A stretch of 41,224 nt of DNA, taken from an uncultured Bacteroidota bacterium (GTDB taxonomy: Bacteria; Bacteroidota; Bacteroidia; Chitinophagales; Chitinophagaceae). The DNA lies in NCBI GenBank assembly GCA_903899675.1, contig CAIUKP010000293.1, forward strand, positions 1 to 41,224. The letters are read 5' to 3'. A model generated the notes under the pieces. That model saw only the letters and a list, made by a program, of their open reading frames with translations, had not been told where the DNA came from and did not search any database. This document shows, in pieces, positions 1 to 41,224 of the stretch (its first letter is position 1; each line of letters opens with the position of its first letter). The position numbers and the translations under genes were made by a program.

Positions 1-1
1 T

Positions 2-1105
2 GGAAAGATCTCTTCTCAAAGCCTGACTACTAGTAATCTGATAGTTACTGAATATACCCAAAATATCCAAATTCCGGGTTCTGGGTGGAAATCAATCGCC
101 TTTGGAGATGGCGAAGTTATCGCGCGCGTGTCTGGAAAAAGCTGGGATGATTTTGTAGAAGGAAATATTCTACGACCATTAGGAATGGAAGAAACTGCCG
201 GATCTTTTGATAGGCTCCCATCAAAGAAAGATGTAATTGATGCACATGCTCCAGTAAATGGAAAGGTTCAAGTGATTGCGAGAAGTACACTTCAGGTGGG
301 GCATTCGGCGGGAGGAATTAATTCGAATATCGTTGACCTATCCAAATGGGTTACCTGTTTATTGAATGGCGGAGAGAATGGTAATAAGAAGAGAATTTTT
401 TCTGCTGATGTTGCCAAAGAATTATGGACTCCCCAAACCATTATTCCGGTTACGGCTCCTGGGCCCTATCAAGTACATTTTTCAGCTTATGGATTAGGAT
501 TTGGCCTATCAGACGTAAAAGGAAAATTGCAAGCTTCACACACAGGAGGCTTAGAAGGAATGGTTACCCAGATTACTTTGATTCCAGAAATTAAATTAGG
601 GATTATTGTATTAACCAATCAACAGGAGGGTGGAGCATTTGTTGCAATTGCCAATCAAATAAAAGATGGATACATTGGTTCCACCGGCATCGACTGGCAC
701 AAAGTGTTGATTACAAACCGAAACCGACAATTGCAGGAAGCAAAAAAAATAACTGATTCCATCCAAATAGAAATTGAAAAAGCGAGTGGGCAGGCAACAC
801 AAAATTGGAAGCTCTATTTAGGAGAATACAGCGATAATTGGATGGGGGATGTAAATATTTATGTAAAAGATGGACAACCCTGGCTTTCCATGAAAAGATC
901 ACCCAAATTATCGGGGCGCCTATATCCTTACAAAGGAAACACCCTAGTAGTTCGGTGGAACGACCGTAGCATGGACGCAGATGCGTTTGTGAGCTTTGGG
1001 TTGGATGAAGAGGGTCTGGGTAAAACCATAACGATGCGGGCAATATCGCCGCTTACAGATTTCAGTTACGATTTCCACGACCTGCATTTCACACGCAAGC
1101 GGTAA
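2..1105 (+). CDS. Serine hydrolase, beta-lactamase/penicillin-binding family, 3' part (5' partial; N-terminal ~37 codons look non-homologous)
   Basis: Frame open to the left edge. From GEVIARVSGKSWDDFVEGNILRPLGMEET onward it looks like a class C beta-lactamase-fold hydrolase (SHTGGLEGM HxG-like box; C-terminal DUF3471-like region). Confidence 0.8.
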   Translation, partial: GKISSQSLTTSNLIVTEYTQNIQIPGSGWKSIAFGDGEVIARVSGKSWDDFVEGNILRPLGMEETAGSFDRLPSKKDVIDAHAPVNGKVQVIARSTLQVGHSAGGINSNIVDLSKWVTCLLNGGENGNKKRIFSADVAKELWTPQTIIPVTAPGPYQVHFSAYGLGFGLSDVKGKLQASHTGGLEGMVTQITLIPEIKLGIIVLTNQQEGGAFVAIANQIKDGYIGSTGIDWHKVLITNRNRQLQEAKKITDSIQIEIEKASGQATQNWKLYLGEYSDNWMGDVNIYVKDGQPWLSMKRSPKLSGRLYPYKGNTLVVRWNDRSMDADAFVSFGLDEEGLGKTITMRAISPLTDFSYDFHDLHFTRKR

Positions 1106-1108
1106 TAA

Positions 1109-3310
1109 TTAAATAGTATAGCCCTTATTTTTAAGCGGCAACTCTCTCACCCGAACGCCGGTTGCTGCAGCAATTGCATTCATTAACCCGGGAATAACCG
1201 AGGGAACACTGGTTTCGCCTGCTCCGCCAGGTTCTGCATTACTTGAAATTATGTGTATTTCCAGCGCAGGCACATCAGGCATGCGAGCAACCTGAAAATC
1301 GAAAAAGCTGCTTTGCTGAACCACGCCATTGGCTAAGGTTATTTCGCTTTTTAATACAGCACTCAATCCCCATACAAATCCACCTTCTACCTGATTGGCA
1401 AAACCATCGGGGTCAATTACCATGCCTACATCAGTAGCCACTACAGCCCGAAGAATTTTTATTTTCTTGGTTTTACTTACACTTACTTCAAAAGCATGCG
1501 CTGTATAGGCTTTTGCGTGGTTATAAAAACAGCAGGCAATCCCAACTCCTCTGCCTGCGCCTCTTTTTTTATTCCAATCAATTTTTTCTGCTGCCAATTC
1601 AATTACTGCGGAAAGTCGGGCAGGATCAAACAGGGTACCATCTTTTATTTTCTTGGCCGGCATATTTTTTAATAGCGAGAGTCGGTATTCAACCGGATCT
1701 ACCCCAGCTTTTTTGGCTAACTCGTCTATAAAACATTCAATTACTACATTGTTATAACTAAAGTTTACTGCCCGCCACCAGCCTTCTACCAGCGGAGATG
1801 GAGTTCTACTTACAGCCGAACGAAGGGAAGGAATAGCATAATACATATCCCCCATTGATCCGCCCTCTGCTTCCATAGCAAGCCAGTTGGCGTTCCCCTT
1901 CATGCCCAGTAAAAAATCAGCTACTGGAGCAATGGCTATTTTGTGCAACCAATCAGCCGGCTTTTTATCAGCACCCAGTTTAGCACTAAGTATATGAGAA
2001 GATGCCGGGCGATAGTTATCAAATTTCATATCATCTTCCCGCGTAAACATCAGCTGAACCGGGCGTTTTATTTGATAGGCTACCTGCATCGCTTCTGCGC
2101 TATAATCGGCGCTCAGTCTTCTACCAAAACCACCCCCAAGCGGCATCAGGTTGATGAAAATATCTTTAGAAGTAAGTCCGAAAAATTTGGTAGCCACCGA
2201 AGCGGTTTTGCCGGGGTTTTGAAACCCGCCCCACAAAGTAAATTTACCATTAGAAAAATCAGCAATACAGTTCAGGGGTTCCATGGCGGCATGTGCCACA
2301 AAGGGGATTTGATAACTTGCCGTAATCCACTCTCCATCTGGTTGCGGCATATCTTTTACGGCCGCACCCTTTTCGTTGTAAATCATATCCGGCGCCTTTT
2401 GCAGGCGAGCGGCTTGTTCAGCAAAATAAGTGGCGCTGCTTTTTTCATTCGAACCAGCGGGATAGGTCCACTGCACCTGTAAGCTTTTCTGAGCGCGTAA
2501 GGCAGCCCAGCGCGTGTTAGCAACAATGGCAACCCCGCTTCTGGTTTCCAGCTGATCGCCCATCTCTTTCATCTCGAATAACTCAACAATGCCATCAATA
2601 GTAGCAACAGATTGTTTGTTCCAGGAAGCGACTTTTCCTCCCATAACCGGACAACGAACAATAACGGCATATAGCATATTGGGAACCCGATAGTCGAGCC
2701 CATATTTAAGTTTTCCCGTAACAATGTCGCGGATATTATTTTTTTTAACCCCGGGCTTGCCGATGACGGTAAAATCTTTATAATTTTTTAGCACTGGATC
2801 TTTTGGAATCGGAAGCGCGGAAGCTTTTGCAATCAGGTCTTTAAAAGCAATGGACTGATTGGTGGTGGTATTGATAACGCGACTTTTTTGTGCGCGGCAA
2901 TTATCAACCGAAATACCCCATTCGTTGGCGGCGGCCTTAATCAGCATTTCTCTTGCTGCGGCACCGGCTTTGCGCAGGGGCATAAACTCACGGAGGATGC
3001 TGGTACTTCCGCCGGTAGAATAATTAAAACCACTGCTAGGGCTATAAGGAAGCGCTTCTGCGATTACTTGTTTTGGATCCGCTTCCAACTCTTCCGCCAC
3101 AATCAGGGGCAATGAGGTTTGAACGCCCTGGCCCATTTCCTGCTTATATACATACACGATGATTTTTCCGTCGGAACAGAGTTTAATCAGTGGGCTGGGT
3201 TGAAAGCAGATAGGGTCGTGGGCAGCGAATACGGGTAGGGGAACCAGCTGAGCAACCACCCAGCCACCAGATAGAAACGAGCTAAGTTGAATAAACGCTC
3301 TTCTTTGCAT
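1109..3310 (-). CDS. iorB: Molybdopterin-binding subunit of xanthine dehydrogenase/isoquinoline 1-oxidoreductase (IorB-like), Tat-type N-terminus
   Basis: MQRRAFIQLSSFLSGG twin-Arg leader; GQGVQTSLPLIVAEELE; LMPLGGGFGRRL; EPGGAGETSVPSVIPGLMNAIAAATGVRVRELPL. ATG start at 3310 preferred over the TTG at 3316. Confidence 0.88.
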   Translation of the reverse strand: MQRRAFIQLSSFLSGGWVVAQLVPLPVFAAHDPICFQPSPLIKLCSDGKIIVYVYKQEMGQGVQTSLPLIVAEELEADPKQVIAEALPYSPSSGFNYSTGGSTSILREFMPLRKAGAAAREMLIKAAANEWGISVDNCRAQKSRVINTTTNQSIAFKDLIAKASALPIPKDPVLKNYKDFTVIGKPGVKKNNIRDIVTGKLKYGLDYRVPNMLYAVIVRCPVMGGKVASWNKQSVATIDGIVELFEMKEMGDQLETRSGVAIVANTRWAALRAQKSLQVQWTYPAGSNEKSSATYFAEQAARLQKAPDMIYNEKGAAVKDMPQPDGEWITASYQIPFVAHAAMEPLNCIADFSNGKFTLWGGFQNPGKTASVATKFFGLTSKDIFINLMPLGGGFGRRLSADYSAEAMQVAYQIKRPVQLMFTREDDMKFDNYRPASSHILSAKLGADKKPADWLHKIAIAPVADFLLGMKGNANWLAMEAEGGSMGDMYYAIPSLRSAVSRTPSPLVEGWWRAVNFSYNNVVIECFIDELAKKAGVDPVEYRLSLLKNMPAKKIKDGTLFDPARLSAVIELAAEKIDWNKKRGAGRGVGIACCFYNHAKAYTAHAFEVSVSKTKKIKILRAVVATDVGMVIDPDGFANQVEGGFVWGLSAVLKSEITLANGVVQQSSFFDFQVARMPDVPALEIHIISSNAEPGGAGETSVPSVIPGLMNAIAAATGVRVRELPLKNKGYTI

Positions 3311-3316
3311 AATCAA

Positions 3317-3781
3317 TTATTTATTGCCGAGTTCGGCTGCTTTGTGAATCGCTTTTTTAATTCGGGCATAGGTACCACATCTACACACCAACCCCTGCAT
3401 TGCCTCATCAATTTGTTCGTTGGTTGGTTGCGGGAATGTTTGCAGGAGCGCAACGGAGGTCATGATTTGACCGACCTGACAATACCCACATTGCGGTACA
3501 TTGATTTCCATCCAGGCTTGCTGCACCACATGGGTTCCTTCTTCGCTCAGTCCTTCTATGGTAGTAACGGTTTTACCAACGCAGGCGGCGGCGGTGTATT
3601 GACAGGATCGAATGGGCTTGCCGTTTATTAGAACGGTACAAGCACCGCAGGAGCCAACGCCACAGCCATATTTGGTGCCGGTAAGGTCGAGCACATCGCG
3701 CAGCACCCAAAGCAGGGGCATATCTGCGGGCGCTTCAACGGGCTGCGATTTTCCATTAATTGTTAGTTGGTATTCGGGCAT
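3317..3781 (-). CDS. iorA: (2Fe-2S)-binding subunit of molybdenum hydroxylase (IorA-like)
   Basis: Two Fe-S motifs: [21 protein letters not shown] and [10 protein letters not shown]...CRCGTY. Immediately upstream of iorB on the same strand. Confidence 0.9.
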
Positions 3782-3914
3782 AGTGAAAAGTTAGGATAGA
3801 TGAAGTTACAAAAGGGATTGCAGAAATAGGGATAATTGATGGAGTGCTTTTTGGGGGCGAGGGGAGTTGTGCGGAAACCGCTGCTAATCCATCCGAAGAA
3901 ATCCCTAATTTTAT

Positions 3915-4196
3915 TTGATGGAACCAAAAAGCCCGCCTGTTTTTGATAAGTGCATTTTCTGGGATGTAGATCTTGAAAAAATAGACTATCAGAAAACCGC
4001 AACTTTTATAATACAAAGAGTATTTGAGAGGGGCGACGTGGACGATATTCGAAATTGTAGGCGATACTATGGAGACGAAAAAGTAACGGAAGCCCTACTG
4101 AATGTAAAGTGGATGCCACTAAAAAGAATGTATTTGGCCAGCGCTGTAATCAATCGGCCCCTTAAAGATTTTATATTTTACAGAGAGGGGCTCTGA
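3915..4196 (+). CDS. Small protein resembling the DUF6922 family (associated with AbiE-type toxin-antitoxin loci in Bacteroidota)
   Basis: 93 aa with CIFWDVDLEKIDYQKTATFIIQRVFERG...CRRYYGDEKVTEALLNVKWM. Family call by eye. Confidence 0.6.
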   Translation: MMEPKSPPVFDKCIFWDVDLEKIDYQKTATFIIQRVFERGDVDDIRNCRRYYGDEKVTEALLNVKWMPLKRMYLASAVINRPLKDFIFYREGL

Positions 4197-4272
4197 CCGA
4201 CCCATTCATCCGCTCGCCCAATTCTTTCGAAATAATTACACGAATGCATTAATTTGCCGCAAACACAAGTAC

Positions 4273-6168
4273 ATGAAAAAACTGCTTTTGATAGCCGGCG
4301 CAATGATGGTGCTGGTATGCGCATTACAGGCACAGCCTACCCAAAAACCGCCATTGCACGGAAAAAACTGGATGGCCATAACCGGAAAACCGCTGGCGGC
4401 CACTGCCGGATCGATCGTTTTTCAACAGGGCGGCAATGCGGTGGATGCGGCTTGTGCCATGCTGGCGGCTACCTGCACCATGTGGGACGTATTAAGCTGG
4501 GGCGGAGAAACGCAGGCATTGATTTATAATCCGAAAACCAAAAAAGTTATTGGCATCAATGCCCTCGGAGTTGCCCCCACTGGAGCAACCCCGGCATTTT
4601 TTAAAGAAAGGGGCTATCAGTTTCCGCCGGAGTATGGTCCGCTGGCAGCCATAACCCCCGGAACCGTTGGCGGAATTTGCCACATGCTACAGCAATATGG
4701 TACCATGAGTTTGCAAAAAGTATTGGCACCGGCCATGCAGCTGGCAGCGGGCTATCCCATAGAGGCGCAAACCGCCAACAGCATTGAGCGCGCAAAAGAC
4801 CGCATTAAGCAATGGCCTTACAGTAAAAAAGTCTTCTTGCCGCACCTGGGTGAAAAACGTGAAGCACCGGAAGCGGGAGAAATATTTGTGCAGCAGGATT
4901 TGCTGAACACCCTCACCAAGCTGGTGGAAGCGGAACAACAGGCACTTAAAAAAGGCAAATCTCGCATCGAGGCCATCCAAGCTGCTTGCGACCGATTTTA
5001 TAAAGGGGATGTTGCCGAAGAGTTTGTTCGGGGTAGTAAAGAGCAGGGTGGATTGATAACAATGCAAGATCTGGCCAATTGGAAAGTAAAAGAAGAAGAG
5101 CCTATGCACGTGAATTATCGTGGCGTAGAAGTATATAAATTATCTCAGTGGACGCAGGGGCCGATGTTATTACAATCGCTGAACATGCTGGAGCCGCTTG
5201 ATTTGAAGGCAATGGGGTATAATTCTCCGGAGTATATCCACACCATGTATCAGGTAATGAACATGACGTTTGCCGATCGCGATTTTTATTATGGAGATCC
5301 TGCCTACAATATTGGCCAACCGATGCAAGGGCTGTTGAGCAAAGACTATGCAAAAGCAAGACTGGCGCAAATGCGCAAGGATGGAAACGATCCGCAGGTG
5401 ATGCCGGGCGATCCGTATCCTTTCGAGGGCCGGAAAAATCCCTATAACCAATTATTGGAGGGCCGAAAAAAATTGACCGACAGCACAAACAAACGAAACT
5501 TTTTGCCGACACATGATAGTGGCGGAACGGCAATGAATAACGAGCGCGAAGCCTATATGGAGCGGCTTTGGCTAGGCACAACCAGCGTAGAGGCTGCCGA
5601 TAAAGATGGCTGGGTGGTTTCCATCACCCCCAGCGGCGGATGGGTGCCGGCAACCATTGCGGGCAATACGGGTGTGGGTATGAGTCAGCGCCTGCAGAGC
5701 TTTGTGCTGGATTCCGCCATCAACCCTTTTAATGTGGTGGCCCCCGGCAAACGCCCACGGGTTACTCTTACCCCTTCACTTGCTATGAAAAACGGGGAGC
5801 CTTATGTTGCGTTTGCTGTGCAGGGGGGTGACACACAGGATCAAAACCTGCTGCAGTTTTTGGTAAATATGGTAGACTTTGGCATGACGGTTCAACAAGC
5901 TACAGAGGCGGCAAATATCAACACCAATCAGCTATGGCTATCATTGGGAGGAACCAAACTAAGCGATCGCAGACCAAGGGCGGGCGAACTGCTGCTGGGT
6001 AACAAAACACCTCAAGCCACCCGAGATGCGCTTAAGAAAATGGGCTATACCATAAGCCTGGGCGACAGAACGAGTGGGCCTATCAATGCGATATTTCTCG
6101 ACAAAAAACACGGAACCCTTTGGGGCGGGTCGTCTAATAATGGCGAAGACTACGGAATTGGCTGGTAA
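4273..6168 (+). CDS. Gamma-glutamyltransferase family protein (secreted)
   Basis: Signal peptide MKKLLLIAGAMMVLVCALQAQ; GGNAVDAACAMLAA; GGETQALIYN; GLLSKDYAKARL; PRVTLTPSLAMKNGEPYVAFAVQGGDTQDQNLLQFLVNMVDFGM. Confidence 0.88.
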   Translation: MKKLLLIAGAMMVLVCALQAQPTQKPPLHGKNWMAITGKPLAATAGSIVFQQGGNAVDAACAMLAATCTMWDVLSWGGETQALIYNPKTKKVIGINALGVAPTGATPAFFKERGYQFPPEYGPLAAITPGTVGGICHMLQQYGTMSLQKVLAPAMQLAAGYPIEAQTANSIERAKDRIKQWPYSKKVFLPHLGEKREAPEAGEIFVQQDLLNTLTKLVEAEQQALKKGKSRIEAIQAACDRFYKGDVAEEFVRGSKEQGGLITMQDLANWKVKEEEPMHVNYRGVEVYKLSQWTQGPMLLQSLNMLEPLDLKAMGYNSPEYIHTMYQVMNMTFADRDFYYGDPAYNIGQPMQGLLSKDYAKARLAQMRKDGNDPQVMPGDPYPFEGRKNPYNQLLEGRKKLTDSTNKRNFLPTHDSGGTAMNNEREAYMERLWLGTTSVEAADKDGWVVSITPSGGWVPATIAGNTGVGMSQRLQSFVLDSAINPFNVVAPGKRPRVTLTPSLAMKNGEPYVAFAVQGGDTQDQNLLQFLVNMVDFGMTVQQATEAANINTNQLWLSLGGTKLSDRRPRAGELLLGNKTPQATRDALKKMGYTISLGDRTSGPINAIFLDKKHGTLWGGSSNNGEDYGIGW

Positions 6169-6207
6169 TCGGGGAAAAAACGGGTATAAATCAGGTATAA
6201 ACACGTG

Positions 6208-6236
6208 GGGGTTGGGTTAACCAACCCCTATTTTTG
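6208..6236 (+). terminator. Rho-independent-like terminator after the ggt-family gene
   Basis: GGGGTTGG - gttaa - CCAACCCC followed by TATTTTTG. Confidence 0.65.
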
Positions 6237-6251
6237 TACAATAAAGTAAAA

Positions 6252-6289
6252 ACTAATGACGTTAGTAAAAAAATACTAAAAAAATTAGT
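6252..6289. promoter_or_regulatory. Two tandem 15-bp dyads ACTAA-N5-TTAGT upstream of recA (candidate operator)
   Basis: ACTAATGACGTTAGT (6252-6266) and ACTAAAAAAATTAGT (6275-6289), starts 23 bp apart, ending 18 bp before a TATTTTTG element. Confidence 0.55.
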
Positions 6290-6307
6290 TTGTTTGAACA
6301 TTGTTTG

Positions 6308-6315
6308 TATTTTTG
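6308..6315 (+). promoter_or_regulatory. Candidate Bacteroidota -7 element of the recA promoter
   Basis: TATTTTTG matches TAnnTTTG. TTTG sequences lie upstream (6289-6292, 6293-6296), but the spacing is shorter than the usual ~19 bp. Confidence 0.5.
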
Positions 6316-6353
6316 TGGGAACGAACTACTAACCTCTATTAAAACGACACAAC

Positions 6354-7367
6354 ATGAGTAATGCAGAAAAACTGAAAGCGCTGAAGCTAACTATCGACAA
6401 GATAGACAAAGACTATGGCAAGGGAAGCGTGATGATGATGAACGAAAAAAGTCAAGAGCCGATGGAAGTTATTTCAACCGGATCCATTGGCCTGGATGTG
6501 GCTTTGGGTGTGGGTGGGCTTCCAAAAGGAAGAATTATCGAAATATATGGCCCGGAATCATCCGGTAAAACAACCATTGCCATACATGTTATTGCCGAGG
6601 CGCAGAAAAAGGGCGGCATGTGTGCGATTATTGATGCGGAGCACGCATTTGACAGCTCCTATGCCAAAAAGCTGGGGGTGGACGTAGACAACCTGTTGAT
6701 TTCACAGCCCGACTATGGAGAGCAGGCTCTGGAAATAGCCGATCGCCTGATTTTGTCCGGAGCATTGGATGTGGTGGTAATTGATTCGGTGGCAGCATTA
6801 GTTCCCAAAAGCGAACTTGAAGGAGAAATGGGCGACAGCAAAATGGGATTACACGCTCGTTTGATGAGTCAGGCGCTGCGTAAGCTTACGGCTACGATTA
6901 ATAAAACCAATACGGTATGTATATTCATTAACCAGTTGCGCGAAAAAATTGGTGTGATGTTTGGCAACCCCGAAACTACCACCGGAGGAAACGCACTTAA
7001 ATTTTATGCTTCCGTGCGCCTCGATATTCGTCGGATGACGCAGATCAAAGACGGCGATGCAGCAGTAGGCAACCACGTAAAAGTAAAAGTGGTAAAAAAT
7101 AAAGTGGCCCCTCCGTTCCGCGCGGCTGAATTCGATATTATTTTCGGCGAAGGCATCAGCAAACTGGGCGAAATCATCGACATGGGCGTAGAGCTGGGCA
7201 TTGTACAAAAAAGCGGTAGCTGGTTTAGCTATGAGGCGAACAAATTAGGTCAGGGACGAGATTCGGTAAAAACGTTATTACACGACAATCCCGAATTGGC
7301 CAACGAAATTGAAGCGAAGATTCGCGCAAAAGTTTCGGAGCAAAAAATTGCTGCCGCAGAAGCGTAA
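6354..7367 (+). CDS. recA: Recombinase RecA
   Basis: Walker [72 protein letters not shown]. Confidence 0.99.
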
Positions 7368-7512
7368 AACCCTTGCACGCACCACGCAAAAAATAGTGAA
7401 AAAGTTTCCTGCTGAGCTGCGGTATTAAAAGTATTTATGAAGTGCGCCCCCAAAGAAGGAAGGGCAGCGAATTATATAAAATGTGTTGTATAGGATAGAT
7501 GGTTTAGTTAGT

Positions 7513-7547
7513 AAAACCGTTCCTTTTCTAAGGAGCGGTTTTTTATT
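7513..7547 (+). terminator. Rho-independent terminator
   Basis: AAAACCGTTCCTT - ttct - AAGGAGCGGTTTT then TTATTTT; one G-T wobble in the stem. Confidence 0.8.
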
Positions 7548-7642
7548 TTCAAAATAAAGTGCCGACTTCGCAACTGTGGAATAAATGAAAATCATTCATT
7601 GCCGCAACAGAAATAAGTATATTTATTGCTCATATACACAAG

Positions 7643-8593
7643 TTGATATACGGACTGCTCAGCATATGGACAAGATTGGCGATGCGTTGGTTTGTTCCTT
7701 CGCTTACTATACGTCCTGCAAAAAACTGGCAGCCTGGAAAGCCCACTTTGTTAGTGGCCAACCATCCCGATTCTTTTTTAGATGCTGTAATAATAGCGAT
7801 GGCCTGTAAGGGCCCCATTCATTTTTTAGCAAGGGGGGACGTGTTTACCAAACCCTGGCACAGAAAGTTGCTACGCCTGTTGAACATGTATCCGGTATAT
7901 CGAATTCGCGAAGGAAGAGAGCACGTGCATTTAAACCGAACCACTTTTCGCCATTCTCACAACGTGCTGGCAAACAATGGAACGTTGTTAATATTTATCG
8001 AAGGCATTTGTTTAAACACTCACGAGCTGCAGCCCTTTAAAAAAGGCGCGGCGCGTATTGCCCTAGAAGCTGCTGCCCTGCCGGGTTGCAGCTTCCTGCC
8101 GGTGGGAATCGCCTACAGCAGTTTTAGCCGAATAGGAAAAGCAGTAACCGTAATTTTTAGTGAGCCGATTTTTCCGCAGCAAGTTTTTGATGGGGATGAA
8201 GAACAGGCAAACCTGGCCCGTTTTAACCGCATCCTTTTTCCAAAACTAGAAGCCTGCATACAAATTCCATCAGCCAATCTAACATCGGCTCCTTCTACAT
8301 TATTGCAGTTATTATATTGGATAACCACGGCGCTTCACTTTCCATTTTATGTTCCCCTGCGAAGCAAAATTGCATCACTTACGCGGGGAACCGTATTTTA
8401 TGATTCGATGTTGTTTGCAGCCCTGCTTTTCTTATATCCAATTTATTTATCACTTATCTGGATGTTGCTTTTTGTGTTAGGGGCTGGTGCAATACTCTCC
8501 ACAATATTGACCGCAGGCCTGCCGGCATCGGCCTTGTATGTGTTATCAAGTAGGCTGGTGGCGAAATCTAATCAGCAAGCCGTATCTTCATAG
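7643..8593 (+). CDS. Lysophospholipid/1-acylglycerol-3-phosphate acyltransferase family (PlsC-like)
   Basis: LLVANHPDSFLDAVIIA, HFLARGDVFTKPWHRKLLRLLNMYPVYRIREG, LLIFIEGICLNTHELQPFKKGAARIALEAA. Start uncertain (TTG at 7643 or ATG at 7682). Confidence 0.85.
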   Translation: MIYGLLSIWTRLAMRWFVPSLTIRPAKNWQPGKPTLLVANHPDSFLDAVIIAMACKGPIHFLARGDVFTKPWHRKLLRLLNMYPVYRIREGREHVHLNRTTFRHSHNVLANNGTLLIFIEGICLNTHELQPFKKGAARIALEAAALPGCSFLPVGIAYSSFSRIGKAVTVIFSEPIFPQQVFDGDEEQANLARFNRILFPKLEACIQIPSANLTSAPSTLLQLLYWITTALHFPFYVPLRSKIASLTRGTVFYDSMLFAALLFLYPIYLSLIWMLLFVLGAGAILSTILTAGLPASALYVLSSRLVAKSNQQAVSS

Positions 8594-8610
8594 TTACCAA
8601 TCCACTGCGC

Positions 8611-9075
8611 ATGTTTGTACAGAAGCAATTAGGCAAAAGAAAAAGAATCGCCCTTGTGGCTCACGACCATAAAAAGGCCGACCTGTTAGAATGGGCCATG
8701 CACAACAAAGAGGCCCTAGCAAAACATGAATTGATAGCCACAGGAACCACAGGCAAAATGATGGAAGAAAAGCTAGATAGACCAGTTAAAAAATTATTAA
8801 GCGGACCGCTGGGCGGCGATCAACAAATAGGCGCGATGATTGCGAATGGCGAAATTGATATGATGTTTTTTTTCTGGGATCCAATGGAGGCACAGCCGCA
8901 TGATAGCGATGTGAAAGCACTCTTACGATTGTGCGTAGCCTGGAATTTGCCTATGGCTTGCGATCGAGCAACGGCAGATTTTATAATGACTTCGCCTTTT
9001 ATGCAAGAGGAATATTTGGCAACGGTGCCCGACTATTCAGGATATTTAAACAGACCCATTTCTGATCATGAGTGA
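8611..9075 (+). CDS. mgsA: Methylglyoxal synthase
   Basis: RIALVAHDHKKADLLEWA, ATGTTGKM, LSGPLGGDQQIGAMIANGEIDMMFFFWDPMEAQPHDSDVKALLRLC. Confidence 0.96.
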   Translation: MFVQKQLGKRKRIALVAHDHKKADLLEWAMHNKEALAKHELIATGTTGKMMEEKLDRPVKKLLSGPLGGDQQIGAMIANGEIDMMFFFWDPMEAQPHDSDVKALLRLCVAWNLPMACDRATADFIMTSPFMQEEYLATVPDYSGYLNRPISDHE

Positions 9076-9580
9076 TTTGTTATTGCGACCCTGGCAAATG
9101 ACCGACGCGGCTGTGCTGGTGGAAATCGCCAATAACTCGCAAGTGTATAAATGGCTTCGCGATGCATTTCCTTCGCCCTATACTTATCAAGATGCAGTAA
9201 ACTGGATATTACATGCCGGCAAACACCACCCACCAGAAAGCTTTGCCGTAGTAAAAAATGGTTTATTAACGGGTAGCGTTGGATGGGTACCCGGCACGGA
9301 TATTTATAGAAAAAGCTGCGAAATCGGATATTTTATTGGGGAACCCTATTGGGGATTGGGTATTGCAACGGAGGCGGTATATTTATTAACACAACATATC
9401 AGCTCATTACATGCCTATAATCGCATTCAAGCTAAAATATTTATGACGAATCTTTCTTCTGCAAGGGTGTTAGAAAAAAATGGTTTTACGCTTGAAGCCG
9501 TGCATCGGAGTGCGGTTTTCAAAAACAATCAAATAATGGACGAACATGTATGGGTTAAACTAATTAATCAAACTATATGA
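9068..9580 (+). CDS. GNAT family N-acetyltransferase (RimJ/RimL type)
   Basis: LLLRPWQMTDAAVL..., EIGYFIGEPYWGLGIATEAVYLL, NLSSARVLEKNGFTLEAVHR. Overlaps the mgsA 3' end by 8 nt. Confidence 0.9.
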   Translation: MSDLLLRPWQMTDAAVLVEIANNSQVYKWLRDAFPSPYTYQDAVNWILHAGKHHPPESFAVVKNGLLTGSVGWVPGTDIYRKSCEIGYFIGEPYWGLGIATEAVYLLTQHISSLHAYNRIQAKIFMTNLSSARVLEKNGFTLEAVHRSAVFKNNQIMDEHVWVKLINQTI

Positions 9581-11253
9581 AAAAAATTACCAAACTTTTG
9601 CTGATAACAGCGACCATAATTTCCATGCATTCTCTTGCTCAAGAGCCCCCCAAGCAGGAAAACAATAAAACAGCCGATATGGCCGCAATGGCTCGCATCA
9701 TGGATTTGAAGTTTACGCAACAGGAACTGGATACCATGTATGAGGGGATACAGGAAAACCTGGCCAATTATCGGTTGATGCACAAACAATCGCTTTCGAA
9801 TCAGGTGCCGATGAGTTTGTGGCAAAACCCATTGTTGCCCGGAATGAAACTAGATACCCGCCCCGACAAAATAAAATGGAAATTCCCTGCTACCGAAATG
9901 CCGGCCAACAAGAACGATCTGGCATTTTATAATCTAGACCAGTTGGCTTATTTAGTGAAAAACAAAAAAATTAGTTCAGTTGAGCTTACCGAATTTTTTA
10001 TACAAAGGCTCAAGAAATATGGTGATACCCTTCACTGTGTTATTTCTATAACTGAGGAGATTGCCCGAGAACAAGCGCGTGTTGCTGATAAAGAAATCGC
10101 TGCAGGAAAATATCGCGGCCCACTGCACGGAATTCCGTATGGATTAAAAGATTTGTTTTCAGTAAAAGGAACCAAAACCACCTGGGGCGCAGCACCCTAT
10201 AAAGATCAGATCATAGAGGAAGACGCCTATGTATACCAACGTTTGCGGGATGCTGGCGCCATAATTGTTGCGAAGTTTACCTTGGGAGCACTTGCAATGG
10301 GCGACTATTGGTTTGGAGGCCGCACCAGAAACCCCTGGAACATCGCCACGGGCTCTTCCGGATCTTCTGCTGGCTCGGCTTCTGCAACAGCTGCGGGTCT
10401 GGTGCCCTTTGCGATTGGAACAGAAACTTGGGGCTCAATCATCTCTCCAGCGTCTACTTGCGGATTGAGTGGGTTGCGCCCTACATTTGGCAGCATCAGC
10501 AGAAGCGGTGGGATGACGCTCAGTTGGAGTTTGGACAAAGTGGGTCCTATTTGTAAAAGCGCGGCAGATGCAGCCATCGTGTTTGCGGCTATTCACGGAA
10601 CGGATGGTGCTGATGCCAGTGCAATTTTTGCCCGCTTCAATTATCAGCAAAACACCAACCCACAGTCTTTAAAAATAGCGTATGCCAAAAATTATTTTGA
10701 TCGCATAACTGATACGAGCCGCAGCGAATGGAAAGTATTAGAAGCATACAGAAATGCTGGCTGTACTTTAATTCCCGTAGACTTCCCTGATAGCGCGGCG
10801 TATTCGTTTAATATCATGGATGTAGTAATTAGCGCAGAGGCAGCAGCCGCGTTCGACGATTTCACCCGAAATAATGTAGACGACGAAATGACGCGACAAG
10901 GAAAATATGATTGGCCCAACTCTTTTCGTGTTGCTAGATTGATGACGGCAGTTGAATATATAAATGCCAATCGCCATCGATATCTTCTGATGAAAAAGAT
11001 GCAGGAACTAATGAGTACAGTAGATGTGGTGATTTGTCCTACGCGAGGGGGCGGTAATCAAAGCGCCATCACCAATCTTACTGGCCATCCGGCAATCTGT
11101 TTACCCACCGGCTTCGACAGTAGGAATAAATTGCCAACAAGCATAACACTGATTGGCGGATTGTATGAAGAAGGGAAATTGCTCGCAGCGGCAGAATGGT
11201 ATCAACGGCTCACCGGCTGGCATCTGCAACATCCTGATTGGGTAAAAAAGTAA
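9577..11253 (+). CDS. Secreted amidase (amidase signature family)
   Basis: Signal peptide; YGLKDLFSVKGTKTTWG; NPWNIATGSSGSSAGSASATAAGLVPFAIGTETWGSIISPASTCGLSGLRPTFG. Confidence 0.93.
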   Translation: MKKITKLLLITATIISMHSLAQEPPKQENNKTADMAAMARIMDLKFTQQELDTMYEGIQENLANYRLMHKQSLSNQVPMSLWQNPLLPGMKLDTRPDKIKWKFPATEMPANKNDLAFYNLDQLAYLVKNKKISSVELTEFFIQRLKKYGDTLHCVISITEEIAREQARVADKEIAAGKYRGPLHGIPYGLKDLFSVKGTKTTWGAAPYKDQIIEEDAYVYQRLRDAGAIIVAKFTLGALAMGDYWFGGRTRNPWNIATGSSGSSAGSASATAAGLVPFAIGTETWGSIISPASTCGLSGLRPTFGSISRSGGMTLSWSLDKVGPICKSAADAAIVFAAIHGTDGADASAIFARFNYQQNTNPQSLKIAYAKNYFDRITDTSRSEWKVLEAYRNAGCTLIPVDFPDSAAYSFNIMDVVISAEAAAAFDDFTRNNVDDEMTRQGKYDWPNSFRVARLMTAVEYINANRHRYLLMKKMQELMSTVDVVICPTRGGGNQSAITNLTGHPAICLPTGFDSRNKLPTSITLIGGLYEEGKLLAAAEWYQRLTGWHLQHPDWVKK

Positions 11254-11453
11254 GTATTTTGATAAATACCAACTAGAGGAACACGCCTTGAATTTGTTGC
11301 AGCAAATTTGCTATCCGGGGTTTTCTATGATGCTTGTGGTGAGAGCTTGCACAAGCCGCTAGGCTCGATAGTCTGCATGCCATTTTGGAAGTTCCAACAC
11401 TTTGGCGAAAATTACTGACAAATAAGTTAATTTAGTTCTCAAGCACTCAATAT

Positions 11454-12248
11454 ATGAAAAAAGGACTCCTCTCGATTTGTTCCCTTCTGATTTGTTTACT
11501 ACTTCAGGCCCAAGACATTTCTCTGTTTCAAAAAAAGATTTTCTTGTCCGGACAAGACACCCTGCGGTATCGAATTTTATATCCCGCAAATTACCGAGCC
11601 GATAAAGCGTATCCGCTGGTTGTTTTTTTACATGGATCGGGAGAGCGGGGCAACGATAACGAGCTGCAATTAACTCATGGCGGAAAGTTGTTCGTTCGGG
11701 ACGATATTCGCACGAATTATCCCGCCATTGTTATATTTCCGCAATGCCCGAGCGACAGCGCCTGGTCGAGATATAGAAAGGGCGTAAAAAGCAATGACTG
11801 GATTATGGATGCCACTCTTTCTGCCAGCCGACCGGCTTTGTTAGTAAAAGAATTAATGGATCAGCTGCTTCAACAAAAACGGGTGGATGCAAAAAGGATC
11901 TATATTGGCGGACTTTCGTTGGGCGGTTTGGGAACCTATGATATGTTGATTCGTTATCCCGGTTATTTTGCGGCCGCATTTCCTATTTGTGGCGCTACCG
12001 ATGTTGCTGCTTTTGTTGCAAATGCAGGTCCGGTGCCCATGTGGATGTTTCATGGGGCGGAAGATGTGGTGGTGCAGCCAACTTTCAATCGCGAATTATA
12101 TAAATTGTTAATGGAAAAGGGCGCCCGCCACGTTAAATATTCTGAATATCCCGGGGTAAACCATAATAGCTGGGATAACGCGTTTGCCGAACCCGAACTA
12201 TTGTCTTGGATGATGGCACAAAAAAAGAAGAAACATCCGAAATGGTAA
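11454..12248 (+). CDS. Secreted alpha/beta-hydrolase, esterase/PHB-depolymerase-like
   Basis: PLVVFLHGSGERGNDNELQLTHGG, GGLSLGGLGTYDML, MWMFHGAEDVVVQP, GVNHNSWDNAF. Confidence 0.87.
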   Translation: MKKGLLSICSLLICLLLQAQDISLFQKKIFLSGQDTLRYRILYPANYRADKAYPLVVFLHGSGERGNDNELQLTHGGKLFVRDDIRTNYPAIVIFPQCPSDSAWSRYRKGVKSNDWIMDATLSASRPALLVKELMDQLLQQKRVDAKRIYIGGLSLGGLGTYDMLIRYPGYFAAAFPICGATDVAAFVANAGPVPMWMFHGAEDVVVQPTFNRELYKLLMEKGARHVKYSEYPGVNHNSWDNAFAEPELLSWMMAQKKKKHPKW

Positions 12249-12856
12249 TTTTTACTAGATGGATAGGCGGGGTTTCAGTCTGGCTTATAGCAGCCTTGCT
12301 GTTCATTTCATGCGGCAGCAAAACCCGCTTATCAGAAACGCCCCACGTGGTAATTCAAACCGGCTATGGAGATATTGAGCTGGAGCTCTATGCAAAACAG
12401 GCGCCCAGAACCGTGAAGGCATTTTTGAAGTATGTAGATTCGGGATTTTATAAAAACAGCCAGTTTTACCGCGTTCTCACTATAGAAAACCAACCCAGCA
12501 ATGCCCCCAAAACCGAGCTGATTCAGGGCGGTATCTGGAAAACCAATTATGCCAGGGCCTCTACCTTGCCGGGTATTCCGCACGAAAGCACTGCTCAAAC
12601 GGGCATTGAACATAAAGACGGTACTATTTCCCTTGCCCGGGGCGCACCGGGAACAGCCGGCTCGGAGTTCTTTATTTGTTTGGGCCGACAAAAAGGCCTG
12701 GATGTTGGTGGTGAAAACATTGCCGACCGACAGGGCTTTGCCGCATTTGGAAGAGTGGTAAAGGGCATGTCGGTGTTGCGCAAAATTTATAAGCAACGGG
12801 AATCAGAACAATACTTTCGTCCGCCGATACCCATTTACAACATAGTTTTGCAGTAG
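12242..12856 (+). CDS. Cyclophilin-type peptidyl-prolyl cis-trans isomerase, lipoprotein
   Basis: Lipobox LLFISC; IQTGYGDIELELYAKQAPRTVKAFLKYVDSGFY, GTISLARGAPGTAGSEFFICLG. ATG at 12242 overlaps the upstream stop and is preferred over 12206. Confidence 0.9.
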   Translation: MVIFTRWIGGVSVWLIAALLFISCGSKTRLSETPHVVIQTGYGDIELELYAKQAPRTVKAFLKYVDSGFYKNSQFYRVLTIENQPSNAPKTELIQGGIWKTNYARASTLPGIPHESTAQTGIEHKDGTISLARGAPGTAGSEFFICLGRQKGLDVGGENIADRQGFAAFGRVVKGMSVLRKIYKQRESEQYFRPPIPIYNIVLQ

Positions 12857-12899
12857 CCATTCGGGATTGTTTCTGGATGTAGCTAATCTATACAGTAAG

Positions 12900-14939
12900 A
12901 TGCCCTTCATTCTTCATACCGACTATCAACCGGCTGGCGATCAGCCCGGAGCCATTGAACAACTGGTGAACGGGGTGAATAGTGACGAGCGCTATCAAAC
13001 CCTGTTGGGTGTTACGGGCAGCGGAAAAACCTTTACGATTGCGAATTTAATTCAGCAAACTCAACGTCCAACCCTGGTGCTCACTCATAACAAAACGTTG
13101 GTGGCGCAGCTTTATGGAGAATTTAAACAGTTCTTCCCCGAGAATGCCGTAGGCTATTTTGTAAGCTACTACGATTATTATCAGCCCGAAGCCTATATGC
13201 CGGTAAGCAATGTGTATATAGAAAAAGACCTCAGCATCAATGAAGAGCTCGACAAACTGCGCTTACAGGCCACGTCACAATTGCTGAGCGGAAGAAGAGA
13301 TATCATTGTGGTAGCCAGTGTAAGTTGTATTTATGGTATGGGAAACCCAACCGAATATGCGAACGGGATTATTCGGCTGCAAAGGGGGCAAACACTTTCG
13401 CGCCAGGGCTTTTTACATGCGTTGGTAAACTCTTTATACAATCGGTCACAGGGCGATTTTACACGCGGCACTTTTCGAGTAAAAGGAGATACGATAGATA
13501 TTAATCTTCCGTATGTTGACTTTGGTTATCGCATTACTTTTTTTGGGGATGAAATTGAATCGATAGAAAGTATAGATACCGCTACGGGAAAAAGAATGGA
13601 GACGATGGAGAATGCGGCCATCTTTCCAGCCACCATTTATCTCGCCCCGAAAGATATGATTGTGCAGGTGATGCATGATATTCAGGATGAAATGATGGCA
13701 CAGGCAACCTACTTTACCTCCCAGGGAAAATTTGTAGAAGCACAGCGAATAAAGGAAAGAGTTGAATACGATTTGGAGATGATTCGGGAGCTAGGATATT
13801 GTAATGGCATAGAAAATTACTCGCGCTTTTTTGATCGCCGGAAACCGGGCACACGTCCCTTCTGTTTGCTAGATTATTTTCCTCCTGATTTTTTATGTGT
13901 GATAGATGAAAGTCACCAAACCGTTTCTCAAGTTGCCGGCATGTATGGGGGCGACCGCAGCAGGAAGCTGGTATTGGTAGATTATGGATTTCGCCTACCC
14001 AGTGCCCTGGATAATCGTCCGCTTAACTTTCATGAGTTCGAGTCGATGGTAGGACAAACCATTTTTGTAAGCGCAACGCCCGGCGATTATGAGCTGCAAA
14101 AAACAGGCGGCGTAGTGGTGGAGCAGATAGTGCGGCCTACCGGATTGTTAGACCCACCCATTGAAGTGCGCCCCAGTGTGAATCAGATTGATGATTTGTT
14201 GGAAGAAATTGATGTAACCGTTCAGAAAGGATTTCGGGTATTGGTTACTACGCTAACCAAAAGAATGGCGGAGGAGATGGATAAATATCTGGGCAGAATT
14301 CAGATCAAATCGAAATACATACACAGCGATGTAGATACGCTGGAGCGGGTAGAGATTTTGCGACAGCTGCGATTGGGAGAGATTGATGTATTGGTGGGCG
14401 TAAACTTATTGCGCGAAGGACTCGACTTGCCGGAAGTGGCACTGGTAGCTATTTTGGACGCAGACAAGGAAGGGTTTTTGCGGAATGAAAAATCACTTAC
14501 CCAAACTGCCGGACGCGCTGCCAGAAATGTGGAGGGCAGGGTTATATTTTATGCAGATAAAATTACCATGAGCATGCAACGAACCATAGACGAAACTTTG
14601 CGAAGGCGCGAAAAACAACTAGAGTTTAATCAATTACACGGAATTATTCCCCGTACTGTTCATAAAAGCATTGATCAGATTATGGCCCAGGGTTCGGTGT
14701 TAGACATTAAAGGATACGACCCTTCGCGGCCATATGCCCTGCAAAAAGACGAGTCGCTGGTGGCTTCGGTTGCGGAAGAGCAGGCGGTATATCAAACCAT
14801 TCCGCAGATAGAGAAGGCAATAACTCAAACCAAGAAGCAAATGGAAAAAGCAGCCCGCGATATGGACTTTATTGAAGCGGCTCGCTTACGAGATGAAATG
14901 TTCCGATTACAAAAAGAGCGGGAAAATATGGTTGGGTAA
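12900..14939 (+). CDS. uvrB: Excinuclease ABC subunit B
   Basis: YQPAGDQPGAIEQLVNGV...LLGVTGSGKTFT; YYDYYQPEAYMP; SVSCIYGMGNP; GVNLLREGLDLPEVALVAILDADKEGFLR; C-terminal UVR motif. ATG at 12900. Confidence 0.98.
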   Translation: MPFILHTDYQPAGDQPGAIEQLVNGVNSDERYQTLLGVTGSGKTFTIANLIQQTQRPTLVLTHNKTLVAQLYGEFKQFFPENAVGYFVSYYDYYQPEAYMPVSNVYIEKDLSINEELDKLRLQATSQLLSGRRDIIVVASVSCIYGMGNPTEYANGIIRLQRGQTLSRQGFLHALVNSLYNRSQGDFTRGTFRVKGDTIDINLPYVDFGYRITFFGDEIESIESIDTATGKRMETMENAAIFPATIYLAPKDMIVQVMHDIQDEMMAQATYFTSQGKFVEAQRIKERVEYDLEMIRELGYCNGIENYSRFFDRRKPGTRPFCLLDYFPPDFLCVIDESHQTVSQVAGMYGGDRSRKLVLVDYGFRLPSALDNRPLNFHEFESMVGQTIFVSATPGDYELQKTGGVVVEQIVRPTGLLDPPIEVRPSVNQIDDLLEEIDVTVQKGFRVLVTTLTKRMAEEMDKYLGRIQIKSKYIHSDVDTLERVEILRQLRLGEIDVLVGVNLLREGLDLPEVALVAILDADKEGFLRNEKSLTQTAGRAARNVEGRVIFYADKITMSMQRTIDETLRRREKQLEFNQLHGIIPRTVHKSIDQIMAQGSVLDIKGYDPSRPYALQKDESLVASVAEEQAVYQTIPQIEKAITQTKKQMEKAARDMDFIEAARLRDEMFRLQKERENMVG

Positions 14940-15005
14940 GCGGGATGTTTTGAGGGTAATCAGTAAATTGTAGGGCAAACTGTTAATCCTCACCCAACTA
15001 CTTGT

Positions 15006-17786
15006 ATGAAAATTTCTTATTGCCTTTCTTTACTGTTCCTAATTTTTGTTCAAAACAATGTTGCCACGGCACAAACGATTGACACCGGATATAACGGGAA
15101 GATCAAAGCGTTTACTACCGATACGCGTTTTTTGCCCGAGTCGGTTTTGAATCTGGAAATCAGTACCAGCGTACCCTCTCCTGAAAAATATTTTGGCAAT
15201 ATCATTGGAGCCCCGGGGGTAATGCATACTACGCGGGAGATCTATGGCTATTATCAACAATTAGCTGCCAGCTCTCCTAATTTACAAATGAATCGGGTAA
15301 GCACCACCGAAGAGGGACGCCCTATTTATCAGGTTGTAATTGCTTCCAAAGAAACCCAGCAACAGCTGGAGCAACAGAAAAAGCAACTCGCTTTGTTGGC
15401 AGATCCCAGAAAAATTACAGCGGCTGAAGCGGATAAGATTATACAAACGACCAAGCCAGTATTTTATTTAAATGCAGGGCTTCATTCGCCCGAAATGGGA
15501 TCTCCGGAAATGTTGATGGAGTTGGCATATCGGCTGATAACCTCTTCCTCTCCTGCTATACGCGCTATATTGAATCAGGTGGTGGTAGTAATAAATCCGG
15601 TGGCTGAACCCGATGGGCGGGATAAGCAGGTTGACTGGTACTATCGCTATACAAAGTCACGAAACACGTTTGATGATGGTTTTCCTCGCTCGTCGCCGTA
15701 TTGGGGTAAGTATGTATATCACGACAACAATCGCGACGGGATTCAGGTTTCACAGGCGTTAACGAATGCCATTTTTCAAATGTATTATGAGTGGCATCCA
15801 ACGGTTATGCTAGACTTACACGAGTCGGTGCCGTTGATTTATATGAGTACCGGAACGGGGCCATATAACGAAACCATTGATCCCATTACCATTGGCGAGT
15901 GGCAGGTGATGGCGAATCATGATATTACTACCCTGGCTGCTCAGGGGCTTCCCGGCGCATTCACCTGGGCTTTTTACGACGGATGGTATCCGGGATATGG
16001 TATCTGGGTAGCCAACAACCACAATTCAATCGGTCGTTTTTATGAGACCTTCGGAAATGCGGGTGCCAACACGTATATGCGGGATTTAACCGATAGCAAA
16101 TATGCCGGCGATGCCGTAACCAGCCGCGAGTGGTATCGGCCAGACCCCGCAACGCCATTGGTGAATTGGTCATCAAGAAATAATATTAATTATATGCAGG
16201 CCGGCGTGCTGGCCTCGCTTACCTATACCGCCGACAATGCGCGGCAACTATTGAAAAACTTTTACCAGAAGGGCGTTAATAATATTCAGCGCGGTAAAAA
16301 AGACAAGCCCGGATGTTTTGTGATTCCGTATGCACAGAAAGACCCTTCGATGGTGGCGTTTCTAATTAATCAATTGCGCAAACAACAAATAGAAGTACAT
16401 CAGGTTGATACAGGTAAGCAAAAGAATGATTACGTGATTCTGCTGGATCAGCCCTATCGAAACCTTGCTGTGTCACTGTTAACCAAACAGTCTTTTCCAA
16501 AGGAAGCCAAGTTTCCCCCCTATGATGATATTGCCTGGACGATGGGCTATTTGTATGGCGTAACAGTAAAGCAGGAAGACAGTATAGCTTTTTCGAGGAG
16601 TAACCTCAAGCCAGTATCTGACCCGGTGTTGTACAAAGGAAACATTACCGGAAGCGGAACACAATATTTGTTGAAATATTCGGCGCAACAAAAAGTGTTG
16701 GCGGCTGCGTATGCAATACAAAAAAACAACCCCTCGGTTAAGCAACAGATACTTGCAGAAAAATGGGTAATTGCCTCAGGCAAGGACAGTGCACTAGCCG
16801 GAAGCATTTATTGGGAAGGCCTTTCCAAAGAAGATGCACAGGCGATTGCGCAGCAATTCGGATTGGATTTGCAGCAGGTATCTGCTATTCCCAATTCGGT
16901 TAAGCGCAATGCGATGAAGCTCCCTCGCGTGGGCATTTATCATACCTGGTACAACACGCAGGATGAGGGCTGGGCGCGCTATACTTTTGAGCAAATGGGG
17001 GTTCCTTATGTTTCGTTGCAAAAAGATGATTTAAAAAAGGGGGGTTTGCGCAATCGCTTTGATGTGATTTTAATTCCAAGAACAGGCGGGTCTGCCAGCG
17101 ATTTTGTAAATGAAATCGACAGCCGCTTTGGTCCTATGCCCTACACAAAAACCGATGCATATCCTTCGCATGGATATCCGGATTCAACACTCGATATGAC
17201 TGGCGGACCGGGATTTGCCGGCATGGCGCAATTGCGCTTTTTTGCTGAACAGGGGGGGTTATTGATTACGCTTGATAATACTACGAAATTGATGTCGGAA
17301 ACAGGCTTGGCCGATGGATTGGAAATTTATGAAGCGGCAGGGCTGTTTCATCCGGGATCAGTTGTTATGGCAAAGGCAAGGCAAACGGGAAGCCCTGTTT
17401 TGTATGGGTTTCCGGCTAGCTTTCCCATCTTCAGAGGCAATGGCCCTTTGTTGAAAGTAAAAAGATATGACCTTAGTCGCATGTTATTACAATATGGAAC
17501 CAAGCCAACAAAGGAAGAAGTGCCTTATGTTGGTCCAATCATGGGCATGCCCAACAATAAGCCAGTACAAGAAGAGAAGTTGAGCGCCGAGTCAAGTTAT
17601 GTGCTGTCGGGAATGGTTAGAAACGAAGCAACCATTATCGGTCAGGGAGCCATCTTTCAAATTCCAATAGGAAAGGGAGGATTAATTGGATTTACCTTTG
17701 ATCCGCTCCATCGATTTTTAAACCTACACGATGCGCCGCTCGTTTGGAATTGCCTGATGAACTGGGAGCAACTGATTGGAAAGTAA
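15006..17786 (+). CDS. M14-family zinc carboxypeptidase, secreted
   Basis: Signal peptide; FYLNAGLHSPEMGSPEMLMELAYRL (HxxE); VVVINPVAEPDGRD; HPTVMLDLHESVPLIYMSTGTGPYNE. Confidence 0.88.
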   Translation: MKISYCLSLLFLIFVQNNVATAQTIDTGYNGKIKAFTTDTRFLPESVLNLEISTSVPSPEKYFGNIIGAPGVMHTTREIYGYYQQLAASSPNLQMNRVSTTEEGRPIYQVVIASKETQQQLEQQKKQLALLADPRKITAAEADKIIQTTKPVFYLNAGLHSPEMGSPEMLMELAYRLITSSSPAIRAILNQVVVVINPVAEPDGRDKQVDWYYRYTKSRNTFDDGFPRSSPYWGKYVYHDNNRDGIQVSQALTNAIFQMYYEWHPTVMLDLHESVPLIYMSTGTGPYNETIDPITIGEWQVMANHDITTLAAQGLPGAFTWAFYDGWYPGYGIWVANNHNSIGRFYETFGNAGANTYMRDLTDSKYAGDAVTSREWYRPDPATPLVNWSSRNNINYMQAGVLASLTYTADNARQLLKNFYQKGVNNIQRGKKDKPGCFVIPYAQKDPSMVAFLINQLRKQQIEVHQVDTGKQKNDYVILLDQPYRNLAVSLLTKQSFPKEAKFPPYDDIAWTMGYLYGVTVKQEDSIAFSRSNLKPVSDPVLYKGNITGSGTQYLLKYSAQQKVLAAAYAIQKNNPSVKQQILAEKWVIASGKDSALAGSIYWEGLSKEDAQAIAQQFGLDLQQVSAIPNSVKRNAMKLPRVGIYHTWYNTQDEGWARYTFEQMGVPYVSLQKDDLKKGGLRNRFDVILIPRTGGSASDFVNEIDSRFGPMPYTKTDAYPSHGYPDSTLDMTGGPGFAGMAQLRFFAEQGGLLITLDNTTKLMSETGLADGLEIYEAAGLFHPGSVVMAKARQTGSPVLYGFPASFPIFRGNGPLLKVKRYDLSRMLLQYGTKPTKEEVPYVGPIMGMPNNKPVQEEKLSAESSYVLSGMVRNEATIIGQGAIFQIPIGKGGLIGFTFDPLHRFLNLHDAPLVWNCLMNWEQLIGK

Positions 17787-17850
17787 TTACTGTGCCGAAA
17801 GACGGGACATTCCCTTCGCAACATAAAATTGAGCATTAAAAAAATACATT

Positions 17851-19671
17851 ATGCAACATCCTAAAAGAAATCTTGGAATACTCTTGGTAATACTGGGCCT
17901 GTTATTTCTACAGAAAACCCAGGCACAATCTGTAAATGACCCGCGGCTTGCCGGAATAGAAACAACGATTAATAAAATACTCGCCGATCATCATGCGGCT
18001 GGCGTTGCGATAGCGGTGGTTGAAAAAAATAAGGTTGTGTATGCAAGGGGTTTTGGATATCGAGATATCGAAAAGAAGTTACCTGTAACTCCCACGACTC
18101 AATTTGCAATCGGATCGTGTACAAAAGCATTTACAGCGGCTTTGTTGGGTATTTTACAAAAAGAATATTCGCTCGATTTTGACAAGCCGGTAACCACTTA
18201 TTTGCCGCAACAAAAATTTTACAGCAACGAGCTAACGAATCAAATTACACTCAGGGATATGATGAGCCATCGAACCGGGTTGCCTCGGCACGATTTGAGC
18301 TGGTATATCGATCCAGACACACGAGAAGCGCTCACGAAAAGAGTTCAGTATATGGAGCCATCTGCTCCCCTACGGCAAAGATTTCAGTACAATAATTTTA
18401 TGTTTCTTCTTCAGGGGGTTGTAGCAGAAAAGGTGACGGGTAAAAAATGGGAAACCAATATCTCCAGCCGCATTTTTAATAAAATTGGCATGCGACAATC
18501 TAATTTTAGTGTTAAAGATCTTGCCAATTATGCAGAGCCTGCAGTGGGGTATGATGTAAAGCACGATTCAGTTATACATCGGATGAAGTACTACGACATT
18601 GATGGAATGGGCCCCGCTGGAAGTATCAATAGTACGGTGCAGGATATGGCACAATGGCTGCGGGTATGGATCAACGGAGGAAAGTATAACGATTCGGTAG
18701 TGGTGCCGGCTAATTATTTTGCAGAAGCCATCAGCTCACAAATGATTGTGGCGCCCGGAACGCCGACTCCAGAAAAGCCGGACATTCAATTCAGCAATTA
18801 TGGATTCGGCTGGTTTTTGGTTTCTTACAAGGGCCATTATCGGGTAGAGCATGGCGGCAATATTGATGGATTTAGTGCCAGCACAAGTTTTTACCCTTCC
18901 GATAGTATTGGTATTGTTGTGCTATGCAACCAAAATGGCTCGGCTGTTCCTTCGGCTGTTCGAAATCTTATCACCGATAAGTTGCTCAAGCTCCCTGCGT
19001 TCGACTGGAATGCCGATTTTTTGGCTGCAAAAAAGAAGGCAAAGGATCAGGCACTGCAGGCAGAAAAATCATTTACCAGCGGGCGGGTAAGCAATACTCA
19101 GCCCTCTCATCCGCTTGCATCTTATGTAGGTAAATATTCGAACGATGCCTATGGGTCATTTGAAGTTATTCAAAAGGGCGACTCGTTGTTTGCCAAGCTG
19201 AAGCATCAGCAATGGTGGTTGCAACAATTTCACTATGATATTTTTCTGCCTTTTGATACGGAGGAGGGCATTGATACAACCGACAAGTCTCCGATTCGAT
19301 TTCAGTTTACTACAGGCCTAAAAGGAGATATTGAAACCGCTTCTCTTTTTGGCTTTGAGCCGGCGCTTCCAGCCCCAATTATTTTTTCTAGGGCCAACAA
19401 TGCCATTTCGGTTACAGAGGCGTCGCTTAAAAAATATGTTGGCGAATTTTTATTGTCGGGCCTTACCATCAAAACCTATATCAAGGGAAGTTCATTATAT
19501 GTATTTGTTCCCGGTCAGCCCGAGTACGAGCTTATGCCAGTAAGCAATCATCGGTTCGACTTTAAAGCAGTAAAGGGTTTTAGCGTGTTGTTTGATATGG
19601 ATGAGAAGGATCAGCCGGCGGGGCTAACCTTTATACAGCCAAATGGAAATTACCGAGCAGCCAAAAAATAA
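17851..19671 (+). CDS. Serine hydrolase, beta-lactamase family, with C-terminal DUF3471-like region
   Basis: Signal peptide; IGSCTKAFTAALLGIL (SxxK); NNFMFLLQGVVAEKVTGKKWE; RVEHGGNIDGFSAST (HxG); LASYVGKYSNDAYGSFEV. Confidence 0.93.
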   Translation: MQHPKRNLGILLVILGLLFLQKTQAQSVNDPRLAGIETTINKILADHHAAGVAIAVVEKNKVVYARGFGYRDIEKKLPVTPTTQFAIGSCTKAFTAALLGILQKEYSLDFDKPVTTYLPQQKFYSNELTNQITLRDMMSHRTGLPRHDLSWYIDPDTREALTKRVQYMEPSAPLRQRFQYNNFMFLLQGVVAEKVTGKKWETNISSRIFNKIGMRQSNFSVKDLANYAEPAVGYDVKHDSVIHRMKYYDIDGMGPAGSINSTVQDMAQWLRVWINGGKYNDSVVVPANYFAEAISSQMIVAPGTPTPEKPDIQFSNYGFGWFLVSYKGHYRVEHGGNIDGFSASTSFYPSDSIGIVVLCNQNGSAVPSAVRNLITDKLLKLPAFDWNADFLAAKKKAKDQALQAEKSFTSGRVSNTQPSHPLASYVGKYSNDAYGSFEVIQKGDSLFAKLKHQQWWLQQFHYDIFLPFDTEEGIDTTDKSPIRFQFTTGLKGDIETASLFGFEPALPAPIIFSRANNAISVTEASLKKYVGEFLLSGLTIKTYIKGSSLYVFVPGQPEYELMPVSNHRFDFKAVKGFSVLFDMDEKDQPAGLTFIQPNGNYRAAKK

Positions 19672-19696
19672 GCGCCTCCGGTTGGGGGAGGCGCTT
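19670..19696. terminator. Hairpin between convergent genes, possible bidirectional terminator
   Basis: AAGCGCCTCC (19670-19679) / GGAGGCGCTT (19687-19696); left arm overlaps the TAA stop of the upstream gene. No strong T tract. Confidence 0.6.
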
Positions 19697-19719
19697 GAAT
19701 AATCGAATTAAAAAGTTGC

Positions 19720-22700
19720 TTATTGGATGTTTGCAATTTTCTGTTTCAGGGCATCCCACTTTGTTTGTAGCTTGTTTAGAGCATCCAGCGATTGTTTGAG
19801 TGCATCCTGTGATTGACTAGTGGGGCTGCGGTCGGCTTCTTGCCAAATGCTTCCGATGCTGGCCAGCTGAGACTCAATGGTAGCAAAGCCCGGCTCTTTA
19901 TTGGCGGGTGCCCGCATCCGACGCCCTCCAACTCCTTCTAGTTCTGACGTTTCTTGCATCAAACGAGCAATCAATTCAGGGTCTGTTTTTCCGTTGGGCT
20001 GATATTCTTTCAATTGTTTTTTAGCGATTGCGATTTCCTGCAAGGCCGTTTGTGCAGACTGGCGTGCCTGATACGCAGTAAGTGAAACGCTGTGAAGTTC
20101 TTCTAGTTGCGCCTGACTCAATTTTACACGCGGATCCATTTTTATGGTAAGGGGTTGCGAGTAACTTTGTCCATTCGCTATTAAGGTAATGGTATAATTT
20201 CCCGGAAGCACCCAAGGTGAAGCGGTTTCGGGAGCGGTATTTTGATACACGGCTGCAATCGGGAAAGCGGGCGATGTTTCTAACGGCGCATAGCGAAGGT
20301 TCCAAACGAATGTATGAGCGCCTTTTTCTGTTGACAAAGATTGTTGCGGACGTATCCAATAGGTTGGGATGTTTAGGTCGGCGGGAAGTTTATACTCTTT
20401 ATCGTTGCTGCTGATGCGGCGAACAATTTTTCCAGAGGCGTCTGCAATTTCCAGCAGCACTTCCTCTTTAGCAGATTGCTGCAGATAATAATGAATGGCA
20501 ACACCGTCGGGTGGATTTTCTCCTGCGGGCTCCTCTTGAGGAACGGGCGTATCGGTATACATATTCCAGCGAACCCGATAGGCTTTTGCGGGCTTATAGA
20601 GAATAGCAGGCGCAACGGCAACAGACTCGCTTAATTGCCGCAATGGATTTACATCATCTAAAATCCAGAATCCTCTTCCATGGGTTCCAACAACCAGGTC
20701 GTCGTCTTTAATTACCAGATCCCGAATAGAAGTAGCAGGCATATCAAGCCTAAGCGACTGCCAATGCTCGCCATCATCGAAAGACACATATACGGCATTT
20801 TCAGAGCCGGCATATAGCAATCCTTTTTTAGCAGGATCTTCCCGAACAGCGTTGATGGGTTCGTTGTCGGGAATGCCCTGTGTTATTAACTTCCAGGTTT
20901 TACCACCATCGGCAGTTTTATAAATGTAGGGTCGCATATCGCTGCAACGGATTCTATTAACAGCTGCATAAGCGCCTTGTGCGTTAAAGTGACTGGCTTC
21001 CATCAGCGACACTTTGCTCCAAGACGTGATAGCAGATGGTGTTACATTTTTCCAGGTTTTTCCTCCGTCGTTGGTAAGTTGTATATACCCATCATCGGTA
21101 CCCGCCCAAAGGGTGTTTATGTTTTTAAAGGAAGGAGCAATGGTATAAATAACGCCTCGGCGTGGCATTTTTTTCATCTCTTCTGTTGTGTATATTCCTA
21201 CGCTTGCAGGGATATCCCAGGATTCACGGGTGAGGTCTGGACTAATTACTTCCCAGCTATTTCCTTCGTTAGTTGTTTTGAAAAGTACGTTACCTGCGAA
21301 ATAAAGCGTTTTGGGGTCGATGGGAGAGAATAACACGGGGGCTGTTCTGAGAAAGCGATACTTGCCCGAGCGAACAGCTTCGGGAGCGATATTTTGTACT
21401 TGACCGGTGCGCTTATCGAAGCGGGTAATTTTTCCGCCATAAATTATATTTGGATTCAGGGGGTCGGGGGCAACATATCCATATTCTTCCACACCTACCG
21501 GATGAAATTCACGGGAAGTGATTTGTCCGTCGTTTCCGCGCGAAGCTACTGAGGCGGATCCGCTTTCCTGCTGGCCTCCGTAAACATTGTAAGGAAAGTC
21601 GTTGTCGGTGTTTACGTGATAAAACTGCGCCGTGGGCTGATTGTACCAAGAAGAAAATGTTTCTCCGCCATTAACAGTAATGATGGCTCCCTGATCTACA
21701 GCAAGCAACATGATTTTTGGATTGGTAGGATGAATCCAGATGCGATGGTAATCATCCCCTCCGGGTGCGCCGCGGAAAGCGGACCAATTTTTACCGCCGT
21801 CGGCAGTTTTCCAGGTAACCACATTTGCTGTGTAAGCAATATCTGCATTGGTAGGGTCTGCTTTGATTTCGGCAAAGTCGCTACCTCTGCTCCATAGCCG
21901 CGGGTCTTTGTTGATATTTATCCAGCTTTCTCCTGCATCATCACTGCGATAGATGCCCCCATAGTCGCCGGCATCTACGGTTGCGTATAGCCGATTGCTA
22001 TTTGTGGGAGCAATACAAAACCCGATTCTCCCTAGGTCTTGTGCGGGGGTGGGCAATCCTTTTGTAAGCTTTTTCCAGGTAATGCCCCCGTCGGTAGATT
22101 TAAACAGTCCGCTTTCCGGACCATTCCATGCGCCATTTTCCCAGGGACCCTGACGGCCAGCCCAGAGATCCGCGTATAATATATTCGCATTATTCGGGTC
22201 GAAGCTTACCTGCACGGCTCCTGTATTTTCGTCTTTATATAACACTCGCTCCCAGGTTGTGCCTCCATCCATCGAACGATATACGCCTCTCTCAGTATTG
22301 GGTCCATACGGATGACCGAGTACTGCTACAAAAATTCTGTTTTCGTTATTGGGGTCGATGATGATGTTGCCAATTTGCTGACCATTGCTGAGCCCCATAT
22401 TTTTCCAGGTTTTGCCGGCATCGGTGGATTTATATACGCCATTACCGATCGACAGGTCGGGCCGCTGAATCCCTTCCCCGCAGGCTACCATTACCAGATT
22501 GGGATTGGAGGCGGAAACGGTTACATCGCCCACAGAACCCGTGTTTTCCTTATCGAAAATGGGTTTCCAGGTGCGTCCATAGTCGGTTGTTTTCCAAACC
22601 CCCCCATTGTTTACGCCAATATAAAATACGCCGGGCTGGCTCGGAACGCCAACAGCGCCAACGGTTCTGCCTCCCCGGAAGGGCCCGATCATTCGCCAGT

Positions 22701-22791
22701 GCAGGCTATTAAATAATTGTGGAGAGTAGCTTTGTGCCGTTAGCTGAACACAAAAGAATAGGAGGCTCAGAGAGAAAATAATTTTTTTCAT
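19720..22791 (-). CDS. VPS10/sortilin-like BNR-repeat secreted protein
   Basis: Signal peptide MKKIIFSLSLLFFCVQLTAQ; multiple Asp-box motifs (STDAGKTW, SMDGGTTW, STDGGITW, SDDAGESW, NDGGKTW). ATG at 22791 preferred over 22908. Confidence 0.9.
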   Translation of the reverse strand: MKKIIFSLSLLFFCVQLTAQSYSPQLFNSLHWRMIGPFRGGRTVGAVGVPSQPGVFYIGVNNGGVWKTTDYGRTWKPIFDKENTGSVGDVTVSASNPNLVMVACGEGIQRPDLSIGNGVYKSTDAGKTWKNMGLSNGQQIGNIIIDPNNENRIFVAVLGHPYGPNTERGVYRSMDGGTTWERVLYKDENTGAVQVSFDPNNANILYADLWAGRQGPWENGAWNGPESGLFKSTDGGITWKKLTKGLPTPAQDLGRIGFCIAPTNSNRLYATVDAGDYGGIYRSDDAGESWININKDPRLWSRGSDFAEIKADPTNADIAYTANVVTWKTADGGKNWSAFRGAPGGDDYHRIWIHPTNPKIMLLAVDQGAIITVNGGETFSSWYNQPTAQFYHVNTDNDFPYNVYGGQQESGSASVASRGNDGQITSREFHPVGVEEYGYVAPDPLNPNIIYGGKITRFDKRTGQVQNIAPEAVRSGKYRFLRTAPVLFSPIDPKTLYFAGNVLFKTTNEGNSWEVISPDLTRESWDIPASVGIYTTEEMKKMPRRGVIYTIAPSFKNINTLWAGTDDGYIQLTNDGGKTWKNVTPSAITSWSKVSLMEASHFNAQGAYAAVNRIRCSDMRPYIYKTADGGKTWKLITQGIPDNEPINAVREDPAKKGLLYAGSENAVYVSFDDGEHWQSLRLDMPATSIRDLVIKDDDLVVGTHGRGFWILDDVNPLRQLSESVAVAPAILYKPAKAYRVRWNMYTDTPVPQEEPAGENPPDGVAIHYYLQQSAKEEVLLEIADASGKIVRRISSNDKEYKLPADLNIPTYWIRPQQSLSTEKGAHTFVWNLRYAPLETSPAFPIAAVYQNTAPETASPWVLPGNYTITLIANGQSYSQPLTIKMDPRVKLSQAQLEELHSVSLTAYQARQSAQTALQEIAIAKKQLKEYQPNGKTDPELIARLMQETSELEGVGGRRMRAPANKEPGFATIESQLASIGSIWQEADRSPTSQSQDALKQSLDALNKLQTKWDALKQKIANIQ

Positions 22792-22829
22792 CGGAGAAAG
22801 GTTATGGTCAATAAATATACAAGTTGCTT

Positions 22830-23909
22830 CTATAATTTTTCGTACAGGGTACGAAGCTTTTCGCGCGTCATGATTTCTTGCCAGTTGGGCCCGAGAGCAT
22901 TTTCCCAAAGGGGCTTCATGCCAAGCGAAACATCCATCATTTTTGTAAAATCATCCTCACTTAATCCGGCACAGATTCCTGTGGGAATTGAAATGCCGTT
23001 TTTTTCAACCATGAATTTGAATTCTTTCACGCCGGCAGGATAATATTCTTCCAGGTGATTCATTACAATGCAATTGCAAATACCATGTTTGGTGCCGAGT
23101 AAATAACTGAGTCCATAACTTACGGCATGCGCTACACCCACTTGCGAGTAAGCAATGCTCATACCGCCGGCATAAGATGCCATCATGAGTTGATCGTCGG
23201 AGGTGGTTGTCCATTCATTACTTTCCACAAAAACTTTTCTGCAAAGGTCTAGGGCTTTTTCTCCGTAGCTCTTGCTAAACTCGTTCAGGAAAGTGCCTTC
23301 AAGACTTTCAATGCAATGTATATAGCAGTCCATGCCGGTATAAAACCGCTGGTTGGCCGGAGCGTTTTGGGTAAGCTCGGGATCTAGCACAATTTGGTCG
23401 AAGGGGGTGAAGTCGCTGTTCATGCCCAGCTTGCGGGTAGGGCCTGTTAAAACGGTGGTGCGGCTTACTTCTGCGCCGGTACCACTAAGGGTGGGGATGC
23501 CTACTTTATAAACACCGGGTTGTTTTACCAGATCCCATCCCTGATAATCGGCGGAGCTGCCGGGGTTGTTCATCATGAGCGATACGGCTTTGGCGAGATC
23601 GAGGGTAGAGCCTCCGCCTATTCCGATAATGCCGCTGATGGTGCCATATTTTTCTTTCAGCTGAAGGGCCAATGAATCAACCTGGGTGGTTTTGGGTTCG
23701 TAGGTAACATCTGCAAAAATCAGCTCGTCGCGATCTCTTAGGGGAATTCGATTGCAGAGGGCGTGGTCTTTGAAAAAATGGTCCACCAGAAAAATCATGG
23801 GCGCCGAATTTTTTCGGTTGGGAGCCAGAATCGCATCCAACTGATGCAGGCTTCCGCGGCCATAAATCACATAGCCCACCATTTTAAAATTTCTAAAAGC
23901 TGTTGCCAT
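22830..23909 (-). CDS. kdnB: 3-deoxy-manno-octulosonate 8-oxidase-like iron-containing alcohol dehydrogenase (KdnB)
   Basis: IIGIGGGSTLDLAKAVSLMMNNPGSSADYQGWDLVKQPGVYKVGIPTLSGTGAEVSRTTVLTGPTRKLGMNSDFTPFDQIV and FYTGMDCYIHCIESLEGTFLNEFSKSYGEKALDLCRKVFVE strongly recall Shewanella KdnB. Same-strand cluster with kdsB. Confidence 0.85.
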   Translation of the reverse strand: MATAFRNFKMVGYVIYGRGSLHQLDAILAPNRKNSAPMIFLVDHFFKDHALCNRIPLRDRDELIFADVTYEPKTTQVDSLALQLKEKYGTISGIIGIGGGSTLDLAKAVSLMMNNPGSSADYQGWDLVKQPGVYKVGIPTLSGTGAEVSRTTVLTGPTRKLGMNSDFTPFDQIVLDPELTQNAPANQRFYTGMDCYIHCIESLEGTFLNEFSKSYGEKALDLCRKVFVESNEWTTTSDDQLMMASYAGGMSIAYSQVGVAHAVSYGLSYLLGTKHGICNCIVMNHLEEYYPAGVKEFKFMVEKNGISIPTGICAGLSEDDFTKMMDVSLGMKPLWENALGPNWQEIMTREKLRTLYEKL

Positions 23910-23934
23910 ATAAAGATGTTGATTTAGTAAATGT

Positions 23935-23942
23935 CAAAGATA
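23935..23942 (-). promoter_or_regulatory. Candidate -7 element (TATCTTTG) for kdnB
   Basis: Exact TAnnTTTG on the minus strand, 25 bp upstream of the kdnB ATG, in the gap between the MFS gene and kdnB. No clear -33 element. Confidence 0.4.
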
Positions 23943-23981
23943 CAGGAAACCCCATGCCTGCATTAGCAGGAGGCGCGAAGG

Positions 23982-25331
23982 TTATTGCATCAATTTCTTT
24001 TCTAGTTCTTCCAGCGAAATGCCCTTGGTTTCGGGAACGCGGGTAAGCACCCAAATAAGCTGTAATACCATCATCCCCCCAAAAAAAGCGAATATTGGCC
24101 AAGGGTTTTCTTTAAAAATACCCGTATCCTTATCTAGAAAAAAAGGAGTAATCAGCGTAATAATAGCTGCAAATACCCAGTGGATGCTGGCCCCGAAGGA
24201 TTGTCCGGCGCTGCGAATTTTATTGGGAAATATTTCGGAAATAAACACCCAGATTACGGCGCCCTGTCCAATCGCATGCGAAGCAATGAACAGCAACAAG
24301 AACGTCATCAAAAATAATGGGCCGGTATGCGCATAAAATGCGTAGGAAACGAGTGATAAGCTGATGATGTATCCAATAGAACCAATGATCAGCAGGGTTT
24401 TGCGGCCGAGGCGATCGATTAAGTAGAGGCCGACAAAAGTAAAAATAAGATTCGTGCTGCCTATAGCGATAGAGTTGAATAAGGATTCTTTAGCGGCGAG
24501 TCCGGCCTTCTCTAAAATTTCGGGGGCATAGTAAAGAATGAAGTTGATGCCCGAGAGTTGATTAAAAAAAGCAATCATAAAAGCCAACCATATAATCTTG
24601 CTGTGTTGTGGTTTAAAGAGCGAGTCAGAATGGGATGTTTGCAATTCCTGTTGGTTGTTTTCTAGTATGGAGGTTATTTCAGCATCTACATCGGTTACGC
24701 CTATTTGCAGAAGGATTTTTCTTGCTTTTTCGGGATTACTACCTTTGGTGAGCAACCAGCGAGGGCTTTCGGCAACGCCAACAACTAGGATTGTATATAT
24801 AAGTGAGGGCACGGCAAGCACGCCCAACATCCAGCGCCAATCGTTCTCGCCCCCAAAGCCGGCTAATAGATAGTTGCTAACGAAGGCAACCAGAATTCCG
24901 AATACGATATTGAATTGATAGAGAGCAACTAGTTTTCCGCGGGTTGCGGGGGTTGATATTTCAGAGATATAAATGGGTGCCACCACCGAAGAAACGCCAA
25001 TTCCTATGCCTCCGATAAAGCGGAAGAATGAAAAAACGAAAGGGTTCCCGGCCAATGCGGTACCAAAAGCGGAGAGGGCAAAGAGGATACCCACCCATAG
25101 GAGTACTTTTTTGCGTCCAAATCGCTGTGTGGGGATGCCTCCGAAAAGGGCTCCTACCACGGTACCCCAAAGCGCCATCGACATAATAAAGAAGCCGTGA
25201 AAGATGGGAGAAGTGTGCCAAAGGTCTTTAATGGGCTGGTTGGCTCCGGAGATAACAACCGTATCAAATCCAAAAATAAATCCGGCCAGCGAAACCACGA
25301 TTGACCATTTTACAAGCATACTTTTTTGCAT
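23982..25331 (-). CDS. Sugar porter family MFS transporter
   Basis: AGFIFGFDTVVISGA, RFGRKKVLLWVG, RFIGGIGIGVSSVVAPIYISEISTPATRGKLVALYQFNIVFGI, PESPRWL-like AESPRWLL, DRLGRKTLL, VPETKGISLEELE. Confidence 0.95.
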   Translation of the reverse strand: MQKSMLVKWSIVVSLAGFIFGFDTVVISGANQPIKDLWHTSPIFHGFFIMSMALWGTVVGALFGGIPTQRFGRKKVLLWVGILFALSAFGTALAGNPFVFSFFRFIGGIGIGVSSVVAPIYISEISTPATRGKLVALYQFNIVFGILVAFVSNYLLAGFGGENDWRWMLGVLAVPSLIYTILVVGVAESPRWLLTKGSNPEKARKILLQIGVTDVDAEITSILENNQQELQTSHSDSLFKPQHSKIIWLAFMIAFFNQLSGINFILYYAPEILEKAGLAAKESLFNSIAIGSTNLIFTFVGLYLIDRLGRKTLLIIGSIGYIISLSLVSYAFYAHTGPLFLMTFLLLFIASHAIGQGAVIWVFISEIFPNKIRSAGQSFGASIHWVFAAIITLITPFFLDKDTGIFKENPWPIFAFFGGMMVLQLIWVLTRVPETKGISLEELEKKLMQ

Positions 25332-25381
25332 ACCAACTATTTTATGCAGAAAGGTAATAAAAATGGCAGAAAGCTGGTGTG

Positions 25382-26110
25382 TTATTGAAGTAATTGTTCT
25401 GCCTTACGCAGATCTTCGGGGGTATCTATTTCCACGCCCATATATTGGGTAAGAATCATTTTTATAGGAACGCCGTTTTCTAAATAGCGAAGGCATTCAA
25501 CTTTTTCGGCAGCTTCGAGTGGGCTCATAGGCCAGCGGGTAAAGTTCAACAGCGCTTCTTTTCGGAAAGCGTATACGCCAATATGTTCGTAGTAACAGGT
25601 TTCGGGAAGTACGGCGCGTGGATAGGGAATTACGCTTCTGGAAAAAAACAGGGAGAAGCTATTTTTATCAACCGCCACTTTTACAAAATTGGGATCATTG
25701 ATTTGTTCGGTGTTGGTCATTAGTTGCATAAGAGAGGCAACCTGCACGTTCGCTCCTTCTGCTCCTTCAAAAGCGGCCAGCAATTGTTTTAGGGCTAGTT
25801 GATTTACAAAGGGCTCGTCTCCCTGAACATTTACCACAATGTTTGCGGGCATATTTTCTACTGCTTCTGCAATTCGGTCGCTTCCGCTTTCGTGTGTGTG
25901 TTGGCTCATAATGGCTTTTCCGCCGTGAGCAGTGATTTCTTGGAAAATAATATCGCTGTCTGTAACAACAAACACATCATCAAAAAGTCCGGTTGAAATC
26001 GTATTGTCGTAAGTATGTCGGATTACGGTTTTGTTGCCGAGGGGTTGCATCAGTTTAGCCGGAAATCGCGTGGCGGCGTAACGGGCGGGTATCATGGCAA
26101 TTCTTATCAT
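25382..26110 (-). CDS. kdsB: 3-deoxy-manno-octulosonate cytidylyltransferase
   Basis: IPARYAATRFPAKLMQPL, VVTDSDIIFQEITAHGGKAIMSQHTHESGSDRIAEA, VVNVQGDEPFV, SRSVIPYPR, YYEHIGVYAFRKEALLNF, VEIDTPEDL. Confidence 0.96.
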   Translation of the reverse strand: MIRIAMIPARYAATRFPAKLMQPLGNKTVIRHTYDNTISTGLFDDVFVVTDSDIIFQEITAHGGKAIMSQHTHESGSDRIAEAVENMPANIVVNVQGDEPFVNQLALKQLLAAFEGAEGANVQVASLMQLMTNTEQINDPNFVKVAVDKNSFSLFFSRSVIPYPRAVLPETCYYEHIGVYAFRKEALLNFTRWPMSPLEAAEKVECLRYLENGVPIKMILTQYMGVEIDTPEDLRKAEQLLQ

Positions 26111-26124
26111 GCGAAGAAATTGGC

Positions 26125-26946
26125 TCAGCGGTCGGTGGAGATATTTTTATTAAAGGGGATACCCAGTTGATAGCTCATATTCTCGTCGGCGTTGTTGTCT
26201 AGTACATCTAGTCCGAATTTAATTTGATCCATGGGGGTGTAGTGGTAAGTGCCAAATAGTCGATCCCAAATAGAAAAAATATTTCCATAGTTGGTATCGG
26301 TTTCGGGTCTTTTGTAATGATGGTGCACTTTATGCATGTTCGGAGAAACCAGTACCCAGCTAATGGCTTTATCTAGTTTTTCGGGCAGTCGAATATTGGC
26401 ATGATTGAATTGGGTGAGCACTACGCTCAGACTCTGATACATCATAACTAGCCAAATGGGTGTACCGAGTAATAGCACGCCAATCATCGTAAATACGAAA
26501 CGGAATACGCTTTCACCTGGGTGGTGGCGGTTGGCGGTGGTGGTATCAACATGTGTATCGGCATGGTGAACCATATGAAACTTCCACATCCATTTTACTT
26601 TATGTTCAATGTAATGAATAAACCAAGCGCCTACCAAATCTAGCAGCAGCAGCCCTGCTATCATAAAAAGCCAGTTGGGTAGTTGTGTGAGGTAGAGTAG
26701 CCCAAAACGATGTTGCACTACATAGTCTCCTGCTTTTACCAACAGGAATGCTAGGGCAAAGTTCACCAGTATGGTGGTGAAGGTAAAGAACAGGTTTACG
26801 CCGGCATGTTTCCATTTATGATAAGAGAAGCTAAATAGGGGGATAGCCGATTCGACCAGCCAAAAAATACTAATCCCGCCAGCCAGTATCAGTGCGCGAT
26901 GTAGGCTGGGGATGGTTGAAAAGTAGTGTATTATTTGATCAATCAT
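26125..26946 (-). CDS. Sterol desaturase / fatty acid hydroxylase family membrane protein
   Basis: Histidine motifs HYIEHK, HMVHHAD, NRHHPGES, HKVHHHYKRPETDTNYGNIFSIWDRLFGTYH. ATG at 26946. Confidence 0.93.
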   Translation of the reverse strand: MIDQIIHYFSTIPSLHRALILAGGISIFWLVESAIPLFSFSYHKWKHAGVNLFFTFTTILVNFALAFLLVKAGDYVVQHRFGLLYLTQLPNWLFMIAGLLLLDLVGAWFIHYIEHKVKWMWKFHMVHHADTHVDTTTANRHHPGESVFRFVFTMIGVLLLGTPIWLVMMYQSLSVVLTQFNHANIRLPEKLDKAISWVLVSPNMHKVHHHYKRPETDTNYGNIFSIWDRLFGTYHYTPMDQIKFGLDVLDNNADENMSYQLGIPFNKNISTDR

Positions 26947-27069
26947 AACAGCAGAATATGAACACAAGGTACGAACAAAGCGGATGCTGTTTTCGCCTGT
27001 TTAATATTTAATTCCAAATCGAAAACAGAAGGATGTTATTTGGGTTGAACCTGGCATTTATGAATCAGG

Positions 27070-28389
27070 TTATTGCGCTTCTTCTTCCCTTTTTTGAAAG
27101 AGCATTTCCAATAGGTTATCTGTTTCGGAAATCAAATCGTTTTCGTGGTCGCGATTGCCAATTCTCAACCAGCTAATCAGCTGAGCGGAGCCTGAATTTA
27201 CTTCTTCTGTTGAGAGCACTTTTTTTATTTTCAGAAATCCGTCGGGTAGAAATTCCTGAAAGAGCCACTCACCTGACGCGGTTTTGGTGATGCTAAACCG
27301 GGGCTTTCCACCTGGGCGGTAGAAGGTGAATGGAGTGGAGCATACCCCATTTTCCATTCGGGCTTTGATTCTGGGAGATCCCGAAAAATAATTGGAGAGA
27401 TAGTCGCCGTCTAATTTGCCGCTCTCATTAAAATGCCATTTCTGCTCGAGGGTTCCGTTGGAGTAGTGACTTTCAAAGTCGCCCACGAATCGAGTTACTG
27501 GCTCTTCGGACGAAATCTCGCTGGCTTCGTTATCGGGAGGAAAGGTTTTTTGAGTGTTTTTCTCTTGTAACGTTCCGTTTTCAGCATAGAGATATCTTGT
27601 GCGGTTTTTGTACAGTTGATTCAAGTCTTTTTCTAGACTTTCATTTTCATAGGCGGTTCGTACATTCAGCGGATACAGAAAACGGATTGAATCATTTGTT
27701 CTGCCATTCGAAAAGTAACTAACCTCTCCTGCTAGGCTATCCCCTGTAAAAATCTGTTTATACTGTACCTTGCCTGTGTTGGTATAATAGGAGGTAAAGT
27801 GGTGCATCTTTTCTGTGTTGAAATCAATCAGGTTCGGAAAGGAACGGATTCTGGAGAAGTCCTCACCCTCTATAAAGCGATCAATTTCGATTATCAGGCC
27901 GAATGCAGTAAAAAAATATTCGCCTATGCCACTATAAATGATTCCTTGTTTGGAGATGCGTCCCTGTTGGTCGAACTGATAAGATACGCCAACCTGATTA
28001 TTAAGGTATCGAAAATCGTATTCGTACTCTTTATTTCTACTAGAATACCCGAATCCGGTTAGCTTTCCGATGATCGTATCTTCGCGAAAGGCTCCCTTAT
28101 ATTTTTCCGTAAAGAATTCGCCGTTAAAATGGCCATTGGTGTAGGTTAGTTTTCGGAATACTTTTCCGGAATAGTCGTAGGAAAGTACCGTGCCATTCAC
28201 TTCTCCGTTTACGAAACAGATTTCATTGTAGCCGGACTTCATAATCCCAGAAAAGGGCTTACCCTGATAATAGTATTTATTATCGTAGTTGTTGAAGGGG
28301 ATGTTTTGTTTGTCAATTTTTATTTGCGAAAGTCCGCTCAGTGGGGGTACGAGTAGCCAAAGGGCTACCCATGAAAAAAGGGTTTTCAT
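27070..28389 (-). CDS. Secreted MORN-variant (YwqK-like) repeat protein
   Basis: Signal peptide MKTLFSWVALWLLVPPLSG; repeats such as LTYTNGHFNGEFFTEKY, SHYSNGTLEQKWHFNESGKLDGDYLSNYFSGSPRIKARMENG. ATG at 28389. Confidence 0.7.
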   Translation of the reverse strand: MKTLFSWVALWLLVPPLSGLSQIKIDKQNIPFNNYDNKYYYQGKPFSGIMKSGYNEICFVNGEVNGTVLSYDYSGKVFRKLTYTNGHFNGEFFTEKYKGAFREDTIIGKLTGFGYSSRNKEYEYDFRYLNNQVGVSYQFDQQGRISKQGIIYSGIGEYFFTAFGLIIEIDRFIEGEDFSRIRSFPNLIDFNTEKMHHFTSYYTNTGKVQYKQIFTGDSLAGEVSYFSNGRTNDSIRFLYPLNVRTAYENESLEKDLNQLYKNRTRYLYAENGTLQEKNTQKTFPPDNEASEISSEEPVTRFVGDFESHYSNGTLEQKWHFNESGKLDGDYLSNYFSGSPRIKARMENGVCSTPFTFYRPGGKPRFSITKTASGEWLFQEFLPDGFLKIKKVLSTEEVNSGSAQLISWLRIGNRDHENDLISETDNLLEMLFQKREEEAQ

Positions 28390-28490
28390 ATAGGATAGGA
28401 TTGGTTTTCGACGCAAATATATCGAATCGCCGGCACGAAATGGCATAAAAAAATCGGAAGGTTGGCTCCAGATTTTTTGAAAAAAATCGG

Positions 28491-29606
28491 TTAGCTATTC
28501 AACATAAGCGGCATAACGAGCATCAGCAAATCTTCTCCTTCTGCTTGTTCTGAGGGCTTAATTAGGCCGGCTTTGGAGGGGGTAGAAAGTTCGAGACGAA
28601 CTTCGTCTGTATCGGCAGCATTCAACATTTCAATCATAAACTTGGCGTTGAAGGCGATTTGCATGTCTTCACCGTTGTATTGGCAACTCATGTGTTCGTT
28701 TCCTTCGAAGCTAAAATCAACGTCCTGCGCGGCCATTTGCAGTTCACTGCCGGTGATGCTAAGGGCTACCTGGTTGGTGCTTTTATTACTAAACACATTT
28801 ATCCGGCGTAGAGCATTTTGAAAATCTATTTTGTTTACGGTAAGGTGATACGGGTTGTCCGTAGGGATAACCACTTTATAGTCGGGGAAGCGTGCGTCTA
28901 TGAGTCGGCAAATCATTTGGGTTTCGCCATGACTAACAAACAAGTGGTTGCTATTATAGCTGATGTTTAGGGGTTCGTCGTTGGCGGGCAGTGCATTTTT
29001 CAGCAGGTTCAGCGGCTTTTTGGGAACGATAAAGGAGTCGTTTTTGGTTGCACCTGTATCGGTTCTTTTGTAGCGAACCAAACGGTGAGCGTCGGTGGCT
29101 ACAAACTGAATGCTCTTAGGAGTAAGCTCAAAGAACACGCCCGTCATGGCTGGCCGCAGGTCGTCGCTACTAACGGCAAACAATGTTTTGTTGATTGCGG
29201 TTAGGAGTGCGTTGCTCGTCATGGTAAAACTGGTGGTATCATCTGCTGTAGGCTCTTTTGGAAAATTGTCGGGGTTTTCTCCCATCACTTTATATTTACC
29301 GTTATCGCTGGTAATTTCAACAGAAAAATTTTTATCGATATTGAAAGTGAGCGGTTGATCAGCGATATTTTTTAATGAGTCGACTAATATTTTGGCAGGG
29401 ATACAAACCTTTCCGTTGGTTTTACTTTCTACATCCATCTGCACCCGCATAACGGTTTCGAGGTCGGTAGCTACCACGGTAAGTTTTTTGTCTTGAATTT
29501 CGAAAAGAAAGTCTTCTAATATAGGCAATACGGTATTGGTATTGATAACGCCGCTGATTTGTTGAAGGTGTTTTAGCAGGCTGGAAGAGGAGACGATGAA
29601 TTTCAT
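28491..29606 (-). CDS. dnaN: DNA polymerase III beta subunit (sliding clamp)
   Basis: MKFIVSSSSLLKHLQQISGVINTNTVLPILEDFLFEI, ATDAHRLVRYKR, and C-terminal LMLVMPLMLNS. Confidence 0.98.
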   Translation of the reverse strand: MKFIVSSSSLLKHLQQISGVINTNTVLPILEDFLFEIQDKKLTVVATDLETVMRVQMDVESKTNGKVCIPAKILVDSLKNIADQPLTFNIDKNFSVEITSDNGKYKVMGENPDNFPKEPTADDTTSFTMTSNALLTAINKTLFAVSSDDLRPAMTGVFFELTPKSIQFVATDAHRLVRYKRTDTGATKNDSFIVPKKPLNLLKNALPANDEPLNISYNSNHLFVSHGETQMICRLIDARFPDYKVVIPTDNPYHLTVNKIDFQNALRRINVFSNKSTNQVALSITGSELQMAAQDVDFSFEGNEHMSCQYNGEDMQIAFNAKFMIEMLNAADTDEVRLELSTPSKAGLIKPSEQAEGEDLLMLVMPLMLNS

Positions 29607-29628
29607 TCTTACTGATTTAGATTGGGAA

Positions 29629-29636
29629 CAAACCTA
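29629..29636 (-). promoter_or_regulatory. Candidate -7 element (TAGGTTTG) for dnaN
   Basis: Exact TAnnTTTG on the minus strand, 22 bp upstream of the dnaN ATG. No clear -33 element. Confidence 0.4.
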
Positions 29637-29790
29637 CTGCAAATTGTTAACATTTTATCGGAGTTTTATACCCAATTCCACCCAAACAGATTGATTGTGA
29701 AAAGAAGGCAAGGGTATGTGGATTAAATGTTTGTCCCGCTGCATTTTGTAGTTGCCGGGGGATGAGTATCTTGCCTATTAATATTGGCAT

Positions 29791-30267
29791 ATGTTGCTTA
29801 TAGGCGAAGAAGAAAAGATACTGGCAAAGCTGAAGCGATTTTGTGCTTATCGGGAGCGTTGTTGCAGAGAAGTTAAGCAAAAATTACAGGGGTTAGGGGT
29901 GCCGCGGGGGCTGATTGGTGGATTTGTACAAACCCTGCTAGTGGAAGGCTACATCCATGAGGAGCGGTTTGCGCGTTTGTTTGCCGGAGGATATTTTCGG
30001 CAGAAAAAGTGGGGAAAGCGCAAGATTGTGGCAGCCTTGCGGCAAAAGGGAATAGCAGAGTCTCATATTCGAATGGGGTTGCAGGAGATTAATACCACCG
30101 AATACTTGCAAGTGCTGAACCGGCTAACTGAAAAAACCTGGAAACAGTATACCAGGGAGGATAAAGATAAACGAATAAAAAAAGTTCGGGCTTCCTTGAT
30201 GAGAAAGGGCTTTGAGCCTGACTTGGTTAGTAGGGCCGTTACCCAATTAGCGAATAGCGCGAAATAG
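29791..30267 (+). CDS. recX: Regulatory protein RecX
   Basis: AYRERCCREVKQKLQGLGVPRGLIGGFVQTLLVEGYIHEERFARLFAGGYFRQKKWGKRKIVAALRQKGIAESHIRMGL. Confidence 0.88.
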   Translation: MLLIGEEEKILAKLKRFCAYRERCCREVKQKLQGLGVPRGLIGGFVQTLLVEGYIHEERFARLFAGGYFRQKKWGKRKIVAALRQKGIAESHIRMGLQEINTTEYLQVLNRLTEKTWKQYTREDKDKRIKKVRASLMRKGFEPDLVSRAVTQLANSAK

Positions 30268-30319
30268 TTGCCGGCTATGCTGAAAATTAGCAGTAATATT
30301 ATCTAACAAAACGGCACAT

Positions 30320-31126
30320 ATGGCCCGATTACATTGTACACTTCTTCAGGCTGATTTGATTTGGGAAAATAAAGAAGCAAATTTGCTCAAGCTGGAATCA
30401 ATGATTGCCGGAATCGTTGGGGCAAAAGAACTGGTGATTTTGCCGGAGATGTTTAATACTGGGTTTAGTTTGCGCCCCGAGGTATTAGGGGAAACAATGG
30501 AGGGGCCGACGGTTGGTTGGATGAAACAAATGGCCCAGCAATATCGGATAATATTAGTGGGCAGCTTGATGATTACTGAATCAGGAAAGCATTATAACCG
30601 CCTGATATGGATGCAGCCGGATGGTAGATATGCACAATACGATAAGCGACACCGGTTTGCGTATGCAGGCGAAAACGAGCATTTTACTGCAGGGGATCAT
30701 CGGCTGATTACCCAGGCGAATGGATTTAAAATTCTTTGGCAGGTTTGCTATGATCTTAGGTTTCCGGTTTGGGCTAGGCAGCAATCATCTGAAACACCCG
30801 AATACGATGTGTTGGTTTATGTGGCTAACTGGCCTGAGAGCAGGAGCTATGCCTGGAAATCATTGCTGATTGCGCGTGCAATAGAAAATCAATGCTTTGT
30901 GATTGGGGTAAACCGGGTTGGAGAAGATGGAAACGGGATTGCACATAGTGGCGACAGTATGGTGGTTGATCCGCTCGGACAGGTATTATTACAGCTTTCT
31001 AATGCGGAAGCGTTTGAAACGGTTGCGATCAGCAAGCAGGAACTCGAAGAGGGAAGAACCCGCTTCCCTTTTTGGAAAGACGCAGACAGCTTTACGATTT
31101 TACATTCAAACGATTTAGATGAATAA
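30320..31126 (+). CDS. Carbon-nitrogen hydrolase (nitrilase superfamily, omega-amidase/YafV-like)
   Basis: LVILPEMFNTGFSL (Glu), YDKRHRFAYAGENEHFTAGD (Lys), WQVCYDLRFPVWARQ (Cys). Confidence 0.93.
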   Translation: MARLHCTLLQADLIWENKEANLLKLESMIAGIVGAKELVILPEMFNTGFSLRPEVLGETMEGPTVGWMKQMAQQYRIILVGSLMITESGKHYNRLIWMQPDGRYAQYDKRHRFAYAGENEHFTAGDHRLITQANGFKILWQVCYDLRFPVWARQQSSETPEYDVLVYVANWPESRSYAWKSLLIARAIENQCFVIGVNRVGEDGNGIAHSGDSMVVDPLGQVLLQLSNAEAFETVAISKQELEEGRTRFPFWKDADSFTILHSNDLDE

Positions 31127-32216
31127 CAACAAACTGTCTTTATTTGTACAAAATCTTTTCACCGGCCAGGAGTGGTTGCGTATGGTAGAAGTGGAGTTGC
31201 AGGGAAGTCTGGTTCACAATATAAAGCAGGCAGCTACTCAGGTCGGCGCAAATTGGATACCTGTGTTGGCGCCTGCATTTATTGACCTGCAATTATATGG
31301 AGCAGAGGGCAGATTGCTGTCGGTATATCCGGATGCTGCAACTATACAAGCGATTCGCAGGACTTGTGAGGCTGGTGGAGCCACTCATTTTCAGCCAACA
31401 GTTGCCACTAATTCGCTGGAAGTTTTTAAGAGTTGCATAGAAGCGGTTCGTGCTTATTGGAAAGAAGGGGGCGAAGGTTGTTTGGGTTTGCATGTAGAAG
31501 GGCCCTGGATCCACCCCTCTAAAAAAGGCGCACACTTGGAAGCGTTTATTGTTAGAGGAACCCGAGAAAGTGCGGCGGAATTGTTAGAGGTTGGCAGGGG
31601 GGTAATATCAATGATTACCCTGGCGCCTGAGTGTTGCGATGAAGGGGTAGTGGAGATGATACAAACTGAGGGTATTGTAGTATCTGCGGGGCATAGCAAC
31701 GCAACATATCAGCAAGCTAATGCAGCATTTGATCGGGGCATTCCGGTTGCTACTCATTTGTATAATGCGATGAGTCCACTTCAACATAGGGCCCCCGGCC
31801 TGGTAGGAGCTGTATTGGATCACTCGGAAGTGATGGCAAGTGTCATTCCAGACGGACATCATGTTGACTTTGCTGCGATTCGGATTGCACAAAAAATAAT
31901 GGGCAAGCGATTGTTTATGATTACGGATGCGGTTACTGATACGGATGCCGGGCCCTATCAACATCAGCGGGCGGGAGATAAATACGAGTCATCGGGAATA
32001 CTTAGCGGGTCTATGATAAATATGGCAGAGGGGGTGAGGAATCTAATTGAGCAGGCTGGAATAACGGCAGAAGATGCGTTATGCATGGCTTCACTTTATC
32101 CGGCTTCGCTCATGAAAAGGAAAGGGATAACTGGAAGGATTGAGGTGGGTGGGGTGATGAATGGGGTTATGATGGATGAGGATTGGGGGGTGTTGGGGCA
32201 CTTGAGAGCCAACTAG
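31119..32216 (+). CDS. nagA: N-acetylglucosamine-6-phosphate deacetylase
   Basis: APAFIDLQLYGAEG, GLHVEGPWIHPSKKGAH, VSAGHSNATYQQ, ATHLYNAMSPLQHRAPGLVGA, IPDGHHVDFAAIRIA, ITDAVTDTDAG. Confidence 0.93.
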   Translation: MNNNKLSLFVQNLFTGQEWLRMVEVELQGSLVHNIKQAATQVGANWIPVLAPAFIDLQLYGAEGRLLSVYPDAATIQAIRRTCEAGGATHFQPTVATNSLEVFKSCIEAVRAYWKEGGEGCLGLHVEGPWIHPSKKGAHLEAFIVRGTRESAAELLEVGRGVISMITLAPECCDEGVVEMIQTEGIVVSAGHSNATYQQANAAFDRGIPVATHLYNAMSPLQHRAPGLVGAVLDHSEVMASVIPDGHHVDFAAIRIAQKIMGKRLFMITDAVTDTDAGPYQHQRAGDKYESSGILSGSMINMAEGVRNLIEQAGITAEDALCMASLYPASLMKRKGITGRIEVGGVMNGVMMDEDWGVLGHLRAN

Positions 32217-32240
32217 TTACTTACTAAAAAAAAATAATAT

Positions 32241-32293
32241 TAACTTTTGGAAAGTTCAGAACTTTTGGAAAGTTCTGAACTTTCCAAAAGTTA
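32241..32293. terminator. 53-nt near-perfect hairpin between convergent genes, built from three copies of a 16-nt unit
   Basis: taacttttggaaagttcagaa (32241-32261) is the exact reverse complement of ttctgaactttccaaaagtta (32273-32293); inner cttt/aaag extends the stem to 25 bp with a TGG loop. For leftward transcription it is followed by a T-rich run (revcomp of ttactaaaaaaaaataatat). Confidence 0.75.
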
Positions 32294-32309
32294 TAAAAAC
32301 CATGCCAGG

Positions 32310-33023
32310 CTATTTTTTTCTTACCCCGTATTTTATATCCGTAAAAATACGGTCGATAAAAATCGCCGAACTAATACTCCAATACAATCCACCTCCTGCA
32401 CTTCCCGGCGTTTTTCTTACTCCCACCATTCCATTCAACCCCAGATAAGTAAGAAAATGAAGTCCACGAATGTCTGGCATAATCAGATTGGCCGACAATC
32501 CAGCACCTACTGGGAAAATAGATTTAATGGAATGTGAACGCAAAGACCAATCTTGCTGCATACCCAGCGTATCGGTATAAATCACTCCATAGCCGGCCTC
32601 AAGTACAACACTCATTTCCCACCGCTTTTTTCTAAACAAATAAGGCTCATAATAAAAGGTACCAAAAGATGCATGTGTGGCGGTAGCTAACTCTGCCCGT
32701 CCATCCTTATATGTATTGCCCAGCATCTCTCGCTGGTTATAAAAATATCCGCCTACTCCCACTTTAAACCGGTCATTCACCAGCACCCCTATCCGGTATC
32801 CCCAAATGCTGACAGGTTTTGATCCTATGTATTCAAATCGCTGGTCAAAATCACCAGTTGGTTTGAAGGTTGTCGGCTTCTTTTTTGTAACAGTAGTATA
32901 AATGGGAGAAAAGAATGTTGGCCTTTCGATGATTGTATCCGAGGGTACCGCTTCGGCATGAGCTCCCTTCGGTAAAAAAAATACACACAGCAACCAACTG
33001 CATATGAACAGGCCGTTTTTCAT
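32310..33023 (-). CDS. Putative outer-membrane beta-barrel protein, hypothetical
   Basis: Signal peptide MKNGLFICSWLLCVFFLPKGAHA; alternating hydrophobic/aromatic segments; no recognised family. Confidence 0.6.
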   Translation of the reverse strand: MKNGLFICSWLLCVFFLPKGAHAEAVPSDTIIERPTFFSPIYTTVTKKKPTTFKPTGDFDQRFEYIGSKPVSIWGYRIGVLVNDRFKVGVGGYFYNQREMLGNTYKDGRAELATATHASFGTFYYEPYLFRKKRWEMSVVLEAGYGVIYTDTLGMQQDWSLRSHSIKSIFPVGAGLSANLIMPDIRGLHFLTYLGLNGMVGVRKTPGSAGGGLYWSISSAIFIDRIFTDIKYGVRKK

Positions 33024-33111
33024 AGATATAGGATTCACCCTATCTGCCCCCCAGAAGGGGCAACAGGATATTGGAGATGCAAATTTATAGGGAAAGGGCG
33101 GAAAGAAAAAG

Positions 33112-34593
33112 CTATCGCTGAATAAGTGACTTGATTTTTTCCATTTTCAGATCTGCCCCGCGCTCAATAGCTGCAGATGAAGGAGGCACATATATATCGG
33201 GAAGAACCCCCCCACCTTTAGGCCGATCTTTATTGATTACCAAGCGATAAAGCGGAAGAGAAACCCTCAATTTTGAGTTGGGCAAAGTGCAATATGTAAT
33301 TAGCATTGCCGAGTTGCCATAGTATCCTCCTCCCGTTTCCTCGCCTACCAATTTAACGTTTTGTTGACCTTTCATTTCGCCCAAAAAGAGCGTAGTAGCA
33401 GAAAAGCTATATCCGCCCTGCACCAAATACACTTTCCCCTCGAAATGATTTTTTTTAATGGGCTCCCATTGTTTTGATTCAAACCGGGTGAAATGGTATT
33501 TCCCATCATCCAGCTTCTTTCCACTGAATAAAAGCCCCAAGGAATAAACCCATGCACTGTTAATATATCTGCCATTGGATAGCGCCCTATTATTTCTCAA
33601 AACACTATCTGCCACTTTAAAGCGATGATCACTCAAGTATCGAGTGAGCAAGGTGCTATTGCTAACCTTGCCTCCGCCATTGGTGCGCAAATCAATCACC
33701 AGATTTTCCGCACCTGCTTTTTTTATTTTTCTAAAGCTGCTCCTAATAAATCTGCTAGTTCCGGAACCCGAAAAACTCCCCAGCCGCATAAATGCCGTTC
33801 GGGTAAGGGTGTCAATCTGCAACATCCTTTGTTCTGCTTTTTGAATTTTTCTAATTTCTTTTTTGGAGGGTAATTTTACACTCTGCTTCTTATTGATAGG
33901 GTCTTTTGGTAAGAAGGCAGGTGCTGAAGGGCTCACATTGGTAATCAGGGTATCAACCCGCTTACCGGCCCGGTTCAAAAATGAGATGGCATATAAACTA
34001 TCGAGGCCCAGTACATTTTTATATAAAGCGCCAAAATTGCCGCTGATTTGTTGCGTTGCATAGCGCGATCCTGGTCCGTCGCCACTGATGAATTGAGAGA
34101 ATGTATCAATAAATTGGCGACCAGTCTTTTGGTTGATCTGTAAAATTTTGGTGCCCCTCAAAAATACCGAATCCCTGGGTCGGAGGCTACTCAGTACTAC
34201 CATACTATCGTCCCACAATTTTAGATTCAACGGAAATCGAATAGACATCGACAATTGACGGGAGTATTTTTTTGTGAACGACTTTGAGTTACGAACGGCA
34301 GTATGCCCACATTGTATTTTGCTCACATAGGCAGCTACTGTATTTCTGAAAGACACTTCATTCATCGAGTCTTTTACCTGATCCATTGCTACGCTAAAAA
34401 AACTATCGAGGGTTTGCTGGGGCGTATACCAGTACAAAGAAGGGTGATTGGCTTCCAATATTTTTTTTAGCAGTTGTAAGTCTTCGCGCAACAGCGTTGC
34501 CGGCTGTTTGGGTAATTGCTGGGCAAGCCTTTGAGCAGAAGCCCCCCATGATATCAGCCACAGTCCCACAGCAATGAGCGCTCTTGTTGCCAT
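33112..34593 (-). CDS. S41 family peptidase (C-terminal processing protease-like)
   Basis: Signal peptide; NLVIDLRTNGGGKVSNSTLLTRYL; VYLVQGGYSFSATTLFLGEMKGQ; GEETGGGYYGNSAMLI. Confidence 0.88.
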   Translation of the reverse strand: MATRALIAVGLWLISWGASAQRLAQQLPKQPATLLREDLQLLKKILEANHPSLYWYTPQQTLDSFFSVAMDQVKDSMNEVSFRNTVAAYVSKIQCGHTAVRNSKSFTKKYSRQLSMSIRFPLNLKLWDDSMVVLSSLRPRDSVFLRGTKILQINQKTGRQFIDTFSQFISGDGPGSRYATQQISGNFGALYKNVLGLDSLYAISFLNRAGKRVDTLITNVSPSAPAFLPKDPINKKQSVKLPSKKEIRKIQKAEQRMLQIDTLTRTAFMRLGSFSGSGTSRFIRSSFRKIKKAGAENLVIDLRTNGGGKVSNSTLLTRYLSDHRFKVADSVLRNNRALSNGRYINSAWVYSLGLLFSGKKLDDGKYHFTRFESKQWEPIKKNHFEGKVYLVQGGYSFSATTLFLGEMKGQQNVKLVGEETGGGYYGNSAMLITYCTLPNSKLRVSLPLYRLVINKDRPKGGGVLPDIYVPPSSAAIERGADLKMEKIKSLIQR

Positions 34594-34596
34594 TGC

Positions 34597-35631
34597 CTAT
34601 CTGGTTTGAAAGGCGTTCCAGCCCTGAGCCGTTAATGGATAATCGTTGCCTCCGCGGCTAATGAGTTTACAGCCTTCCTCTAGTGTAGTCATATAGCCGA
34701 TTACACTGATCTCTTCGTTCAAAACAATTTTATCATGATCCTCCTGCCGAATGGTAAAAATCAACTCATAATCCTCACCGCCATTCAGCGCACAGATGGT
34801 TGGGTCTAGTCCAAATTTATAGGCAGCCTTGCGACTGTCTTCAGATATAGGTATTTTGTCTTCATACACCCGGCATCCGACGCCACTTTGATTACAGAGA
34901 TGTAAAACTTCACTGCTAATACCATCACTCACATCCATCATAGCAGTGGGTGTAATGCCCGCTTCTTGCAAAAAGTCTATAACTTCTTTGCGGGCCTCCG
35001 GTTTTAATAATCGGCCTACGATATAAGACTCGTTTTCGAGGTTAGGCTGAATGGCATTGTTTTCAAGAAAAATTTTCTTTTCCCTTTCCATTAGGGTTAG
35101 TCCCAGAAACGCCCCGCCGCAATCGCCACTAACACAAATGAGATTACCCGCTTCTGCTGTGTTTCTTTTTACAAACTTGTCGGGGGCCACTTCACCAATT
35201 GCGGTAACCGAAATAATTAAACCTTTGCCAGATGAGGAAGTATCACCCCCTACCAGATCAACTCCATGTTTGTTACAAGCTAGATAAATTCCCTCATACA
35301 ATTCTGTAAGGGCCTCTACGCTAAACCGATTGCTAATGCCGAGGCTTACTGTAATTTGCGTGGGCATCCCATTCATGGCATAAATATCACTCAGGTTCAC
35401 CATTACGGCTTTGTATCCTAAGTGTTTGAGGGGGGTATAGGTTAAATCAAAGTGAATGCCTTCAATTAGTAAGTCGGTACTTATAAGGGTTTGCTTTCCA
35501 AAGTGATCAATCACTGCAGCATCATCACCTACTCCTAAAATGGTAGAAGCGTTATGTATTTCTATGTTTTTGGTAAGATGTTCGATGAGGCCAAATTCGC
35601 CCAAGCTGCTTACTTCCGTTCTATTGTTCAT
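34597..35631 (-). CDS. thiL: Thiamine-phosphate kinase
   Basis: GVGDDAAVIDHFGKQTLISTDLLIEGIHFDLTYTPLKHLGYKAVMVNLSDIYAMNGMP; VGGDTSSS; AMMDVSDGISSEVLHLC; LNGGEDYELIFT. Confidence 0.95.
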   Translation of the reverse strand: MNNRTEVSSLGEFGLIEHLTKNIEIHNASTILGVGDDAAVIDHFGKQTLISTDLLIEGIHFDLTYTPLKHLGYKAVMVNLSDIYAMNGMPTQITVSLGISNRFSVEALTELYEGIYLACNKHGVDLVGGDTSSSGKGLIISVTAIGEVAPDKFVKRNTAEAGNLICVSGDCGGAFLGLTLMEREKKIFLENNAIQPNLENESYIVGRLLKPEARKEVIDFLQEAGITPTAMMDVSDGISSEVLHLCNQSGVGCRVYEDKIPISEDSRKAAYKFGLDPTICALNGGEDYELIFTIRQEDHDKIVLNEEISVIGYMTTLEEGCKLISRGGNDYPLTAQGWNAFQTR

Positions 35632-35654
35632 GCGTATTATTTTGGCGGTTGAGT

Positions 35655-36437
35655 TTAAAGGGCCACCTCGCCTCCATTAATGATGTGTAAAAGTTCGTTG
35701 TGAATTTTACCGTTGGTGGCCAATAGGTGTGGCTGATAGGGTGAGTAGGGGCTTCCAGAAAAGTCGGTTACCGTTCCTCCCGCTTCTTCTACCATTAAAA
35801 ATCCAGCAGCGCTGTCCCAGGCCTGCAGTTTATGTTCATAAAAACCATCAAACCTTCCAGCAGCTACCCAGCAAAGATCAATCGCCGCACTTCCCAGTCT
35901 GCGAACTGGAATCCCTTTTCTAATTAGCTTTTCAAATATTTGCAGCGGACCATTGGGAGCATCTAGATATGTGTAAGGGAAACCAGTTACCAGGCAACTG
36001 GATCCTACTTTTTCCTTACTGCTTACGCTGATTTTATGATCATTAAGGGAAGCACCCCATCCTTTTTGAGCGAAAAAAAATTCTTTCAGAAAAGGATTAT
36101 ATACTGCGCCCATGATCATTTTACCTTCTTGCTCTAACCCGATACTTACACAACAAAGCGGGATGCCATTTGCAAAATTTACGGTTCCGTCAATTGGATC
36201 AATAATCCACTTATAAGTAGAATCCTGAATGATCTCTCCGGCTTCCTCACTCAACAAAAAATGATCGGGAAAGTCTTTGCGGATTGCTTCGAAAATGGCT
36301 TTTTCTGCGGCATGGTCTGCTTCGGTAACCAGGTTATTAATACCTTCTTTATTGCTGATAACGAACTGTCCATTGAAAAAGCGAACCATTTCGGATGCGC
36401 CGGCTTCTGCGGCTGCGAGCAAGGTTTGTTTAAACAT
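35655..36437 (-). CDS. Inositol monophosphatase family protein (SuhB-like)
   Basis: FLLSEEAGEI; YKWIIDPIDGTVNFANGIPLCCVSIGL; LQAWDSAAGFLMVEEAGGTVTDFSG. Confidence 0.94.
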   Translation of the reverse strand: MFKQTLLAAAEAGASEMVRFFNGQFVISNKEGINNLVTEADHAAEKAIFEAIRKDFPDHFLLSEEAGEIIQDSTYKWIIDPIDGTVNFANGIPLCCVSIGLEQEGKMIMGAVYNPFLKEFFFAQKGWGASLNDHKISVSSKEKVGSSCLVTGFPYTYLDAPNGPLQIFEKLIRKGIPVRRLGSAAIDLCWVAAGRFDGFYEHKLQAWDSAAGFLMVEEAGGTVTDFSGSPYSPYQPHLLATNGKIHNELLHIINGGEVAL

Positions 36438-36441
36438 ATTG

Positions 36442-36449
36442 CAAAAGTA
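36442..36449 (-). promoter_or_regulatory. Candidate -7 element TACTTTTG for the IMPase gene, 4 nt from the ATG
   Basis: Minus strand reads TTACTTTTGCAATATG; exact TAnnTTTG. Confidence 0.45.
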
Positions 36450-36557
36450 AGGCAGGCAAGCGCCTTCAGGAAATAAAATGCAGCTTCTACCCCTGCTTTA
36501 TGAGGATTTTTGTGGGATTGTACTACTTTCAACTTTTGCTAACCCTGTTAGAACCGT

Positions 36558-37742
36558 ATGTTGTTATCTGTAATCATTGTTCATTATCGGGTTCCGCTGT
36601 ACTTGGGGCAATGCCTATGTTCTCTAGAAGTGGCGTTGGCGGCTAAGGAGTCAGAAATTATTGTGGTGGATAACGACTCAGACTCCCAGTTTATAATTCC
36701 GCTCAAAAATCGCTTTAAACAGGTTCGCTGGATTGCTCCCGGCGAAAATATTGGGTTTGCGGCAGCCTGTAATCTCGGGTGGAGTCAGTCTTCCGGACAG
36801 AATATATTATTCCTAAATCCCGACACCCTGATCACAGCTCAGGCGATAAATTCCTCTCTTGACCGATTGATAAAAAACGGCAAATTGGGGGCTGTTGGGT
36901 GTAGATTGGTAAATGGCTATGGATATTTTTTACCGGAAAGTAAGCGAAGCCTTCCTTCTTTATTTGCTGCCGGATGTAAGTTAGTGGGTTTGTCTGCGCT
37001 ATTCCCTCTCTCAGCGATATTTAATCAATATGCCATGGGGAATGTTGATTCAAGCGAATCATGTGCGGTAGAACTATTAACTGGCGCATATTTATTGGTT
37101 CCCCGGAAGGTGTTGGAAGAAGTAAATGGATTTGATGAGGCTTTTTTCTTATACGGTGAAGATGTTGACTTGTGTAGAAGAATTGCTGTTGCCGGATATG
37201 CCTGCTGGTATGAAGGGGGCACTCCGGTAATACATTTTAAAGGCGCTAGTTCCCACCACAAGGGCAGGGAATATTTTCATCATTTTTATCGAGCGATGGT
37301 TGTATACTGCAATAAGTACTATCTGTTCCCCGTAAAAAATATATTACAGGCAGCTATATTCTTTCGCCAGCAGCTTCATCAGGGCTGGAGTGTTTTGCGC
37401 TATGCTATTTCTCCCCCTCAATCTTTTCACCCGGATTCTTTTCGCTTTACGCTGGTAAGCAATGGTGGGGAAAGCAAGCAATTGATTCAGCCGCTGTTGG
37501 AAAGTAATCATTTGCAGAGGCGTGTTGAGGAAGTCAGCTGGGTTACTTGGATCTCAAACAGAAAAGACACCAACAATCAACCTCAGCCATCTATCGTGGT
37601 TTTTTGTATTGGTCAATTGAGTTTGGATGAGGTGGTAAATTGGCGTGCGCAAAATCCAGACTACCGGTCTTGTTTTTACTGGCATGTGAAAAGTGATGGG
37701 ATGGTAGGTCCAGAAAACACATTTTCTTTGGAGGTTGAATAA
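36558..37742 (+). CDS. Family 2 glycosyltransferase (rhamnosyltransferase-like)
   Basis: SVIIVHYRVPLYLGQCLCSLEVAL, IIVVDNDSDS, GENIGFAAACNLGWSQSSGQNILFLNPDTLI, FLYGEDVDLCRRIAVAGYACWYEGGTPVIHFKGAS. Confidence 0.92.
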   Translation: MLLSVIIVHYRVPLYLGQCLCSLEVALAAKESEIIVVDNDSDSQFIIPLKNRFKQVRWIAPGENIGFAAACNLGWSQSSGQNILFLNPDTLITAQAINSSLDRLIKNGKLGAVGCRLVNGYGYFLPESKRSLPSLFAAGCKLVGLSALFPLSAIFNQYAMGNVDSSESCAVELLTGAYLLVPRKVLEEVNGFDEAFFLYGEDVDLCRRIAVAGYACWYEGGTPVIHFKGASSHHKGREYFHHFYRAMVVYCNKYYLFPVKNILQAAIFFRQQLHQGWSVLRYAISPPQSFHPDSFRFTLVSNGGESKQLIQPLLESNHLQRRVEEVSWVTWISNRKDTNNQPQPSIVVFCIGQLSLDEVVNWRAQNPDYRSCFYWHVKSDGMVGPENTFSLEVE

Positions 37743-37800
37743 CCTCAGCCTCAGCTGATATGTGAAATCTATTTAGTAACTTCGCTTAAAGTGCTTGCCG

Positions 37801-39318
37801 ATGCCTCTTTTCACTTTGCAACTTCCTAATTCGATTCTAAAAGCACTGCGCCTTCCCCAAAATAATCCCCGCAGTCAACAGCTTCGGGTGTTGAAAAAAT
37901 TGTTGAAAAAAGCGAGATTTACCGAGTTCGGTCAGCAATACCGATTCGACGAAATATTGCTCAGTAAACATGTAGGCAAACGATTTCAGGAGCAAGTGCC
38001 TGTTTCAAATTACAATAGTATTTACAAAGCCTGGTGGCATAAAACTATGGCCGGTACGCCCAATGTATGCTGGCCCGGGAAAATTCGATATTATGCGCTC
38101 AGTAGTGGCACCAGCGAGGCGGCCAGTAAATTTCTGCCAATTACTACCGACTTGTTGCGTGGGAATAAAATTGCAATGATTAAGCAGATGCTAAGCTTGC
38201 GAACCTATGAAGAAATACCGTTGGCTACTGTAGGAAAAGGGTGGTTGGCTTTGGGCGGCAGCACTGATTTACAAAAGGGAGCGGGATATTTTGCTGGTGA
38301 TTTGAGCGGCATCACAATAAAAAAATCTCCTTTTTGGTTCCAGCCTTTCTATAAACCCGGCAAAAAAATTGCACGCGAAAAAGACTGGAATAAAAAGTTG
38401 GAAGAAATCGTAGAAAAAGCACCCCAATGGGATATCGGTTTTTTAATAGGCGTTCCTGCATGGATTCAAATGTGCATGGAAATGGTAATTGCCCGATATC
38501 GGTTGAAAAACATTCATGAAATCTGGCCAAATTTGGCCGTTTTTGTGCATGGGGGCGTTCATTTTGAACCCTACAAAAAGGGGTTTGAAAAATTACTCGG
38601 CAAGCCAATAACCTACATAGAAACCTATTTAGCCAGTGAAGGGTTTATTGCTTATCAAGATAGGCAATTTGCCAAAGGCATGCGACTGGTTACAAGTCAA
38701 CACCTCTTTTTGGAGTTTGTGCCCTTCAATGAACAAAATTTTACGGAGAATGGCGATTTGGTAAACAATCCCGAAGCATTAATGATTCATGAAGTGGAAG
38801 AAGGGAAAGATTATGCGCTGCTCATCAGCACTTCTGCCGGGGCGTGGAGATATCTGATTGGAGATACCGTTCGGTTTGTTGATAAAGAAAATTGCGAAAT
38901 TATTATTACCGGCCGTACAAAACATTTTTTAAGTTTGGTTGGCGAGCACTTGAGCGTGGATAATATGAACCGGGCTATTCAGGTTGCTGCAGAAAAACTC
39001 GATATCAGTATTCCCGAGTTTACCGTAGCCGGAGAGCCCAGCGGATCTTTTTTCGCTCACCACTGGTATGTGGCAACCAATGATCCGGTGAATCCGGGTG
39101 AATTGGGAAAACTGATTGATGATACATTGAAGGAATTGAATGACGATTATGCCGTTGAAAGAAAATCTGCTTTGAAAGAAGTTAAACTGGATGTGCTCTC
39201 GGAAAAAAGATTCCTCGATTTTATGCAGTCCCAAGGAAAAGTGGGGGGGCAACATAAGTTTCCTAGGGTATTAAAAGGCACAATGTTAGAAAAGTGGCAG
39301 GCATTTCTGGCGAAATAG
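37801..39318 (+). CDS. GH3 auxin-responsive promoter family protein (acyl-adenylating)
   Basis: YYALSSGTSEAASKFLPIT, YIETYLASEGFIAYQD, LISTSAGAWRYLIGDTVRFVDKENCEIIITGRTKHFLSLVGEHLSVDNMNRAI. ATG at 37801. Confidence 0.9.
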   Translation: MPLFTLQLPNSILKALRLPQNNPRSQQLRVLKKLLKKARFTEFGQQYRFDEILLSKHVGKRFQEQVPVSNYNSIYKAWWHKTMAGTPNVCWPGKIRYYALSSGTSEAASKFLPITTDLLRGNKIAMIKQMLSLRTYEEIPLATVGKGWLALGGSTDLQKGAGYFAGDLSGITIKKSPFWFQPFYKPGKKIAREKDWNKKLEEIVEKAPQWDIGFLIGVPAWIQMCMEMVIARYRLKNIHEIWPNLAVFVHGGVHFEPYKKGFEKLLGKPITYIETYLASEGFIAYQDRQFAKGMRLVTSQHLFLEFVPFNEQNFTENGDLVNNPEALMIHEVEEGKDYALLISTSAGAWRYLIGDTVRFVDKENCEIIITGRTKHFLSLVGEHLSVDNMNRAIQVAAEKLDISIPEFTVAGEPSGSFFAHHWYVATNDPVNPGELGKLIDDTLKELNDDYAVERKSALKEVKLDVLSEKRFLDFMQSQGKVGGQHKFPRVLKGTMLEKWQAFLAK

Positions 39319-39365
39319 CCAGGGTCGCTACCCGCTGTTAATGATTAAATATAAACAGTTCCGAT

Positions 39366-40022
39366 ATGCTGGCTCCGGTGTTGAAAGGATTATTATTAGG
39401 CTTTTTGCTCGCCATATCAGTTGGCCCGGTAATCTTTGCTATCATAAGGCATAGTATCAGCCACGGGAAGCTTGCCGGCTATATGATAGTGGCAGGTATT
39501 TCTGCTAGCGATATACTTCTTTTATTGGTTTCACATTTTTTTACACAACTTTTTCATTCGCTCATGGCACACAAAACTGCCATCGCGATTGCGGGCAGTA
39601 TTTTTTTAATAGTGTTGGGCCTGTACACGTTGTTTTTCAAAAAAATTGCTGTTTCTAACGAAAACAGTTTAATAGACAAAGAATACAAAACCCATCATTA
39701 TATAGGAATGTTTTTTTCGGGATTCCTGATCAACATACTTAATCCTGCTGTATTTCTTTTCTGGTTTGCGTGGACGGCCGCCATTCATGCTGATGCCGAA
39801 TCTGCGCCCAATCCACCACAATATCAGTTTATAGTTTTCGCCACCTGCCTGCTCTTTGTTTTACTAACCGATTTGATGAAGGTATCCATGGCTGTAAAGC
39901 TACGCAATCAACTTACCCCCAAAGTTCTACGAACCATCAATAAAATATCTGGTATCATTTTGATAGGCTTTGGAATCTCACTTATCGGCGGTGTTCTCTT
40001 TTGGGGCTCAAGCTCACATTAA
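39366..40022 (+). CDS. LysE family amino-acid exporter
   Basis: LLLGFLLAISVGPVIFAIIRHSISHGKLAGYMIVAGISASDILLLL; NILNPAVFLFWFAWT. Confidence 0.88.
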   Translation: MLAPVLKGLLLGFLLAISVGPVIFAIIRHSISHGKLAGYMIVAGISASDILLLLVSHFFTQLFHSLMAHKTAIAIAGSIFLIVLGLYTLFFKKIAVSNENSLIDKEYKTHHYIGMFFSGFLINILNPAVFLFWFAWTAAIHADAESAPNPPQYQFIVFATCLLFVLLTDLMKVSMAVKLRNQLTPKVLRTINKISGIILIGFGISLIGGVLFWGSSSH

Positions 40023-40036
40023 ATTCGAAATGCAGT

Positions 40037-40636
40037 ATGAGATTGTTTTTATTGTTGCTGAGTTATTTTGTGATGGTTGAGTTGACTGCTCAGTCGAATT
40101 TGCTGGTGTTGAAAAAAAAAGAACAAACCCTGCAAACGTGGTCCTCTGGAAGTTATATCCTCTTCCGCTTCACAAATCGCCAATGGATTGAAGGATTTGT
40201 AAGAAAAGTACAGCACGATTCTATATGGCTAAATCAAGTTCAAATTAATCGGGTATTTAATAATTGGGGATTTTATAGTTTCGACACAAGCAAATTGGGA
40301 ATCATGAAATTTCATGTAAATGAAATTAGTGCGGTGCCTCGAAAAGACTTTTCGAATAACATATTTACCAATGGCAAACTCTTTCAACTAGGATCAATGG
40401 CGTTTATTTTTTTAAACGTGTTGAATTCTGCTATACATAAAGAACCCATTTTTGCGGATGAAAATTTACCCAGACTAGGTGCCGCCTCTGCTGTTTTTCT
40501 GATAGGTACTATCATGGCACGATCCCGCAATACGTATTGGGAGGTGGGAAAAAAATATCAGTTTAAAACACTTCAATTGGGGATAGATAGCAGCGGGAGG
40601 AGTGCTGCAGAAAAATCAAACCCCTCTTTACAATAA
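40037..40636 (+). CDS. Hypothetical secreted protein
   Basis: Signal peptide MRLFLLLLSYFVMVELTAQS; no recognised domain. ATG at 40037 preferred over 40001, which overlaps the LysE gene. Confidence 0.6.
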   Translation: MRLFLLLLSYFVMVELTAQSNLLVLKKKEQTLQTWSSGSYILFRFTNRQWIEGFVRKVQHDSIWLNQVQINRVFNNWGFYSFDTSKLGIMKFHVNEISAVPRKDFSNNIFTNGKLFQLGSMAFIFLNVLNSAIHKEPIFADENLPRLGAASAVFLIGTIMARSRNTYWEVGKKYQFKTLQLGIDSSGRSAAEKSNPSLQ

Positions 40637-40641
40637 TCAGC

Positions 40642-41224
40642 ATGGCATTACAAGTAACAAAAGGTTTGCGTATCCTGTATAGAATCACAAAAAAGGTTCT
40701 TTTGTATGCGTTTGTTTCTTCATTTTTATATATCATCATTGGTCGCTTTTTAATGCCCCCCATAACAATTATGCAAATAACCAATGCCTGGGGCTATGGG
40801 TTCAAGCGAGATTATGTAAGCTGGGATCAAATAGCCCCGTCTGTAAAATTAGCGGCCATAGCCAGCGAAGACCAGTCTTTTACCGATCACGGAGGCTTCG
40901 ATTGGGATGCCATTGAACACAGTTTACGGCCAAAGAAAAAAGGGAAAAAATCTAAGATTCCCTTGGGAGGTGGCGCTAGCACTATAACACAGCAGGTAGC
41001 GAAAAATGTATTCTTATTTAATGGTGTTGGTATATTCAGGTATCTGCGTAAGCTGCCCGAAATTTATTTTACTAAAATGATAGAATGGTGTTGGGGTAAA
41101 AAACGAATACTAGAAGTATATCTAAATGTAATTGAAATGGGCCCGGGTATTTTTGGTATTGAAGCAGCCGCACAAAATTATTTTGGAAAGCCGGCCGCTC
41201 GTTTATCCCGTGCAGAAGCTGCCA
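40642..41224 (+). CDS. mtgA: Monofunctional peptidoglycan glycosyltransferase (3' partial)
   Basis: Not in the ORF track (no stop before the edge). Translation: MALQVTKGLRILYRITKKV...AIASEDQSFTDHGGFDWDAIEHSL...GGASTITQQVAKNVFLF...KRILEVYLNVIEMGPGIFGIEAAAQNYFGKPAARLSRAEAA. Confidence 0.95.
   Translation, partial: MALQVTKGLRILYRITKKVLLYAFVSSFLYIIIGRFLMPPITIMQITNAWGYGFKRDYVSWDQIAPSVKLAAIASEDQSFTDHGGFDWDAIEHSLRPKKKGKKSKIPLGGGASTITQQVAKNVFLFNGVGIFRYLRKLPEIYFTKMIEWCWGKKRILEVYLNVIEMGPGIFGIEAAAQNYFGKPAARLSRAEAA

Follow-up and report, generated by a model that had tools for sequence, protein, structure and literature searches.

The two inverted repeats in the recA leader of this Chitinophagaceae genome are very probably tandem operators of the non-canonical LexA repressor of Bacteroidota, an HTH_3-Peptidase_S24 protein encoded on contig C408 of the same assembly. 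In this genome and its family, the assignment draws on the site sequences and their paired arrangement, both conserved before recA and lexA, and on a regulator gene that retains its catalytic residues. The original prediction had read the repeats as paired SOS-type operators before recA, a reading that the published motif, the LexA gene and the conservation strongly support. It had also called the motif uncharacterised and the regulator unknown, and both statements can now be replaced: CTAA-N5-TTAG has been published as one of two SOS operators of Bacteroidetes (Sanchez-Osuna et al., 2021, PMC8565304), and the repressor gene, with the same operator pair before its own start, is found on C408. 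With motif and regulator assigned, there is no need for an unknown repressor. As described in the main text of that paper, the operator is bound by a non-canonical LexA that combines a phage-repressor-like HTH (HTH_3) with Peptidase_S24; the Pontibacter actiniarum protein binds it in the recA promoter, according to EMSA and site-directed mutagenesis; in this related species, mitomycin induces SOS genes and DNA damage induces recA; and Chitinophagaceae is listed as one of the families whose CTAA-N5-TTAG regulon is large. The motif, the regulator class and its targets are already known. Our additions are modest and architectural, namely the pairing of operators two helical turns apart before recA, lexA, and umuDC, and the presence of the same pair on some insertion sequences.

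In the window (the whole stretch of 41,224 nucleotides that was analysed), recA occupies positions 6354-7367 on the forward strand and encodes a protein of 337 aa (Pfam RecA, E 4e-138; NCBIfam recombinase RecA equivalog). Its leader comprises 185 bp (6169-6353) and follows the gamma-glutamyltranspeptidase gene at 4273-6168. The features originally predicted in this leader were all located. The two 15-bp dyads, to which no strand is assigned, share identical arms (ACTAA/TTAGT) and start 23 bp apart, or about two helix turns; they are the upstream candidate operator O2, ACTAATGACGTTAGT, at 6252-6266 (core CTAA-N5-TTAG at 6253-6265), and the main candidate operator O1, ACTAAAAAAATTAGT, at 6275-6289 (core at 6276-6288). 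O1 adjoins the putative -33 region of the recA promoter, and the recA ATG lies about 65 bp downstream of the dyads. The TAnnTTTG box predicted downstream of them is a perfect TATTTTTG at 6308-6315 on the forward strand, 32 bp past the first base of the O1 core, and constitutes the candidate -7 element of recA. A second such box with the same sequence is found upstream of the dyads (6229-6236, forward strand); it represents an alternative promoter or none, and its conservation was not found in the family consensus of recA leaders. The further ACTAA half-site is present at 6328-6332, downstream of the dyads; no partner was identified for it, and it has no support as an operator. Between the gamma-glutamyltranspeptidase gene and the dyads there is also an inverted repeat, GGGGTTGG-N5-CCAACCCC, at 6208-6228, followed by TATTTTTG, which could be the terminator of the gamma-glutamyltranspeptidase gene.

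Conservation of the dyad was assessed in leaders read from Chitinophagaceae (92 for recA and 70 for lexA), in which a perfect core dyad was sought within 300 bp of the start. It was present in 87/92 recA leaders and in 69/70 lexA leaders, versus 1/92 and 0/70 for the reversed-motif control, so that the conservation in relatives' recA leaders that had been proposed as a check is borne out. Among 80 named lexA loci that formed a second set, 78 had the dyad (control 0) and 67 were paired at 22-24 bp; the two lexA sets, which may share genomes, together contain 147 perfect dyads in 150 leaders. When a partner dyad was allowed up to two mismatches in eight positions, the leaders with a dyad had a partner at 22-24 bp in 71/87 cases for recA and 64/69 for lexA, compared with 4/87 and 5/69 at 28-30 bp. 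Tandem perfect pairs in 200 family genomes, tallied over spacings of 13-43, have their peak at 23 bp, and 49 of the 65 non-redundant pairs among the matches listed fall at 22-24. Outside the family, tandem pairs in a class-wide sample are rare and dispersed in spacing (7/36 at 22-24), and the 22-24 bp pairing rule is for this reason claimed for Chitinophagaceae only. The position equivalent to O2 in the recA leaders of relatives, which precedes the main dyad by 22-24 bp, is taken by a perfect or degenerate dyad, usually the degenerate form CCAA-N5-TTAG; the genome studied here is at the strong end of this range, since both of its recA dyads are perfect. Of the 87 recA leaders with a main dyad, 58 have a TAnnTTT box between +31 and +35, counted from that dyad. 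Two such boxes, at about +33 and about +50, are conserved in these leaders, which makes it uncertain where the recA promoter lies with respect to the dyads. A -7-like box between the two dyads is found in 43/69 lexA leaders versus 5/87 recA leaders.

The lambda CI repressor binds cooperatively to the adjacent operators OR1 and OR2, which are about 23-24 bp apart from centre to centre. By analogy, the fixed two-turn phasing of the dyads suggests contacts between neighbouring LexA dimers and hence cooperative, CI-like binding. An alternative explanation, which we regard as possible though rather doubtful, is that the dyads are indeed LexA operators, each of which acts alone, and that the 23-bp spacing reflects shared ancestry or a constraint imposed by promoter boxes. 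Binding in the published EMSA was lost when one motif was altered. It was unaffected by substitutions beyond the dyad arms, so that a lone dyad is probably enough for binding; the main text of the same paper mentions promoters with two or more sites, reports no cooperativity, and does not discuss a fixed inter-site distance, with supplementary Table S5 on multi-site promoters perhaps showing spacing in part (PMC8565304). Independent action would also fit those recA leaders of relatives in which a single dyad is recognisable, and the -7 box located between the dyads of lexA could by itself fix their spacing. However, such a box is mostly missing between the recA dyads, which nevertheless keep the 22-24 bp spacing across diverged spacers, and the same phase is seen before umuDC in this genome and on unrelated insertion sequences in relatives. 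We tentatively propose, with slightly less than even confidence, that the CI-derived LexA of Chitinophagaceae would act as cooperative pairs of dimers on operators 22-24 bp apart, in a family-wide recA/lexA design resembling the lambda right operator, and that a clade of IS1595 elements would have captured the operator pair, so that DNA damage would switch on their transposition.

In relatives within the family, the tandem CTAA-N5-TTAG pair also occurs directly before the ATG of the transposase gene (Pfam DDE_Tnp_IS1595) in one clade of IS1595-family insertion sequences, as observed at loci L330, L331, L341, L344-L346, L347, L348, L350, L351, and L359. Relative to the ATG, the dyads of these elements are placed at about -38 and about -15; their spacing is 23-24 bp, the second one is sometimes degenerate, and the layout mirrors the lexA promoter. 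The dyads are kept before nearly all transposases that share 44% identity or more with the copy in genome G199 across most of their sequence, and these come from several genera; IS1595 transposases with 41% identity or less to this copy are without the pair, as is the partial match L361. Some of the IS1595 copies contain stop codons. The pair occurs nine or more times in genome G124, and the copies examined are located at contig ends. No pair-bearing IS1595 copy was found in the genome from which the window comes. The sequence pattern of this clade points to candidate SOS-controlled insertion sequences and, with them, SOS-controlled transposition.

The LexA-like regulator is encoded at 5676-6428 of contig C408 and comprises 251 aa, with two domains above the Pfam cut-off, HTH_3 (PF01381, E 5e-13) and Peptidase_S24 (PF00717, E 8e-8), which make it a COG2932-like repressor. 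The AAAG cleavage motif (99-102) with its Ala-Gly bond, and the Ser/Lys dyad formed by S138 (in GDSM) and K177 (in VYKR), are invariant in nine homologues. The Pfam search gave only HTH_3/Cro-CI-type domains and no winged-helix LexA domain PF01726, and the protein is not matched by TIGR00498 lexA. Two perfect dyads precede the gene, at C408:5638 and 5661, 23 bp apart, and the second ends 2 bp short of the lexA ATG. Together with the two perfect cores (6253 and 6276) upstream of recA, a canonical SOS gene, these features place the regulator in the CTAA-N5-TTAG class and predict, at the sequence level, that its gene is autoregulated through this motif. Further HTH regulators exist in any genome, and the dyads might in principle serve another damage-sensing repressor or activator, such as a different Cro/CI-type HTH protein or a WYL-type activator; this is very unlikely, given that the promoters of the S24 repressor itself and of umuDC bear the same paired motif, the signature expected of autoregulation, that the only Peptidase_S24 genes found in the genome are those of LexA (C408) and UmuD (C281), and that the orthologous group binds the motif in EMSA (PMC8565304).

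The third paired SOS promoter of the genome precedes the umuDC operon on contig C281 (L066:2124-3888), where umuD is followed by umuC and a perfect dyad is accompanied by a dyad with one mismatch 23 bp away. The dinB-like gene on contig C299 has no convincing site, and the confirmed regulon is small on this account. Several other dyads were noted in the genome. A single dyad, CTAAATATTTTAG, with TATTTTG after it, occurs at L058:1035-1047 (contig C332). It lies some 230 bp downstream of a gene for an SOS-response-associated peptidase (SRAP), where a 104-aa ORF lacking any Pfam match starts. On contig C244 (L053:1972-2030), two perfect dyads lie 46 bp (2 x 23) apart before a gene whose 159-aa product matches LEA_2 weakly; this arrangement could be due to chance, and no support as operators was found for this pair or for the dyad before gpsA (C47). 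In the window itself, the core dyad CTAACCCTGTTAG at 36539-36551, which is intergenic and precedes a glycosyltransferase gene, has neither a partner nor an SOS function and is probably a chance occurrence.

The single dyad is not enriched in the genome, a draft of 2.79 Mb in 413 contigs that represents an incomplete assembly: CTAA-N5-TTAG occurs 35 times, mostly within genes, versus 125 occurrences of the reversed control pattern. Genome-wide frequency, which the original prediction had named as a check, accordingly came out against it, although such a count is ill suited to testing a regulon that comprises few operons. The full 15-mer occurs five times in the draft genome, and the perfect copies on contigs C2 and C372 are inside genes without an SOS link. 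In the window, no full ACTAA-N5-TTAGT dyad was found besides the recA pair, and matches with up to two mismatches are at the chance level (18 versus 17.7 expected). A genome-wide scan for 23-bp tandem pairs gave 10 for the motif and 38 for the control pattern; motif pairs with up to two mismatches are found only before recA, lexA, and umuDC, and the remaining seven matches have three mismatches each. The signal is therefore one of position and pairing, not of frequency. Chance expectation for the recA leader was obtained by simulating this 185-bp sequence 400,000 times with a first-order Markov model. One or more core dyads appeared in 0.3% of the runs and two or more in a fraction of about 1e-5, and none of the 400,000 had a pair spaced by 22-24 bp. 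AT-richness, raised in the original prediction as a possible source of part of the similarity, does not account for the pair, since simulated leaders virtually never produced it, and the conservation in the family speaks against it as well. That the pair is a chance outcome of AT-rich leader DNA, as single dyads at or below the chance level in this genome might suggest, is thus exceedingly improbable in view of the simulated leaders and of the dyads kept before recA in nearly all relatives.

In the mechanism that we propose, the strain's own LexA would bind the recA dyads, and in undamaged cells its dimers would most likely occupy both of them, on one face of the helix as the 23-bp spacing would allow. 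The bound repressor would block the neighbouring recA promoter, whose exact location is putatively the -33/-7 region with TATTTTTG at 6308, and exclude RNA polymerase. Upon DNA damage, RecA filaments formed on single-stranded DNA would prompt self-cleavage of the repressor at its Ala-Gly bond, and this cleavage would free recA, lexA, and umuDC.

The 2021 discovery thereby gains a quantitative rule, a spacing of 22-24 bp between paired operators before recA and lexA across a single family, through which cooperative CI-like SOS repression can be tested directly. On insertion sequences, where it was apparently captured, the same pair would tie DNA damage to transposition in Bacteroidota. Compared with the canonical LexA/SOS system of E. 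coli, the system described here likewise relies on an S24 repressor at palindromes before recA, lexA, and umuDC, with relief by RecA-triggered cleavage, here proposed; it differs in the motif, which is unlike CTGT-N8-ACAG, and in the DNA-binding domain, which is HTH_3 instead of the winged helix PF01726. With lambda CI on OR1/OR2 it shares a CI-type HTH plus S24 domain and adjacent operators at a similar spacing, whereas the regulator considered here is a host chromosomal SOS repressor and not part of a prophage switch, and its cooperativity is suggested by the phasing. The closest match is the non-canonical LexA group as the 2021 paper presents it in its main text (PMC8565304), a group which has the same operator core and N5 spacer, an HTH_3 plus S24 regulator with the Ala-Gly site and Ser/Lys residues, recA, the regulator's own gene and umuDC as targets, and Chitinophagaceae among its listed families; what sets the present system apart from that description is that a pair of operators 22-24 bp apart is the rule before recA and lexA of the family.
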